Assembly: GCF_900110275.1 (NCBI RefSeq)
Contig: NZ_FODC01000005.1
Location: 62,001-126,000 of the forward strand
Length of the DNA stretch: 64,000 nt
Source: Duganella sp. CF517
GTDB taxonomy: Bacteria > Pseudomonadota > Gammaproteobacteria > Burkholderiales > Burkholderiaceae_D
Direction: 5' to 3'
Shown here: positions 1-64,000 of the stretch, in pieces
How the letters are laid out: each line of letters opens with the position of its first letter
Numbering within the stretch: position 1 is the stretch's first letter
The notes under the pieces: generated by a model
Seen by the model: only the letters and a program-made list of their open reading frames with translations
Told to the model about the DNA's origin: nothing
The model's database searches: none
Made by a program: the position numbers and the translations under genes

Positions 1-713
1 ATGTCGACGCCGGCATGCGGCTGGCCGACCAGCTTGCCGTTCCACGTCGAGCGCAGCGGCAAATGCACCTTGCCGCCCTTCCAGGCGTCGTCGAGCTCGT
101 CCGGGGTGACCGCCACCGGCGAACAGCTGGTGGCCGGCTTGCTTTGCAAAAAGCCAAACCCCTTGGCCAGCTCTTCCGGAATCAGGTTGCGCAGCGACAC
201 GTCGTTGACCAGCATCAGCAGCCGGATGCGCTGGTGCGCCTGGTCCGGCGTCGCGCCCATGGGCACATCGTCGGTGATCACGGCCACTTCCGCTTCGAAA
301 TCGATGCCCCACTGCTCGTGGAACAGTTCGATATCGTCGGTCGGACCCAGCAGCTCGTCGCTGCCGCCCTGGTACATCAACGGCTGCTCCCAAAAGGCGT
401 CCGGCATCTCGGCGCCGCGCGCCTTGCGCACCAGCTCGACATGGTTGACGTAGGCCGAGCCGTCGGCCCACTGGAACGCGCGCGGCAGCGGCGCCATGCA
501 GTTGGCCGGATCGAAATCGAAGGCGCGGCGCGCGCGCCCCTGGTTCAGGTCGTGGTAGATCGCCTCCAGTTGCGGCGCGATGAAGGCCCAGTCGTCGAGC
601 GCGCGCTGCAGGCTGCGCGCCACGCCGTCGGCCAGTTGCGCCGTTTTGAGGTCGCGCGCGACGACGGCCAGCTGGCCGTCGCGGGTGCCGTCCTTCAGCG
701 TCGCCAGCTTCAT
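1..713 (-). CDS. Fumarylacetoacetate hydrolase family protein, C-terminus cut off by the window
   Basis: About 237 codons are visible, starting with MKLATLKDG at 713; the rest lies before position 1. The reading frame carries FAH-family features: a small N-terminal domain followed by the hydrolase fold, with the acidic metal-binding segment DFEAEVAV and, further on, KGFGFLQSKPAT. FAH enzymes cleave C-C bonds of acylpyruvates such as fumarylacetoacetate in aromatic amino-acid breakdown, and many relatives are acylpyruvases or decarboxylases, so the substrate is not fixed by this fragment. The start codon overlaps the stop of the upstream rsuA gene by four bases (ATGA), which argues for co-translation. 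The family call is firm; the exact reaction is not. Confidence 0.85.
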   Translation of the reverse strand, partial: MKLATLKDGTRDGQLAVVARDLKTAQLADGVARSLQRALDDWAFIAPQLEAIYHDLNQGRARRAFDFDPANCMAPLPRAFQWADGSAYVNHVELVRKARGAEMPDAFWEQPLMYQGGSDELLGPTDDIELFHEQWGIDFEAEVAVITDDVPMGATPDQAHQRIRLLMLVNDVSLRNLIPEELAKGFGFLQSKPATSCSPVAVTPDELDDAWKGGKVHLPLRSTWNGKLVGQPHAGVD

Positions 714-1444
714 GCGGCGGTGGGCGCCGCGGCAGGCGCCAGCAGCGCCAGCTGTTCGGCCGTCAGGTAGCACCACTCGCCTTCGGCGATGCCGAGCGAT
801 TCGAGGGTCAGGCCGCCGATGGCCGACCGGTGCAGCGCGCTGCAATGTTTGCCGGCAGCCGCCAGCATGCGCTTGACCTGGTGGTATTTGCCCTGCTCGA
901 GCACAATCTCCAGCAAATGCTCGCCGCGGCGCACGCAGGTTTGCGCGGCCAGCGGCGCCGGCTCGTCGTGCAATTGCACCCCGGCCAGCAGCTGCGCGAC
1001 CAGCTCGTCGGTGACCGGGTCTTGCGTCGTGGCCTGGTAAATCTTTGGAACATGCCGCTTCGGCGACGATTGTGCGTGGATAAACGGGCCATCGTCGGAC
1101 ATCAGCAGCATGCCGGTGGTGTCGTGGTCGAGCCGGCCGACCGGCTGCACGTCGCGCCAGGTGAACTGTTCGGGGAGCAACGTCAGCACGCCGGGATGGT
1201 GGCTCGGCTTGCGCGAGCACTCGAAATTGGCCGGCTTGTGCAGGGCGATGTACAAATGTTCGCGATAGACCCACTGCTCATCGAAGATGGTCAACACCAG
1301 GCCATCGGTCTCGATGCTGGCTTTGTAATTGTCGTGCACGACGCCGTCGATGCTCACTTCGCCATCCTCGATGAGGGAGCGGCAGTACTTGCGGGTGCCA
1401 TAACCCTGCGATTGCAGGATGCGGTCCAGGGATAATTTACTCAT
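710..1444 (-). CDS. rsuA: 16S rRNA pseudouridine(516) synthase
   Basis: The 244-aa protein has an N-terminal S4-type RNA-binding segment (LDRILQSQGYGTRKYCRSLI, residues 6-25) and a pseudouridine synthase core. The signature GRLDHDTTGMLL begins at residue 103, making D106 the expected catalytic aspartate. Length and domain order match RsuA, which isomerises U516 of 16S rRNA during small-subunit assembly. RsuA and the RluB/E/F group share this fold; the short length without a C-terminal extension favours RsuA. The gene leads a two-gene minus-strand unit with the FAH-family gene, overlapping it by four bases. The functional link between the two is unclear. Confidence 0.85.
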   Translation of the reverse strand: MSKLSLDRILQSQGYGTRKYCRSLIEDGEVSIDGVVHDNYKASIETDGLVLTIFDEQWVYREHLYIALHKPANFECSRKPSHHPGVLTLLPEQFTWRDVQPVGRLDHDTTGMLLMSDDGPFIHAQSSPKRHVPKIYQATTQDPVTDELVAQLLAGVQLHDEPAPLAAQTCVRRGEHLLEIVLEQGKYHQVKRMLAAAGKHCSALHRSAIGGLTLESLGIAEGEWCYLTAEQLALLAPAAAPTAA

Positions 1445-1547
1445 GGCCGGATTTTACAGGATGCGCCAGGCAGCGGGAAGGATGCGGGGACGATGGCGGA
1501 AAGGTCGCGTCCGCGCGACAGTGCAATGTCCTGGACAGCTTGTTTTA

Positions 1548-1588
1548 TTGATCCGCATCAAGTGCCCCGAAGATTGAATGGGTAGACT
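1548..1588 (+). promoter_or_regulatory. FNR/ANR box with matching -10 element
   Basis: TTGATCCGCATCAA at 1548-1561 is a perfect match to the FNR consensus TTGATNNNNATCAA. A -10-like hexamer TAGACT lies at 1583-1588, 21 bases after the box. That places the box centre near -41.5 from a start around 1595, the geometry of a class II FNR-activated promoter. This predicts anaerobic induction of the transcript over the ORF at 1645. The box is seen directly; activity is inferred. Confidence 0.65.
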
Positions 1589-1596
1589 CAAAGCTC

Positions 1597-1614
1597 ATTA
1601 GGAATCCGCCTAAT
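1597..1614. promoter_or_regulatory. Inverted repeat, possible operator
   Basis: ATTAGGAATCCGCCTAAT has perfect 6-bp arms (ATTAGG / CCTAAT) around a 6-bp spacer. It sits at or just after the predicted transcription start of the FNR-type promoter, so it could be an operator or a 5'-end structure. Similar TAGGA/TCCTA dyads are recognised by some NarL/LuxR-type regulators, but I cannot assign one. Confidence 0.4.
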
Positions 1615-1644
1615 GGACTAGGAAATACTCAGCAGGACGACAAT

Positions 1645-1986
1645 ATGACCACCGTACTCAAGGTTAACCCGGCGGCACAGGAGCAGGCCGCCATGCACCG
1701 AACCAAACTACTGCTGGCCCGCTGCCGCGGCTGCACCCCTCCCCTGGTGACGGACGTCCAGACCCGCTGGCATCAGCAGCGCCAAGCCCATTTTCTCGCC
1801 TGGCTGGAAGCGGGCGGCTTCGCGCAATCCGATCCGGAGCGGCACCACGAAGACCGGCAGCGCGAAGCGGTCGGACACGCGCTGCGCGACGGCGGCCCGG
1901 CCCCGGACTTGCATGCCGACACCGACCCGGCGATGCTGCGCCCAATAGAAAACAGCGGCATTGCGCCGCTGTTTTCAGTCCCCTGA
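1645..1986 (+). CDS. Small unknown protein behind an FNR-type promoter
   Basis: This is a 113-aa ORF starting MTTVLKVNPAAQEQAAMHRT, with AGGA about nine bases before the ATG. I recognise no family, signal peptide or membrane segment. The chain is rich in charged residues and His, with one close Cys pair (CRGC, residues 27-30). Its start fits the upstream promoter, but the final codons run through a strong terminator hairpin at 1949-1975, which is odd for a real coding end. The locus may instead encode a regulatory RNA, a dual-function RNA, or a protein whose end has been altered. Treat as hypothetical. Confidence 0.4.
   Translation: MTTVLKVNPAAQEQAAMHRTKLLLARCRGCTPPLVTDVQTRWHQQRQAHFLAWLEAGGFAQSDPERHHEDRQREAVGHALRDGGPAPDLHADTDPAMLRPIENSGIAPLFSVP
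1949..1975 (+). terminator. Rho-independent terminator inside the end of the small ORF
   Basis: The arms AAAACAGCGGC (1949-1959) and GCCGCTGTTTT (1965-1975) form an 11-bp perfect stem with a 5-base loop. The T run at 1972-1975 completes a terminator for plus-strand transcripts; the A run makes it bidirectional. Smaller hairpins follow (CCCT/AGGG near 1981, CCGCATC/GATGCGG at 2022-2038). Confidence 0.7.
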
Positions 1987-2107
1987 AGGGACTCTGACGA
2001 GGAATCGAAATTCTCTCAAATCCGCATCCATGATGCGGTTTAAGTAGTTCAATCACATTGAATCAAGATCTGCTGACAACGAGATAAACTGTTTATATCG
2101 GCCTCCC

Positions 2108-2135
2108 TTGGAAAGAACTACCCCCTTACTATAGT
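2108..2135 (+). promoter_or_regulatory. Possible orphan sigma70 promoter
   Basis: TTGGAA (2108-2113), a 16-bp spacer and TATAGT (2130-2135) resemble a sigma70 promoter. No plus-strand gene follows before the convergent S49 peptidase gene, so a transcript would be a short RNA or antisense to that gene's 3' end. The rest of 2057-2222 shows nothing else I can name. Confidence 0.25.
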
Positions 2136-2222
2136 CCACCAAGTCGGATATGCAAGCCTAAATAAGACCGGATTGTTAATGTTTATCGCTACGCCAGACA
2201 TCCGGCCCTGGCGGCTAAGGCG

Positions 2223-3230
2223 TCAGCGCAGGCTGGGCGTCGCGGTGCCGACCGCCGATTTCATCGCGCCGGCGCCCATCGCCGCGCCGAATTTCTTCAG
2301 CACGCGCTCTGGCAGGCCTTCGTGCTGGGTGTAGTCGACGATGTCTTCGGCGCGGATGACGTCGCGCGCGACGCTGTCGACCGTGCCCAGGGCGTCGGCC
2401 AGGCCCATGTCGATCGACTTGGCGCCGGTCCAGAACAGGCCGGAGAACATCTCCGGGCTTTCCTTGAGCCGCTTGCCGCGGCCGTTGCGCACCACCTGGA
2501 TGAACTGCTGGTGGATCTCGTCGAGCATCGCCTGCGCGTACTGTTTATGTTTGTCCGTGAGCGGCGTGAACGGGTCCATGAAGCCCTTGTTCTCGCCGGC
2601 CGTCAGCAGGCGGCGCTCGACGCCGACCTTGTCCATGAAACCGGTGAAGCCGAAACCGTCCATCAGCACGCCGATGGAACCGACGATGCTGGCCTTGTTG
2701 ACATAGATGCGGTCGGCGCCGGCGGCGATGTAATAGCAGCCGGAGGCGCAAATCTCGTCGACCACCACATACAGCGGCTTGCCCGGATAACCCTTGCGCA
2801 GGCGGTTCATCTCGTCGACGATCATGCCGGCCTGGACCGGACTGCCGCCCGGGCTGTTGATGTGCATGACGACGGCGACCGAGCCGGAATCGGAAAACGC
2901 CTTGTTCAGCGCCGGGATCACCACCGAGGCGGCGCCGCTGCCCTCCGATTCGATGGCGCCTTCGATTTCGATCAGCGCCGTGTGGCGGCCCAGCGTCTCC
3001 TCGGAGCCGGTCCAGCTGAAATCGAAGTACGTGCTCAGCGCGACGACGATCACCAGCAAGGTGGCGAACTTGAAGAAGATCCCCCAGCGGCGCGACGATT
3101 TTTGCTCTTTCAAGGTGGCGAACACCAGTTTTTCCAGCACCTCGCGCTCCCAGTTGGCAGCGGGTACGGACGGGGTCACCGGTGGCGCCGGCGTCGGTGG
3201 AAGATGGTGGCTGTCGATGTTGTCGCTCAT
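2223..3230 (-). CDS. S49 family signal-peptide peptidase, SppA-type
   Basis: The 335-aa protein has a Pro-rich cytoplasmic N-terminus, one membrane anchor (about residues 49-68) and a periplasmic S49 protease domain. The catalytic serine is expected at S163 (CASGCYY) and the general-base lysine at K215 (AGENKG); INSPGGS (124-130) forms the oxyanion region. This is the single-domain length seen in many proteobacteria and Gram-positives, not the duplicated E. coli SppA. The family degrades cleaved signal peptides in the inner membrane. It is the last gene of the rluC-HAD-Rieske-S49 minus-strand block, three bases after the Rieske stop, so it is probably co-transcribed. Confidence 0.88.
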   Translation of the reverse strand: MSDNIDSHHLPPTPAPPVTPSVPAANWEREVLEKLVFATLKEQKSSRRWGIFFKFATLLVIVVALSTYFDFSWTGSEETLGRHTALIEIEGAIESEGSGAASVVIPALNKAFSDSGSVAVVMHINSPGGSPVQAGMIVDEMNRLRKGYPGKPLYVVVDEICASGCYYIAAGADRIYVNKASIVGSIGVLMDGFGFTGFMDKVGVERRLLTAGENKGFMDPFTPLTDKHKQYAQAMLDEIHQQFIQVVRNGRGKRLKESPEMFSGLFWTGAKSIDMGLADALGTVDSVARDVIRAEDIVDYTQHEGLPERVLKKFGAAMGAGAMKSAVGTATPSLR

Positions 3231-3233
3231 GGA

Positions 3234-3629
3234 TTACTTAGGTTGGAGGTTTTCAGGCGTTTTCGGGACAAGCGGGCGTACGTAGTCGTCGGGCTGCCAG
3301 AAGATGCGCTGATCGTGTTCGACCACGCCGATCGGCCGCAGCCGTCCGCCGCGGCACGGGCCGCCGGCGCACAGACCGCTCTCCGGCACGTAGATCGCGC
3401 CGTGGGTGGAACACATCAGATACAGGCCGCTGGACTCGAAAAACTCGCCCTCCGCCCAGTCGAGCTCGATCGGCACGTGGGCGCAGCGGTTCAGGTACGC
3501 GTAGGCCATGCCGCCGTAGCGCACCACGAAGCCGGTACCGTCGGCGCCGCCGGCGGTGACGGCGAAGCGCACGCCCTTGCCGCCTTCCAGCACCGCGTCC
3601 GACGCACAGACCAGTATTTCTTCGTTCAT
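3234..3629 (-). CDS. Rieske [2Fe-2S] domain protein
   Basis: A 131-aa soluble protein with both Rieske cluster-binding motifs: CAH (C49, H51) and CSTHG (C73, H76). There is no membrane anchor and no oxygenase catalytic domain, so it resembles small ferredoxin-like Rieske proteins of the NirD/BphF type. The start MNEEILVC is chosen because its ATG overlaps the HAD gene stop (TGATG); a start seven codons upstream would run into that gene. Its place between a HAD phosphatase and an S49 peptidase looks like a conserved betaproteobacterial cluster, but the electron partner is unknown. Confidence 0.85.
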   Translation of the reverse strand: MNEEILVCASDAVLEGGKGVRFAVTAGGADGTGFVVRYGGMAYAYLNRCAHVPIELDWAEGEFFESSGLYLMCSTHGAIYVPESGLCAGGPCRGGRLRPIGVVEHDQRIFWQPDDYVRPLVPKTPENLQPK

Positions 3630-4288
3630 CAAGCGTGCTCGCTCAACCATTGATGCAGTTCGGCCACGGTGGCCGCCGAGTACAGCGGCTGACAGGCCGC
3701 CAGCTGGTCGGCCGGATGGGCGCCATACTGCACCGCGATGCCGGACGCGCCGGCGTTGTTTGCCATCAGCAAATCATGCGAAGTATCGCCGATCATCACG
3801 GTACGGCGCATATCCTGCCCCAATTCCCGCGTCAATTCCTGCAGCATGGCCGGGTGCGGCTTGGAGAACGTTTCGTCGGCACAACGCGTGGCATCGAACA
3901 TCGACAACAGCTTAACGTCGTTCATCGCCCGGTTCAAGCCGACCCGGCTTTTACCGGTGGCCACGGCCAGGAAATAGCCGCTCTGGGATAACTCCACCAA
4001 CATATCCTGCACGCCGGGGAACAACGCCAGTTCATGGTCGCGCGACAGGAAATGGTAGCGGTAGCGCTCCACCATGCGCGGATAGTACGACGGGTCCACC
4101 TCCGGCAGCACCGCCTGCATCGCCTCGTGCAAGCCGAGGCCGATGACGTGGGCGGCGACGTCGTCGCGCGGGATCGGCAGCGACAAATCGCGCGCCGCCG
4201 CCTGGATACACTTCACGATCGTCGAGGTGGAATCCATCAGGGTGCCATCCCAATCGAAGACGATCAGATCAAATTGCTTTCTTGCCAT
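3629..4288 (-). CDS. HAD-IA family phosphatase, phosphoglycolate phosphatase-like
   Basis: The 219-aa protein starts with the HAD motif I FDWDGTLMDS, with nucleophile D12 and acid/base D14. Later it has a motif II Thr (ATGKSR), a motif III Lys and the motif IV acidic stretch GDTSHDL. A helical cap lies between motifs I and II, as in subfamily IA. Members dephosphorylate small phospho-metabolites; in this genome position (next to rluC) they are often annotated as Gph, but substrate cannot be read from sequence. It is probably translated in an operon with the Rieske gene that overlaps its stop. Confidence 0.82.
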   Translation of the reverse strand: MARKQFDLIVFDWDGTLMDSTSTIVKCIQAAARDLSLPIPRDDVAAHVIGLGLHEAMQAVLPEVDPSYYPRMVERYRYHFLSRDHELALFPGVQDMLVELSQSGYFLAVATGKSRVGLNRAMNDVKLLSMFDATRCADETFSKPHPAMLQELTRELGQDMRRTVMIGDTSHDLLMANNAGASGIAVQYGAHPADQLAACQPLYSAATVAELHQWLSEHA

Positions 4289-4293
4289 GTGTT

Positions 4294-4314
4294 CCGGCCG
4301 CTAACGGCGGCCGG
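4294..4314 (-). other. Intercistronic hairpin between rluC and the HAD gene
   Basis: CCGGCCGC (4294-4301) pairs with GCGGCCGG (4307-4314) around a 5-base loop. There is no T run, so it is unlikely to stop transcription. It sits just before the HAD start codon, where it could affect ribosome access or mRNA processing. Confidence 0.4.
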
Positions 4315-4333
4315 CTCCTTAGAATATTTGCGA

Positions 4334-5317
4334 TTAGTTAAGAGGTTTTCCCAAGCTTACCAAGAATCGTTCACATTCGGCGGCCAATGGCGCGTTCAAC
4401 GTCATGATTTTTCCGGAATCAGGGTGGGTGAACGTAATCTGATGGGCGTGAAGGAACATCCGCTTGAGCGCGCCACGCGTCGCGTCGGCCTTCAGCAGGA
4501 CCCGGTTCAGGGCGAAATCGCCGTATTTGTCGTCACCGAGGATGGCGAAGCCGGACGATGCCAGGTGAACCCGGATCTGGTGCGTGCGTCCGGTCTTCAG
4601 CTCGGCTTCCAGCAGCGCGAACTCCTTGAATTTCTTCAGCAGCGAGAACACCGTGTGCGACGGCAAGCCTTCGGCCTGCACCGCCACGCGGCGCTCGCCG
4701 TCGGCCGTCGTGTACTTGTGCAGCGGCAGCTTGACGTGCTGGCGCGCGTTTTTCCAGTCGCCGGCCACCATGGTCAGATAGCGCTTGTCGGTATGGCCGT
4801 CGCGCATCTGCTCGTGCAGGTTGGTCAGCGCCGAGCGTTTCTTGGCCAGCAACAGCAAGCCGGAGGTGTCGCGGTCGAGCCGGTGCACCAGTTCGAGGAA
4901 CTTGGCGTCCGGACGCGAGGCGCGCAGCTGTTCGATGACGCCGAACGACACGCCAGAGCCGCCATGGACGGCCACGCCGGCCGGCTTGTCGATGACTAAC
5001 AAGTGGCTGTCTTCGAAAATGACCTTGAATTCGGCGGCCGGCACGTGCGTGGTGTCGGCTTTTTCGGCGATGCGCACCGGCGGAATGCGCACCACGTCGC
5101 CCTGCACCAGACGGTACAACTGGTCGATACGGCCCTTGTTGACGCGCACTTCGCCCGAGCGCAGGATGCGGTAAACGTGGCTTTTCGGCACGCCTTTGCA
5201 AATACGCAACAAGTAGTTGTCGATGCGTTGGCCGGCTTCTTCTTCAGTGATGGTGACGAATTGTGCTTGCAGCGGCAGCGGTGTTGAAGGGGGAACAACA
5301 TCATTTTGCATCTTCAT
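4334..5317 (-). CDS. rluC: 23S rRNA pseudouridine(955/2504/2580) synthase
   Basis: This 327-aa RluA-family enzyme has an N-terminal S4 domain (about residues 27-85, RIDNYLLRICKGVPKSHVYR) and the catalytic domain with HRLDRDTSGLLL at 145-156. D148 is the expected catalytic aspartate. The RTHQIRVHLASSG segment completes the active site. Length and S4 domain match RluC, which modifies three positions of 23S rRNA. It is divergent from rne, as in E. coli. An alternative ATG six bases downstream of the chosen one cannot be excluded. It heads the minus-strand unit that continues with the HAD, Rieske and S49 genes. Confidence 0.9.
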   Translation of the reverse strand: MKMQNDVVPPSTPLPLQAQFVTITEEEAGQRIDNYLLRICKGVPKSHVYRILRSGEVRVNKGRIDQLYRLVQGDVVRIPPVRIAEKADTTHVPAAEFKVIFEDSHLLVIDKPAGVAVHGGSGVSFGVIEQLRASRPDAKFLELVHRLDRDTSGLLLLAKKRSALTNLHEQMRDGHTDKRYLTMVAGDWKNARQHVKLPLHKYTTADGERRVAVQAEGLPSHTVFSLLKKFKEFALLEAELKTGRTHQIRVHLASSGFAILGDDKYGDFALNRVLLKADATRGALKRMFLHAHQITFTHPDSGKIMTLNAPLAAECERFLVSLGKPLN

Positions 5318-5359
5318 TTGCTCTGTCTTCCCAGAAATCTCTCTAAGTCCTTCATTTTG

Positions 5360-5388
5360 AATATATAATTGTTTCGCTGCGGTTCGAA
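5360..5388 (-). promoter_or_regulatory. Candidate rluC promoter
   Basis: Read on the minus strand, TTCGAA (5383-5388) and TATATT (5360-5365) are separated by 17 bp. The -10 matches at five of six positions; the -35 is weak. It lies about 45 bp upstream of rluC. Confidence 0.4.
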
Positions 5389-5451
5389 CTGCGGCAAGTG
5401 TAAGAATAAAAGCACATTTTACACAGGGGCGTCACCACTGGCCTCGCCAAA

Positions 5452-5480
5452 TTGCAAATTCAGAGGAAAATATGTATACG
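5452..5480 (+). promoter_or_regulatory. Candidate rne promoter
   Basis: TTGCAA (5452-5457), a 17-bp spacer and TATACG (5475-5480) fit sigma70 moderately (four of six in each box). Use of this promoter would give a leader of about 545 bases containing the hairpin and palindrome described next. Confidence 0.35.
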
Positions 5481-5573
5481 CACCAGCCATGCGGGAATCA
5501 AGGTTGCACCGTTGTTGTAATCGGATGCCGGCATGGATGCAGAATTAAAATGATTGGATTGTAAGGATAAAGT

Positions 5574-5606
5574 CCGGCCAGCCTGGCTTCGAGCCAGGCT
5601 GGCCGG
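5574..5606 (+). other. Perfect 15-bp hairpin in the rne leader
   Basis: CCGGCCAGCCTGGCT and AGCCAGGCTGGCCGG are exact inverted copies separated only by TCG. The structure is extremely stable, but neither side has a T run, so it is not a standard terminator. It may be an RNase E control element, a 5'-end shield, or a protein-binding DNA dyad. Confidence 0.6.
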
Positions 5607-5694
5607 TTGATGAAGTTGATAACGCTTGCCGTTTTCGCCAGACCCCATGCTTTGCTGCAAGCGACGGAAGGCTAAAACCAGCCTGGTTACATTG

Positions 5695-5710
5695 CAACTT
5701 CGCGAAGTTG
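5695..5710. promoter_or_regulatory. 16-bp perfect palindrome upstream of rne
   Basis: CAACTTCGCGAAGTTG is fully self-complementary with no spacer. Part of it (GAAGTTGTAA) recurs at about 5720. Palindromes of this size without a loop usually mark dimeric regulator sites. The regulator is unknown. Confidence 0.4.
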
Positions 5711-6033
5711 TAAATATCGAAGTTGTAATACTTGTAGTACGTAAGCCTGGTCAGGATTTGGCTTTCAACGACGCTGCCCACCGCCTGCATTTCTCTGCCT
5801 CCCCTACGGGCCGCATGGAAGAGTTGCAGGTGATGCGGGCACTCGGCATGTCGATCGACTTTCATGCGCCCAGTTGCGGCCGCAATGCTGGCTCACCGCC
5901 CGCGTCGCTGCGCCGCACAGGATGGGCATACCCACCGCAATCGTCTTAATTCTCGCGTATATCCCTGTACCTCGCCGTTTCGCTCCAGGGCGAACGGCAT
6001 AGAGATGGCCCACGGGTCGCGGAGTTAATAAAA

Positions 6034-9000
6034 ATGAAACGCATGTTGTTTAATGCTACGCAGCAAGAAGAGCTGCGCGTAGCGATCGTCGACGGTCAGA
6101 AACTGATCGATATCGACATCGAAACCGCCGGACGCGAACAGCGCAAGTCCAACATCTACAAAGGCGTGATCACCCGCATCGAGCCCTCGCTGGAAGCGTG
6201 CTTCGTCAGTTACGGCGAAGATCGCCACGGTTTCCTCCCTTTCAAAGAAGTAGCCCGCACTTATTTCCGTGAAGGTGTCGACGTCCGTACCGCCTCCGTC
6301 AAGGAAGCGCTGCGCGAAGGCCAGGAAATCATGGTCCAGGTCGAAAAGGAAGAGCGCGGCAACAAGGGCGCCGCCCTGACCTCGTTCGTCTCGCTGGCCG
6401 GCCGCTATCTGGTCTTGATGCCGAACAACCCGCGCGGTGGCGGTGTTTCCCGCCGTGTCGAAGGTGAAGAGCGCCAGGAATTGCGCGAAACCATGGACAA
6501 GCTGGACCTGCCGCCTGGCATGTCGGTCATCGCCCGCACCGCCGGCATCGGCCGCAACGTCGACGAGCTGCAGTGGGACTTGAACTACCTGATGCAACTG
6601 TGGCGCGCGATCGAAGGCGCCGGCAAGTCGGCCTCCGGCGCGTTCCTGATCTACCAGGAATCGTCGCTGGTGATCCGCGCGATCCGCGACTACTTCCAGC
6701 CCGATATCGGCGAGATCCTGATCGATACCGACGATATCTACGAACAAGCGCACCAGTTCATGAGCCACGTGATGCCCGACATGGTGCACCGCGTGAAGCG
6801 CTACAGCGACGACGTGCCGCTGTTCTCGCGTTTCCAGATCGAACACCAGATTGAAACGGCGTACTCGCGCACCGTGCCGCTGCCATCGGGCGGCGCCATC
6901 GTCATCGACCACACCGAAGCGCTGGTGTCGGTCGACGTCAACTCGGCGCGCGCCACGCGCGGCTCGGACATCGAGACCACCGCCTTCAACACCAACTGCG
7001 AAGCGGCCGAGGAAGTGGCGCGCCAGCTGCGCTTGCGCGACCTGGGCGGCCTGATCGTGATCGACTTCATCGACATGGAAGTGGCCAAGAACCAGCGCGA
7101 AGTCGAACAGCGCCTGAAGGACGCGCTGCACCACGACCGCGCCCGTGTTCAGATGGGCAAGATTTCCCGCTTCGGCCTGATGGAACTGTCGCGCCAGCGC
7201 CTGCGTCCGTCGCTGTCGGAAGGTTCGCACGTGACGTGCCCGCGCTGCTCCGGCACCGGCCACATCCGCGACACCGAATCGTCGGCGCTGCAAGTGCTGC
7301 GCATCATCCAGGAAGAGGCGATGAAGGAAAACTCGGCCACCATCCACGTGCAGGTGCCCGTGGACGTCGCCGCCTTCCTGCTCAACGAAAAGCGCGGCGA
7401 AGTGCTGAAGATCGAAAACCGCCACCGCATCGCCGTGATCCTGATCCCGAACAAGCATCTGGACACGCCGCACTACAAGCTCGAGCGCATCAAGCACGAC
7501 GATCCGCGTCTGGAAGACAGCCAGGCCAGCTACACCCTGGCCGAGAGCGCCGAAACCGACATGGCCTACAGCAAGCGCCAGAAGGAAGAAGCCAAGCCGC
7601 GCCAGGAAGCCATGGTCAAGACCATCACGCCTGACCAGCCGGCCCCGCTGGTCGAGCGCAAGCCGGCCGAAACCGTCATCACGCCGGCCCCGGCGCCGGT
7701 GCCCGCACCGGCCGAGCAAGGCTTCTTCGCCAAGCTGTTCAGCTTCCTGAGCCCGAAACCGGCCCCGGTCGCGCAGCCGCAGCAGCCGACCATCGTCGTC
7801 AAGGCGCCGTCGCCGGACCGTGGCGACCGCAACGCCCGCGGCCCGCGCGGCCGCAGCCGTAACGGCAAAGGCGCCCGTGGCGAGCGCGAAGAGCGCGAAC
7901 CGGGCGCGGCCCGTCCGGCGGCGGATGACGCCAAGCCGGTCGACGCCAGCGGCCGCCCGGCCCGTCCGCCACGTCCGCCGCGCGAACCGCGCGAGCCGCG
8001 TGAGAACACCGGCGCCGGCATCACCGCCGACGGCCAGGCGCCGCGCGAGCGCGCCGAACGTCCCGAGCGCGCCGAGCGTCCGGAACGTGCCGAGCGCACT
8101 CCGCGTCCACCACGCGAACCGCGCGCCGACAAGGCCCCGGTTGAAGCCAAAGTGGAAGAGCTGGCCTTGAACGCGGGTCTGGCATCGACCGGTCCGCTGA
8201 CCGGCGCCGACGCCGCCACCAGCATCCTGAAGACCGCGCCGAACGCCGGTCCCGAGGGCGATGACAACGACGTGACGGCCGACGGCGAAGAACCGCGCCG
8301 CCGCCGCCGTCGTGGCGGTCGCAACCGCAACCGCCGCGACCGCGAAGGTGGCGAGGGCGTCGAAGGTATCGACGGCCAGGAAACCGAAGCGGCCGGCGAA
8401 GCTGGCGAGCACGGCGAGCACAAAACGCCGAGCTTCAGCGTCGCTCCGGCGGCCGAAGCGGCCGCCGTGGCAACCGACGCCGATGTCGCACCGGCGCCGG
8501 TCGAAGCATCCGTGACGGCCGAGCCGGTTACCGCGAACGTTGAAGCGGCCGAGCCGGCACCTGTGGTTGAGACCGCTGCAGCCGCGGCCCCGGCGCCAGC
8601 GATCGAAGCGGCGCCAGTGGCCGAGCCGGCCGCAGCCTCGCTCGACGGCACCGTTGTGATGCAAGCCCAGGCGCCAGCCGAAGCGGCAACGCCGGTTCAA
8701 ACCGAGGACGCCTTTGCGGCCCCGGTCGCCGAGCCGGTCGCCGCGCCAGCGGCGGTCGCCGAAGCCGCCGCGCCAGTGGCAGCCGAGGTCGCTCCGATCG
8801 AAGCGCCAGTGGAAGCCAAGGTCGAAGCGCCAGTGTCGGCACCGGTTGAAGCGCCTGCCGTCGCGGAGCCAGTCGCTGCCGCGCCAGCACCAGTGCCAGC
8901 CCCGGCGCCGGCACCAGTGGCCGCCCCGGCACCCGCCCCTGTAGCAGCCCCTGCCGCTCCAGCCGCCCCGATCGACCTGCAGGCAGTGCTCGGCTCCGCC

Positions 9001-9153
9001 GGCCTGACCCTGGCAGCCACCGACCCGGCCAAGCTGCGCGCGGCGCAGGAAGCCGCCGCCAAGGTAGCGGCCCCGGTGCGCGTTCCACGCGAACGCAAGC
9101 CACTGCCACCGCAAGCGGACGAGCCGCTGGTTCAAGTCGACACCCGCCGCTAA
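6034..9153 (+). CDS. rne: Ribonuclease E
   Basis: The 1039-aa protein begins MKRMLFNATQQEELRVAIVD and has the RNase E/G catalytic half: S1 domain (about 37-125), 5' sensor and RNase H-like parts, DNase I-like region with active-site acids (VDVNSARATRG, then VIDFIDMEV), and the Zn-link CPRCSGTG. This endonuclease starts mRNA decay and processes rRNA and tRNA precursors. The C-terminal half, from about residue 520, is disordered: an Arg-rich stretch with repeated ERAERPERAER units, then a long Ala/Pro/Val/Glu repeat region. That half normally carries RNA-binding and degradosome scaffold sites. It is monocistronic, with a leader rich in structure and a clear terminator. Confidence 0.97.
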   Translation: MKRMLFNATQQEELRVAIVDGQKLIDIDIETAGREQRKSNIYKGVITRIEPSLEACFVSYGEDRHGFLPFKEVARTYFREGVDVRTASVKEALREGQEIMVQVEKEERGNKGAALTSFVSLAGRYLVLMPNNPRGGGVSRRVEGEERQELRETMDKLDLPPGMSVIARTAGIGRNVDELQWDLNYLMQLWRAIEGAGKSASGAFLIYQESSLVIRAIRDYFQPDIGEILIDTDDIYEQAHQFMSHVMPDMVHRVKRYSDDVPLFSRFQIEHQIETAYSRTVPLPSGGAIVIDHTEALVSVDVNSARATRGSDIETTAFNTNCEAAEEVARQLRLRDLGGLIVIDFIDMEVAKNQREVEQRLKDALHHDRARVQMGKISRFGLMELSRQRLRPSLSEGSHVTCPRCSGTGHIRDTESSALQVLRIIQEEAMKENSATIHVQVPVDVAAFLLNEKRGEVLKIENRHRIAVILIPNKHLDTPHYKLERIKHDDPRLEDSQASYTLAESAETDMAYSKRQKEEAKPRQEAMVKTITPDQPAPLVERKPAETVITPAPAPVPAPAEQGFFAKLFSFLSPKPAPVAQPQQPTIVVKAPSPDRGDRNARGPRGRSRNGKGARGEREEREPGAARPAADDAKPVDASGRPARPPRPPREPREPRENTGAGITADGQAPRERAERPERAERPERAERTPRPPREPRADKAPVEAKVEELALNAGLASTGPLTGADAATSILKTAPNAGPEGDDNDVTADGEEPRRRRRRGGRNRNRRDREGGEGVEGIDGQETEAAGEAGEHGEHKTPSFSVAPAAEAAAVATDADVAPAPVEASVTAEPVTANVEAAEPAPVVETAAAAAPAPAIEAAPVAEPAAASLDGTVVMQAQAPAEAATPVQTEDAFAAPVAEPVAAPAAVAEAAAPVAAEVAPIEAPVEAKVEAPVSAPVEAPAVAEPVAAAPAPVPAPAPAPVAAPAPAPVAAPAAPAAPIDLQAVLGSAGLTLAATDPAKLRAAQEAAAKVAAPVRVPRERKPLPPQADEPLVQVDTRR

Positions 9154-9170
9154 GCTGGTGAAGTAGCGAA

Positions 9171-9202
9171 AAAAAAAGGGAAGCCGCGCGCTTCCCTTTT
9201 TT
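9171..9202 (+). terminator. rne terminator
   Basis: GGGAAGC (9178-9184) pairs with GCTTCCC (9190-9196) around CGCGC, flanked by A7 on the left and T6 on the right. It starts about 18 bases after the rne stop and should work in both directions. Confidence 0.85.
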
Positions 9203-9311
9203 CATTCTGCCGACGTGGTTTGATATGGCCGCTAAACCCGCTCGGCGCCATCGTGCTATCGTAGCTCCTTCGGCGGTAAGCGAATTTCCTTAACAGCAAT
9301 ATTGTAGAGTC

Positions 9312-10439
9312 ATGGCAGAAAAAATCATCATGATGGCCCAGCAGCGCCGCGGCGCGCCGGCCATTCCCGCGATCCTGGAAGCGCCCACCGGCCTGCTGAG
9401 CGATCAGCTGGCGCGGCCGCTGCACGACCTGCGCATCTCCGTGACCGACCGTTGCAACTTCCGCTGCGTCTATTGCATGCCGAAGGCGGTGTTCGACAAC
9501 GATTACCAGTACCTGCCGCACACCTCGCTGCTGTCGTTCGAGGAGATCACGCGGCTGGCCAAGACCTTCATCGCCCACGGCGTCGAGAAAATCCGCCTGA
9601 CCGGCGGCGAGCCGCTGCTGCGCAAGAACCTCGAACGCCTGATCGGCATGCTCGCCGAACTCAAAACCATCGACGGCAAGCCGCTCGACCTGACCCTGAC
9701 CACCAACGCCTCGCTGCTGGCGCGCAAGGCGCAATCGCTCAAGGACGCCGGCCTGCAACGCGTGACCGTTTCGCTCGACGCGCTCGACAACGCCACCTTC
9801 CAGCGCATGAACGATGTCGACTTCTCGGTCGACGACGTGCTCAAGGGCATAGACGTGGCGCACCAGGTGGGCCTGGGCCCGATCAAGATCAACATGGTGG
9901 TCAAGGGCGGCATGAACGACGACCAGATCCTGCCGATGGCGCGCCACTTCCGCAACACGCCGTTCATCCTGCGCTTCATCGAATACATGGACGTCGGCGC
10001 CTCCAACGGCTGGAAGATGGACGAGGTGATTCCGTCGGCCGAGGTGGTGCGCCGCATCCAGGCCGAGATGGCGCTCGAGCCGGTCGCCGCCAACTACGCC
10101 GGCGAAACGGCGGCGCGCTGGCGCTACGTGGACAACGACGGCGCCGGCGCCGGCGCCGGCGAGATTGGCCTGATCTCCAGCGTCACGCAAGCCTTCTGCG
10201 CGAACTGCTCGCGCGCACGCCTGTCGACCGAGGGTAAGCTTTACACCTGCCTGTTCGCCACCAGCGGCCACGATCTGCGCGCGCTGCTGCGCGAGGGCCG
10301 CAGCGACGAGGAAATCAGCACCGTGCTGGCGCACCTGTGGCGCGCGCGCGGCGACCGCTATTCCGAACTGCGCACCAACAATACCGACGGCCTGCCACGC
10401 AGCGCCAACAAGGTCGAAATGTCTTACATCGGAGGGTAG
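9312..10439 (+). CDS. moaA: GTP 3',8-cyclase, molybdenum cofactor step 1
   Basis: The 375-aa radical-SAM enzyme carries the N-terminal cluster motif CNFRCVYC (C48, C52, C55) and the C-terminal cluster motif [20 protein letters not shown]. It ends in GG (SYIGG), the tail needed for activity in this family. MoaA converts GTP to 3',8-cyclo-GTP, which MoaC turns into cyclic pyranopterin. The next gene, a MobA-MoeA fusion, begins six bases after its stop, so early and late cofactor steps are co-transcribed. The start at 9312 has a poor ribosome site; an in-frame ATG six codons later (9330) is a possible alternative. Confidence 0.95.
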
Positions 10440-10444
10440 TGTCT

Positions 10445-12364
10445 GTGAAGAGCAAGATCACCGGGCTGATACTCGCGGGCGGGCGCGGCACCCGCATGGG
10501 CCGCGTCGACAAAGGCTTGCAGCCGTTCCGCGGCACCACCATGATCGCCCATGTGCTGCGCCGCCTGGCGCCGCAGGTCGACACCGTCGCCATCAACGCC
10601 AACCGCAATCTGCCGCAATACCAGGCCGCCGCCGGCGCCGACACCGTCGTCATGCCCGACCAAATGAGCGGCTTCGAAGGCCCGCTGGCCGGCCTGCAAG
10701 CGGGCTTGCATTACTGCGCCACCGAGTTGCTATTGACGGCGCCGTGCGACTCGCCCTTCCTGCCGGCCGACCTGGCCGCGCGCCTGTACGCCGCGCTGGA
10801 GACCGAAAATGCCGACCTGGCCGTCGCCGTGACCATGGAAACGGACGAACAGGATGGCGGCGCCCCCTACCGCCAGCCGCATCCCGTATTCAGCCTGCTC
10901 AAGGCCAGCCTGCTGCCGCAACTGGAGGCTTACCTCGCCACCGGCGCGCGCCGCGTGGAGGGCTGGCACAAATCGCTGCGCGTGGCCGAGGTGATGTTCG
11001 ACGACGCCTCCGCCTTCCGCAATATCAATACGCTGGAAGAGTTGAAGCGGCACGAGCCCGAAGCGGCCACACCCGCCGCGACGCCGGTCCCCGCCGCATC
11101 CCCGGCCGGCGACCCGGACGCCCTGCCCGTCGACGAGGCGCGCCGGCTGATCGCCCAGCGCGTCACGCCTGTCGCGGCGACCGAAAAAGTCGCTGTATGC
11201 TCGGCGCTGGACCGCGTGCTGGCCGAGGACATCATCTCGCCGATCAACGTCCCCGCCTACGACAACTCGGCGATGGACGGCTACGCGCTGCGCGGCGCCG
11301 ACTTGCCGCTCGACGCGGGCGCCGGACCGGTCACCCTCAAGGTCATCGGCGCCGCCTACGCCGGCCGTCCCTTCGAAAAAACGGCGGCGCCCGGCGAATG
11401 CGTGCGCATCATGACCGGCGCCGCCATGCCGCCCGGTTGCGACAGCGTGCTGCCGCAGGAACTGGCGGCGGCGATCGGCGAATCGAGCGTGACCATCGCG
11501 CACGGCACGATCCGCGCCGGCGCCAACCGCCGCTTCGCCGGCGAAGATTTGACCGCCGGCGGCGTCGCGCTGGCGCGAGGCAAAATCATGCGTCCCGCCG
11601 ATCTGGGTCTGGTCGCGTCGCTCGGCATCGCCGAAGTGACGGTGCGGCGCCGCCTGCGCGTGGCGTTCTTCTCCACCGGCGACGAACTGCGCTCGCTGGG
11701 CGACACGCTCGATACGGGCTGCGTCTACGACAGCAACCGCTACACCTTGTTCGGCATGCTCACGCGCCTCGGCTGCGAGGTCGTCGACCTGGGCATCGTG
11801 CGCGACGACCCGGCGGCGCTGCAGGCGGCGCTGCGGTCGGCATGCCGGGAGGCGGACGCCATCATCACCTCGGGCGGCGTGTCCGAGGGCGCGGCCGACT
11901 ACACGCGCGACATCATGGCGCTGCTCGGCGACGTCGCTTTCTGGAAGCTGGCGATGCGGCCGGGCCGTCCGCTCGCCTTCGGCGAGGTGCGGACCGGCGA
12001 CGGCGCCGCCTGGCTGTTCGGATTGCCGGGCAATCCGGTGGCGGTGATGGTGTCGTTCTATCTGTTCGCGCGGCCGGCGCTGTTGCGCATGATGGGCGTG
12101 GACGAGGCGCGGACCATGCCGCAAACGACGCGCGCGCGGGCCACGGAAGCGATCCGCAAACGCCCCGGCCGCACCGAGTACCAGCGCGGCATCGTCTCGA
12201 CCGGCGTCGATGGCGGCGCGCAGGTGCGGCTGACCGGCGCGCAGGGCTCGGGCATCCTCAGTTCGATGACGGAGGCCAATTGCATTGTCGTGCTGCGGCA
12301 CGGGCAGGCCGGCGTCGCCGTTGGCGACCCGGTCGACATCATCCTGTTTGACGGGTTGATTTAG
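10445..12364 (+). CDS. MobA-MoeA fusion: molybdenum cofactor guanylyltransferase and molybdenum transferase
   Basis: One 639-codon frame joins two enzymes. Residues 1-203 are MobA-like: LILAGGRGTRMGRVDKG at the N-terminus is the nucleotide-binding loop, and LTAPCDSPFLP follows at about 97-107. Residues 204-226 are an Ala/Pro linker. Residues 227-639 are MoeA: PAYDNSAMDGYALR (270-283), SGGVSEGAADYT and LPGNPVAVMVSF. MoeA inserts molybdate into adenylated molybdopterin; MobA then adds GMP. The GTG start at 10445 is set by GGAGG at 10431-10435, nine bases upstream. No start codon or ribosome site is visible at the junction, so this looks like a real fusion and not two overlapping genes. Confidence 0.88.
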   Translation: MKSKITGLILAGGRGTRMGRVDKGLQPFRGTTMIAHVLRRLAPQVDTVAINANRNLPQYQAAAGADTVVMPDQMSGFEGPLAGLQAGLHYCATELLLTAPCDSPFLPADLAARLYAALETENADLAVAVTMETDEQDGGAPYRQPHPVFSLLKASLLPQLEAYLATGARRVEGWHKSLRVAEVMFDDASAFRNINTLEELKRHEPEAATPAATPVPAASPAGDPDALPVDEARRLIAQRVTPVAATEKVAVCSALDRVLAEDIISPINVPAYDNSAMDGYALRGADLPLDAGAGPVTLKVIGAAYAGRPFEKTAAPGECVRIMTGAAMPPGCDSVLPQELAAAIGESSVTIAHGTIRAGANRRFAGEDLTAGGVALARGKIMRPADLGLVASLGIAEVTVRRRLRVAFFSTGDELRSLGDTLDTGCVYDSNRYTLFGMLTRLGCEVVDLGIVRDDPAALQAALRSACREADAIITSGGVSEGAADYTRDIMALLGDVAFWKLAMRPGRPLAFGEVRTGDGAAWLFGLPGNPVAVMVSFYLFARPALLRMMGVDEARTMPQTTRARATEAIRKRPGRTEYQRGIVSTGVDGGAQVRLTGAQGSGILSSMTEANCIVVLRHGQAGVAVGDPVDIILFDGLI

Positions 12365-12372
12365 CGCCGCGC

Positions 12373-14340
12373 CTACTCTTGCTGCCTTAACCGCAGCAGC
12401 GCCTCGGCCGAATCGGCGAACAGCGCCGCGTCCTTCTCGATGCGGCGGAACGCCCGCCCCAGGCTGGCGCGCATGAAGGTGCTGTGCGCGTAGCGCGTGA
12501 CCTTGCTGTAGTAGCGCTCCGCCAGCTGGTTGACCGCCTCCACATACTGGTCCATCAAGTCCGGCGCGATCGAGAAATTGTCGTAGTTGATCACCGCCGG
12601 CACCTTGCGTCCCAACGGCGCCAGGCGCTCCGACACCAGCGCGCAAATACGCTCGATGGTGGCCGCGTCGCCCACCTCGAAACCTTCGAAGTTCACGAAG
12701 AACAGCTGCTGCTGCGCGTCGTACACCAGCCGCTGCTCCAGCGGCCGCGCGAGGAAATCGACCCGCCAGTTCATCGGCAACGGCGCGAAAATGCGCGCGT
12801 CCATCAGTTTCAGCTGCGCGCTGATCGAAGGCTTGAAATCCATCTGCGCCAGGATGTCGCGCTCCAGATCGACGCCGGGCGCGATCTCGATCAACTCCAA
12901 TCCCGACATGCCGCCATCGAGCACCAGCTTGAACACGCAACGCTCGGTGACGAACAAGGCTTCCTGCCCCCGCCGCGCGGCATATTCGCCACTGTAGGTG
13001 CGATGCTCTACCTCCGCGACGAATTTGCGCGTGCGCCCCTTGTCGGCGGTGAAGGTGCCGACGAACACCACCTTGCGCGCGTTCTGGCTGATATTGATGA
13101 AGCCCCCGGCGCCGGCCAGCTTGCTGCCGAACTTACTGACATTCAGATTGCCGTGCCGGTCCGCCTGCGCCAGGCCGAGGAAGGCCACATCGAGCCCGCC
13201 GCCGTCGTAGAAATCGAACTGGTACGGCTGGTCGATGACGGCGTCCGCGTTGGTGGCCGCGCCGAAGTTCAAGCCGCCGGCCGGCAGGCCGCCGATCACG
13301 CCCGGTTCGGCCGTCAAGGTCACCAGGTCGAGCAGCTTCTCCTCCGCCGCGACGTTGGCCACGCCCTCGGGCATGCCGATGCCGAGGTTGACGACATTGT
13401 TCGGCCGCAGCTCCATCAGCGCGCGGCGCGCGATGATCTTGCGCTCCGATAGCGGCATCGGCGCCATCGCCGACAAGGCCACGCGCAGCTCGCCGGCGAA
13501 GGCCGGGTTGTAGGGCTCGGCGAAGGTCTGCATGTGGTATTCGGGCTTCTCGGCCACCACCACGCAGTCGACCAGGATGCCGGGTATCTTGACCTGGCGC
13601 GGGTTGAGCGTGCCCCGCTCGGCGATCCGCTCGACCTGCACGATGACGATGCCGCCGGAGTTGTGCGCCGCCATCGCGATCGCCAGCGCCTCCAAGGTCA
13701 GCGCCTCGCGCTCCATGGTGACGTTGCCGTTGGCGTCGGCCGTCGTGCCGCGGATGATCCCCACGTGCACCGGCTGCGCCTTGTAGAACAGGTATTCGTT
13801 GCCGCCCATGGTGGCCACCTCCACCAGCTCCTCGGTGGTGCGGTCGTTGATCTTGCCGCCGCCGTGGCGCGGATCGACAAACGTCCCGAGGCCGACGTGC
13901 GTGAGCAATCCCGGCTTGCCGGCGGCGGTGTCGCGAAACAGCTGGCTGATGACGCCTTGCGGCAGGTTGTACGCCTCGATCTTGCCGGCGATGGCCAGCT
14001 GCTGCAGCTTGGGGACCAAACTCCAGTGGCCGCCGACGACGCGTTTGAGCATGCCCTCGTGCGCCAGGTGATTGAGGCCGCGATCCTTGCCGTCGCCCTG
14101 CCCGGCCGCGTAGACCAGGGTCAGGTCGCGCGGATGGCCGCCGCCGTCGGACGCCGGCGCCAGGAAGCGCCGCTCCAGCGCCACCGCGATATTTTCGGCG
14201 AAACCGACGCCGACAAACCCGCCGGTGGCGATGGTGTCGCCGTCGCGTATCAGGCCGACCGCGTCGGCCGCGCTGACGATCTTGTCGCGCTGGACGGCCG
14301 GCATGCCGACGGTGGAAAAATCAAGGCTACGTCCTGGCAT
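12373..14340 (-). CDS. Acyl-CoA:acetate/3-ketoacid CoA transferase, fused alpha and beta subunits
   Basis: The 655-aa protein contains both CoA transferase family I halves in one chain: an N-terminal alpha part ([16 protein letters not shown] near residue 34) and a C-terminal beta part ([18 protein letters not shown], then [14 protein letters not shown]). The Glu in TAEPG is the expected covalent CoA-thioester residue. This architecture matches YdiF-type enzymes, which swap CoA between short-chain acids. It converges on the MobA-MoeA gene with only eight bases between stops. It is the fourth gene of the minus-strand run that starts at cqsA, though a separate promoter near 14341-14368 cannot be excluded. 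Confidence 0.9.
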
Positions 14341-14368
14341 GATCGGCTCCGTTTTTTAGTCCCGCGTT

Positions 14369-15691
14369 CTAGTCGGTCTCGAGATCTGGCTTATCCAGTT
14401 CAGGCCCCAGCAGCAACTGCGCCGCCTCGCTCGGCAGCGCCTCCACCGTTTTGAGCTTGCGCGCCATCTGGCGGCTGCGGGTCTCCGCCGATTCGATGTT
14501 CTTGGCGGCGCGTTCCAACGTCAGCTTGGTCGCGGCCAGCACGTCGCCGAACTTGGCGAACTCCGTCTTCACCGCGCCCAGCACCTGCCACACCTCGGAC
14601 GAGCGCTTTTCCAGCGCCAAGGTGCGGAAGCCCATCTGCAGGCTGTTGAGCAGCGCCGACAGCGTCGACGGCCCGGCGATGCTGATGCGGTGCAGCCGTT
14701 GCAGTTCATCGGCCAGCCCCGGACGGCGCATCACTTCCGCGTACAGCCCCTCGGTCGGCAGGAACAGGATGGCGAAATCGGTGGTGTGCGGCGGCGACAC
14801 GTATTTCTCGGAGATCGTCCTGGCCTCGCCGCGCACCGCCCGTTCCAGCTCGCGCCCGGCCAACGCCACGCCCTCGGCGTCCGCGCGGTCGGCGGCGTCC
14901 AGCAGGCGTTCGTACTGCTCCTTGGGGAATTTGGCGTCGATCGGCATCCACACCGGCGCCCCGCCCTCCACCTGGCCCGGCAGCTTGAGCGCGAATTCGA
15001 CCCGCGCGCCGCTGCCGGCGATGGTCTCGACGTTTTTCCCGTATTGCTCCGGCGTGAGCACCTGCTCGAGCAGCATCTCCAGCTGCACCTCGCCCCAGGT
15101 GCCGCGCGTTTTGACGTTGGTCAGCACCCGCTTCAAGTCGCCGACGCCCAGCGCCAGCTGCTGCATCTCGCCCAGCCCCTGGTGGACGCGTTCGAGCCGC
15201 TCGGACACCTGCAGGAACGACGCCGTCAGGCGCGTCTCCAGCGTCGCGTGCAGCTTCTCGTCGACGGTCTTGCGCATCTCTTCGAGCCGGGCGCCGTTGT
15301 CGGCCTGCAGATCCTTGATCTTGGCCTCCAGCGTCGCGCGCACCTCCTGCATGCGCGCCGCGTTCGACTCGGTCAGCCGGGCCAGCGCCTGGTTCATGCT
15401 GTCGGCGAACTGCTTCAGGCCCCGGCTCTGCTCTTCGCGTCCGACCAGCCCTTGCGCCTGGAGCTGGCGGCGCATGTCCTCGAACTGCTGCACGGTGGCC
15501 GCGTGCGTGGTTTGGGCCGTCGTTTGCAGCTGCATCCGCACCTCGCGCTCGACGCGCTCGATGCGCTCGGCCAGGCCGGCGTCGGCCTGGGCGCCGCCGG
15601 CGCGCCCGCGCAGCAGCGCCACCACCTGCATCACAAGCACAAGGAGGAGAAACAGCGCCAGCGCCGCCAGCAGAAATTCGGTCTGGGTCAT
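14369..15691 (-). CDS. rmuC: DNA recombination protein RmuC
   Basis: The 440-aa protein has an N-terminal membrane anchor (FLLAALALFLLLVLVMQVVA), a long coiled-coil region rich in Glu, Arg and Gln to about residue 190, and the conserved RmuC nuclease-like domain with PIDAKFPKEQYERLL and TDFAILFLPTEGLYAEV. RmuC limits inversions at short inverted repeats in E. coli; its biochemical action is not well settled. It starts five bases after the stop of the truncated haemoglobin gene on the same strand, so it is probably in the same transcript. Confidence 0.92.
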   Translation of the reverse strand: MTQTEFLLAALALFLLLVLVMQVVALLRGRAGGAQADAGLAERIERVEREVRMQLQTTAQTTHAATVQQFEDMRRQLQAQGLVGREEQSRGLKQFADSMNQALARLTESNAARMQEVRATLEAKIKDLQADNGARLEEMRKTVDEKLHATLETRLTASFLQVSERLERVHQGLGEMQQLALGVGDLKRVLTNVKTRGTWGEVQLEMLLEQVLTPEQYGKNVETIAGSGARVEFALKLPGQVEGGAPVWMPIDAKFPKEQYERLLDAADRADAEGVALAGRELERAVRGEARTISEKYVSPPHTTDFAILFLPTEGLYAEVMRRPGLADELQRLHRISIAGPSTLSALLNSLQMGFRTLALEKRSSEVWQVLGAVKTEFAKFGDVLAATKLTLERAAKNIESAETRSRQMARKLKTVEALPSEAAQLLLGPELDKPDLETD

Positions 15692-15695
15692 CGTG

Positions 15696-16112
15696 TCAAT
15701 CCGGCTTGTTGCGCATCCAGTCGGCGGTCTGGTAGAACGACTCCATCAGCCGCACCCGCAGCGCCTCGTCGATGCCGACATCCTCCATCGCCCACGCCAT
15801 CGCGCGCAGCCACTGGTCGCGCTCCCGCGTGCCGATGGCGAACGGCATGTGCCGCATCCGCAGGCGCGGATGGCCGTGCGCCTCGATGTACAGGTCCGGC
15901 CCGCCCATCCAGCCGCTGAGAAACATGAACAGGCGCTCGCGCGCGTTGTCGAGCGTCGGCGGATGGGCCGCGCGCAGCAGCGCGAACTCGCTCTCGAGTT
16001 CCATCAAATCATAAAAACGGTCGACCATCTCGCGCACGCGCGATTCGCCGCCGATCACTTCGTAAAGGGATTGCGGGGTTTGTGGGGTTTGTGGTTCAGT
16101 CATAGCCGTCAT
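15696..16112 (-). CDS. Group II truncated haemoglobin
   Basis: A protein of about 138 aa with the 2-on-2 globin pattern: LYEVIGGESRVREMVDRFY, GWMGGPDLY, then GHPRLRMRHMPFAIG with the proximal His (in RHMPF) and DQWLRAM with the Trp typical of group II (TrHb2). Such globins bind O2, NO or peroxide and are often tied to redox stress. I chose ATG 16112 (MTAMTEPQ) or 16103 (MTEPQ) over a longer frame, because upstream residues do not look like globin. It lies 54 bases after the cqsA stop on the same strand and five bases before rmuC. The link to a quorum-signal synthase is unusual. Confidence 0.85.
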   Translation of the reverse strand: MTAMTEPQTPQTPQSLYEVIGGESRVREMVDRFYDLMELESEFALLRAAHPPTLDNARERLFMFLSGWMGGPDLYIEAHGHPRLRMRHMPFAIGTRERDQWLRAMAWAMEDVGIDEALRVRLMESFYQTADWMRNKPD

Positions 16113-16166
16113 GATAGCGTACCGGGGCGCCGGGCGCGCAACGTACACAATGCGCGCCACCGCCCC

Positions 16167-17444
16167 TTACACCAGCGCCAGCCGGTCCAGACGCCGCGTC
16201 GACGACCAGCTCTCCAGGTCGACCTGCGGGCGGATATCCTCGCACGCCTGGACGATGCGCGCCAATTGCGAACCGTCCAGGCCCGAGTTGAGCGTCAGCC
16301 GCACCAGCGAACGGTTCTTGGCGGTGGCGGGCGCGCAAAACATGGCGCCGTAGATGCCGTGCGTCTCGAGCAGCTTGCGCAGCGCCAAGGTCTTGGGCTC
16401 GGGGCCCGGCTCCAGCGCGATGATCTGCTCGCTGCCCTCGCTGACGTTGTAGCCGAGCGCGCCCAACTCCTCGCGCAGCTCGAGCGCGTTCGCGCGCAAG
16501 GCGGCGCGGCGGTCGTCGGCCGCCGCGACGAAATCGATGGCGGCGTCGAACCAGGCCAGTTCGTGACCCAGCAGACAGGAGCTGAAAATGGCCGGCCGCG
16601 ATTCCGACAGGAAGTAACCCTTGAACTTGTTCGAACACGTGATGAAGCCGGCGCGCCCGGCGAAGGCCTTGGCCAGCGACGCCGTGCGGAAATGCACGCG
16701 CTCGCTCAAGCCCTGCGCCGCCACCAGCCCGGCGCCGCGCGGTCCGTGCGTGCCCAGCGAATGCGATTCGTCGACGATCAGCAGGCAGCCGTGTTGCTCC
16801 GCGATCTCCACCAGCTCCCGCAGCGGCGCCACGCTGCCGTTGGTGCTGTAGAGCGCGTCGACGGCGATCAGCCCGCGTCCATGGCGCGCCAGTTGCTTGC
16901 GCAAGTGCTGCATGTCATTGTGCAGGAACGACACCGGCGCCGCCCCGGCCGACTGCACGCCCTCCCACAGCGACGCGTGGGCCTGGATGTCCAGGTACAC
17001 CGGGATGCCGGGCGCGGCCAGGGTCTGCACCAGGCCGACATTGGCGGCCCAGCCCGATTGCGCGAGGATGCCGTCCTGCGCGCCCATCAGCGCGGCGAAC
17101 CGGCGCTCCAGCCGGTGCTGGGCGCTGCCCTCCTGCAAATACACGGCCGACATCAGCATTCCGCCGCCGCTGTCGCGCAGCGCGGCGATCTGCGCGCCCA
17201 CCAGCGCCGGCTCCCCGCCCAGGCACAGATAGTCGTTGCCGGCCAAGAACACCGTGCCGCGCGGCGTCGGCTGCCACGCGTGCGGGTGCTCGCCGCCCAG
17301 CAATTGTTCGATGCGGGTGATGTAATGCTGGTCCATGCGGGCGTTGACATAGTCCGGCATGGCTTGCTCGGCGGATAGGGTCAAGCCATGGGAAAGGGAG
17401 GTGGCATTGCCACGCATGCGGTTTTCAGCGATAGCTCGGGACAT
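16167..17444 (-). CDS. jqsA: CqsA/LqsA/JqsA-type alpha-hydroxyketone autoinducer synthase
   Basis: This 425-aa fold-type I PLP enzyme belongs to the alpha-oxoamine synthase group. Key features are FLAGNDYLCLGG (67-78), SGWAANVGLVQ (130-140), LLIVDESHSLGTHGPRG (221-237) and the PLP lysine K259 in ASLAKAFAGRAG. CqsA enzymes condense an acyl-CoA with an amino-acid-derived donor to make CAI-1-like signals. The divergent neighbours are a CqsS/LqsS-type kinase and an LqsR-type regulator, so this is the signal synthase of a JQS/LQS locus, not a biotin or haem enzyme. ATG 17444 is chosen because GAGGAG lies eight bases upstream. The 56-codon upstream extension is not conserved in character. Confidence 0.9.
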   Translation of the reverse strand: MSRAIAENRMRGNATSLSHGLTLSAEQAMPDYVNARMDQHYITRIEQLLGGEHPHAWQPTPRGTVFLAGNDYLCLGGEPALVGAQIAALRDSGGGMLMSAVYLQEGSAQHRLERRFAALMGAQDGILAQSGWAANVGLVQTLAAPGIPVYLDIQAHASLWEGVQSAGAAPVSFLHNDMQHLRKQLARHGRGLIAVDALYSTNGSVAPLRELVEIAEQHGCLLIVDESHSLGTHGPRGAGLVAAQGLSERVHFRTASLAKAFAGRAGFITCSNKFKGYFLSESRPAIFSSCLLGHELAWFDAAIDFVAAADDRRAALRANALELREELGALGYNVSEGSEQIIALEPGPEPKTLALRKLLETHGIYGAMFCAPATAKNRSLVRLTLNSGLDGSQLARIVQACEDIRPQVDLESWSSTRRLDRLALV

Positions 17445-17523
17445 TTTATGATCTCCTCGGAAGTGGAAAGGTTGCAATTTGTGAATCTCATGTCGCACCT
17501 TGCAGCAAATAAAGAGAGGGAGA

Positions 17524-17537
17524 TTGATGCAAATCAA
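17524..17537. promoter_or_regulatory. Perfect FNR/ANR box between jqsA and jqsS
   Basis: TTGATGCAAATCAA matches the FNR consensus TTGATNNNNATCAA at every fixed base. Its centre is 87 bp from the jqsA ATG and about 80 bp from the preferred jqsS ATG, so it could serve either promoter. A further TTGAT half-site lies at 17545-17549. I see no good -10 at ideal class II spacing on either side, so repression or a different promoter class is also possible. Confidence 0.6.
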
Positions 17538-17610
17538 CTTGTGATTTGATATGGCCGGGCATGTTCCGATTTCAGGCGATGATGCAAACTTGATACACGT
17601 CACATCGGCC

Positions 17611-18891
17611 ATGAAGCATCCCCTGCAAGCACGCTGGAAACGTTGGCAACACGGAGTGGTCCAGTCGCTGCTGCTCTATCATGGCCGCGAGGACCATGCG
17701 ACGGTGCGCGTGCTGCTGTTGGCGTGCATCGGCACGGTGGGCATGCCGCTGTATTACGTGATCTGGCAGCATTTTTTCCCGCAGGAATATGAAAGCCTGC
17801 CGCTGCGCATGGTCGGCATCCTGCTGTGCGCGCTGGGCCTGTTCGCGCGCCAGTTCACGCGCCGCATGCTCGAGTTGTACCTGCTGGTGGCGCTGAGCTA
17901 CATCTTTCCGTTCTTCTTCACATTCATGTTCGTCATGAACCACGCCTCGGGCGTGTGGGCCGAGTCGCTGCTGATCGGCCTGGTCGTGCTGTTCCACTTC
18001 GATACCGGCCTGGCGCTGCGGGCCTATGTGATCGGCACCGCGCTGGCGTGCGTGGTCGTCGTCGCGCTCGGTGAGGCCGCCACCCTGCTCGGCAAGCCGG
18101 TGTTGCAGCAATTGCCGGTGCAATGGTTCACCATCGCCGTGCTGTCGGCGGCCAAGATCAGCCGCAACGTGCTGGCGCAGGAAAAGCTGGCCGGGCTGGG
18201 CGCGGGGCTGGCCACCGTGGCCCACGAGCTGCGCACGCCGCTGACCAGCGTCGACGCCAACGTGCGCGGCCTGCTCAGGTTGTTCTCGGACATCAACGGC
18301 CGCGTGGCCGAAGACCGGCTCGGCACGATCGACGCGCTGGCCCGCATCCAGTTCGAGGTGCGGCACATGAACCACATGATCGACCTGTTCCTGCTCAGCG
18401 CCACGGCGGTGCGGCAAAACCTGCGCCCGGTCGAGGCGGTCTCGATGGAGACGGCGGTCGAGGCGGTGCTCAAGCGCTACCCGTTCTCCAGCGCCGGCCA
18501 GCAAAAAATGGTCACGCTGGAGGTGCGCCGCAATTTCCGCTTCGCCGGCCAGGCCGAGCTGTCGGTGGTGATCCTGCTCAATTTGCTGCGCAACGCGCTC
18601 AAGGCGGTGCAGCGCGCCGGCAAGGGCCGCGTGCGCATCGTCGTCGACGGCGCCCACGAGCCGCCGCGCCTGCTGTTCATCGACACCGGCTGCGGCATTC
18701 CGGCGCCGCAGATGTCGCTGATTTTTCGCCGCTTCTATTCCTATCCGCCGCACAATGGCGCCGGGATAGGCCTGGCGCTGTGCCAGGAAATCATGGAAGC
18801 GTGGAACGCCACCATCCGGTGCGTGTCGCGCGAAAGCGCGTACGCCATCTTCGTGCTGGAGTTTCCCCAGCAGTTGTCCACTTCGAGGTGA
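17611..18891 (+). CDS. jqsS: Quorum-sensing sensor histidine kinase, CqsS/LqsS/JqsS type
   Basis: A 426-aa kinase with about six N-terminal membrane segments and a cytoplasmic core: H-box AHELRTPLTSVDANVRG (H205), N-box LLNLLRNALKAV, G1 FIDTGCGIP and G2 GAGIGLALCQEIM. The membrane part contains MPLYYVIWQHFFPQEYESL, which resembles the first helices of Vibrio CqsS. No receiver domain follows, as in LqsS/JqsS and unlike CqsS. The family senses alpha-hydroxyketones and switches between kinase and phosphatase states. MKHPLQAR at 17611 is preferred; an ATG at 17551 would add 20 codons of poor coding character and put the FNR box 14 bases from the start. Neither has a good ribosome site. Confidence 0.88.
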   Translation: MKHPLQARWKRWQHGVVQSLLLYHGREDHATVRVLLLACIGTVGMPLYYVIWQHFFPQEYESLPLRMVGILLCALGLFARQFTRRMLELYLLVALSYIFPFFFTFMFVMNHASGVWAESLLIGLVVLFHFDTGLALRAYVIGTALACVVVVALGEAATLLGKPVLQQLPVQWFTIAVLSAAKISRNVLAQEKLAGLGAGLATVAHELRTPLTSVDANVRGLLRLFSDINGRVAEDRLGTIDALARIQFEVRHMNHMIDLFLLSATAVRQNLRPVEAVSMETAVEAVLKRYPFSSAGQQKMVTLEVRRNFRFAGQAELSVVILLNLLRNALKAVQRAGKGRVRIVVDGAHEPPRLLFIDTGCGIPAPQMSLIFRRFYSYPPHNGAGIGLALCQEIMEAWNATIRCVSRESAYAIFVLEFPQQLSTSR

Positions 18892-18895
18892 ATTT

Positions 18896-19906
18896 ATGCA
18901 TCTGCCCGTCTATTCCCACCCCACGCTGACCGTGCTCGTCGACGACAGCGGCTCGTTCCTGAAAAGCCTGTCGTTCCAGCTCGACCCCATGCTGGCGAGC
19001 AAAACCTTCCACGACACCTCGGCGGCGCTGCAATGGCTGCGCCAAAGCGAGGCGGACGACGGCGTGCTGCTGCAGGTGAACTTCGACATGCAAAACCTCA
19101 CCGGCGACCAGTGCAACATCGCGCTCGACCTGGAACGCATTTACCGCATCGGCGAGCAGCGCCGGCGCTTCTCCACGCCGTCGGTGCTGGTGGTCGACTA
19201 TTCGATGCCGCAAATGAACGGACTGGAATTTTGCGAGGCGGTCAGCCACCTGCCGTGCAAGAAGATTTTGTTCACCGGCACGGCCGACGAAAAAATCGCC
19301 GTCAGCGCCTTCAACCGCGGCCTGATCGACCGCTACATCAAGAAGAGCGACGACCACGCGCTCGACATCCTGGAGGTGGAGATCGCCGCGCTGCAACGCA
19401 GCTACTTCGACGGCAAGTCGGAAACCCTGCGCGAGCTGGTGCTGCTGCATAACTATCATTTCCTGGGCGACCCGGTGCTGGCCGGCCTGGTGCAGCATTT
19501 GATGGCGTCGATGGGATTCGTCGAGCACTACATTTTCCCGAATCCGACCGGCATCCTGTTCCTCGACAAACACGGCAAGGCCAAGCTGATGATGATCGAG
19601 ACCGAACAGGGCATGTACGCGCAGTACGAGATCGCCCGCGACAGCGACGCGCCGCCGTCGTTGCTCGATGCGCTGCTGGCGCGGCGGGTGCTGCCGTTCT
19701 TTTCGGATGCCGAGGGCGACGGGATGTACGCGCGCGAAGTCGGCGACAGCTGGCACCGCTACTGCGCGGCGCCGCAGCTGTGCCATGGGCGCGAGACGTA
19801 TTATTGGGCGCTGTTCGACTTGCCGGCGCACTATTTCGACAAGCTGCCGTACGCGTATGCGCAGTTTTTAAAGGAGCACGCGGCGCAGGAAAGCGTGGCC
19901 GCGTGA
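18896..19906 (+). CDS. jqsR: LqsR/JqsR-type response regulator
   Basis: The 336-aa protein has a receiver domain with an insertion: acidic pair D16-D17, phosphoacceptor D101 in VLVVDYSMPQMNGLEF, T127 in LFTGTAD and K149/K150 in RYIKK. The rest (about 160-336) is not a recognisable helix-turn-helix; it resembles the C-terminal output region of LqsR-type regulators. The ATG is four bases after the kinase stop, so the pair is co-transcribed. In Legionella and Janthinobacterium such regulators sit at the end of the alpha-hydroxyketone pathway and control virulence or violacein. The target genes here are not visible. Confidence 0.85.
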   Translation: MHLPVYSHPTLTVLVDDSGSFLKSLSFQLDPMLASKTFHDTSAALQWLRQSEADDGVLLQVNFDMQNLTGDQCNIALDLERIYRIGEQRRRFSTPSVLVVDYSMPQMNGLEFCEAVSHLPCKKILFTGTADEKIAVSAFNRGLIDRYIKKSDDHALDILEVEIAALQRSYFDGKSETLRELVLLHNYHFLGDPVLAGLVQHLMASMGFVEHYIFPNPTGILFLDKHGKAKLMMIETEQGMYAQYEIARDSDAPPSLLDALLARRVLPFFSDAEGDGMYAREVGDSWHRYCAAPQLCHGRETYYWALFDLPAHYFDKLPYAYAQFLKEHAAQESVAA

Positions 19907-19918
19907 TTGCAAGGCAAC

Positions 19919-19940
19919 AAGCCGCCGACGCCGGCGGCTT
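19919..19940 (+). terminator. Hairpin between convergent jqsR and permease genes
   Basis: AAGCCGCCG (19919-19927) pairs with CGGCGGCTT (19932-19940) around ACGC. It is placed between two converging stops and could end either transcript, but lacks a proper T run. Confidence 0.45.
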
Positions 19941-19951
19941 GCCGCTGGCGA

Positions 19952-22489
19952 TTACGCCTCGCGCAAGGTTTGCAACGGCGGCTGGCGCAGCACGTTGCGC
20001 AAGCCCAGCCAGCCACCGGCGATCGCGCACGCCGCGCCGGCCACCAATCCGACCAGCCACACCGACGGACTGAACGCCCAGGCGAACTTGAACTGATACG
20101 TCGCCAGCGCCCATCCCATGGCCGCCGCGCCGGTCGCCGCCAGCACGCCCGACAGCGCGCCGACCAGCGAGAACTCGATCAACTGCGCCTGCGACAATTG
20201 CTTGCGCGTGGCCCCCAGCGCCCGCAACAGCCCGGACTCGCGGGTGCGCTCATCCTGCGATCCCATCAACGCCGCGTACAGCACCAGCAAGCCGGAGGCC
20301 AGCGTGAAGATGAACAGGAACTCGATCGCCGTCACCACCTGGTCCAGCACCGACTGCACCTGCCGCAGCAGGCCGCCGACATCGACAATGGTCAAGTTCG
20401 GGAAATCGCGCGTCAGCGCGTTCATCACGCCGCCCTGTTGCGGCGGCAGGTGGAACGCCGTGATCCAGCTTTGCGACACTTCCATCATCGCCGCCGGATT
20501 GATGATCACGAAGAAATTGACCCGCATCGATCCCCACTCCAGCTTGCGCAGGCTGGTGATGGTGACGTCGACCGGCGCGCCGGCTATGTCGAAGCGCAAC
20601 TTGTCGCCCAGCTTCCAGCGCAAGGTCTTGGCGATGCCCTCCTCCACCGACGCCTCGGCCGAACCGGGCGTGTCGGCGAACCACTTGCCGGCGCTGATCT
20701 TGTTCTCGGCCTGCATCCGCGCCATCGTCGACAGATTGAACTCGCGGTCGGCCAGGCCGCGCGCGCGGTCCTCGGTGTACGTTTCCGCCGTGACCGGCTG
20801 GCCGTTCACCGCCGTCAGGCGGCCGCGTATCATCGGATACTGCGGCGCGTAGCCGACGCCGGCCGCCTCCAGCCGCTTGGCGACCTGCTCGCGCTGTTCC
20901 GGCTGGATATTGATGATGAACCGGTTCGGCGCGTCCGGCGGCGTGGCGTTGCGCCAGGCCGACATCAAATCCTCGCGCACCACGGTCAGCACCAGCAGCG
21001 CCATCATGCCCAGCGCCAACGACACCACCTGCACGATGGTCGCCCCCGGACGCCGTTGCAGCGACGTGATGGCGAAGCGCCAGCTTTGATGGTCGATGGC
21101 GCCGCGCAGCGGCTTGAGCGCCTTCAACCCCAGCCACGCCACCAGCCCGAACACGACGAAGGCGCCGAGGAAGCCGGCCGCCGTGTACCCGGCCAGCTGG
21201 GCGTCGCCAGCCTGCCACAGCAGCAGCAAGCCGAAGCCGCCCATGCCCAGGCCGTAGGTGGCCAGCGCCGCCACCTGCGGCGGCTCCTGCTCGCGGCGGA
21301 TCACGCGGTTGTGCGGCACCTTGCGCAATTGCAGGATCGGCGGCAGCGCGAACGCGGCCAGCAGCAGCATGCCGATGGCCAGGCCCTGCAGCGCCGGATA
21401 GATCGTCGGCCCCGGCAGGTCGGCCGACACCAGCTTGCCCAGCACCTCGAGCAGCACGTAGTGCGCGCCGAAGCCGACCGCCACGCCGATGGCGCTGCCG
21501 GCCAGGCCGACCATCAGGAATTCATACAGGTACATCGCGGTGACCTGGTTCTGCGTCAGGCCCAGGCAGCGCAGCATGGCGCAGGCGTCCAGATGGCGCT
21601 GCATGAAGCGGCGCGCCGCCATCGCCACGGCGACGGCCGCCAGCATCGCCGACAGCAGGCCCACCAGCGACAGGAAACGGTCGGCGCGGTCCAGCGTGTT
21701 GCGCATTTCGGGACGGCCGTTTTCCAGCGACTCGACGCGCACGCCCTTGATGTTGTCGGCCTTGATCTTGTCGTCGAGCCATTTCTGCAACGACGCGGCG
21801 ACGGCCGGGCCGTTGTCCAGCGTCGCCGGCGCCGCCAGCAGCAGGCGGTAGGTCACGCGCGAGCCGGGCTGGATCAGGTCGGTCGCCGGCAGGTCCTGCA
21901 GCGCCAGCATCACGCGCGGCGCGAACGCCAGGAAGTTGGCGCCGCGATCCGGCTCCGAGGCGATCAGCTGGGCGATCTTGAAGCTTTTGTCGCCCAGTTT
22001 GAGCTCGTCGCCGATGTTGGTGTTCAGGCTGCCGAGCAGGCCGGCGTCGATCCACACGGTGCCGGGCGCGGGAATGCCGGCGGCCGGGGCGCCGTCGCTT
22101 TGATCGGCCCGGGCCGGATCGGTGGTCAGCTTCAGCTTGCCGCGCAGCGGATAGCCGGGGCCGACCGCCTTGAGCGAGGCCAGCATCGAGGTCGACTGTT
22201 CGCCCGCGCCCGCCTGCGCCATGCTGGGGAAGACCACGGTGTCGGTCGCCACCAGGCCGCGCCGCAGCGCCTCGGCGCGCCACGCGGCAGGCACGGGATT
22301 GTCGGCGCTGATGACGACGTCGGCGCCCAGCAACTGGTGCGCGTCCCGGTCGAGGCCGCTACGCAGGCGGTCGACGAAGAAACCGGTGGCCGACAACGCG
22401 GCCACCGCCACCGTCAGCGCGATCAGCAGGAAGCGCAACTGGCCGGCGCGCCAGTCGCGCGCCGTCATTTTCAGGGCAAGCTTGAACAT
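19952..22489 (-). CDS. FtsX-family ABC transporter permease, YbbP-like
   Basis: The 845-aa protein begins MFKLALKMTARDWRAGQLRF and has a membrane helix, a large periplasmic part with MacB-like fold, three helices (about 265-420), a second membrane block and a second periplasmic part, and ends with FtsX helices (EFLFIFTLASGLLVLYAALM, then QAQLIEFSLVGALSGVLAA). This duplicated layout matches YbbP. YbbP works with the ATPase YbbA and is often near the esterase TesA, probably moving lipophilic or lipoprotein cargo. No ATPase gene is adjacent here, so the partner must be elsewhere. The start at 22489 leaves 29 bases after the deaminase stop; longer frames overlap that gene. Confidence 0.85.
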   Translation of the reverse strand: MFKLALKMTARDWRAGQLRFLLIALTVAVAALSATGFFVDRLRSGLDRDAHQLLGADVVISADNPVPAAWRAEALRRGLVATDTVVFPSMAQAGAGEQSTSMLASLKAVGPGYPLRGKLKLTTDPARADQSDGAPAAGIPAPGTVWIDAGLLGSLNTNIGDELKLGDKSFKIAQLIASEPDRGANFLAFAPRVMLALQDLPATDLIQPGSRVTYRLLLAAPATLDNGPAVAASLQKWLDDKIKADNIKGVRVESLENGRPEMRNTLDRADRFLSLVGLLSAMLAAVAVAMAARRFMQRHLDACAMLRCLGLTQNQVTAMYLYEFLMVGLAGSAIGVAVGFGAHYVLLEVLGKLVSADLPGPTIYPALQGLAIGMLLLAAFALPPILQLRKVPHNRVIRREQEPPQVAALATYGLGMGGFGLLLLWQAGDAQLAGYTAAGFLGAFVVFGLVAWLGLKALKPLRGAIDHQSWRFAITSLQRRPGATIVQVVSLALGMMALLVLTVVREDLMSAWRNATPPDAPNRFIINIQPEQREQVAKRLEAAGVGYAPQYPMIRGRLTAVNGQPVTAETYTEDRARGLADREFNLSTMARMQAENKISAGKWFADTPGSAEASVEEGIAKTLRWKLGDKLRFDIAGAPVDVTITSLRKLEWGSMRVNFFVIINPAAMMEVSQSWITAFHLPPQQGGVMNALTRDFPNLTIVDVGGLLRQVQSVLDQVVTAIEFLFIFTLASGLLVLYAALMGSQDERTRESGLLRALGATRKQLSQAQLIEFSLVGALSGVLAATGAAAMGWALATYQFKFAWAFSPSVWLVGLVAGAACAIAGGWLGLRNVLRQPPLQTLREA

Positions 22490-22518
22490 TGGTGTGACCC
22501 TTGGTGTCGATCCGGTGC

Positions 22519-23604
<1,086 letters not shown>

Positions 23605-23835
23605 TCACCGCGGCGCTTCGCGCGGTGCGACAGCGGGCGCCGGGTTGCGGCAAAATTTATCTATTACGAGGCGCGATCGGCACGGCGCGCACAGGCGTGA
23701 TACTGTGGCATTAGTGTGGTAAAAACGAGCGAAAAAAATGCCATTCAACTCACGGGAAACGTCAAAAATTTCGCAATAATATTCTTTAAAATCAGCATGT
23801 TACGAAAGAGTATTAACGATATTACGACATATCTT

Positions 23836-23864
23836 TTGACTTCCTGCGGCAATAGAGCAATAAT
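23836..23864 (+). promoter_or_regulatory. Candidate prkA operon promoter
   Basis: TTGACT (23836-23841), a 17-bp spacer and AATAAT (23859-23864) each match the sigma70 consensus at five of six bases. The start would be near 23871, giving a leader of about 217 bases. Stationary-phase sigma factor can also use such sequences. Confidence 0.6.
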
Positions 23865-23940
23865 AAATTTCATAGACGTAAGAAGCATTACGACCGACAC
23901 ATAAAAGCCGTCCACCGGCATGCAGCCAGCGGCAATAAAG

Positions 23941-24046
23941 CCAGCTCAAGGACACGGGCAATCCGTGCCATCAAAGGAAGCTGGAGACAAGAAAAACAAG
24001 ATCGAAAGGGAACACACGAATTAGGGCCAGGGCAGCCGTAACTGCC
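23941..24046 (+). other. Stem-loops in the prkA leader
   Basis: CCAGCT (23941-23946) can pair with AGCTGG (23979-23984), enclosing CACGG/CCGTG (23953-23957 with 23963-23967). A second stem pairs GGCAG (24031-24035) with CTGCC (24042-24046). There is no T run, so a role in translation or stability is more likely than termination. Confidence 0.4.
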
Positions 24047-24087
24047 GGTGACCCGTGACTGGTAGGCTTACATTAAAGGACACCCAA

Positions 24088-26010
24088 ATGACCATTTTTG
24101 ACAACTACGCCGCACGGTACGAACGGACCAAGGAAGAAGAGATGTCGATGAAGGAATATCTCGACCTCTGCAAAAAAGATCGACTCACCTACGCGAGCGC
24201 CCCCGAGCGCATGTTGGCCGCCATCGGCGAACCAACCCTGGTCGACACCCGCAACGATACCCGGCTGTCGCGCATTTTTGCCAACAAGGTCATCAAGATC
24301 TATCCCGCGTTCCGCGAGTTCTACGGCACCGAGGAAGTGATCGAGCAGGTGGTTTCCTACTTCCGCCACGCCGCCCAGGGCCTGGAGGAACGCAAGCAGA
24401 TCCTTTACCTGCTCGGTCCGGTGGGCGGCGGCAAATCGTCGATCGCCGAAAAGCTCAAGTCGCTGATGGAACACGTGCCCTTCTATTGCCTCAAGGGCTC
24501 GCCGGTCAACGAATCGCCGCTCGGCCTGTTCAACGAGGAAGAGGACGGCGTGCTGCTGGAAGAGGATTACGGCATCCCGCGCCGCTACCTGCGCAACATC
24601 CCCAGCCCGTGGGCCGTCAAGCGCCTGCACGAATTCAACGGCGACATCAACCAGTTCCGCGTGGTCAAGCGCTACCCGTCCGTGTTGAAACAGGTGGCCA
24701 TTTCCAAGACCGAGCCGGGCGACGAAAACAACCAGGACATCTCCTCGCTGGTCGGCAAGGTCGACATCCGCAAGCTCGAGGATTATTCGCAGGACGATCC
24801 GGACGCCTACAGCTACTCGGGCGGCCTGTGCCTGGCCAACCAGGGCTTGATGGAATTCGTCGAGATGTTCAAGGCGCCGATCAAGGTGCTGCACCCGCTG
24901 CTGACGGCCACGCAGGAAGGCAACTACAAGGGCACCGAGGGCTTCGGCGCGATCCCGTTCGACGGCATCATCCTGGCCCACTCGAACGAGTCCGAATGGA
25001 AAACCTTCCGCAACAACCGCAACAACGAAGCGTTCCTCGACCGTATCTACATCGTCAAAGTGCCGTACTGCCTGCGCGTGACCGACGAGATCAAGATCTA
25101 CGACAAGCTCGTGGCCAACTCGTCGCTGTACCAGGCCCCGTGCGCGCCCGGCACCTTGAAGATGATGGCGCAGTTCGCGATCCTGTCGCGCCTGAAGGAC
25201 CCGGAAAATTCCAGCATCTTCAGCAAGATGCTGGTCTACGATGGCGAAAACCTCAAGGACACCGATCCGAAGGCCAAGTCCATGCACGAGTACGTCGACT
25301 ACGCCGGCGTCGACGAGGGCATGAACGGGCTGTCGACGCGCTTCGCGTTCAAGATCCTGTCGAAGGTCTTCAACTTCGACAACACCGAGGTGGCGGCCAA
25401 TCCGGTGCACCTGTTATACGTGCTCGAGCAGCAGGTCGAACGCGAGCAGTTCCCGCCCGAGACCGAGCAGAAATACTTCTCGTACATCAAGGAGCACCTG
25501 GCGCAGAAATATGTCGAGTTCATCGGCAAGGAAATCCAGACCGCGTACCTGGAAAGCTATTCCGAATACGGCCAGAACATCTTCGACCGCTATGTCACGT
25601 TCGCCGACTTCTGGATCCAGGACCAGGAATACCGCGATCCGGACACCGGCGAGAGCTTCGACCGCGAGTCGCTCAACAACGAGCTCGAGAAGATCGAGAA
25701 GCCGGCCGGCATTTCGAATCCCAAGGATTTCCGCAACGAGATCGTCAACTTCGGCCTGCGGGCGCGCGCCAATAACGGCGGCAAGAATCCCGCCTGGACC
25801 AGTTATGAGAAATTCCGCACGGTGATCGAGAAGAAGATGTTCTCCAATACGGAGGAACTGCTGCCGGTGATCTCCTTTAACGCCAAGGCCAGCGCCGAGG
25901 ACGCCAACAAGCACGCCGACTTCGTCGCGCGCATGGTGGAAAAAGGCTACACGGCCAAACAGGTCCGTTTGCTGTGCGAATGGTATTTGCGCGTGAGGAA
26001 GTCCTCTTAA
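24088..26010 (+). CDS. prkA: PrkA family serine protein kinase
   Basis: The 640-aa protein starts MTIFDNYAARYERTKEEEMS, with AAGGA before the ATG; an upstream frame extension is not conserved. Residues about 20-380 form an AAA-type domain with P-loop GPVGGGKSS; the C-terminal part is the PrkA kinase-like domain. It matches E. coli YeaG and B. subtilis PrkA, linked to sustained starvation, stationary phase and sporulation. Recent views hold that some members act mainly as AAA+ proteases, so the kinase label is traditional. It is followed by yeaH and spoVR, the conserved three-gene stress cluster. Confidence 0.95.
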   Translation: MTIFDNYAARYERTKEEEMSMKEYLDLCKKDRLTYASAPERMLAAIGEPTLVDTRNDTRLSRIFANKVIKIYPAFREFYGTEEVIEQVVSYFRHAAQGLEERKQILYLLGPVGGGKSSIAEKLKSLMEHVPFYCLKGSPVNESPLGLFNEEEDGVLLEEDYGIPRRYLRNIPSPWAVKRLHEFNGDINQFRVVKRYPSVLKQVAISKTEPGDENNQDISSLVGKVDIRKLEDYSQDDPDAYSYSGGLCLANQGLMEFVEMFKAPIKVLHPLLTATQEGNYKGTEGFGAIPFDGIILAHSNESEWKTFRNNRNNEAFLDRIYIVKVPYCLRVTDEIKIYDKLVANSSLYQAPCAPGTLKMMAQFAILSRLKDPENSSIFSKMLVYDGENLKDTDPKAKSMHEYVDYAGVDEGMNGLSTRFAFKILSKVFNFDNTEVAANPVHLLYVLEQQVEREQFPPETEQKYFSYIKEHLAQKYVEFIGKEIQTAYLESYSEYGQNIFDRYVTFADFWIQDQEYRDPDTGESFDRESLNNELEKIEKPAGISNPKDFRNEIVNFGLRARANNGGKNPAWTSYEKFRTVIEKKMFSNTEELLPVISFNAKASAEDANKHADFVARMVEKGYTAKQVRLLCEWYLRVRKSS

Positions 26011-26088
26011 GCAGTATTGCCGCAGCCGCGCCGACCCGCCACGGCGGCGGCCGGCGCGGCGCCGACCCATCGCAGCAGGAGGCATCTT

Positions 26089-27357
26089 TTGACTTACCTC
26101 ATCGATCGACGTTTGCAGGGCAAGAACAAATCCGCGGTCAACCGCGAGCGCTTCTTGCGGCGCTACAAGTCGCAGATCAAGGACGCGGTGGGACGGGCCA
26201 TCAAGGGCCGCTCCATCACCGACATTGAAAACGGCGAGAAGGTCTCGATCCCCGTCAAGGACGTGGGCGAGCCCTCGTTCGGCCACGCCCATGGCGGCGT
26301 GTGGGAAACCATCAACCCCGGCAACCAGGAATACCAGAAAGGCGACCTGATCAACCGGCCCAAGGGCGGCGCCGGCTCCGGCCGCGGCAAGGCCGGCAAC
26401 AGCGACCAGATGACCGAGGATGACTTCATCTTCGAGCTGTCGCGCGAAGAGTTCATGAACTATTTCTTCGAGGACTTGGAACTGCCGCACATGGTCAAGA
26501 CGCAGCTGACCGCGACGACCGAATTCAAGAACCAGCGCGCCGGCTACAACATGTCGGGCACGCCGTCCAACATCCACGTGCTGCGCTCGCTGCGCGGCGC
26601 GCTCGGCCGGCGCATCGCCGTCGGCGGCAACTCGCGCAAGCGGCTGCAGGAAGCCGAAGCCGAGCTCGAGCAACTGCTGCGCGACGGCGAGGCGCTCGAC
26701 GCCCCGCACGTGCTGGAGCTTAAGAAATTAATTCACCACCTGCACACGCGCTTGCTGGCGATCCCCTTCATCGACCCGTTCGACCTGCGCTACAGCAACC
26801 GCATCAAGGTGCCCAAGCCGATGACGCAGGCGGTGATGTTCTGCATCATGGACGTGTCCGGCTCCATGGACGAGACCCGCAAGGACACGGCCAAGCGCTT
26901 CTTCATCCTGCTGTACCTGTTCCTCAAGCGCGTCTACGACAAGATCGACGTGGTCTTCATCCGCCACCACACGGCCGCCGCCGAGGTCGACGAGGAGGAA
27001 TTCTTCCACTCGCGCGAATCGGGCGGCACGGTGGTGTCGTCGGCGCTGCACCTGCTCGACAAGATCATCGAGGAGCGCTACGGCGCCGGCAGCTGGAACA
27101 GCTACGTGGCGCAGGCGTCGGACGGCGACAACTGGGACAACGATTCGGTGCTGTGCCGGCAACTGCTGATCAACACCATCATGCCCAAGGTGCAGTACTA
27201 CACCTATGTCGAGATCACCGACGGCCCGCCGCAAAACCTGTGGGAGCAGTACTCGCAGATCCCGGACCACCACGCCAACTTCGCCATGCAGAAAATAGTC
27301 ACGCCGGCCGATATCTATCCGGTGTTCCGCGAACTGTTCAAGAAACAGCCGAAATAG
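26089..27357 (+). CDS. yeaH: YeaH/YhbH family protein with VWA-like domain
   Basis: The 422-aa protein starts at a TTG (read MTYLIDRRLQGKNKSAVNRE), with AGGAGG about five bases upstream. This start matches E. coli YeaH (MTWFIDRRLNGKNKS); an ATG 24 codons earlier lacks that support. The N-terminal half is conserved but undefined. The second half has a von Willebrand A-like domain with metal site DVSGSMDETRKD and later ASDGDNW. YeaH acts with PrkA/YeaG in nitrogen starvation and acid stress in enterobacteria; its exact role is unknown. The gene follows prkA by 78 bases. Confidence 0.93.
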   Translation: MTYLIDRRLQGKNKSAVNRERFLRRYKSQIKDAVGRAIKGRSITDIENGEKVSIPVKDVGEPSFGHAHGGVWETINPGNQEYQKGDLINRPKGGAGSGRGKAGNSDQMTEDDFIFELSREEFMNYFFEDLELPHMVKTQLTATTEFKNQRAGYNMSGTPSNIHVLRSLRGALGRRIAVGGNSRKRLQEAEAELEQLLRDGEALDAPHVLELKKLIHHLHTRLLAIPFIDPFDLRYSNRIKVPKPMTQAVMFCIMDVSGSMDETRKDTAKRFFILLYLFLKRVYDKIDVVFIRHHTAAAEVDEEEFFHSRESGGTVVSSALHLLDKIIEERYGAGSWNSYVAQASDGDNWDNDSVLCRQLLINTIMPKVQYYTYVEITDGPPQNLWEQYSQIPDHHANFAMQKIVTPADIYPVFRELFKKQPK

Positions 27358-27392
27358 GCGGCCGCGCCGGCCGCCCACCTAGCGAGCGCCCC

Positions 27393-28943
27393 ATGAACGA
27401 CATGACGCACCAGCCCTCCCCCAAGCCGCGCCATCCGCGCGCCCTGCCCGAGCAGTCCGAATGGACGTTCGAACTGATCGAACAGGCCCACCAGGAAATC
27501 CGCCGGGTCGCCGAGAACTTCGGGCTCGACACCTATCCGAACCAGCTCGAGATCATCACCGCCGAGCAGATGATGGACGCCTACACGTCGGTCGGCATGC
27601 CGGTGTCGTACAACCACTGGTCGTTCGGCAAGCATTTCCTGTCGACCGAAAAGGGCTACAAGCGCGGCCAGATGGGCCTGGCCTACGAGATCGTCATCAA
27701 CTCCGACCCGTGCATCGCCTATTTAATGGAGGAGAACAGCCTGACCATGCAGGCGCTGGTGATCGCGCACGCGGCCTACGGCCACAACTCCTTCTTCAAG
27801 GGCAATTACCTGTTCCGCACCTGGACCGACGCCGAGGCCATCGTCGACTACATGGTGTTCGCCAAGAACTACATCGCCGAGTGCGAGCAGCGCCACGGCA
27901 TCGACGCCGTCGAGCTGCTGCTCGACTCCTGCCACGCGATCCAGAACTACGGCGTCGACCGCTACAAGCGGCCGGCCAAGCTGTCGATGATGGAGGAACG
28001 GGCGCGCCAGAAGGAGCGCGAAGCGTACGTGCAATCGCAGATCAACGACCTGTGGCGCACCCTGCCGCGGCGCGAGGAGGAGGAGGCCGAAAAGGCGGCG
28101 CCGCGCTTCCCGCCCGAGCCGGAGGAAAACCTGCTGTACTTCATCGAGAAATACGCGCCGCTGCTCGAGCCGTGGCAGCGCGAGATGGTGCGCATCGTGC
28201 GCAAGATCAGCCAGTACTTCTACCCGCAGCGCCAGACCCAGGTGATGAACGAGGGCTGGGCCACGTTCTGGCATTACACCATCCTCAACCAGTTGTACGA
28301 CGAGGGCGTGGTCGCCGACGGCTTCATGATGGAGTTCCTCAAGAGCCATACCAACGTGGTCTACCAGCCGCCCGTCAACAGCCCCTATTACAGCGGCATC
28401 AACCCGTACGCGCTCGGCTTCGCGATGATGACGGACATCCGCCGCATCTGCGAAAACCCGACCCCGGAGGACCGCGAATGGTTCCCAGACATCGCCGGCA
28501 GCGACTGGCGCAAGACCCTCGACTTCGCCATGCGCAACTTCAAGGACGAGAGCTTCATCGCCCAGTACCTGTCGCCCAAGCTGATCCGCGAGTTCCACTT
28601 TTTCGCCGTGCTCGACGACGACAACAACGAGAAACTGGCGATCTCGGCCATCCATGACGACCTCGGCTATCGTTACGTGCGCCAGCAGCTTGCAGAACAA
28701 TATAATCTCGGCAATCGGGAGCCCAACATCCAGGTCTGGTCGGTCAATACCCGCGACGACCGCGCCCTGACGTTGCGCCACACGCAGTTCCAACGCCGTC
28801 CGCTGAACCAGCAGGCCGGCGAGGTGCTCAAGCATGTGGCGCGGCTGTGGGGCTTCGACGTCCACCTGGAAACGGTGGCGCCGAACGGCGAGGTGGTCAG
28901 CACGATGGAGGTCAAACGGGAGAAACGCGCCCGGGGAAGTTGA
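27393..28943 (+). CDS. spoVR: SpoVR family protein
   Basis: A 516-aa protein beginning MNDMTHQPSPKPRHPRALPE. The SpoVR domain covers most of the chain: NHWSFGKHFLSTEKGYKRG, AHAAYGHNSFFKGNYLF, NEGWATFWHYTILNQLYDEG and the C-terminal ITLRHTQF-like segment (TLRHTQFQRRPL). Its His/Glu clusters suggest a metal-binding hydrolase-like fold. In Bacillus SpoVR acts in spore cortex formation; in non-sporulating bacteria (YcgB) it is part of the PrkA-YeaH stress unit. It starts 35 bases after yeaH and ends at a strong terminator, closing the operon. Confidence 0.95.
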   Translation: MNDMTHQPSPKPRHPRALPEQSEWTFELIEQAHQEIRRVAENFGLDTYPNQLEIITAEQMMDAYTSVGMPVSYNHWSFGKHFLSTEKGYKRGQMGLAYEIVINSDPCIAYLMEENSLTMQALVIAHAAYGHNSFFKGNYLFRTWTDAEAIVDYMVFAKNYIAECEQRHGIDAVELLLDSCHAIQNYGVDRYKRPAKLSMMEERARQKEREAYVQSQINDLWRTLPRREEEEAEKAAPRFPPEPEENLLYFIEKYAPLLEPWQREMVRIVRKISQYFYPQRQTQVMNEGWATFWHYTILNQLYDEGVVADGFMMEFLKSHTNVVYQPPVNSPYYSGINPYALGFAMMTDIRRICENPTPEDREWFPDIAGSDWRKTLDFAMRNFKDESFIAQYLSPKLIREFHFFAVLDDDNNEKLAISAIHDDLGYRYVRQQLAEQYNLGNREPNIQVWSVNTRDDRALTLRHTQFQRRPLNQQAGEVLKHVARLWGFDVHLETVAPNGEVVSTMEVKREKRARGS

Positions 28944-29011
28944 CCAACATATATAGAGTGCGCTCGCGAGCGGCCGTGCGAAGTCAGGCACGGCTCTTGC
29001 AAGGTCTAAGT

Positions 29012-29048
29012 CGGGGTCAGGGGCGGTGCTCTGGCCCCGGTTTTTTTT
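29012..29048 (+). terminator. Terminator of the prkA-yeaH-spoVR operon
   Basis: CGGGGTCAG (29012-29020) pairs with CTGGCCCCG (29031-29039), with one G-T pair, followed by T8 at 29041-29048. It sits about 70 bases after the spoVR stop. Confidence 0.88.
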
Positions 29049-29280
29049 GGTAAATGCATGACGCGGTCGGGAAGTCAACAGCTTTTTACGGCTTTTGAGA
29101 AATTACCTCTCGCAACAATTTCATGAACGAAACATTCGCGGCCAAATTATCAACTGTTGGTAGTAAAATTACGCTGATAATATTCCGTGAATGGGCTTAA
29201 GGGAAAACTAAGTAACGTGGTAGCCTGCCATGCCCCAATTCTGCGCCGTGCACGCTTGCCCGGTGAACCAATTTGGTGCA

Positions 29281-29298
29281 AAGTGAGCGCTATCACAT
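29281..29298. promoter_or_regulatory. CRP/Vfr-like dyad upstream of tonB
   Basis: AAGTGAGCGCTATCACAT contains GTGA-N6-TCAC, the core of a CRP-family site. It lies about 80-90 bp before the predicted tonB transcription start, a position used by class I activators. LacI-type binding to the same sequence is an alternative. Confidence 0.45.
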
Positions 29299-29366
29299 AG
29301 GAAAACCCTATGAAATTTAACCGGTTTTAGGGATGAAAATTCTATGTAAAATCAAGAATTCGTATG

Positions 29367-29372
29367 TATAAT
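29367..29372 (+). promoter_or_regulatory. Candidate -10 box of the tonB operon
   Basis: TATAAT is a perfect -10 hexamer, preceded directly by TG. No good -35 is present 16-18 bp upstream, which fits an activator-dependent promoter. The leader would be about 83 bases. Confidence 0.45.
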
Positions 29373-29461
29373 TCGCCGACGTCCCGGATGCGGCTGTTGT
29401 TTTGTGTCGCCATTTTGGGGTTTAGTAGCAACAAAAAGAGTTGGTATTGGAGAAAGCAGGC

Positions 29462-30124
29462 ATGAATTTCACGCACAACGAGAAAAGCACCGGGAAGAAC
29501 TTTACAGGCATTACCATTGTCGTTTTGTTGCACGTCCTGGTTGCTTATGGAATCATAACGGGCCTGGGAACCCGCCTGGTGGCAAAGATGGTCGCCCCAG
29601 TGGAGACAAAGATCATCGAGGAAGTAGCACCTCCTCCACCAAAGGAACTCCCCCCACCGCCACCTCCGCCAGAGATGAAGGCTCCCCCGCCACCATTCAT
29701 CCCGCCAGTCGAGGTGAACGTGCAGCAGCCGCCGCCGCAGCAGAACGTGATCGCCAACGCGACCAACGTGAAGCCGCCGACGACCGAGATCCAGAAAGCG
29801 CCGCCGGCACCAACAGCGCCGCCGACCCCTGGTCCGGCCAAGGCTGTCAACGTTGCCGCGGTCGCCGACTTCAGCACTTGCGCCAAGCCGGAATGGCCGA
29901 AGTCGTCGCTGCGTAACGAAGAAACGGGAACGGTGACGTTGTCGTTCCTGATTGCTGCCGATGGCCGCGTTGCCGACTCCAAAGTCGTCAAATCGAGTGG
30001 CTTTAGGGATCTGGACAAGGCAGCGGTTAGCGGCATCAGCAAATGCCGTTTCAAACCGGGTCTGACCGACGGGAAACCGACGGAAGCGTGGATGCAGATG
30101 CAATACGTCTGGACGCTGGAGTAA
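29462..30124 (+). CDS. tonB: TonB energy-transducing protein
   Basis: The 220-aa protein has a short cytoplasmic start, one membrane anchor (TGITIVVLLHVLVAYGII, about residues 14-31), a Pro-rich periplasmic spacer with PPPP and EVAPPPPKE units, and a C-terminal TonB domain (TGTVTLSFLIAADGRVADSK, then FKPGLTDGKPTEAW). A Cys pair in the C-domain (FSTCAKPEW and SKCRFKPG) could form a disulfide. TonB passes proton-motive force from ExbB-ExbD to outer-membrane receptors. The start at 29462 fits the membrane topology; seven extra residues upstream are possible. It heads tonB-exbB-exbD-exbD-TPR. Confidence 0.92.
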   Translation: MNFTHNEKSTGKNFTGITIVVLLHVLVAYGIITGLGTRLVAKMVAPVETKIIEEVAPPPPKELPPPPPPPEMKAPPPPFIPPVEVNVQQPPPQQNVIANATNVKPPTTEIQKAPPAPTAPPTPGPAKAVNVAAVADFSTCAKPEWPKSSLRNEETGTVTLSFLIAADGRVADSKVVKSSGFRDLDKAAVSGISKCRFKPGLTDGKPTEAWMQMQYVWTLE

Positions 30125-30210
30125 AAACCGAGACAGCTGTGTCGTCTCACTTAGTAAGTTTCGTTGTCATACATTCAGCGATCTGATTATTTTATCAATT
30201 TGGAGGAAGC

Positions 30211-31140
30211 ATGTTTAAGAATACCCGTTTGTCCGCTGTACTGGCCGCTGTGCTGTTTTCCGTGACCGCAGCCACCGCCCTGGTAAGCGCCCCAGCTTTC
30301 GCTGACGCGCCAGCCTCGGCAGCTTCGGCTCCAGCAGCCGCTCCAGCGGATGCGGCAGCAGCACCAGCACCGGCGGCCGACGCCGCTGCTGCGCCAGCAG
30401 CAGACGCAGCTCCGGCAAAAGCCGCCGGCGGCCATGAAGAAGTGGAAAATCCATATGGCTTCAAGGCGGTGTGGGACGCAGGCTTCGTTTCGCGCGGCAC
30501 GCTGATCATCCTGTCGATCATGTCGATGGGTTCGTGGTACATCATCATCACCAAGCTGATCGATCAGGCCAAGATCTTCAAACAGTCGAAAGAAACCTCG
30601 GCCAAGTTCTGGAAAGCATCGTCGATCGCTGCTGGTTCGGCTGCCCTGAAAGAAGGCTCGCCATTCCGCTTCATCGCCGAGACCGGCACCAAGGCCACCG
30701 TGCACCATGACGGCGCCCTGCTGGAACAAATCGACCTGTCGACCTGGGTGACGATGTCGATCCAGCGCGCTGTCGACAAAGTTCAGTCGCGTCTGCAAGA
30801 CGGCCTGTCGTTCCTGGCAACCGTCGGTTCGACCTCGCCGTTCATCGGTCTGTTCGGTACCGTGTGGGGTATTTACAATGCGCTGATCGCCATCGGCATG
30901 TCGGGTAACGCTTCGATCGACAAGGTTGCAGGTCCGGTCGGTGAAGCACTGATCATGACCGCCTTCGGTCTGTTCGTCGCCGTTCCAGCCGTTCTGGGTT
31001 ACAACTGGCTGGTGCGTCGTAACAAAGCCGCGATGGAAGATGTCCGTTCGTTCTCGGCCGACGTGCACTCGGTGCTGATCTCGGGCGCGATGTCCACCAG
31101 CGAAGCTGGCCGTCTGGCCGGCGCTAAAAAGATTGGATAA
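30211..31140 (+). CDS. exbB: ExbB/MotA/TolQ proton channel protein with cleavable signal
   Basis: The 309-aa protein carries a signal peptide (MFKNTRLSAVLAAVLFSVTA, predicted cleavage after AFA) and about 45 residues of Ala/Pro/Asp low-complexity sequence before the ExbB core. The core has three membrane helices (TLIILSIMSMGSWYIIITKL; GSTSPFIGLFGTVWGIYNAL; EALIMTAFGLFVAVPAVLGY). Longer ExbB forms with such N-terminal parts occur in several proteobacteria. ExbB pentamers with ExbD use the proton gradient to energise TonB. GGAGG precedes the ATG. It is followed six bases later by the first exbD. Confidence 0.93.
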   Translation: MFKNTRLSAVLAAVLFSVTAATALVSAPAFADAPASAASAPAAAPADAAAAPAPAADAAAAPAADAAPAKAAGGHEEVENPYGFKAVWDAGFVSRGTLIILSIMSMGSWYIIITKLIDQAKIFKQSKETSAKFWKASSIAAGSAALKEGSPFRFIAETGTKATVHHDGALLEQIDLSTWVTMSIQRAVDKVQSRLQDGLSFLATVGSTSPFIGLFGTVWGIYNALIAIGMSGNASIDKVAGPVGEALIMTAFGLFVAVPAVLGYNWLVRRNKAAMEDVRSFSADVHSVLISGAMSTSEAGRLAGAKKIG

Positions 31141-31146
31141 TTAATC

Positions 31147-31575
31147 ATGTCGATGTCCGTAGGCTCCGATAGCGGAGACGAAGATCAAGTCATGTCGGAA
31201 ATCAACACGACGCCCCTCGTGGACATCATGTTGGTTCTGCTGATTATCTTCCTGATCACGAGCCCGGTTGTTCTGAAGCTGATCAAGATTAAGCTGCCAG
31301 AAGAAACCAACCAGGTCATTCAGACTAAGCCGGAAGATGTCAACATCGTTGTGAGCAAGGATGGCGACATCTACTGGAACCAGAAGAAGATGCGCGACGC
31401 GAATGAGCTGTTCGACAATCTGAAGGTGGAAGCAGTGAAATTGCCGCAGCCGGAAGTACACGTACGTGGCGACCAAGAAACACGCTACGAAGCGATCGGC
31501 AAGGTTATTTTCACTACCCAGCGCGCTGGTATCCAGAAGGTCGGCTTCATCACCGAACCGCCTGATAAGGGTTAA
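31147..31575 (+). CDS. exbD: ExbD/TolR family protein, copy 1
   Basis: A 142-aa protein with a short cytoplasmic N-terminus, one membrane helix (LVDIMLVLLIIFLITSPVVL, with the proton-carrying Asp in VDIM) and a periplasmic TolR-like domain. The motif EINTTPLVDIMLVLLIIF is typical of ExbD/TolR. It pairs with ExbB to form the proton-driven motor for TonB. It differs from the second copy mainly in the periplasmic domain, so the two may have different TonB partners or form a mixed complex. Confidence 0.93.
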   Translation: MSMSVGSDSGDEDQVMSEINTTPLVDIMLVLLIIFLITSPVVLKLIKIKLPEETNQVIQTKPEDVNIVVSKDGDIYWNQKKMRDANELFDNLKVEAVKLPQPEVHVRGDQETRYEAIGKVIFTTQRAGIQKVGFITEPPDKG

Positions 31576-31591
31576 TCCCCGTTAGCGCACC

Positions 31592-31612
31592 GCAGGCCGG
31601 AACCCGGCCTGC
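31592..31612 (+). other. Strong hairpin between the two exbD genes
   Basis: GCAGGCCGG (31592-31600) pairs with CCGGCCTGC (31604-31612) around AAC. There are few T bases after it, so partial termination or mRNA end protection is more likely than a full stop. The second exbD ribosome site (AAAAGGAAAC) follows 10 bases later. Confidence 0.55.
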
Positions 31613-31632
31613 CCTTCTTAAAAGGAAACATC

Positions 31633-32064
31633 ATGAGTATGAATGTCGGCTCTCCGGCGGCCGCCGGCGCGGATCCGGAACCAATGATGGAAATGAATAT
31701 GACGCCCCTCATCGACGTGATGCTGGTGCTGATTATCATGATGATCATTACGATTCCGAAAGCCAACCACTCGGTCAACTTGAACATGCCGGTCGGCACC
31801 CCGCCGCCACCGACCAAGGACCCAGTGGTCATCACGATCGACGTTGACTTCGACGGTACGATTCTGTGGGATAACAACGTCGTTCCCGACCGCGCATCCC
31901 TGGAAGCGAAACTGACCGAAGTCGCGGCCCAAGCCGACCAACCGGAAGTGCATCTGCGTCCGAACAAGCTGGTCGAATACAAGGCCGTCGCCGGCGTCAT
32001 GGCGGCAGCGCAGCGTCTCGGCGTCACCAAAATTGGCCTGGTCGGCAACGAACAGTTCCAATAA
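31633..32064 (+). CDS. exbD: ExbD/TolR family protein, copy 2
   Basis: A 143-aa protein with the motif MNMTPLIDVMLVLIIMMIIT: one membrane helix with the conserved Asp (LIDVM) and a periplasmic domain. Two consecutive exbD genes after exbB also occur in Xanthomonas and some Shewanella TonB clusters, where the second copy serves special substrates or is dispensable for iron uptake. Copy 2 has a Pro-rich link (GTPPPPTKDP) after the helix. It is 57 bases downstream of copy 1 and 72 bases before the TPR gene. Confidence 0.92.
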   Translation: MSMNVGSPAAAGADPEPMMEMNMTPLIDVMLVLIIMMIITIPKANHSVNLNMPVGTPPPPTKDPVVITIDVDFDGTILWDNNVVPDRASLEAKLTEVAAQADQPEVHLRPNKLVEYKAVAGVMAAAQRLGVTKIGLVGNEQFQ

Positions 32065-32136
32065 ATTTGTTCTATGTTCAACGATAGGCAGGACCATTCC
32101 TGCCTATTTCGCATTTTGAAGAAAGAAAACTTACCC

Positions 32137-33360
32137 ATGACCAAGTTTCGTCTCGCTCATCTCGGCCTGGTAATGGCCGCTATTGGTTTTACAGCAGCAG
32201 CTCCAATTGCAGGTTTTTCGTCGGTCGCCTACGCTGCCGAAGCGGTGCGCGCTGAAATCGGCAAACCATTGCAGGAAGCACAGAAACTGGCTGCGGCAGG
32301 AAAGAACAAAGAAGCGGTAGCAAAACTGAAGGAAACCGACTCGGTCGGTAACAAGAGCGCCAACGAAACCTATCTGATCGAACGCACCCGCGCCTCGGCC
32401 GCCGCCTCCGCCGGCGACTACGACACCGCCGCGCGCGCCTTCGAGAGCGTGATCAACTCGGGCAAGCTGTCGGCCGCCGAACAACCGAAATTCACCCAGG
32501 CGCTGGCCGGTATCTACTACCGCATCAAGGATTATCCGAAAGCGATCACCTGGATCCAGCGCGCGCTCAAGGACAATCCGAACGACGGCGCCATGCACGA
32601 ACTGCTGATCCAGACCTACTACATCAGCGGTAAATACCCCGAGGCCGCCAAGGAACTGCAAGCGTCGAAGAACCTGAACGAAGCCCAGCTGGGCATGCTG
32701 GCCAACATCCAGCTCAAGCAGAACGACAAGGCCGGCTACGTGCAGACCCTGGAACGCATGGCGGCCAGCTATCCGAAGCCACAGACCTGGGCCGACCTGC
32801 TGCAACGCGTGCAGGCCAAGCCGGGCTTCTCGCCGACCCTGTCGCTCGACGTGCTGCGCCTGCGCCTGGCCAACGGCCTGCTGACCAAGCCTTCCGAGTA
32901 CATGGAAATGAGCCAGTTGTCGCTGCAGGCGGGTAACCCGGCCGAAGCGATCAAGATCATCAACGAAGGCTACAAAAAAGGCGCGCTGGGCACCGGTTCC
33001 GACGCCGCCCGCCACCAGCGTCTGAAAGACCTGGCCGCCAAGACCCAGGCCGAGTTCGACGCCAAGCAGGCCACCGACGAAGCCGAAGCCGTCAAGGCCA
33101 AGGACGCCGACGCGCTGGCCAACATGGGCTACGCGCTGGTGTCCGCCGGCAAGGCCGACAAGGGCCTGGCGCTGATGGACCAAGCCGTCAAGCTGGGCAC
33201 CGGCCGCAATCCGGAAGCGATCAAGCTGCACTACGGTATCGCGCAATCGATCGCCGGCAAGAAATCGGCCGCGTTGTCGACGTTGAAATCGGTCAAAGGC
33301 ACGGACGGCACCGCCGACCTGGCCCGCTACTGGACGCTGGGCCTGAACAAAGCCGCGTAA
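32137..33360 (+). CDS. Periplasmic tetratricopeptide-repeat protein of the TonB cluster
   Basis: The 407-aa protein starts MTKFRLAHLGLVMAAIGFTA, a signal peptide with likely cleavage near AYAAE. The mature chain is helical with TPR-like units (AQKLAAAGKNKEAVAKLKE; QALAGIYYRIKDYPKAITWI; ELLIQTYYISGKYPEAAKEL). Its fixed place after exbBDD suggests a helper role, as for TtpC-type and other TonB-linked TPR proteins in gamma- and betaproteobacteria. That role is inferred from position. It ends at a hairpin terminator. Confidence 0.85.
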   Translation: MTKFRLAHLGLVMAAIGFTAAAPIAGFSSVAYAAEAVRAEIGKPLQEAQKLAAAGKNKEAVAKLKETDSVGNKSANETYLIERTRASAAASAGDYDTAARAFESVINSGKLSAAEQPKFTQALAGIYYRIKDYPKAITWIQRALKDNPNDGAMHELLIQTYYISGKYPEAAKELQASKNLNEAQLGMLANIQLKQNDKAGYVQTLERMAASYPKPQTWADLLQRVQAKPGFSPTLSLDVLRLRLANGLLTKPSEYMEMSQLSLQAGNPAEAIKIINEGYKKGALGTGSDAARHQRLKDLAAKTQAEFDAKQATDEAEAVKAKDADALANMGYALVSAGKADKGLALMDQAVKLGTGRNPEAIKLHYGIAQSIAGKKSAALSTLKSVKGTDGTADLARYWTLGLNKAA

Positions 33361-33381
33361 TCCGGCCGCGTTGGGACCCTG

Positions 33382-33416
33382 AAAGCGCTGTCTGCTCCGG
33401 CAGGCGGCGCTTTTTT
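33382..33416 (+). terminator. Terminator of the tonB operon
   Basis: AAAGCGC (33382-33388) pairs with GCGCTTT (33407-33413), with an inner CTGC/GCAG stem around TCCG, followed by T6. It is 21 bases after the TPR stop. Confidence 0.85.
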
Positions 33417-33540
33417 CCATTTCAGCGACCGGAAAGCGGGCAAAAAGCCCGTTCCCGCCCCCGCCCATGCCCATTGCGGATGTGCATCGCCGAAACAAAC
33501 CGTATAATCCTCCATTTAGCGACAGTTCCCCCAGATTCCC

Positions 33541-34542
33541 ATGAAGGTATTTCGAGGTCTCCCCAACGCGGCGGCGCGCGCGCCGTGCGCGCTTACGATC
33601 GGCAACTTTGACGGTGTCCACCTCGGCCACCAGGCATTGCTGGCCCGCGTGCGCGCCGCCGCCACCGGCCTCGGCCTGGAAGCGGCGGTGATGACCTTCG
33701 AGCCGCACCCGCGCGAATTTTTCGCCAACAAGGCCGGCGACCCGTCCAAGGCGCCGCCGCGCATCGCCAACCTGCGCGACAAGCTGCAATCGCTGTCCGA
33801 CAACGGCATCGACCGCGTCATCGTCGAGCACTTCTCGGCGCCGTTCGCCGCCCTGACGCCGCAGGAATTCACCGAAAAGGTGCTGGTCGAGGGCTTGCAC
33901 GTCAAATGGCTGATGGTCGGCGACGACTTTTGCTACGGCGCGCGCCGCGCCGGCAACGTCCAGATGCTGCTCGAGGCGGGCAAACAGTACGGCTTCCACG
34001 TCGAGACCTTGCCGACGGTGATGAACGGCAGCACCCGCATCTCGTCGTCGGCCGTGCGCGCCGCGCTCGCCGAAGGCGACTTCGGCCACGCCGAGGCGCT
34101 GCTGGGCCATCCGTACGCGATCTCCGGCCACGTGATCCACGGCCAGAAGCTGGGCCGCACGCTGGGCTTCCCCACGCTGAACCTGCGCGTGTCGCACCGG
34201 CCGGCATTGTCGGGCATTTTCATCGTCCAGGTGCACGGCCTGGCCGAGCGGCCGCTGCCGGCCGTCGCCAGCCTCGGCGTGCGCCCGACCGTCGACGACA
34301 GCGGCCGCGTCCTGCTGGAAGTGCACGTGTTCGACTTCAACCAGGGCTGCTACGGCAGGCAGGTGCGGGTCGAATTCCTGCAAAAGATCCGCGACGAGGA
34401 AAAATACGTCGACCTGCCGACGCTGACGGCCGCCATCCACCGCGACGCCGACATCGCCCGCGCCTACTTCGCGCGGCGCGACGGCGCGGCCGCCGCCTCC
34501 GGCGACCTCGTCAGCGCGACCAACGCCACCGACCGAATTTGA
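33541..34542 (+). CDS. ribF: Bifunctional riboflavin kinase / FAD synthetase
   Basis: The 333-aa protein has an N-terminal FAD synthetase domain with the nucleotidyltransferase motif IGNFDGVHLGHQALL (about 20-34) and SSSAVR, then a C-terminal riboflavin kinase domain with GRTLGFPTLNL. It makes FMN then FAD from riboflavin. The gene leads the conserved ribF-ileS-lspA order, here extended to coaBC and dut. The start at 33541 is the only fitting one, though the ribosome site is weak. Confidence 0.95.
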   Translation: MKVFRGLPNAAARAPCALTIGNFDGVHLGHQALLARVRAAATGLGLEAAVMTFEPHPREFFANKAGDPSKAPPRIANLRDKLQSLSDNGIDRVIVEHFSAPFAALTPQEFTEKVLVEGLHVKWLMVGDDFCYGARRAGNVQMLLEAGKQYGFHVETLPTVMNGSTRISSSAVRAALAEGDFGHAEALLGHPYAISGHVIHGQKLGRTLGFPTLNLRVSHRPALSGIFIVQVHGLAERPLPAVASLGVRPTVDDSGRVLLEVHVFDFNQGCYGRQVRVEFLQKIRDEEKYVDLPTLTAAIHRDADIARAYFARRDGAAAASGDLVSATNATDRI

Positions 34543-34605
34543 GCGCGCGACCAGCTACGCGCGCCGGCTACACAGAATTCCCGCATACATCACTGAAGAA
34601 AAAAC

Positions 34606-37476
34606 ATGTCCGATAAAAGCAAAGCCCCGAAGAAGCCTGAAAGCAAGTACCCGGTCAACATGACCGAAACCCCGTTCCCGATGCGCGGCGACATGGCCAA
34701 GCGCGAGCCGGGCTGGGTGCAGCAATGGCAGGATAAGAAAGTCTACGAGCGCGTGCGCAAGGCCGCCGCCGGCCGGCCGAAATTCATCCTGCACGACGGC
34801 CCGCCGTACGCCAACGGCGACATCCACCTCGGCCACGCCGTCAACAAGATCCTCAAGGACATGGTGGTCAAATCGCGCTCGCTGGCCGGGTTCGACGCGC
34901 CCTACGTGCCGGGCTGGGATTGCCACGGCATGCCGATCGAAATCCAGATCGAAAAACTGTACGGCAAAAACCTGCCGACCGCCGACGTGCTGACCAAGGC
35001 CCGCGCCTACGCGCTCGAACAGGTCGACCGCCAGCGCAAGGACTTCATCCGCCTGGGCGTGCTCGGCGAATGGAACAATCCCTACCTGACGATGAACTTC
35101 TCGAACGAGGCCGACGAACTGCGCGCCCTCGGCAAGATGCTCGACAAGGGCTACGTCTACCGCGGCCTGAAGCCGGTCAACTGGTGCTTCGATTGCCAGT
35201 CGGCCTTGGCCGAGGCCGAGGTCGAATACCAGGACAAGCGCGATCCGGCGATCGACGTCGGCTTCAAGTTCGCCGAGTTCGACAAGCTCGCCAGCGCCTT
35301 CGACCTGGTCCAGCTGCCCACCCACGAAGGCTACATCGTCATCTGGACCACCACGCCGTGGACCATCCCGTCCAACCAGGCGCTCAACGTCAACCCGGAA
35401 GTGACGTACGCGCTGGTGCAAACCGCGCGCGACGGCCAGCCGCTGCTGCTGATCCTGGCGCAGGACCTGGTCGAATCGTCGCTGGCGCGCTTCAAGCTCG
35501 AGGGCGTCACGATCGCCACCTGCCTGGGCGCAGACCTGGCGGGCATCAGCTTCCTGCATCCGCTGCACGCGGCAGACACTTTCTACAACCGCCTGTCGCC
35601 GATGTACCTGGCCGACTACGTGACCACCGAGAGCGGCACCGGCGTGGTCCACTCGGCGCCCGCCTATGGCCTGGACGACTTCATCTCCTGCAAGGCGCAC
35701 GGCATGGCCGACGACCAGATCCTGACCCCGGTCATGGGCGACGGCAAATTCATCCCGGCGCTGCCGCTGTTCGGCGGCATGACGATCTGGGAGGCGTCCA
35801 AGCCGATCTGCAACGCGCTGCGCGAGGCCGGCGCGCTGTTCGAGGTCAAGATGTTCGACCACAGCTACATGCACTGCTGGCGCCACAAGTCGCCGATCAT
35901 CTACCGCGCCACGTCGCAGTGGTTCGCCGGCATGGACGTCAAGCCGAAGGACGGCGGCGCCACGTTGCGCGAAGCGGCGCTCAAAGGCATCGCCGAGACC
36001 AAGTTCTTCCCGGACTGGGGCCAGGCGCGCCTGCACGGCATGATCGCCAACCGTCCCGACTGGACCCTGTCGCGCCAGCGCCAGTGGGGCGTGCCGATGG
36101 CCTTCGTGGTGCACAAGGAAACCGGCGCGCTGCATCCGCGCACGCCGGAGCTGCTCGAGCAAGTGGCCCGGCTGATCGAAAAGGGCGGCATCGACGCCTG
36201 GCTCGCGCTGGATTTGAAAGACCTGATCGGCGACGAAGCGGCCGCCTACGCCAAGAACAAGGACACGCTCGACGTCTGGTTCGATTCCGGCACCACCCAC
36301 CAGACCGTGCTGCGCGGTTCGCACAAGGAGCAGTCGGCCTTCCCCGCCGACCTGTATCTGGAGGGTTCGGACCAGCACCGCGGCTGGTTCCACTCGTCGC
36401 TGCTGACGTCGTCGATGCTCAACGGCACGCCGCCGTACAAGGCGCTGCTGACGCACGGCTTCACCGTCGACGGCGAAGGCAAGAAGATGTCCAAGTCGCT
36501 GGGTAACACGCTGGCGCCGCAGAAGATCTCCGACACGCTCGGCGCCGACATCCTGCGCCTGTGGATCGCCTCGACCGACTACACCGGCGAGCTGTCGATC
36601 TCCGACGAGATCCTCAAGCGCGTGACCGAAGCCTATCGCCGCATCCGCAACACGCTGCGCTTCCTGCTGGCGAACATCTCGGACTTCGATCACGCGCGCG
36701 ACGCCGTGCCGGTGGCCGAGATGCTGGAGATCGACCGCTACGCGATCGCCAACATGGCCGCGCTGCAGAAGGAGATGGAAGCCCACTACGAACAGTACGA
36801 GTTCCAGCCGGTGTATTCGAAGCTGCAGAACTACTGCTCGGAGGACCTGGGCGGCTTCTACCTCGACATCCTCAAGGACCGCCTGTACACGTCGGCCGTC
36901 GGTTCGCACGCGCGCCGCTCGGCGCAGACGGCGCTGTGGCACATCACGCAAAGCCTGCTGCGCCTGATGGCGCCGGCGCTGTCGTTCACGGCGGAGGAAG
37001 CCTGGGCCATCTTCGCCGGCGAGCAGGCGTACCGGGCCAGCGACGAGACCATCTTCACGCAAACCTGGTGGCAGCTGCCGCAGCCGGCCGACGCCGAGGC
37101 GCTGCTGGCCAAGTACACGGCCCTGCGCGCGGTGCGCACCGACGTGACCAAGCAATTGGAGGACTTGCGCACCTCGGGCGCGATCGGTTCGTCGCTGCAG
37201 GCCGAGCTGACCATCAAGGCCGCCGGCGACAAGTACCGGCTGCTGGCCAGCCTCGAGGACGACCTCAAATTCGTCTTCATCACGTCGCTGGCGCAAGCCG
37301 TCGAAGTGGCGGCCGACGCCGATGAAGCGGTCGAAGTGGCCGCCTCCACGGCCGAGAAGTGCGAGCGCTGCTGGCACTACCGCGCCGACGTCGGCGCCCA
37401 CGCGGACCATCCGACGCTCTGCGGCCGCTGCCACAGCAATCTGTTCGGTGCGGGCGAAAAACGCAAGTTCGCTTAA
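34606..37476 (+). CDS. ileS: Isoleucyl-tRNA synthetase
   Basis: A 956-aa class I synthetase. HIGH-type signature [15 protein letters not shown] lies near residue 67; KMSKS appears as [10 protein letters not shown] near 625. The CP1 editing domain lies between them ([12 protein letters not shown]), and a C-terminal Zn-finger has four Cys (CERCWHY and CGRCHSN). This is the bacterial type-1 form, expected to be mupirocin-sensitive. No leader T-box is visible, as usual outside Gram-positives. It is 63 bases after ribF and 75 before lspA, with a strong hairpin in the second gap. Confidence 0.97.
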
Positions 37477-37485
37477 TATTGGGCC

Positions 37486-37520
37486 CGCCGATTTCCGACC
37501 GCGCGGCGGTCGGATCGGCG
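37486..37520 (+). other. Bulged hairpin between ileS and lspA
   Basis: CGCCGAT (37486-37492) and CCGACCGC (37495-37502) pair with ATCGGCG (37514-37520) and GCGGTCGG (37506-37513): about 15 bp with a 2-base bulge and a GCG loop. With no T run, a role in mRNA processing or relative expression is more plausible than termination. Confidence 0.5.
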
Positions 37521-37551
37521 GCGCCGTCGCCACGAACCTCTCTGATATTTT

Positions 37552-38055
37552 ATGGCCACTAAAAAAATCTTCCCGACCAAGTCGTCCTCCAGCCTGATTC
37601 CCTGGCTCGGCATCGCCTTCATCGTCATGCTGATCGACCAGCTGTCGAAGATCACCATCACCCGCACCTTCCAGCTGGGCGAGGAAAAATTCATCACCTC
37701 GTTCTTCAACCTGGTGCTGGCCTATAACAAGGGCGCGGCCTTCAGCTTCCTGCACAACGCCGGCGGCTGGCAGCGCTATTTCTTCACCGGCATCGGCATC
37801 GCCGCCGCCGCCTACATCATCTACCTGTTGAAAAAACACGGTGGGCAACGCATGTTCTCGTGGGCGCTGTCGCTGGTGCTCGGGGGCGCGGTCGGCAACG
37901 TCATCGACCGCCTGCTGTACGGCCACGTGATCGACTTCCTCGATTTCCATTGGGCCGGCTGGGGCCACTTCCCGGCGTTTAACATCGCCGACGCGGCCAT
38001 CTGCATCGGCGCGGCGCTGTTCATCCTCGACGAACTGCGGCGCGTGAACAAATAA
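37552..38055 (+). CDS. lspA: Lipoprotein signal peptidase (signal peptidase II)
   Basis: The 167-aa protein has four membrane helices and the family boxes: [51 protein letters not shown] and [12 protein letters not shown]. The catalytic Asp pair is in NVIDR and NIADA. It cuts signal peptides from diacylglyceryl-prolipoproteins in the inner membrane. The order ileS-lspA is widely conserved. It is 16 bases before coaBC. Confidence 0.96.
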
Positions 38056-38071
38056 GCGGGAGAGCGGCATC

Positions 38072-39295
38072 ATGGAATTGACTGGTAAAAAAATCGTCCT
38101 CGGCCTGTCCGGCGGCGTGGCCTGCTACAAGGCGGCGGAACTGTGCCGCGCGCTGACCAAGGCCGGCGCCTCGGTGCAGGTGGTGATGACCGACGCCGCC
38201 ACCCACTTCATCACCGCCGTCACCATGCAGGCCCTGTCGGGCAACAAGGTGTTCAGCAGCCAGTGGGACCCGCGCGTCGACAACAACATGGCCCACATCG
38301 ACGTCACCCGCGACGCCGACGCGATTTTGATCGCGCCCTGCTCGGCCGACTTTATGTATAAGCTGGCGCACGGCGTTTGCGACGACCTGCTGTCGACCAT
38401 GTGCCTGGCGCGTCCGCGCCGCGTGCCGCTGCTGGTGGCCCCGGCGATGAATGTGGAAATGTGGCAGAACCCGGCCACCCAGCGCAACGCCCGCCAACTC
38501 GAAGAAGATGGCATCGTCATCTTCGGCCCGGCGGCCGGCGACCAGGCCTGCGGCGAGGTGGGCATGGGCCGCATGCTGGAACCGGCGCAGCTGCTCGAAG
38601 AGCTGATCGCGTCGTTCCAGCCCAAAGTGCTGGCCGGTAAGCGCATCCTGATCACCGCCGGCCCGACCTTCGAGCCGATCGACCCGGTGCGCGGCATCAC
38701 CAACCTGTCGTCCGGGAAGATGGGCTACGCGGTGGCGCGCGCGGCGCGCGAAGCCGGCGCCGAAGTGGTGCTGGTGTCCGGTCCGACGGCGCTGCCGGCG
38801 CCGTTCGGCGTGCAGCGCATCAACGTCCAAAGCGCGGTGCAGATGCACGACGCGGTGCTGGCCAATGTCGACCACCAGCATATCTTCATCGCCGTGGCGG
38901 CGGTCGCCGACTGGCGCGTGTCCAATTCCAGCGAACAGAAACTGAAGAAGAATCCGGACGGCTCGGTGCCGGACCTGAAGTTCGAACAGAACCCGGACAT
39001 CCTGGCCACGGTCGCCGCACGCACCTCGCTGGCCGGCCATCCGTACTGCGTCGGCTTCGCCGCCGAATCGGAAAACCTGATCCAGTTCGGCGCCGACAAA
39101 CGCGAGAAAAAAGGCATTCCGCTGCTGGTCGGGAACATCGGCCACCACACCTTCGGCCAGGACGACAACACCATCATCCTGTTCGACGAAAACGGCCACA
39201 CCATCCTGCCGCGCGCCGACAAACTGACCTTGGCGCGCCAGCTGATTTCCGAAATCTCCAAACGCATCTCGCAGCACTCGCTGTTCGCAAAATAA
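38072..39295 (+). CDS. coaBC: Bifunctional phosphopantothenoylcysteine decarboxylase / phosphopantothenate-cysteine ligase
   Basis: The 407-aa protein has an N-terminal FMN-binding CoaC domain with [19 protein letters not shown] and the Cys loop [11 protein letters not shown], and a C-terminal CoaB domain with [20 protein letters not shown] and AAVADWR. It performs two steps of coenzyme A synthesis. The coaBC-dut order is common in proteobacteria. The gene overlaps no neighbour and lies 13 bases before dut, so co-transcription is likely. Confidence 0.96.
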
Positions 39296-39308
39296 TAGAG
39301 CACAACGC

Positions 39309-39758
39309 ATGAAAAACATCGACGTCAAAATCCTCGACCCGCGCATGAAAGACCAGTTGCCGGCCTACGCCACGCCGGGTTCGGCGGGCCTCGACCTGCG
39401 CGCCTGCATCGACGCGCCGCTCACCATCGAAGCCGGCCAGACGGTGCTGATCCCGACCGGCCTGGCGATCCACGTCGCCGATCCGGGCTACGCCGCCATG
39501 ATCCTGCCGCGCAGCGGCATGGGCCACAAGAACGGCATCGTACTGGGGAATCTGGTAGGCTTGATCGATTCCGATTACCAGGGCCAGTTGATGATCTCGA
39601 CATGGAACAGGGGCAACAGCGCGTTCACGCTGAACCCGATGGAACGCCTGGCGCAGCTGATTATTGTTCCCGTCCTGCAAGTCGGTTTCAACGTCGTCGA
39701 AGAATTCGACACCAGCGAACGCGGTGCCGGCGGTTTCGGAAGCACCGGAAAACACTAA
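39309..39758 (+). CDS. dut: dUTP diphosphatase
   Basis: The 149-aa trimeric dUTPase shows motifs 1-5: [10 protein letters not shown] (1), [11 protein letters not shown] (2), [17 protein letters not shown] (3, with the catalytic Asp), [11 protein letters not shown] (4) and [12 protein letters not shown] (5). It hydrolyses dUTP to dUMP, keeping uracil out of DNA and feeding thymidylate synthesis. It is last in the ribF-ileS-lspA-coaBC-dut run, 19 bases before the next ORF. Confidence 0.97.
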
Positions 39759-39777
39759 AAGAACTCGGAGACTAGGG

Positions 39778-40875
39778 ATGGTCCAGCAACACAATTCGAA
39801 GAAATTCGCCACTATATCCCTGCTGGCCGCGGCCATGATGCTGTCGGCCTGTTCGACCTTCACCTCCAGGACGGCCGAACCCGCGCAGGGTCCGGTGGTC
39901 GCGCGCACGGTCGACGAAGGCGCCCCGGTGGTCACCGCCAAGATGGCCGCCGCGCGCCAGGCGCTCGGTCAGATGGTGGCGCTGCAGGACCGCCTGTACC
40001 GCATCGCCGGTCCGCTGTTGATCAACAACGCCGACCTGTGCCGCAACCAGGCCCGCAACCTGCTCGGCTTCACCGCCAAGAACAAATACTCGTACTCGGG
40101 CGAATTCGTCGACGCCGCGCAGGCGGTGCTGAACTACGGCGACCGCCTGGAAGTGGCCAGCGTGCTGGCCGGCAGCGGCGCCGCCCGCGTGGGCCTGCGC
40201 AAGGGCGACGTACTGCTGGCGGCCGAGGGCAAAAGCCTGCCGACCGGCCAGCACGCCGAGACCGAGGCGGCCGGCGTGCTGGGCCCGCTCGTGGCCAACA
40301 ACCAGTCGCTCAACCTGATCGTCGAACGCAATGGCAGCAACCAGGCGCTCAAGGTGCCGGTCACGCGCGCCTGCGCCTTCAAGATCGACATCGGCAATTC
40401 GGACAACATCAACGCCTACTCGGACGGCCAGCGCGTGATGATCACGCGCGGCATGGTCAACTTCGCGCAAACCGACGAAGCCATCGCCTACGTGCTGGCC
40501 AAGGACATCGCCCACAATGTGCTGGGCCACGCCGCCAAGACGCGCTCGGCCTACACGGTCGGCAGCATCATCGACAACCTGGTCGCGGTGCGGCCGGACC
40601 TGTCGATGCTGATCGGCAGCGCCGGCATCAAGCCGATGCCGCAGGAACTGGACGCGGCGGCCGATTCGCTGTCGCTGTACATGGTGGCGCGGGCCGGCTT
40701 CAGCACGGCGCAGGCGCGCGCCTTCTGGCAGCGGCTGGCCAGCCAGTATCCCGCTTCGGTCTTGAACGGCTACACCGCCAACCACCCCGGCATCAACTAC
40801 CGCCTGTCGGCGATCGACAAGACCGTGGCCGAAATCAAGGGCAAGCAGGCGGCCAAGAAGCCGCTGGTACCGTGA
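39778..40875 (+). CDS. Lipoprotein with degenerate M48-like peptidase and PDZ-like domains
   Basis: The 365-aa protein has a lipoprotein signal with lipobox LSAC (C25). A PDZ-like part (about 125-190, SGAARVGLRKGDVLLAAEGK) follows, then a region resembling M48 peptidases: the expected HEIAH site is KDIAHNVLGHAA at 242-253, so the first His and Glu are replaced by K242 and D243. It then has ELDAAADSLSLYMVARAGF, matching the E-x3-D helix region of M48 with changes. Activity is therefore doubtful; a chaperone or scaffold role at the outer membrane is possible. ATG 39778 is chosen because it gives the signal peptide. Confidence 0.7.
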   Translation: MVQQHNSKKFATISLLAAAMMLSACSTFTSRTAEPAQGPVVARTVDEGAPVVTAKMAAARQALGQMVALQDRLYRIAGPLLINNADLCRNQARNLLGFTAKNKYSYSGEFVDAAQAVLNYGDRLEVASVLAGSGAARVGLRKGDVLLAAEGKSLPTGQHAETEAAGVLGPLVANNQSLNLIVERNGSNQALKVPVTRACAFKIDIGNSDNINAYSDGQRVMITRGMVNFAQTDEAIAYVLAKDIAHNVLGHAAKTRSAYTVGSIIDNLVAVRPDLSMLIGSAGIKPMPQELDAAADSLSLYMVARAGFSTAQARAFWQRLASQYPASVLNGYTANHPGINYRLSAIDKTVAEIKGKQAAKKPLVP

Positions 40876-40880
40876 GCCAC

Positions 40881-41282
40881 ATGAGAACACCGGCGTTGAT
40901 GGCGGTGGTGCTGATGTCGCTGGCCGTCTCGGGCGCCGCCCAAGCGGCGCAATGGCGCAAAGTCAGTTCGAGCCCGGGCAACGTCTTCTACATCGACAGC
41001 ACCAAGGTCGTCAAAAAAGACAAGACCCGCAAGGTGTGGTCGCTGCAGTCCTATACCAAGGCGCAGCAGACGCCCGAGGGCAAGCCTTACCGCTCGGTCA
41101 AGGCGCAGCACCTGTATTCCTGCGAGGACCGCACGGCGGTGATGCTGTCGCAGGTGTTCTATCCCGAAACGATGGGCAGGGGCGAACCGGTCGAGAACTA
41201 TATCTACGAAAAATTCAGCCCCGAGGAGGTGGCGCCGGGCAGTCCGTTCGAAAAAGCGCTGGCGAAGGTGTGCAAGCGCTGA
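40881..41282 (+). CDS. Small secreted protein, surface-adhesin E-like
   Basis: The 133-aa protein starts with a clear signal peptide (MRTPALMAVVLMSLAVSGAA, cleavage near AQA-AQW). The mature part has alternating strands: WRKVSSSPGNVFYIDSTKVV, VWSLQSYTKAQ and CEDRTAVMLSQVFY, with two Cys that could form a disulfide. This pattern resembles the small beta-rich surface-adhesin E family found in many betaproteobacteria; function is not established. It begins five bases after the M48-like gene, so the two envelope proteins are probably co-expressed. Confidence 0.7.
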   Translation: MRTPALMAVVLMSLAVSGAAQAAQWRKVSSSPGNVFYIDSTKVVKKDKTRKVWSLQSYTKAQQTPEGKPYRSVKAQHLYSCEDRTAVMLSQVFYPETMGRGEPVENYIYEKFSPEEVAPGSPFEKALAKVCKR

Positions 41283-41295
41283 CTTCGCGCAAGCC

Positions 41296-41433
41296 TTAAC
41301 GGATGTTCGGGAAATCGGGGAACACGGTCCCCATCAGCCAGGTCAGGCCGCCGCAGAACACCACGGCGATAATCAGCACGATCAGCAGGCGGCCGAATTT
41401 TGGTGAGCCGTCGTCTTCCTTGTGGTCGTTCAT
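41296..41433 (-). CDS. 45-aa single-pass membrane protein
   Basis: The short frame MNDHKEDDGSPKFGRLLIVL has a charged N-terminus followed by one strong membrane helix (RLLIVLIIAVVFCGGLTWLM) and a short tail (PDFPNIR). It has the look of the small membrane proteins often missed in annotation. It is divergent from xdhC (43 bases between starts) and convergent with the adhesin-like gene. Longer upstream frames overlap xdhC and lack coding signs. Function unknown. Confidence 0.6.
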   Translation of the reverse strand: MNDHKEDDGSPKFGRLLIVLIIAVVFCGGLTWLMGTVFPDFPNIR

Positions 41434-41476
41434 GGCAGTTCCTGCAAGCTTTGTAGAGGCGTAGTATATTCCATCC

Positions 41477-42499
41477 ATGGACAGCATCGACCTCGAAGTA
41501 CTCAAAACCAGCGCCGCGTGGATCGCCTCCGGGCGCCGCTGCGAACTTATCACCGTCATCAAGACCTGGGGCTCGAGCCCCCGTCCGGTCGGCGCCACCC
41601 TGGCCATCTGCGAAGATGGCACGGTGATCGGCTCCGTCTCGGGCGGCTGCATCGAGGATGACCTGATCGCCCGCGTGCGCGACGAAGGCATCAGCCGCAG
41701 CTTGCCCGAGATCGTCAGCTACGGCATCACCGCCGACGAGGCGCACCGTTTCGGCCTGCCCTGCGGCGGCACCATCGAACTGTCGATCGAACCGCTGTCG
41801 GAACGCAGCCGCGTCGCCGAACTGCTGGACCGGCTGGAGCGGCACGAACTGGTGCAGCGCCGGCTCGATCTGCACACCGGCGACGTCGAGCTGTCGCAGG
41901 CCGCGCCGGGCGCGCAGATGCAGGTCAGCGAGCGCGCCATGGTCACCCTGCACGGACCGCGCTGGCGCCTGCTGATCATCGGCGCCGGCCAGTTGTCGCG
42001 CTTTCTGGCGCAAATCGCCACCGCGATGGACTACCACGTCATCGTCTGCGACCCGCGCGAGGAATACCGCGCCGGCTGGCAGGTCGACGGCGTGCAGCTG
42101 GTGCACGACATGCCGGACGATATCGTGCTGTCGATGAAGCTCGACCACCGCAGCGCCGTGGTGGCGCTGACGCACGACCCCAAGCTCGACGACCTGGCGC
42201 TGATGGAGGCGTTGAAGTCGGACGCGTTCTACGTCGGCGCGATCGGCTCGCGGCTGAACAACAGCAAGCGCCGCGAGCGGCTGCTGGAGTTCGACCTGAC
42301 GCCGGAACAGCTGGCGCGCCTGCACGGGCCGATCGGCCTGTACATCGGCAGCAAAACGCCGTCGGAGATCGCGATATCGATTCTGGCGGAGCTGACGGCG
42401 ATCAAAAACGGCGTGCCGACGGCGATGCTGATCCCGCACGCCGCCTCGCCGGCGGCGCCGGGCGACACCGTCTGCGCCGTCGACAGCGGCGCGGTATAA
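41477..42499 (+). CDS. XdhC/CoxF family molybdoenzyme maturation protein
   Basis: The 340-aa protein has an N-terminal XdhC_CoxI domain (TVIKTWGSSPRPVGATLAIC, then VSGGCIEDDL and LPCGGTIELSIEP) and a C-terminal Rossmann part (LLIIGAGQLSRFLAQIA; YVGAIGSRLNNSKRRERLL). XdhC proteins bind molybdenum cofactor and promote its sulfuration and insertion into xanthine dehydrogenase-type enzymes. No xdhAB genes are adjacent, so it may serve another family member elsewhere. It fits with moaA and the MobA-MoeA gene in the same window. Confidence 0.88.
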   Translation: MDSIDLEVLKTSAAWIASGRRCELITVIKTWGSSPRPVGATLAICEDGTVIGSVSGGCIEDDLIARVRDEGISRSLPEIVSYGITADEAHRFGLPCGGTIELSIEPLSERSRVAELLDRLERHELVQRRLDLHTGDVELSQAAPGAQMQVSERAMVTLHGPRWRLLIIGAGQLSRFLAQIATAMDYHVIVCDPREEYRAGWQVDGVQLVHDMPDDIVLSMKLDHRSAVVALTHDPKLDDLALMEALKSDAFYVGAIGSRLNNSKRRERLLEFDLTPEQLARLHGPIGLYIGSKTPSEIAISILAELTAIKNGVPTAMLIPHAASPAAPGDTVCAVDSGAV

Positions 42500-42614
42500 A
42501 AGCGCAGGCGCAGACAATTCGAAAGCAACAATCGGCTGGTGCGATGGGCGCCGGCACGGGACAATAGCGCGGTCACGCAATTACGCAATCGCGCCAACCG
42601 CAACTGGAACCCGC

Positions 42615-43505
42615 ATGAGCACCGCCAACCTCCTCCGCCTGATCTTCCTGGCCGCCATCTGGGGCGGCTCCTTCCTGTTCATGCGGATCGCCGCGCCGGT
42701 GCTGGGCGCCGCCGTCCTGATCGAATACCGCGTGCTGTTCGCTTCCCTCTTCCTGGCGGTGATCGCGGTGGTGCTCAAACAGCCGCTCAACCTGCGCAAA
42801 CACTGGAAGCACTACTTCATCCTCGGCCTGTTCAACTCCGCGCTGCCGTTCCTGATGTTCGCCTTCGCCGCGCGCACGCTGTCGGCCTCCCTGCTGGCCG
42901 TGCTGAACGCCACCACGCCGCTGTGGGGCACGCTGATCGCCGCCGTTCTCACCCGCCAGATGGTCGGCGGTAAAGTCATGCTCGGCCTTGTGCTGGGCGC
43001 CTGCGGCGTCGCGCTGCTGGTCGGCTTCGACCATGTCAGCGCCAAACCCGGCGCCGGACTCGCGATCGCCGCCGTGCTGTTCGCCTCCTTCAACTACGGC
43101 ATCGCCAGCAACTACGCCAAATCCGTCAAGGACGTCGAGCCGCTGTCCAACGCGCACGGCTCCATGTGGGCCTCCACGCTGCTGGTGCTGCCGGTGGTGC
43201 CGTTCTTCCCGGCGCCGGGCGAGCCGAGCATCGGCATCATGGGCGCCGTGATCGCGCTGGGGGTGCTGTGCAGCGGCATCGCCTACCTGATCTACTTCCG
43301 CCTGATCCGGGATGTCGGGCCGTCGTCGGCGCTGACGGTGACCTTCCTCAGCCCCCTGTTCGGCATCTTGTGGGGCACGCTGTTCCTCGGCGAGACGGTC
43401 GGCTGGTACACCATCGTCGGCGCCGCCATCGTCATCGCCGGCACCGCGCTGGTCACCGGCTTCCGCCCCCACTTCGGCCCGCTGCGCAAAGCCAAAACCG
43501 TATGA
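42615..43505 (+). CDS. DMT superfamily transporter, EamA domains
   Basis: The 296-aa protein has ten predicted membrane helices in two EamA repeats (first near LRLIFLAAIWGGSFLFMRIA, second near GLAIAAVLFASFNYGIASNY). Such carriers export small molecules, amino acids or drugs; the substrate is not readable. Its stop overlaps the start of the DNA glycosylase gene (ATGA), so both are translated from one message. A strong ribosome site is absent before the ATG. Confidence 0.85.
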   Translation: MSTANLLRLIFLAAIWGGSFLFMRIAAPVLGAAVLIEYRVLFASLFLAVIAVVLKQPLNLRKHWKHYFILGLFNSALPFLMFAFAARTLSASLLAVLNATTPLWGTLIAAVLTRQMVGGKVMLGLVLGACGVALLVGFDHVSAKPGAGLAIAAVLFASFNYGIASNYAKSVKDVEPLSNAHGSMWASTLLVLPVVPFFPAPGEPSIGIMGAVIALGVLCSGIAYLIYFRLIRDVGPSSALTVTFLSPLFGILWGTLFLGETVGWYTIVGAAIVIAGTALVTGFRPHFGPLRKAKTV

Positions 43506-44410
43506 AAAGCTTCACGCTCGACCTGCCGGCCAACTACCGCCTGCGCGACGTACTGGCCTTCCACGGCCGCGACACCGAAAGCGTGGCCGAGGAAGTCGGC
43601 GCAAAGCGCCTGCGCAAAGGCGTGGTGCTTGACGGCGTGCCGGTGGTGCTCGACATCGGGCTTGCGCCAGCCAGCGCCAGCTGCGCGGTGCACGCCGACG
43701 GAAAGCTGTCCAAAGCCACGCAGCAGCGCGTGCGCGAGGCGGCGCTCAGCATCCTCGGTCTGCGCATCGATCCCGAACCGTTCCGCGCCTTCGCCGCCAA
43801 GGACGACATGTTCGGCCCTTTGACCTTGGCGCAGCCGGGACTGCGCATCGTGCAGTCGGCCACCGTGTTCGAAGCGCTGACCTGGGCCATCATCGGCCAG
43901 CAAATCAACCTGTCGTTCGCGATCTCACTGCGCCGCACCTTCATCCTGCAGGCGGGCCGCCGGCACAGCAGCGGCTTGTGGTGCTACCCGGAGGCCGCCG
44001 ACGCGGTCAAACTGGGCATCGAGGATCTGACCGGCCGCAAATTCTCGCGCGCCAAGGCGGAGACCTTGCTGCGCCTGGCGAACCTGGTCGCCAGCGGCGA
44101 ACTGCAACTGGACGCCACGCCGACCAACAGCATCGAGCAGATCTCGGCGGCGCTGCTGGCGGTCAAAGGCATCGGCCCGTGGACGGTCAATTATGGCCTG
44201 CTGCGCGGCTACGGTTACGCCGACTGCTCGCTGCACGGCGACGTCGCCATCCGCGCGGCGCTGCAACAGCTATTGGGTGAAGAGGTCAAACCCGACATGC
44301 CGCGCACCGAACAAATCCTGGCCCGCTACGCGCCGCACCGCACGATGGCCGCCGCACACCTGTGGGCCAGCCTGCACCCGCGCGGCGACGACGACAAAGA
44401 TTCCGCTTGA
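43502..44410 (+). CDS. DNA-3-methyladenine glycosylase II, AlkA-type
   Basis: A 302-aa HhH-GPD glycosylase. The N-terminal AlkA_N-like domain (to about 105) precedes the catalytic part with [18 protein letters not shown], helix-hairpin-helix [16 protein letters not shown] and the catalytic Asp region [13 protein letters not shown]. It removes alkylated purines in base excision repair. ATG 43502 overlaps the transporter stop by four bases; longer frames lie inside that gene. There is no Ada-type sensor fused here. Confidence 0.88.
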
Positions 44411-44468
44411 TCCTGACGTAACGTCAGGCTTTACGATTCCGGCATCTCCGACCACTACCAAGGATGCC

Positions 44469-45341
44469 ATGAGCTGGATCGAAAAACTGCTGCCGCCCCG
44501 CTTCAACCGCAACGGCGCCGAACCGCGCCAATCGATACCGGCCGGCCTGTGGATCAAGTGTCCGGCGTGCGAAGCGGTACTGTACCGCGCCGATCTCGAA
44601 GCCAACCTGCACGTCTGCCCCAAATGCGGCCACCACCTGCGCATCCGCGCGCGCGCCCGTCTCGACGCCCTGCTCGATACCGGCGGCCGCCACGAGATCG
44701 GTCAGGAAGTGCTGTCCGTCGATCCGCTCAAATTCAAAGGCAGCAAAAGCTATCCGGCACGCCTGCAAGCGGCGATGGAAGCGACCGGCGAGACCGACGC
44801 GATCATCGTCATCGGCGGCGCCATCCTGTCGGTGCCGGTGGTGGTGGCCTGCTTCGAATTCGACTTCATGGGCGGGTCGATGGGATCGGTGGTCGGCGAG
44901 CGGTTCGTGCGCGGCGTGCGGGCCGCCATCGACCAGCACGTGCCGTTCATCTGCATCACCGCCAGCGGCGGCGCGCGGATGCAGGAAGGCCTGCTGTCGC
45001 TGATGCAGATGGCGAAAACCACCGCCATGCTGGCAAAGCTGGCGGAGAAAAAACTGCCGTTCGTCTCGATACTGACCGATCCCACATCGGGCGGCATATC
45101 GGCCTCGTTCTGCTTCCTCGGCGACCTGGTGATCGCCGAACCGAAGGCGCTGATCGCGTTCACCGGCGCGCGCGTCATCAAAAGCACCTTGGGGGTGACG
45201 CTGCCCGAGGGCTACCAGCGGTCGGAATTCCTGCTCGACCGCGGCGCCATCGACATGATCGTCGACCGCCGCGACATGCGCGCCGAACTGGCCTCGCTAC
45301 TGGCCTTGCTGCTCAAGCTGCCGAAGGACGCGGTGGCCTGA
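44469..45341 (+). CDS. accD: Acetyl-CoA carboxylase carboxyltransferase beta subunit, AccD-like
   Basis: The 290-aa protein has an N-terminal Zn-ribbon (CPAC, 15 residues, CPKC) and the crotonase-like carboxyltransferase core: [38 protein letters not shown] and [11 protein letters not shown]. It matches AccD, the beta half of the carboxyltransferase that makes malonyl-CoA. In betaproteobacteria the main accD normally follows trpA and precedes folC; here it follows an alkA-type gene and precedes a merR gene. Its sequence differs at places usually conserved ([12 protein letters not shown] in place of the common FAGPRVIEQT type), so it may be a second copy. Confidence 0.85.
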
Positions 45342-45369
45342 ACCGCCAGGCCGGCGTACACTATCGCGC

Positions 45370-46416
45370 ATGAACGAACATCGCAATCACGCCGTGCTCA
45401 AAATCGGCGAACTGGCCGCCCGCTCCGGCCTGACGGTGCGCGCGCTGCACCACTACGACAGCATCGGCCTGCTGACGCCATCGGCGCACACCGATTCCGG
45501 CTACCGCCTCTACAACCGGGCCGACGTCGCCCGCCTGCACCAGATCCAGGCGCTGCGCCGCTTCGGCATGTCGCTGGCGGACATCGGCACCTTCCTCGCC
45601 AGTCCCGACGCGCCGTTCGCCGACATCGTCGCCCAGCAGATCGCCACCCTCGACCAGCAAATCGCGCAAGCGAGCGCGCTACGCGAACAGCTGTCGCACC
45701 TGCACCGGCAAATGGCCGGCGGCGGCGAGCCGGAGCTGGCCGACTGGCTGTCCACGCTGGAGATGATGAACCTCTACGACAAATACTTCACCAAGGACGA
45801 ATTGCACCGCCTGCCCTTCTGGCAGCAGGACGCGCGCCGCAACAGCGGCTGGGCCGCGCTCGTGGCGCAGATACGGGACGTGATGGAAAAAGGCGTGCCG
45901 CCGTTCGACGCCGGGCCGCGCCAACTGGCCGAGCGCTGGATGCAAATGCTCGAGCGCGACACCGCCGCCAATCCCGACTTCGCGCGCCGCATCACGGTGA
46001 TGATGGAGATTGAACCGGCCGCGCAACTGCACACCGGGATCACGCCGCAACTGAAGCAGTACGTGATCGAAGCGTTCGGCGAACACAAACTGGCGCTGTA
46101 CGCCGACTATCTCGACGACGACGAATTACGCCGCATGCGCGTCGGGGCCAGCCAGCACGGCGCGGAGTGGATGGCGCTGATCGCGGCGGTCCATCGGCAG
46201 CTCGAAGCCGGCGCCGATCCCGCCGATCCGGCATCGCAAGCGTTGGCCCGCGAATGGACGACCTTGTTCAGCGCCCGCATCGGCGACAACCCGGCGACCT
46301 TGGAAAAGATACGCCACGCCCACACGCGCGAACCGCGATTACTCGTCGGGACATGGGTCACGCCCGCGATGCTCGATTTCATCCGCGCATCCCGCGCCAC
46401 GTTGCCACCGGCCTGA
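45370..46416 (+). CDS. MerR family regulator with TipAS-like effector domains
   Basis: The 348-aa protein starts with a MerR winged helix (KIGELAARSGLTVRALHHYD; SGYRLYNRADVARLHQI), then a coiled-coil dimer helix (about 80-125) and a long C-terminal part with two TipAS-like stretches (YDKYFTKDELHRLPFW and related). TipAS domains bind thiopeptides or other multi-drug ligands in known cases. It is 28 bases after accD on the same strand. The ligand and targets are unknown. Confidence 0.85.
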   Translation: MNEHRNHAVLKIGELAARSGLTVRALHHYDSIGLLTPSAHTDSGYRLYNRADVARLHQIQALRRFGMSLADIGTFLASPDAPFADIVAQQIATLDQQIAQASALREQLSHLHRQMAGGGEPELADWLSTLEMMNLYDKYFTKDELHRLPFWQQDARRNSGWAALVAQIRDVMEKGVPPFDAGPRQLAERWMQMLERDTAANPDFARRITVMMEIEPAAQLHTGITPQLKQYVIEAFGEHKLALYADYLDDDELRRMRVGASQHGAEWMALIAAVHRQLEAGADPADPASQALAREWTTLFSARIGDNPATLEKIRHAHTREPRLLVGTWVTPAMLDFIRASRATLPPA

Positions 46417-46419
46417 CTT

Positions 46420-46439
46420 GCCCGCCCGTTTGAGCGGGC
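46420..46439 (+). terminator. Possible merR terminator hairpin
   Basis: GCCCGC (46420-46425) pairs with GCGGGC (46434-46439). No T run follows, so the call is weak. Confidence 0.35.
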
Positions 46440-46496
46440 GCAAAGTGAGGAACAATTGCTCGATAGCGACTACTTGCCATGAAGCCGCCGCACAAA

Positions 46497-46536
46497 AGAA
46501 AAAGCCGCTGATTCCTGTAAAGGAATCAACGGCTTT
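46497..46536 (-). terminator. Terminator of the initiator tRNA gene
   Basis: On the minus strand AAAGCCGTTGATTCCT pairs with AGGAATCAGCGGCTTT around TTAC, with one mismatch, and runs into TTTCTTTT. It starts seven bases after the tRNA 3' end. Confidence 0.85.
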
Positions 46537-46542
46537 CGAATT

Positions 46543-46619
46543 TGGTTGCGGGGACAGGATTTGAACCTGTGACCTTCGGGTTATGAGCCCGACGAGCTGC
46601 CAGACTGCTCCACCCCGCG
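46543..46619 (-). tRNA. Initiator tRNA-Met (CAT anticodon)
   Basis: The minus strand gives a 77-base cloverleaf starting CGCGGGGTGGAGCAG and ending CCCCGCAACCA, with encoded CCA. The anticodon arm is GGG-CTCATAA-CCC. The C1-A72 mismatch and the three G-C pairs of the anticodon stem are the marks of initiator tRNA (fMet). The T arm contains GGTTCAAATCC. It stands alone between merR and the Nudix gene, with its own terminator. Confidence 0.95.
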
Positions 46620-46793
46620 TCTGTGCAATCATTATAGGGCAGTTCAGCAATTTAGGCAATGTTAATCCTGAAATCGCGCGCGATAGTCCAAATAAATGCA
46701 TTCCCCCGCTACCGTAGCCAATGCCGTGCGCGCCGCAATCGGTGTAAAGTAACCAACATGAACAAAAATATCCTCCGCTGAGCACCTTCCCCT

Positions 46794-47381
46794 ATGAAAT
46801 TCTGTTCCGAATGCGCCTCCCCCGTCAGCCTGCTGATCCCAGCCGGCGACAACCGTCCCCGCTACGTTTGCGAAAGCTGCGCCACCATCCATTACCAGAA
46901 CCCGAAAATGGTGCTGGGCACGATTCCTGTGTGGGAACGCGATGGCGAGTTGAAAATCCTGCTGTGCAAGCGCGCGATCGAACCGCGCCACGGCTACTGG
47001 ACGCTGCCGGCCGGCTTCATGGAAAACGATGAAACGACGGCCGAGGCGGCGATGCGCGAGACGCAGGAGGAAGCCGGCGCCAACATCGAACTGGGTAAAC
47101 TGTTTTCACTGTTGAACGTCGCGCGCGTGCACCAGGTCCATATGTTCTACCTGGCCACCCTGCTCGACCTCGACTTCGCGCCCGGCGAGGAAAGCCTGGA
47201 CGTGCAGATGTTCAGCGAGGCCGAGATCCCGTGGGACGACCTGGCCTTCCCCACCATCCGCACCACGCTGGAACTGTTCTTCGCCGACCGCGCGCGCATG
47301 CGGGAAGACCAAAGCACCGGCTACCGCTTCCACGCCCAGGACATCACGCGCGCGATGCGCTCGGACGCGGAACCGACGTGA
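46794..47381 (+). CDS. Nudix hydrolase with N-terminal zinc ribbon
   Basis: The 195-aa protein has a Cys4 Zn-ribbon (CSECASPV and CESCATIHY) and a Nudix domain with box [20 protein letters not shown] (about 79-98), which obeys GX5EX7REUXEEXGU. The layout resembles NADH pyrophosphatase-like and ADP-sugar-type members with zf-NADH-PPase ribbons, but the length is shorter than NudC. Substrate is uncertain. Its stop overlaps the GTG start of aat (GTGA), so the two are translationally coupled. Confidence 0.88.
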
Positions 47382-48106
47382 TCCCCTGGCTCGAACGCGA
47401 CACGCCGTTCCCGGACGTCTCGCAAGCGCTGACGTCCGAGGCGCCCGGCTTGCTGGCAGCGGGCGCCGACCTGTCGCCGCAACGCCTGCTGATGGCCTAC
47501 CGGCACGGCATCTTCCCGTGGTTCTCGGAGGGCCAGCCCATCCTGTGGTGGAGCACCGACCCGCGCATGGTGTTGATGACCGACCGTTTCCGCATCTCCG
47601 ACAGCCTGAAGAAAACGCTGCGCAAGGTCGAACGCGAAATGGCCGCCGGCGGCCGCTGGCAGGTGCGCTTCGACAGCGCCTTCGAGGACGTCATGCGCGC
47701 CTGCGCCGCGCCGCGCCGGGACGGCCCCGGCACGTGGATCTCGGAAGACATCATCGACGGCTACACCGGCCTGCACCGGCTCGGCTACGCGCATTCGGCC
47801 GAGGTATGGCTGGACGGCGAGCTGGTCGGCGGCGCCTACGGCGTCTCGATCGGCCGCATGTTCTACGGCGAGTCGATGTTCGCGCGCGTGACCGACGGCT
47901 CCAAGATCGCGCTGGCCTACCTGGTCGGCTTCCTGCGCCGCCATGGCGTCAAGATGATCGATTGCCAACAGGAGACCGGGCACCTGGCCTCGCTGGGCGC
48001 GGCGCCGATTGCGCGCGCGCAGTTCCTGGCGCATCTGCGCAACAATATTGAATTGCCGCAAATCACCGTGTGGGAACCCATTGCACCGCTGGCTGCGGGC
48101 AGTTAA
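47378..48106 (+). CDS. aat: Leucyl/phenylalanyl-tRNA-protein transferase
   Basis: The 242-aa protein begins [18 protein letters not shown], with a GTG start overlapping the Nudix stop. Family motifs include [60 protein letters not shown] and FYGESMFAR. Aat adds Leu or Phe to proteins with N-terminal Arg or Lys, creating substrates for ClpS-ClpAP. The next gene codes for the companion enzyme for Asp/Glu N-termini, so the full N-degron tagging set is grouped. Confidence 0.95.
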
Positions 48107-48180
48107 GCTAAAGGTGACAAGCGCCATACACAACTACGCGCTATCATAAGGAATCGAACCTCGCCATCGATAGGACGTGC

Positions 48181-48909
48181 ATGACGCACCTGAACGATCT
48201 GCCTTTCGCGACGCTGCAGTTTTACACCACGGCGCCCTACCCTTGCAGCTATCTGGACGCGCGCCAGGCGCGCTCGCAGGTGGCTACGCCTTCCCACCTG
48301 ATCAACGCCGACGTCTACTCGGAACTGGTCAAAAACGGCTTCCGGCGCAGCGGCATCTTTACATATCGACCATATTGCGACGGTTGCCAGGCCTGCATCC
48401 CGGTGCGCGTGGTGACCGAACAGTTCGTCCCGAACCGCGGCCAGCGCCGCGCCTGGGCCCGGCATGGCGACCTGCGCGCCGGTGTCGCCACCCTGCAATT
48501 CTCCGACGAGCACTACGAACTGTATCTGCGCTACCAGAGCAAGCGCCACGCCGGCGGCGGCATGGATCAGGACAGCCGCGACCAGTACGCGCAATTCCTG
48601 CTGCAAAGCCGGGTCAACACGCGGCTGGTGGAGTTCCGCGAGCCCGGCGGCACCTTGCGCATGGTCAGCATCATCGACGTGCTGTCGGACGGCCTGTCGT
48701 CGGTGTACACCTTCTTCGACCCGGATGTCGAGGGCGCCTCCTACGGCACCTTCAACGTGCTGTGGCAGATCGCCCAGGCGCGCGAGCTGAGCCTGCCCTA
48801 CATCTACCTGGGCTACTGGATCAGGGAAAGCCCGAAAATGTCCTATAAAACCAACTTCAAGCCGCTGGAGGCGCGCATCAAGGGCGTATGGAGCGTGCTG
48901 GAGGCCTGA
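48181..48909 (+). CDS. bpt: Aspartate/glutamate leucyltransferase (Bpt)
   Basis: A 242-aa arginyltransferase-fold protein of the Bpt type. The N-terminal Cys motif CSYL and [13 protein letters not shown] resemble the metal- or haem-linked Cys set of ATE enzymes; the C-terminal part has [20 protein letters not shown] and [17 protein letters not shown]. Bpt leucylates N-terminal Asp and Glu, sending proteins to ClpS. It follows aat by 74 bases. Many databases name it arginyltransferase, but bacterial members of this length with aat next door are leucyltransferases. Confidence 0.92.
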
Positions 48910-48942
48910 TAAAATACCGGGGCCAACAACCAGAGCCCCCCC

Positions 48943-49983
48943 ATGTCCGAAAAATTCCTGTATTCCCTGGCCCGTCCGATGCTGTTCTCGATGGACGCCG
49001 AAGCCGCGCACCACTTCACCCTTCCCGCGCTCAAACGCGCCGCCGCGCTGGGCTTGACCAAGCTGGTCAAGCAACCGGCGGCCGACCCGCGCACCGTGAT
49101 GGGTGTCACGTTCAAGAACCCGGTCGGCCTCGCCGCCGGGCTGGACAAGGACGGCGCCTTCATCGACGCGCTGGCGGACCTGGGCTTCGGCTCGATCGAG
49201 GTGGGTACCGTCACGCCGCGCGGCCAGGCCGGCAACCCCAAGCCGCGCATGTTCCGCCTGCCGGCCGCGCACGCCATCATCAACCGCATGGGCTTTAACA
49301 ACGGCGGCGTCGACGCCTTCGTCGCCAACGTGCAGGCGTCGCGCTTCTACCAGGACAAGGCCGGCGTGCTGGGCTTGAACATCGGCAAGAACGCCGACAC
49401 GCCGATCGAGCGCGCGGCCGACGACTACCTGCACTGCCTGGAAAAAGTCTATCCGTACGCCAGCTACGTGACGGTCAACATCTCCTCGCCCAACACCAAG
49501 AACCTGCGCCAGCTGCAGGGCGGCTCCGAGCTCGACGGCCTGCTGGCGCAACTGAAGGACGCGCAGGCGCGGCTGGCCGACCAGCACAAGCGCTACGTGC
49601 CGCTGGCGCTGAAAATCGCGCCGGACATGGACGGCGACCAGGTCAAGAACATCGCCGACGCGCTGCTGCGCCACAAGATCGACGGCGTCATCGCCACCAA
49701 CACCACCTTGAGCCGCGACGCCGTGGCCGGCATGCGCCACGGCGCCGAAGCGGGCGGGCTGTCGGGCGCGCCGGTGTTCGAGCTGTCGAACACCGTGATC
49801 CGCCTGCTCAAGGCCGAACTGGGCGACGCCCTGCCGATTATCGGCGTTGGCGGTATCATGCGCGGTGCGGACGCCAAGGTCAAAATGGACTGCGGCGCGC
49901 AACTGGTGCAGTTGTACAGCGGCCTGATCTATGCGGGCCCGGCACTGGTCAACGATTGCGCGCGGGCCGTGCGCGGACATTAA
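48943..49983 (+). CDS. pyrD: Quinone-dependent dihydroorotate dehydrogenase (class 2)
   Basis: The 346-aa protein has the class 2 N-terminal amphipathic helices ([20 protein letters not shown]) for membrane contact, the FMN barrel with [25 protein letters not shown] with the catalytic Ser, and [20 protein letters not shown] near the end. It oxidises dihydroorotate to orotate in pyrimidine synthesis, passing electrons to quinone. It lies 33 bases after bpt and nine before an aldo/keto reductase gene. Confidence 0.96.
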
Positions 49984-49992
49984 GGAGCGGGC

Positions 49993-51039
49993 ATGCAGAA
50001 GGTACAACTTGGTTCCAGCGCGCTGGAGGTCACAAAGATCTGCCTGGGGACGATGACGTTCGGCGAGCAGAACACCGAGGCGGACGCGCACAGCCAGCTC
50101 GACTACGCGCTCGAGCGCGGCATCAACTTCATCGACACCGCCGAGATGTACCCGGTCATGCCGCGCGCGGAGACGCAGGGCGCGACCGAGCGCTTCATCG
50201 GCAGCTGGCTGAAAAAGTCGGGCCTGCGCGACAAGGTGGTGCTGGCGACCAAGGCCGCCGGCCCGAATCCGAACATCGGCTGGGTGCGCGGCGGCAAGCA
50301 GAACTTCGACGCCGCCAACCTGCGCGCGGCGGTCGACACCAGCCTGCAACGGCTGCAAACCGACCACATCGATTTATACCAGTTGCACTGGCCCAGCCGC
50401 AACGTGCCGATCTTCGGCGCCAGCGTCTTCAATCCGCAGCTCGAGCGCGAGTGCGTGGCGGTCGAGGAAACCCTGGCCGCGCTGGGGGAGCTGATCAAGG
50501 AAGGCAAGATCGGCGCGATCGGCGTCTCCAACGAATCGTGCTGGGGCGTGAGCGAGTTCATCAAGCAATCGGAAATCAAGGGCTTGCCGCGCATCGCCAG
50601 CATCCAGAACCTGTACAACCTCACGGCGCGCCATTACGAAACCAGTTTGCTCGACGAGACCTGCTTCCGCGAGAACGTCGGCCTGCTGGCGTACAGCCCG
50701 TTGGCCTTCGGCCAGTTGACGGGCAAATACCACGACGACCCGAACGCGCGCGGCCGGCTGACGATCTTCCCGCCGACGTGGAGTCCGCGCTACCTGCGGC
50801 CGACGGTGCTGGCGGCGGTCGCGCAATACACCGAGCTCGCGCGCGACAACGGCCTGACGCCGACGCAACTAGCGCTGGCCTGGTGCTACGGCCGCTGGTG
50901 CGTCGCCTCGACCATCATCGGCGCCACCAGCCTGGCGCAGCTCAAGGAAAACATCGACGCCCACGACGTCACGCTCACGCCGGACATCATCGCGCAGATC
51001 GACGCCATCCACGCCACCCTGCCCAACCCCGGCCAGTAA
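49993..51039 (+). CDS. Aldo/keto reductase, Tas-like
   Basis: A 348-aa NADPH-dependent reductase. The catalytic set is visible: Asp and Tyr in FIDTAEMYP, Lys in VLATKAAG and His in YQLHWPSR; the cofactor end is GATSLAQLKENIDA. The length and sequence MQKVQLGSSALEVTKICLGT match the Tas branch, named from a tyrosine auxotrophy suppressor of E. coli. The physiological substrate is unknown. A cluster of repeats begins directly after its stop (51037-51039), so the 3' end of the message may be structured. Confidence 0.9.
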   Translation: MQKVQLGSSALEVTKICLGTMTFGEQNTEADAHSQLDYALERGINFIDTAEMYPVMPRAETQGATERFIGSWLKKSGLRDKVVLATKAAGPNPNIGWVRGGKQNFDAANLRAAVDTSLQRLQTDHIDLYQLHWPSRNVPIFGASVFNPQLERECVAVEETLAALGELIKEGKIGAIGVSNESCWGVSEFIKQSEIKGLPRIASIQNLYNLTARHYETSLLDETCFRENVGLLAYSPLAFGQLTGKYHDDPNARGRLTIFPPTWSPRYLRPTVLAAVAQYTELARDNGLTPTQLALAWCYGRWCVASTIIGATSLAQLKENIDAHDVTLTPDIIAQIDAIHATLPNPGQ

Positions 51040-51121
51040 AATAACCGGGGTCAAGTCTGTCAATCAGGCACGAGCTGAACAATAACCGGGGTCAAGTCTG
51101 TCAATCAGACACGAGCTGAAC
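51040..51121 (+). repeat. Two 41-bp tandem direct repeats
   Basis: Units at 51040-51080 and 51081-51121 are identical except for one base (CAGGCACG against CAGACACG). Each contains CCGGGGTCAAGTCTGTCAAT. They start immediately after the reductase stop codon and face the inverted array at 51146-51237. Confidence 0.9.
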
Positions 51122-51145
51122 TGTAGGGCGCCGTGGCAGCGCGCC

Positions 51146-51237
51146 TACACATCGGGCCGTGTCCGAATGTCAGACTTGACCCCGGCGGATGTACACATCG
51201 GGCCGTGTCCGAATGTCAGACTTGACCCCGGCGGATG
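51146..51237 (-). repeat. Two 46-bp tandem repeats in inverted orientation
   Basis: Units at 51146-51191 and 51192-51237 are identical and contain CAGACTTGACCCCGG, the reverse complement of the core CCGGGGTCAAGTCTG in the first array. Together the arrays can fold as a long hairpin or, on transcription, as a terminator-like structure. The element looks like a REP/BIME-type interspersed repeat. Confidence 0.85.
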
Positions 51238-51323
51238 GGTATATGGTTAGACGCAATCGTTCGTTGGTGTTCAATGGGACGGCTGCTATGCTGTGCCACC
51301 ACCTTCGCACACGAGACCGCCAC

Positions 51324-53711
51324 ATGACTTCACGCCACATCGCCACACCGCTTCTGCTGAGCACGCTGATCGCCACCATCGTCATCCCCGCCTTCGCCCA
51401 GGACGCGCCCGCCGACGGCGAGCTGCAGTCGGTGGTCGTCACCGGCACCTACGCCAAGAACCGCCGCACCATCGATTCCGAGTCGCCCGTCGACATCATC
51501 AGCGCGCGCGAATTGCAGGCCAGCGGTTCGACCGAACTGGCCACCGTGCTCGGCCGCCTGGTGCCGTCGATGAACTTCCCGCGCCCGTCCGGCGCCGACA
51601 CCAGCGACGCCGTGCGTCCGGCCCAGCTGCGCGGCCTGTCGCCCGACCAGACGCTGGTGCTGGTCAACGGCAAGCGCCGCTACACCTCGGCCGTGGTCAA
51701 CGTCAACGGCACCCAGGGCCGCGGCTCGGCGCCGGTCGACCTGAACGCGATCCCGCTGGCGGCGATCGAACGCATCGAGGTGCTGCGCGACGGCGCGGCG
51801 GCCCAGTACGGCTCCGACGCGATCGCCGGCGTGATCAACATCATCCTCAAAAAAGGCGCGGCCGGCGGCGACGTCGAAGTCGGCTACGGCGAGTACAAGG
51901 AAGGCGACGGCAAGCAACGCACCGTACGCGGCTCGACCGGCTTCGCCCTGGGCGACCAGGGCTGGGTACGCGTGGCCATCGAGGCCGCCGAGCGCGATCC
52001 GACCAACCGCGCCGGCGCCGACGTGCGCGACTCGCGCGAACCGCGCTACGGCCAGGTCAACCAGCGCTACGGCGATCCGGAAAGCCATCCGCGTAGCATC
52101 TTCGTCAACAGCCAGTACCGCGTGACCGACGATATCGACTGGTACGCCTTCGCCAACCTCGGCGAGCGCAAGACCTCGGCCGCCGCCACCTGGCGCACCG
52201 CCTTTACCAATAACAACCAAGCCTTGCCACCGGTGTTGCGCAGCACGCTGTATCCCGAGGGCTTCCTGCCGCTGCAAAACAGCACCTCGACCGACCAGTC
52301 GCTGGTGACCGGCCTGCGCGGCGAGCTGTCGGGATGGCGCTGGGACGCCAGCCTGAACTACGGCAGCAACAGGTTCCGCCTCAACCTCGACAACACCGCC
52401 AATTTCGACCTGGGCGCCGGCACCCCGACGCACTTCTACGCCGGCATGCTGCAGAACACGCAGGGCTTGTTCAACTTCGACGTGGCCAAGGAGTTCCCGG
52501 TGGCCGCCTTCAGCGGTCCGCTGACGGTGGCGCTGGGCGTCGAGGCGCGTCATGAACAATATGAGATCGGCGCCGGCGATCCGGCCTCCTACGACCGCAG
52601 CGGCGCGCAGGGTTTCTCCGGCTTCCGTCCGGTCAACGCCGGCAAGAATAGCCGCCACAACAAGTCAATCTACGCCAACTTCGAAGCCGAGATCACCAAA
52701 CAGTTCTCGGCGTCGGCGGCGGTGCGCCACGAGCGCTACAGCGACTTCGGCAACACCACCTCGGTCAAAGGCTCGACCCGCTACGCGTTCAATCCGCAGG
52801 TGTCGCTGCGCGCGACGGCCTCGTCCGGCTTCCGCGCGCCGTCGCTGGCGCAGCAGTTCTACACGATCACGACCACCAACTTCTCGGTGGTCAACAACGT
52901 CAACACGCCGATCGAGACCGGCACCTTCGCCGTCGGCAGCGCCGCCGCCAGCGCGCTGGGCGCCGAACCGCTGAAGGCCGAGAAGGCCCGCAACTACAGC
53001 ATCGGCCTGCAGGCGCAGCCTACACGCAACTGGAGCGCGTCGGTTGACGCCTACCGCATCGACATCGACGACCGCATCGCGCTGTCGACCAGCATGACAT
53101 TGTCGCCGGCGCTGCGCAACGCACTGGCCAACCAGGGCATCCTGGTCGGCGCCGGCCGCTATTTCACCAACGCCATCGACACCCGCACCACCGGCGTCGA
53201 CGTCGTCAGCACCTATCGCTGGGACCTGGCCGGCGCCGGCCGCTACGACTTCACGTTGGCGTACAATCACAACAAGAACACGGTCCAGCACGTCAACGCC
53301 AATCCGGCCATCCTGACCGCCAACACGCTGACCCTGATCGACCGCCAGACCATCAACCGCCTGACGGTCGGCTCGCCCAAGGACAAGTTCAGCCTGGCGA
53401 CCGACTACACCTTGGGCGCCTGGAACGCACGCGGCGTGATCACCCGCTACGGCAGCTTCACCGTGCCGCAAAACAATCCGACGCAGGATCAGGTCTACGA
53501 TCCGCAATGGGTGCTGGACCTGTCGGCCAGCGTCAAGCTGAGCAAGAACTGGCGCCTGAGCGTAGGCGTGGACAACGTGACCGACAAGTATCCGGACACG
53601 ATCACGTCGGTGGCCAACCTCAACCTCAACGGCATCAACCTGTACAGCGGCTGGGCGCCGAACGGCTTCAACGGCCGCTATTACTACGCCAAGGCCGGCT
53701 ACAGCTGGTGA
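51324..53711 (+). CDS. TonB-dependent outer-membrane receptor
   Basis: The 795-aa protein starts with a signal peptide (MTSRHIATPLLLSTLIATIV, cleavage near AFA-QD), then a TonB box-like LQSVVVTGT, a plug domain (ELATVLGRLVPSMNF; VLRDGAAAQYGSDAIAGVIN) and a 22-strand barrel ending YYYAKAGYSW. The C-terminal Trp replaces the more common Phe. Such receptors import siderophores, sugars or cofactors using the tonB operon at 29.4 kb. No adjacent uptake genes reveal the ligand. ATG 51324 is chosen for the signal peptide; longer frames run into the repeats. Confidence 0.9.
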   Translation: MTSRHIATPLLLSTLIATIVIPAFAQDAPADGELQSVVVTGTYAKNRRTIDSESPVDIISARELQASGSTELATVLGRLVPSMNFPRPSGADTSDAVRPAQLRGLSPDQTLVLVNGKRRYTSAVVNVNGTQGRGSAPVDLNAIPLAAIERIEVLRDGAAAQYGSDAIAGVINIILKKGAAGGDVEVGYGEYKEGDGKQRTVRGSTGFALGDQGWVRVAIEAAERDPTNRAGADVRDSREPRYGQVNQRYGDPESHPRSIFVNSQYRVTDDIDWYAFANLGERKTSAAATWRTAFTNNNQALPPVLRSTLYPEGFLPLQNSTSTDQSLVTGLRGELSGWRWDASLNYGSNRFRLNLDNTANFDLGAGTPTHFYAGMLQNTQGLFNFDVAKEFPVAAFSGPLTVALGVEARHEQYEIGAGDPASYDRSGAQGFSGFRPVNAGKNSRHNKSIYANFEAEITKQFSASAAVRHERYSDFGNTTSVKGSTRYAFNPQVSLRATASSGFRAPSLAQQFYTITTTNFSVVNNVNTPIETGTFAVGSAAASALGAEPLKAEKARNYSIGLQAQPTRNWSASVDAYRIDIDDRIALSTSMTLSPALRNALANQGILVGAGRYFTNAIDTRTTGVDVVSTYRWDLAGAGRYDFTLAYNHNKNTVQHVNANPAILTANTLTLIDRQTINRLTVGSPKDKFSLATDYTLGAWNARGVITRYGSFTVPQNNPTQDQVYDPQWVLDLSASVKLSKNWRLSVGVDNVTDKYPDTITSVANLNLNGINLYSGWAPNGFNGRYYYAKAGYSW

Positions 53712-53714
53712 TCC

Positions 53715-55319
53715 TCAGCGCAGCGCCAGCGCCTGGCGCGGCGCCGCGCCGAATCCGGCCGTGCCGGCCAGCTTGAACACGCTGACGGCCTGGGCCAGCA
53801 AGTCCGCCTGATCGCGCATGCTCTGCGCGGCGGCGGCGGCCTGCTCCACCAGCGCGGCGTTCTGCTGCGTCACGTCGTCGATCGAGATGATGGCCTGGTT
53901 GACCTGCTCGATCCCCGTGCTCTGCTCGCTGCTGGCGGCGCTGATCGCGCGCATGATCTCGGCCACCTGCTTGACCGATTCCACCAGGCCCGCCATCGTC
54001 GCGCCCGCCTCGCCGACCAGCGCCGAGCCGGCATCGACCGTCTCCACCGAGCGCCCGATCAATTCCTTGATTTCCTTGGCGGCGCTGGCCGAGCGCTGCG
54101 CCAGGTTGCGCACCTCCGACGCCACCACCGCGAAGCCGCGGCCCTGCTCGCCGGCGCGGGCCGCCTCGACGGCCGCGTTCAGCGCCAGGATATTGGTCTG
54201 GAAGGCGATGCCGTCGATCACGCTGATGATGTCGACGATCTTGCCCGAGCTTTCCTTGATCGCGCCCATCGTATCGACCACCTGCCCGACCACTTTGCCA
54301 CCCTTGGTGGCGTAGTCCGATGCGGCCACCACCAGCTTGGTGGCCTGGCGCGCGTTCTCGGCGTTCTGCGACACCGTCGACGTCAACTCCTCCATCGACG
54401 ACGCGGTCTCTTCCAGGCTGGACGCTTGCTGCTCGGTGCGGCTGGACAAATCGAGGTTGCCGCTGGCGATCTCGTTGGAGGCGGTGGCGATGGTGTCGGT
54501 CCCCGAGCGCACCTGGCCGACCGTGCGCGCCAGGCTGTCGTTCATGTCGATCAGCGCGCGCAGCAACTGGCCGGTCTCGTCGGTGGTATGGCACTCCATG
54601 CGCGTGGTCAGGTCGCCGCCGGCCACCGCCTGCGCCATGCCGACCGCGCGGTTGAGCGGCAGCGTGATGCTGCGCGAGATGATGGTCAGCACCCATGCAG
54701 CGATGCCGGCCGCCAGCACCGTCAGCACGATCATCGTATTGCGCGAGCTGGCATAGGCTTGCTCGGCGACGGTGCTGGCCTGTTCCACCGCCGCGTTCTG
54801 GAACTTGACCAGCTCGGTGAGCGCGTTGAGATAGGCGGTCTGCTCCTTGCGCACCGTGGTCAGCAGATAAGTGATGGCGGCGTCGCGCTGGTCGGCGTCT
54901 GCCGACCTCTTCAGGAACTCGGTTTGCACCACCAAATACTTCTCGCGCGCATCGAGCACGGCCTGCAACCTGGCGGCGCTGCGCGGATCGTCATCGTCGG
55001 AAATCAGCACGCGCAGTTGGTCGAGCTTCTCGCCGATTTCGATCTTGCGCTTGTCGACGCGCTCCAGCTCGGCCTTGACCACCGCCGGGTCCCTGGACAG
55101 CATGGCGTTGCGCATCGCCCGCGCAATATCGTTGAGACCGCCTATTGTTTCGTAAGCCAGTATGACCTTGGGCACCTTGTCGGTGGCCAGGTCCTTGGTA
55201 TTGTTGTTGAGCTTGCCAAGGTTGCCGATGCCGACGATGGCGATGCCGAGCATGAAGATGATCGCCACCCCGAGACCGGCGCCCAGGCGGGTGCCGATTT
55301 TCCAATTCCCGATTCCCAT
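53715..55319 (-). CDS. Methyl-accepting chemotaxis protein
   Basis: The 534-aa protein has an N-terminal helix ([20 protein letters not shown]-type), a periplasmic four-helix-bundle ligand domain (about 35-190), a second membrane helix ([20 protein letters not shown]), HAMP, and the cytoplasmic signalling hairpin with [20 protein letters not shown]. It lacks a C-terminal NWETF-type tail. It would sense a small ligand and steer flagellar or pilus movement via CheA. It converges on the receptor gene with three bases between stops. Confidence 0.93.
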
Positions 55320-55480
55320 GTTGACTCCCAGAGTAAAACCGAAGGTTTAAATAACTGGATGCAGCAACAGCAATTGAAAATTAGTATAGGGTGGTTTTTG
55401 AGTGCAAGAAATAAAAATTGTCGGACTGTTCTATGGCTACCACATTGCTACGGTAGCCATGTGGACACGCATGCAACGCG

Positions 55481-56413
55481 TCACGACAGATCCCCGCCGT
55501 TCAAGGCGGCGTCGATTTCCGCCCGTGTCAAATCCGGCGCGAATTGCTGGATGAAGTGGTAGGCGTACGAGCGCAGATAGGCGCCCTTGCGCACCGCCAG
55601 CCGCGTGGTGTTCGGCGCGAACAGGTGCGACGCCTCGACCGCGCGCATGCCCTTGTCGCGGCCGTGGTCGAACGCCATCGAGGCGACGATGCCCACGCCC
55701 AACCCGAGCGCGACGTACTGCTTGATGACGTCCGAATCCATCGCCGTCAGCACGATGTCGGGCTTGACGCCGGCCTGCGAAAACGCCGCGTCGATATGCC
55801 CGCGTCCGGTGAAGCCGACGTCGTAGGTGATCAACGGGAACTCGGCCAGGTCCTCCAGCTTGATCGGCGAGCGGCCCAGCAACGGATGGCCGTCCGGCAC
55901 CACGATCAAATGGCTCCAGCGGTAGCAGGGGAAGGACACCAGGTCCGGGAACTGCGACAAGCCCTCGGTGGCGATGCCGATGTCGGTCTTGCCCGACAAA
56001 ATCCATTCGGCGATGTGCTCCGGCGCGCTCTGCTGCAAGGCGATGCGCACGTCCGGATACGCGCTGCGGAAACTCTGCACCACCTTCGGCAGCGCGTAGC
56101 GCGCCTGCGTGTGCGTGGCGGCGACGCTGAGCGTGCCGCTTTGCTGGCCGGTGTACTCGAGGCTGGCCTGCTGCAAATTCTCCGCCTCGATCAGCAGGCG
56201 GTCGATGATTTTCAGGATGCCCTTGCCCGGCTCGGTCATGCCGGTCAGGCGCTTGCCGTTACGTTCGAAAATGACCACGCCCAGTTCGTCTTCCAGCTCG
56301 CGGATCTGGCGGCTCACGCCAGGCTGCGAGGTGAACAAGGCGTTCGCCACTTCGGTCAAATTATAGCCGCGCCGGGCGGCTTCGCGGATCGAGCGCAGTT
56401 GTTGAAAATTCAT
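55481..56413 (-). CDS. cysB: CysB-like LysR-family regulator
   Basis: The 310-aa protein starts with a LysR winged helix ([38 protein letters not shown]) and has a CysB-type effector domain ([40 protein letters not shown]). CysB senses N-acetylserine or O-acetylserine and activates sulfate assimilation; Cbl and SsuR are close relatives. Its start overlaps the cysA stop by four bases, so it is the last gene of cysT-cysW-cysA-cysB and probably controls its own operon. Confidence 0.9.
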
Positions 56414-57480
56414 ATTGAAGCTCCAGCGTCAACAAACACATGCAGGCGCTTGGGACGCACCACCAAAGTCTCGCCCTCTTTCAGTTGCAGATGGCTGAAA
56501 CGCTCATTCGACATCACCGCCTCGATCAGCTCGGACGTATCGTCGCGTTCCAGGTCCAGTTGCGCCAGCGGACCGATCGCGTGCGCGCGGCGCAGCTTGA
56601 CGACGATGCCCTCGGCGCCCGGCGTGTAGCGCTCGATGTCCAGGTCGTGCGGGCGCACGTAGGCCGTGCCCTTGCCGTCGGCGTCGGGCTGGCCCGGCAC
56701 CTGGAAGGTCGCGCCGCCACTGGCCAGCACGCCATCCTGCACGCGGCCGTGGAACATGTTGACGTTGCCCAAAAAGCCGTACACGAACGGCGAGGCCGGA
56801 TGGTTGTAGACCTGGTCCGGCGCGCCGATCTGCTCGACGTTACCCTTGTTCATCAGCACCACCTGGTCGGCCACTTCCAGCGCCTCCTCCTGGTCGTGGG
56901 TGACGAAGATCGACGTCACGTGCAGATCGTCGTGCAGGCGGCGCAGCCAGCGGCGCAGTTCCTTGCGCACCTTGGCGTCGAGCGCGCCGAACGGCTCGTC
57001 CAGCAGCAGCACGCGCGGCTCGACGGCCAGCGCGCGCGCCAGCGCGATCCGCTGGCGCTGGCCGCCGGACAGTTGCGGCGGATAACGGTCGGCCAGCCAG
57101 TCCAGCTGCACCAGCTCCAGCAATTCCTTGACCTTGCGGCGGATCTGGTCTTCCGACGGCCGCTCGGCGCGCGGTTTGACGCGCAGGCCGAAGGCGACGT
57201 TTTCGAACACGGTCATGTGCTTGAACAGCGCGTAGTGCTGGAACACGAAGCCGACCTGGCGCTCGCGCACGTGGCGGTGCGAGGCGTCGTTGGCGTCGAG
57301 CAGCACCTGGCCGGAGTCGGGATGCTCGAGGCCGGCGATGATGCGCAGCAGGGTCGTCTTGCCGCAGCCCGACGGTCCCAGCAACGCGGTCAGCTCGCCC
57401 GCCGGAAAGTCCAGCGAGACATTGTTGAGGGCGACGAAATCGCCGAAACGCTTGTTGATGTTTTTAACTTCGATCGTCAT
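56410..57480 (-). CDS. cysA: Sulfate/thiosulfate ABC transporter ATP-binding protein
   Basis: The 356-aa ATPase has Walker [10 protein letters not shown] (35-43), the signature [14 protein letters not shown], Walker [13 protein letters not shown] and a C-terminal TOBE-like domain. [15 protein letters not shown] at 57480 is preferred because AAGGAG lies seven bases upstream; nine extra codons before it overlap the cysW end. It powers the CysT-CysW channel loaded by Sbp. It is one base after cysW. Confidence 0.95.
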
Positions 57481-57481
57481 G

Positions 57482-58375
57482 TCAGTGCTCCTTGGAACGT
57501 GCGTCATCGGCGATCGATTCGTTCAAGCGCCAAGAGATAAAGGATTTCAGGGCCAGCGTCACCAGCGCCAGCAAGGCCAGCAGGGACGCCACGGCGAAGG
57601 CGGCGGCGAAGTTGTACTCGTTGTACAGAATCTCGACCTGCAGCGGCACGGTGTTGGTCTCGCCGCGGATGTGGCCGGACACCACCGACACCGCGCCGAA
57701 CTCGCCCATCGCGCGGGCGTTACACAGGATCACGCCATACAGCAGGCCCCACTTAATGTTCGGCAAGGTCACGCGGCGGAACGTATCCCAGCCGGACGCG
57801 CCCAGCACGATGGCGGCCTCTTCTTCTTCGCTGCCCTGCGCCTGCATCAGCGGAATCAGCTCGCGGGCGACGAACGGGAACGTGACGAAAATGGTCGCCA
57901 GCACGATGCCGGGCACGGCGAACAGGATCTTGATGTCGTGCTCCTGCAGCCAGGGACCGAACCAGCCCTGCGCGCCGAACAGCAGCACGTAGATCAGGCC
58001 GGAGATCACCGGCGACACCGAGAACGGCAGGTCGATCAAGGTCAGCAAAAAGCTTTTGCCCCAGAACTCGAACTTGGCGATACACCACGACGCGGCGACG
58101 CCGAACACCAGGTTCAGCGGCACGGCGATGACGGCGGTGATCAAGGTCAGCTTGATGGCCGAGATCGCGTCTTCCTCGACGATGGCCGCCACATAGGCTT
58201 CCCAGCCCTTGCGGAACGCTTCGGCGAACACGGCCACCAGCGGCACGAACAGGAACACGGTCAGGAACAGCAGCGCGATGGCGATCAGCACGCCGCGCAC
58301 CCACAGCGGTTCGAGGATTTGCGGCGCCGACGGCAGTTCGCCGCGACGCACCGGGACGGGAGGCAGTCCGCTCAT
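57482..58375 (-). CDS. cysW: Sulfate ABC transporter permease CysW
   Basis: The 297-aa protein has six membrane helices and the ABC permease loop [20 protein letters not shown], which contacts CysA. It follows the cysT stop by one base, in strict operon order. Together with CysT it forms the sulfate/thiosulfate channel in the inner membrane. Confidence 0.95.
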
Positions 58376-58376
58376 A

Positions 58377-59249
58377 TTATTTACCCGACTTTCCGCGAGC
58401 CCAGGCTTGCAACAGGTTGATGGTCAACAGCATGATGAACGACACCACCAGCATCACCACCGCGATCGCGGTGGCGCCGGCGTAGTCGTACTGCTCGAGT
58501 TTGGTGATGATGAACAGCGGCGTGATTTCGGAAATCATCGGCATGTTGCCGGCGATGAAAATCACCGAGCCGAACTCGCCGGTGGCGCGGGCAAACGCCA
58601 GCGCGAAGCCGGTCATCAGCGACGGCATGATGGTCGGGAACACCACGCGGGTGAAGGTCTGGAAGGCGTTGGCGCCCAGGCTGGCGGCGGCCTCTTCCAG
58701 TTCGCGCTCGGCATCCTCCAGAACCGGCTGCACCGTGCGCACCACGAACGGCAGGCCGATGAAGGTCAGCGCGACGACCACGCCGAGCGGCGTGAACGCC
58801 ACCTTGATGCCCAGCACGCCCTCGATGAACTGGCCGAACCAGCCGTTGGCCGAATACAGCGCCGTCAGGGTGATGCCGGCGACGGCGGTCGGCAGCGCGA
58901 ACGGCAGGTCGACCAGCGCGTCGATGATGCGCTTGCCGGGAAACTCGTAGCGCACCAGCACCCAGGCGACGATGCCGCCGAAAATCACATTAATAAACGC
59001 GCCGATCAGCGAAGCGCCAAACGTCAGCCGGTACGACGCCATCACCCGGTCCGAGGTGACGGCAGCCCAGAAGCCTTCCCACGTCATCGTGAAAGTCTTG
59101 AGGAAAACCGCCGACAACGGGATCAGCACGATCAGCGTGAGGTAGAAAATCGTGAATCCCAGCGACAGCCGGAAGCCCGGCATCACGCGGAATGGCGCGC
59201 CCCGGGCGGCCACGGCGGGCGTGGCGGGCGCTGCAAGAACTGCTGACAT
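58377..59249 (-). CDS. cysT: Sulfate ABC transporter permease CysT (CysU)
   Basis: The 290-aa permease has six membrane helices and the loop [28 protein letters not shown] at 59249 is chosen because GGGAG lies five bases upstream; a longer frame from 59297 lacks this. It starts the cysT-cysW-cysA-cysB transcription unit. The sequence before it is AT-rich (59250-59360) and likely holds a CysB-dependent promoter, though I cannot fix the boxes. Confidence 0.93.
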
Positions 59250-59360
59250 GAATGCTCCCTTATTACAAATTCTTCTATAAGGGCTGCATAATCTCATCTG
59301 TGCTTCATATTACAAACGAAGCTTTTTTCATTAAGTTAGACGAATAGGCTATATAGGTAC

Positions 59361-60134
59361 TCACATTATGAGTTTGGCGGCCACCGCTACCAGAATGCAA
59401 GCGAGCAGCCCGCGCAGCAGGCGCTCCGGCACCGATTTGGCGAAGTAGGAGCCGATGGTGATGCCGGGCAGCGATCCGACGAGCAGGGTCAGCAGCAGCA
59501 TCCAGTTGATCGAGCCCAGCCACCAGTGGCCGACGGCGGCGATGGCCGTCAGCGGCACCGCGTAGGCGATGTCGGTGCCGGCCACTTCGGCCGGGCTCAG
59601 TTTTGGATACAGCATCACCAGCACGGTCGCGCCGACGGCGCCGGCGCCGATCGACGAGATGGTGACCAACGTGCCGAGCACGGCGCCGGCGAAAATGGTC
59701 GCGCCGGTCAGCTTGGCGCCCTGCAACTGGCGCTCCGGACGGGCGTTGATCCATGCCAGCATCTTGCGGCGGAATAGCAGCGCGCAGACGGTCAGCATCA
59801 CCGAGCCGGCGATCGAATAGCGGATGATTTGGCCCAGTTGCGGGCTGAGGGTGCCGAAGTATTTGAGGCCGACACTGGCGACAACGGCGGCCGGCAAGGC
59901 GCCGATGCACAGGCGCCGCACGATGTCCCAGTGGACCGTGCCGCGCAGGCGGTGGGTGAAGGTGCCGACACCCTTGGTCAGCGAGGCGAAGGCCAGGTCG
60001 GTGCCGACGGCGACCGCCGGCGAAACGCCGAACAACAAGGTCAGCAGAGGCGTCATCAGCGAACCGCCGCCGACACCGGTCATGCCGACCAACAAGCCGA
60101 CCGCGAAACCTGAAATAACAAACGATACATCCAT
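59361..60134 (-). CDS. TauE/SafE (TSUP) family sulfite or anion exporter
   Basis: The 257-aa protein has about eight membrane helices with the family pattern VGLLVGMTGVGGGSLMTPLL near the start and GTDLAFASLTKGVGTF after it; the second half repeats the pattern with GTDIAYAVPLTAIAAVG. TSUP members move sulfite, sulfoacetate or other sulfur anions. Lying between sbp and cysT suggests a job in sulfur balance, such as sulfite export. It has its own upstream gap of 91 bases. Confidence 0.9.
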   Translation of the reverse strand: MDVSFVISGFAVGLLVGMTGVGGGSLMTPLLTLLFGVSPAVAVGTDLAFASLTKGVGTFTHRLRGTVHWDIVRRLCIGALPAAVVASVGLKYFGTLSPQLGQIIRYSIAGSVMLTVCALLFRRKMLAWINARPERQLQGAKLTGATIFAGAVLGTLVTISSIGAGAVGATVLVMLYPKLSPAEVAGTDIAYAVPLTAIAAVGHWWLGSINWMLLLTLLVGSLPGITIGSYFAKSVPERLLRGLLACILVAVAAKLIM

Positions 60135-60225
60135 TCAATTCCCCAAGAGTAGGCCGCAGGGTACCTACTCTAGGGAAATATCCAAACAACGCAATCCTTA
60201 TTTGCTTATGCGTTATCCGTTGGCC

Positions 60226-60864
60226 TTATTTGTTCGGCTGCGGCGTGACGCGCAGGTAAGGCTTGGCGGCGGTGTAGCCTTTCGGGTACTTTTGCTTGAG
60301 CACTTCCGGGTCTTGCACCGTCAGCGGAATGATGACGTCGTCGCCATCTTTCCAGTTGCCGGGCGTGGCCACGGTGTGGGCGTCGGTCAACTGCAGGGCG
60401 TCGATGACGCGCAGCACTTCGTCGAAGTTGCGGCCGGTGCTCATCGGATAGGTCAGGCTCAGGCGGACCTTCTTGTTCGGATCGATGACGAACAAAGTGC
60501 GCACGGTGGCCGTGGTCGAGGCGTTCGGATGGATCATGTCGTACAGGGTGGCGACCTTGCGGTCTTCGTCGGCGATGATCGGGAAGCCGACCACGGTGTC
60601 CTGGGTCTCTTCGATGTCGGCGATCCAGCCCTTGTGCGATTCGGCCGGGTCGACCGACAGCGCGATCGCCTTGACGTTGCGCTTGTCGAATTCGGGTTTC
60701 AGCTTGGCGGTCAGGCCCAGCTCGGTGGTGCAGACGGGCGTGAAGTCGGCCGGGTGGGAGAACAGCACCACCCAGGAATCGCCCGCCCATTCGTGGAACT
60801 TGAGCTTGCCGATGGAGGAGTCTTGTTCAAAATCTGGGGCGGTATCGCCGAGTCGTAGTGTCAT
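60226..60864 (-). CDS. 1-Cys peroxiredoxin, Prx6 type
   Basis: The 212-aa protein has the active-site segment HPADFTPVCTTELG with peroxidatic C45 and no clear resolving Cys at the usual 2-Cys position, and a long C-terminal domain ending KPYLRVTPQPNK. It matches the Prx6/1-Cys group, which reduces peroxides with an external thiol. Its presence beside sulfur-uptake genes fits cysteine and redox control, but joint regulation is not shown. Confidence 0.92.
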   Translation of the reverse strand: MTLRLGDTAPDFEQDSSIGKLKFHEWAGDSWVVLFSHPADFTPVCTTELGLTAKLKPEFDKRNVKAIALSVDPAESHKGWIADIEETQDTVVGFPIIADEDRKVATLYDMIHPNASTTATVRTLFVIDPNKKVRLSLTYPMSTGRNFDEVLRVIDALQLTDAHTVATPGNWKDGDDVIIPLTVQDPEVLKQKYPKGYTAAKPYLRVTPQPNK

Positions 60865-60903
60865 GGTGGTCTCCAGAGGTTGGCGGATTAAATGGCAAGG
60901 GCG

Positions 60904-61488
60904 TCAATGCGCCGCGAGGGCTCCATTCTGCACCCTATCTATTAAAAAATACAAGATTTCCAGGCCTTCGGGCCAATCGCCCAGGCCGGACTCGGCGTTG
61001 ATATGCCCCAGCGCGCCGCCGTCGATGAATTGGCTGTGCCAGCGTTCGGCCCACAAGGCCGCGCGCGGCGCCGCCATCCACGGATCGTTGGTGCTGCCGA
61101 TCATGATCGACGGCACCGGCAACGCCTGCTTCGGCAATTGGTCGGCGACGTTGAACTTGTCCGGATCGGCCGGCGCCACCAGCAGCAGGCCGGCCACGCC
61201 GGACGGGTCGCGCGCCACGCTGTGCATGCTCGCCAGGCTGCCGAAGCTGTGCGCGACGATGATGGTTGGACGCGGATCGCCAGCGGCGGTTCCATGGCCA
61301 CGCTGGCGGTCGACCCGGGCCGACCAGCGCGCCAGATCGGGCGCCTGCCAATCGTCCTGCTCGACCCGCTCGAAGGCGGGAAACAGGCGCTGCCAGCGGC
61401 TTTGCCAGTGATCCGGACCGCTGTCATGCAAGCCCGGCGCGATCAGGATACGGAAACCGCGCAAATCCGCGCTGGCCAGGCCGGGCAT
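60904..61488 (-). CDS. RBBP9/YdeN family serine hydrolase
   Basis: The 194-aa alpha/beta hydrolase has the opening strand RILIAPGLHDSGPDHWQSRW, nucleophile motif AHSFGS and the catalytic His in GALGHINAESGLGDWPEG. Family members are small esterase-like proteins of mostly unknown substrate. The start MPGLASADLRG at 61488 sits five bases after the sbp stop on the same strand, so it is likely co-transcribed with sbp. Confidence 0.88.
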   Translation of the reverse strand: MPGLASADLRGFRILIAPGLHDSGPDHWQSRWQRLFPAFERVEQDDWQAPDLARWSARVDRQRGHGTAAGDPRPTIIVAHSFGSLASMHSVARDPSGVAGLLLVAPADPDKFNVADQLPKQALPVPSIMIGSTNDPWMAAPRAALWAERWHSQFIDGGALGHINAESGLGDWPEGLEILYFLIDRVQNGALAAH

Positions 61489-61493
61489 GATGC

Positions 61494-62495
61494 TTACTTC
61501 GGCTGGTAGATCTGGTCGAACACGCCGCCGTCGGCGAAGTGGATCTTCTGCGCCTTGGCCCAGTCGCCGGAAATGTCGGCGATCGTGAACAGTTTGACGG
61601 CCGGGAATTGCGAGGCGTATTTCTTCGCCTCCTTCTCGACGGCCGGACGGTAGTAGTTCTTGGCGATGATTTCCTGCGCGGCGTCGGTGTAGAGGAAGTT
61701 CAGGTAAGCCTCGGCCACCTTGCGGGTGCCGCGCTTGTCGACCACTTTGTCGACCACGGCCACCGGCGGCTCGGCCAGGATCGACACCGACGGCGCGACG
61801 ATGTCGAACTTGCTCGGTCCGAGTTCCTTGATGGCCAGCAGCGCCTCGTTTTCCCACGCGATCAGCACGTCGCCGATGCCGCGCTCGACGAAGGTGGTGG
61901 TGGCGCCGCGCGCGCCGGAATCGAGCACCGGCACGTTTTTATACAGCTTGCCGAGGAATTCCTTGGCACTCGCCTCGGTGCCGCCCGGCTGGCGCAGCGC
62001 GTAGCCGTAGGCGGCCAGGTGGTTCCAGCGGGCGCCGCCGGAGGTTTTCGGGTTCGGGGTGATGACGGCCACGCCCGGCTTGACCAGGTCGTTCCAGTCC
62101 TTGATGCCCTTCGGGTTGCCCTTGCGGACCAGGAACACGATGGTCGAGGTGTAGGGGGTGCTGTTGTGCGGCAGTTTCTTCTGCCAGTCCGGCGCCAGGA
62201 TCTTGCGCTCGGCGATGGCGTCGATGTCGTAGGCCAGCGCCAGCGAGACCACGTCCGCCTCCAGGCCGTCGATGACGGCGCGGCCCTGCTTGCCCGAACC
62301 GCCGTGCGATTGCTTGATCTTGACGGTGTCGCCGGTTTTGGCTTTCCAGTCCTTGGCGAAGGCGGCGTTGACGTCCTGGTACAGCTCCCGGGTCGGATCG
62401 TACGACACGTTGAGCAAAGAGATTTCAGCAGCAATGACGGATGAAGCGGCCGTAGCGGCAAAAATGGCTGCGGCGATGATTTTTTTGGACAGCAT
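61494..62495 (-). CDS. sbp: Sulfate-binding periplasmic protein
   Basis: The 333-aa protein has a signal peptide ([20 protein letters not shown], cleavage near IAA-EI) and the Sbp/CysP fold: [60 protein letters not shown] and [10 protein letters not shown]. It captures sulfate or thiosulfate for CysTWA. In many betaproteobacteria sbp is directly before cysT; here three genes intervene, all on the same strand. An inverted repeat upstream may be its CysB site. Confidence 0.95.
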
Positions 62496-62547
62496 TTGTT
62501 TCCCCTAGTTGTGTTAGACCAAAGAGTAATGCCGCCCCTTATAAATG

Positions 62548-62570
62548 AGAACTAAGCTTTTATCAGTTCT
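62548..62570 (-). promoter_or_regulatory. LysR-type operator candidate upstream of sbp
   Basis: AGAACT (62548-62553) and AGTTCT (62565-62570) are perfect inverted arms with an 11-base spacer. Arm and spacer fit a LysR-family (T-N11-A) site, so CysB-type control of sbp is plausible. It lies about 55-75 bases before the sbp ATG. Confidence 0.45.
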
Positions 62571-62592
62571 ATATACCAGAAACGCATAAAGA

Positions 62593-63006
62593 CTAGTAAA
62601 AGCGGTTGAACAGCACCACCGCCCACGTCGCGGCCGCCAACAGGCAAGCCAGCAGCACCGCCGCGCTGCCGAGATCCTTGGCATTCTTGGACAGCGGATG
62701 GCGTTCCAGCGAAATGCGGTCGACCACCGCCTCGATCGCCGAGTTGATCAGTTCAACGATCAAGACCAGCACCAGCACCGCGATCAGCACCAGTTTCTCG
62801 AACGCCGACACCTTGAGCACCAGCGCGACCAAGGTGCCGGCAACAAACAAGCCCAGCTCCTGGCGGAACGCGTGCTCGTGCTTCCAGGCGGCCTTCAATC
62901 CGTCGACCGAGTAGAAAAAGGCGGAAAAAATCCGTTTCAGACCGCTTTTGCTTTTGAATTCGCTGACAGGTTCCATGAACGACAAGCCGAGATAAAGATG
63001 ACGCAT
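62593..63006 (-). CDS. dgkA: Diacylglycerol kinase, DgkA
   Basis: The 137-aa protein has three membrane helices and the family motifs EHAFRQELGLF and ELINSAIEAVVDRISLE. DgkA phosphorylates diacylglycerol left over from membrane-derived oligosaccharide synthesis, returning it to phospholipid synthesis. Two starts are possible: ATG 63006 (GGGAA about 11 bases upstream) and ATG 62976 (MEPVSEFK, 127 aa, closer to the E. coli length). It is divergent from the iclR-type gene, with 71 bases between the first start and that gene. Confidence 0.92.
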   Translation of the reverse strand: MRHLYLGLSFMEPVSEFKSKSGLKRIFSAFFYSVDGLKAAWKHEHAFRQELGLFVAGTLVALVLKVSAFEKLVLIAVLVLVLIVELINSAIEAVVDRISLERHPLSKNAKDLGSAAVLLACLLAAATWAVVLFNRFY

Positions 63007-63077
63007 TATGCATCAATTCCCATTTTTTTCACATTATGGTATAACGTAGTTACCGCATACTGCACCGCACCAACCAC

Positions 63078-63860
63078 ATGATGAAAATCGAAACCGTTCC
63101 TGAGCAAAAGACCACTATCCAGGTGATCGAACGCATGGTGGCGTTATTAGACGCTCTCGCCAAGTATCCCGATCCCGTCAGCCTGAAGGAATTGTCCAAG
63201 GTCTCCGGGCTCCACCCTTCCACCGCCCACCGCATCCTCAACGACATGGTGCTGACGCGCTTTGTCGACCGCATCGAACCGGGCACCTACCGGCTCGGCA
63301 TGCGCCTGCTCGAACTGGGCAATGTGGTCAAGAGTCGGCTGTCCGTGCGCGAGGCGGCGCTGGATTTCATGCGTGCATTGCACAAAAAGACCCAGCAGAC
63401 CATCAACCTGTCGGTGCGCCAGGGCGACGAGATCGTCTACATCGACCGCGCCTTCTCGGAACGCTCGGGCATGCAGGTGGTGCGCGCGATCGGCGGACGC
63501 GGTCCGCTGCACCTGACCTCGACCGGCAAGCTGTTCCTGTCGGTGGACGAGCCGAAAGCCATCCGCGCCTACGCCACGCGCACCGGACTGGCCGGGCATA
63601 ACAAGAATTCGATCACGGATTTGTCCAAGCTCGAGCGCGAGCTCAGCCTGGTGAAGTCGCGCGGCTACGCGCGCGATAACGAGGAATTGGAACTGGGGGT
63701 GCGTTGCATGGCCGCCGGCATCCATGACGACAGCGGCAAGCTGATTGCCGGGCTGTCGATCTCGGCGCCGGCCGACCGTCTGCAGGAAGACTGGCTCGAA
63801 GATCTGGTGACAACCGCCAACCAGATCTCCGCGACCCTTGGTTACATGCCGGTCGAATAA
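63078..63860 (+). CDS. IclR family transcriptional regulator
   Basis: The 260-aa protein has an N-terminal winged helix (SLKELSKVSGLHPSTAHRIL, about 35-54) and a C-terminal IclR effector domain with LGMRLLELGNVVKSRL and CMAAGIHDDSGKLIAGLSIS. Such regulators often control breakdown of aromatic or carboxylic compounds and their own gene. A GGTA...TACC dyad at 63038-63054 in the dgkA-iclR gap might be its site. Its stop overlaps the converging endopeptidase gene by 19 bases. Confidence 0.9.
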   Translation: MMKIETVPEQKTTIQVIERMVALLDALAKYPDPVSLKELSKVSGLHPSTAHRILNDMVLTRFVDRIEPGTYRLGMRLLELGNVVKSRLSVREAALDFMRALHKKTQQTINLSVRQGDEIVYIDRAFSERSGMQVVRAIGGRGPLHLTSTGKLFLSVDEPKAIRAYATRTGLAGHNKNSITDLSKLERELSLVKSRGYARDNEELELGVRCMAAGIHDDSGKLIAGLSISAPADRLQEDWLEDLVTTANQISATLGYMPVE

Positions 63861-64000
63861 ACCGGCGAGCTGCTGTTGGTGGTCAGCGCGGCGGGCTTGA
63901 GCGCCTGCAGCCAGGTGCGCATGCGGCCGGCATCGGCGGTACGCGATTGCTTGCCCTTGGAATCGAGGAACACCATGATCACCGAACGGCCTTCGATGAC
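63842..64000 (-). CDS. D-alanyl-D-alanine endopeptidase (PbpG-like), C-terminal end only
   Basis: The last 52 codons of a minus-strand gene are visible; the rest lies beyond 64000. The frame includes SVIMVFLDSKGKQSRTADAG and MRTWLQAL, typical of the end of S11 family D-Ala-D-Ala carboxypeptidases/endopeptidases (PBP7/8, PbpG). These cut cross-links in peptidoglycan. It ends with a short tail (SSSPVYSTGM) and overlaps the iclR-type stop. The subfamily call rests on a short segment. Confidence 0.65.
   Translation of the reverse strand, partial: VIEGRSVIMVFLDSKGKQSRTADAGRMRTWLQALKPAALTTNSSSPVYSTGM

Follow-up and report, generated by a model that had tools for sequence, protein, structure and literature searches.

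A mobA-moeA fusion gene in Duganella and its relatives, predicted to join two consecutive steps of molybdenum cofactor synthesis

In the 64,000-nucleotide stretch of Duganella sp. CF517 DNA that we analysed (hereafter the window), the genes for MobA and MoeA are fused in a single open frame of 639 residues (10445-12364, forward strand) that is translated without an inner stop. Since MobA works on the Mo-MPT that MoeA makes, the fusion joins two consecutive steps of molybdenum cofactor (Moco) synthesis. Judging from the sequence comparisons below, we lean, without great assurance, towards a single bifunctional enzyme that would insert molybdenum and form bis-MGD, with preferential hand-over between its halves and a division of the cofactor branches; hand-over of the unfinished cofactor without a separate step would be plausible. 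The earlier note on this DNA had described MobA and MoeA in one frame, joined by a 23-residue Ala/Pro linker, with moaA upstream, and both descriptions were borne out by the translation and by the Pfam and NCBIfam matches. The features of the locus are as follows.

9312-10439, forward strand: moaA, GTP 3',8-cyclase, directly upstream of the fusion (TIGR02666, 381.6 bits, cut-off 284.05)
10431-10436, forward strand: GGAGGG, Shine-Dalgarno-like, 8 bases 5' of the GTG start
10445-12364, forward strand: mobA-moeA fusion gene, 639 amino acids, GTG start, TAG stop
10457-11047, forward strand: MobA domain, molybdenum cofactor guanylyltransferase, residues 5-201 (TIGR02665, E. coli MobA structures)
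11042-11044, forward strand: TTG at residue 200, at the end of MobA, the sole in-frame possible start near the joint, with GGAAG 2 bases 5'
11054-11122, forward strand: Ala/Pro-rich linker, residues 204-226 (pLDDT below 50 at residues 206-221)
11123-12349, forward strand: MoeA domain, molybdopterin molybdotransferase, residues 227-635 (PRK10680, all MoeA parts in Pfam, structure 1fc5, Foldseek)

Five bases separate the end of moaA from the GTG of the fusion, and no Rfam match to a Moco riboswitch was found in 8800-12800 of the window at E values up to 0.5. Downstream, on the reverse strand, 12373-14340 encodes a 655-residue CoA-transferase-like protein with matches to the 3-oxoacid CoA-transferase models of subunits A and B alike, neither of which reaches the respective cut-off; its nearest model is FadX (404 bits, under the cut-off of 750), and the C-terminal stretch past residue 518 lies outside the best match. 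Further on are an alpha-hydroxyketone-type quorum-sensing autoinducer synthase (16167-17612, reverse strand; PRK07179, 534.1 bits, cut-off 428) and, divergent to it, a histidine kinase-like gene (17551-18891, forward strand), which together resemble a signalling pair of the Cqs/Lqs/Jqs type.

Pfam places NTP_transf_3 at residues 7-173 of the fusion, MoeA_N at 227-394, MoCF_biosynth at 410-547 and MoeA_C at 563-635, and in NCBIfam the MobA match (residues 5-201) and the MoeA match (227-635) each exceed their own cut-offs. The MobA half covers the whole of TIGR02665 (211.5 bits, cut-off 151.85, model positions 1-186 of 186) and matches the E. coli MobA structures 1fr9/1e5k with E about 1e-28. 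The MobA motif consists of a GTP-binding glycine loop, an active-site lysine and an aspartate; the fusion carries the active-site motifs LAGGRGTRMGRVDKGL, D72 and PCD102, and G12, G13, R17, M18, G19, K23, D72 and D102 are invariant among 29 aligned fused proteins. The MoeA half scores 557 bits against PRK10680 (cut-off 440, model positions 1-401 of 401) and matches the E. coli MoeA structure 1fc5 with E 2e-108. Of the nine residues with mutants among the E. coli MoeA structures, the fusion retains eight (E. coli = fusion: D59=D278, T100=T324, R137=R363, D142=D368, E188=E414, D228=D454, R350=R581 and S371=S602), the ninth, K279, being R505 in the fusion; these residues were placed by hand on the alignment to E. 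coli MoeA, and the mutant names (e.g. E188Q, D228A) were taken from the Foldseek matches.

An AlphaFold2 model computed on a 29-row alignment, drawn from 29 of the 65 fused proteins, has a mean pLDDT of 85.6 and a pTM of 0.53, so that the arrangement of the domains is without confident placement and yields no interface; besides the linker, pLDDT falls below 50 at residues 267-272 and 365-372 within MoeA. Its best Foldseek matches are to E. coli MoeA (TM 0.72-0.76 when normalised to the target's length; rmsd 6-8 A), and the best 50 rows are MoeA-type chains only, which do not bear on the MobA half. Among the 65 fused loci the linker varies widely in sequence and in length (4 to 65 residues, median 22) and is unconserved. 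Because linkers of such different lengths connect well-folded domains whose whole-chain confidence is low, we infer two folded enzymes on a loose tether rather than a fixed tunnel.

The earlier note had proposed a check for another mobA or moeA, and its outcome differed for the two genes. In this genome no MobA other than the fused copy exceeds the TIGR02665 cut-off. A further MoeA, free of MobA, is encoded as well (42% identical over residues 201-616; 398.4 bits against the PRK10680 cut-off of 440), so the fusion is not the sole molybdenum insertase. The free moeA (L165, G000 C15, about 630600-627600, minus strand) lies between two frames, one thrC-like and the other short, MoaD-like and with GG as its last residues, both names being our own reading, and no moaE was recognised by eye beside this row of genes. 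A free second MoeA is present in 59 of the 60 sampled genomes of the window's genus, the exception, G056, being 60% complete. A second MobA-like protein (L089) fits MocA best, at 91.4 bits against a cut-off of 186.45, and is from its sequence MocA-like at most; it adjoins a frame whose molybdopterin-binding domains (PF02738, PF20256) are those of the xanthine dehydrogenase type. MogA (L164, 322.5 bits, cut-off 158) and MobB (L166, 146.1 bits, cut-off 26.6, elsewhere in the genome) are separate genes. Matches to PF00384, a family that also takes in NuoG-like proteins, and to PF20256 are both present in 60/60 sampled genomes of the genus, so their presence or absence cannot discriminate on the idea of divided branches.

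In the mechanism that we propose, the MoeA half would take adenylylated molybdopterin from the separate MogA and insert molybdate, giving Mo-MPT, and the flexibly tethered MobA half would join Mo-MPT into bis-Mo-MPT and add GMP from GTP. E. coli MoeA dimerises, and the MoeA half would be expected to do the same. The tether would raise the local concentration of MobA around MoeA, Mo-MPT from the fused copy would pass preferentially to the MGD branch, and the free second MoeA could meet the remaining demand, for instance that of the MCD branch (MocA and the xanthine dehydrogenase family). A possible role of the fused copy in the MGD branch is suggested by the free MoeA together with the MocA-like gene beside the xanthine dehydrogenase-type frame. 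In this scheme it is predicted that both halves are active, that MoeA forms a dimer, that Mo-MPT is handed over preferentially and that the two MoeA copies divide the work.

Contact between the two enzymes has precedents. Transfer from MoeA to both XdhC and MobA has reportedly been observed, in work cited in a review. The part of that review at hand has MobA as a possible recipient of the Mo-MPT that MogA/MoeA produce, and suggests that MoeA, MogA, MobA and XdhC form a complex (PMC2997495). In the available text of a further source, MobA starts by joining two Mo-MPT, the addition of two GMP comes second, and the mechanism of joining is described as not completely resolved (PMC9103625). In Methylorubrum, as given in the available portion of the study, MoeA1 with MobA gave a high two-hybrid signal and a mobA deletion was unobtainable (PMC13197769). 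However, the same authors favour a more distributed system over a permanently assembled complex, which counts against the reading that we prefer. Several of our own results also count against it: the variable linker, in which no conserved contact is seen, the free MoeA of nearly every genome of the genus, owing to which a MoeA untied to MobA is nearly always at hand, and the relatives described below, in which separate genes serve the same chemistry.

A domain search across Burkholderiales, as proposed in the earlier note, found the same fusion to be widespread in the window's clade, the soil and water bacteria around Duganella and Massilia. The fused counts for the family, order and class samples are lower bounds, low-scoring fused cases being possibly missing. 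At least 44 of 195 genomes of the family are fused (G041 and at least 43 stop-free matches over the full length), with 12/12 in genus g1, 5/5 in g4, 12/12 in g19, 12/12 in g6, at least 1/12 in g12, 1/1 in g20 and at least 1/12 in g7. In the order sample (399 genomes, including 13 or more of this family), G528 is fused outside the family among the matches listed, and in the class sample (369 genomes) the matches listed hold no full-length fusion besides the window. The class-sample genome G893 was rejected as a fusion, since its match began at residue 166 and mobA lies beside moeA in another frame. The best 78 of 313 loci comprise 35 that are fused, 38 with mobA just 5' of moeA but separate, one with mobA and moeA apart, and four without MobA in the stretch. 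Fused records are labelled Duganella, Rugamonas, Pseudoduganella and Massilia, with two named to family only, and the adjacent but separate arrangement occurs in Burkholderia, Caballeronia, Paraburkholderia, Trinickia, Herbaspirillum, Undibacterium, Glaciimonas, Oxalicibacterium and Methylotenera, among others. One metagenome-assembled genome under the label Duganella (L082) has separate genes and falls with Herbaspirillum on the tree. Separate moaA-mobA-moeA genes, as in Burkholderia and Herbaspirillum, are presumably the ancestral state.

The fusion seems, on trees built from both domains, to have arisen more than once. A first tree of 129 rows (65 fused, 63 split, and the frameshifted L098, which is neither), from which we left out loci without MobA, loci in which over 1000 bases separate MobA from MoeA, and identical sequences, requires five changes without the frameshifted row and six if that row is counted as not fused, and its starred branches force at least four or five. 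A more careful tree of 63 rows, hand-picked from the 129 for spread, gives six changes, of which at least four are forced; the position of L044 differs between the two trees. AU tests on these 63 rows, with groups defined once the first tree was known, reject a single shared origin for the full set of fused rows (p-AU 1.1e-6) and still do so when the two most distant of these are set aside (p 0.0099). They do not reject the main fused group as a unit apart from the nested split rows (p 0.083). The three outlying fused cases (L096, L104 and L116) are one genome each, and a sequencing error is possible in any one of them. Five split rows of genus g12 (L124-L128) are nested among fused relatives, a further point against the preferred reading; three of them (L124, L125 and L127) show an ATGA stop/start overlap of mobA and moeA, and a re-splitting of the fused gene is possible in this group.

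The linkers retain traces of how the genes were joined. In the window the end of the linker, DPDA, and the following LPV match the N-terminal extension of unfused MoeA relatives, and in many relatives the linker likewise retains this extension (e.g. SCLSAYDPDALPV), so the original spacer and the start region of moeA appear to have become the linker. In G528, MobA runs almost straight into the unfused-MoeA extension, which points to a deletion, and in the four rows of g6 about four linker residues are left. The length of the spacer is divisible by three in 46 of the 63 split loci, many of them close relatives, and with the frame kept in this way the loss of a stop codon can suffice for fusion.

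This ease of fusion lends weight to the most serious alternative, that of a bifunctional polypeptide without preferential hand-over, in which the fusion of neighbouring genes would have fixed a 1:1 ratio or been near-neutral, and Mo-MPT would reach MobA as it does with separate proteins. The adjacency of mobA and moeA after moaA in many split relatives fits it, as does the unconserved linker, although the more than one origin on the trees and the persistence of the fusion in every sampled genome of g1, g4, g19 and g6 speak mildly for some advantage. We regard it as possible, if clearly short of an even chance.

Production of two proteins, with MoeA made from an internal start or released by a protease that cuts the linker, besides or instead of the fusion, is in our view improbable. 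The claim of the earlier note that no start codon exists at the joint holds for the linker itself, within which the window has no in-frame ATG, GTG or TTG, but not for the end of MobA, where residue 200 is a TTG. This TTG could serve as an internal start, although GGAAG is just 2 bases away from it. Among the 65 fused loci, 58 have at least one in-frame ATG, GTG or TTG near the joint, 27 have one strictly within the linker, and 11 share a possible start placed 12 codons from MoeA; a disordered Ala/Pro linker would also be easily cut. However, 38 of the 65 are without any such codon in the linker and seven without any near the joint, and these figures do not support an internal start conserved across the fused loci. 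The absence of a ribosome site at the joint, which the earlier note had also brought forward, proved a weak argument: by a simple pattern, a Shine-Dalgarno-like sequence precedes moeA in just 5 of the 63 split loci and stands near the joint in 5 of the 65 fused ones, so that its absence there is uninformative.

That a frame or assembly error joined two separate genes, which the earlier note had named as a refutation, is hardly credible for the window and, like chance, excluded for the clade, given that MobA and MoeA share one open frame in 58 of the 60 sampled genomes of the window's genus and that dN/dS is low on either side of the joint (0.047-0.329 for the two domains in seven pairwise comparisons), even though frame changes do occur in such records, as in G019. 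Fifty-four of the 58 are single matches without a stop, and the four with insertions (G001, G008, G020 and G041) are continuous when read. For the linker, dN/dS reached 1.2 in one of the seven comparisons (L005), with only 19-26 codons per comparison. The fused MobA is also the sole MobA over the cut-off in 58 of the 60, and weak extra MobA-like matches with inner stops in G034 and G058 fall under the TIGR02665 cut-off. In the one-contig genome G019 (L098), mobA-moeA is frameshifted in a G-rich run and forms two overlapping frames, through either a sequencing error or a recent mutation. The other exception, G038 (L159), is without a MobA-MoeA match and without a MobA over the TIGR02665 cut-off, and keeps six PF00384 matches; an assembly gap is as likely as an unusual loss, and we therefore rejected this genome as a natural loss with which to probe the divided branches. 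G038 also has a different moaA, two genes after a frame for a nitrate reductase gamma subunit, with a PPIase gene between.

Returning to the bifunctional enzyme with preferential hand-over, its closest known counterparts are gephyrin and Cnx1 (animals, fungi and plants), in which a MoeA domain is likewise joined to the enzyme of a neighbouring Moco step through a variable linker. Their partner is MogA, which acts in the step before MoeA, whereas here it is MobA, of the step after, with MogA as a separate gene; the MogA domain of the gephyrin/Cnx1 type is absent from the fused chain, whose MoCF_biosynth stretch at residues 410-547 is the only one in Pfam. A 2013 paper on gephyrin, cited in PMC11489736, is said to claim product-substrate channelling in its title. 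In E. coli, mobA and moeA are two separate genes; the window has one, whose product belongs to the same protein families, with the MoeA fold match and the eight MoeA residues kept. The bacterial MobB/MoeA fusion (NF011060, PRK14491) likewise has a Mob protein N-terminal to MoeA, and its MoeA part aligns. However, the window's fusion scores 472.7 bits against its cut-off of 532, over profile positions 189-598 only, and has MobA as its N-terminal domain, and we therefore rejected this assignment. The MobA/MobB (PRK14489, PRK14490) and MoaC/MobA (PRK14500) fusions also contain a MobA domain, with other partners, and the fusion lies far below their cut-offs; Glp, a divisome MoeA-like protein (NF045515), was rejected as well (333 bits against 475).

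Both the MobA-MoeA interaction and Moco gene fusions as a kind are published, and within that kind we did not find the pairing of MobA with MoeA described. The literature was searched by title and the start of the abstract among the papers listed, with most subscription papers and public protein annotation outside its scope, so that the pairing may have been recorded in other places, and the exact strings MobA-MoeA and MoeA-MobA gave no match in it. NCBIfam holds no MobA/MoeA model among the matches listed (25 of the 30 matched families). The word MobA is absent from the available main text of two studies on MoeA and molybdenum insertase fusions (PMC11733289, PMC11489736), and a comparative study of molybdenum use, in the text at hand, names it once, in the methods (PMC6147048). 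The first of these, a survey of MoeA evolution, proposes in its accessible part a repeated fusion of the MogA-MoeA type and describes individual enzymes in prokaryotes and multi-enzyme fusions in eukaryotes (PMC11733289). The Duganella/Massilia clade is an exception to that description, with MoeA joined to its downstream partner, and the MobB/MoeA model of NCBIfam represents another bacterial one.

A recurrent natural fusion would provide independent genetic evidence for contact between bacterial MoeA and MobA, which had previously been inferred from two-hybrid and transfer work. The fused protein would be a ready tool for asking about the protected hand-over of Mo-MPT and the pairing of two Mo-MPT, with the split relatives in the same family as natural controls. 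We put forward more tentatively, as a doubtful extension, that the fusion may be a dedicated bis-MGD synthase, in which a MoeA dimer would present Mo-MPT to the tethered MobA so that pairing takes place inside one assembly, and which would split molybdenum between MGD, through the fused MoeA, and MCD/MPT, through the free one. If that is true, the convergent fusions of several lineages of beta-proteobacteria would reflect selection for protected transfer of the cofactor.
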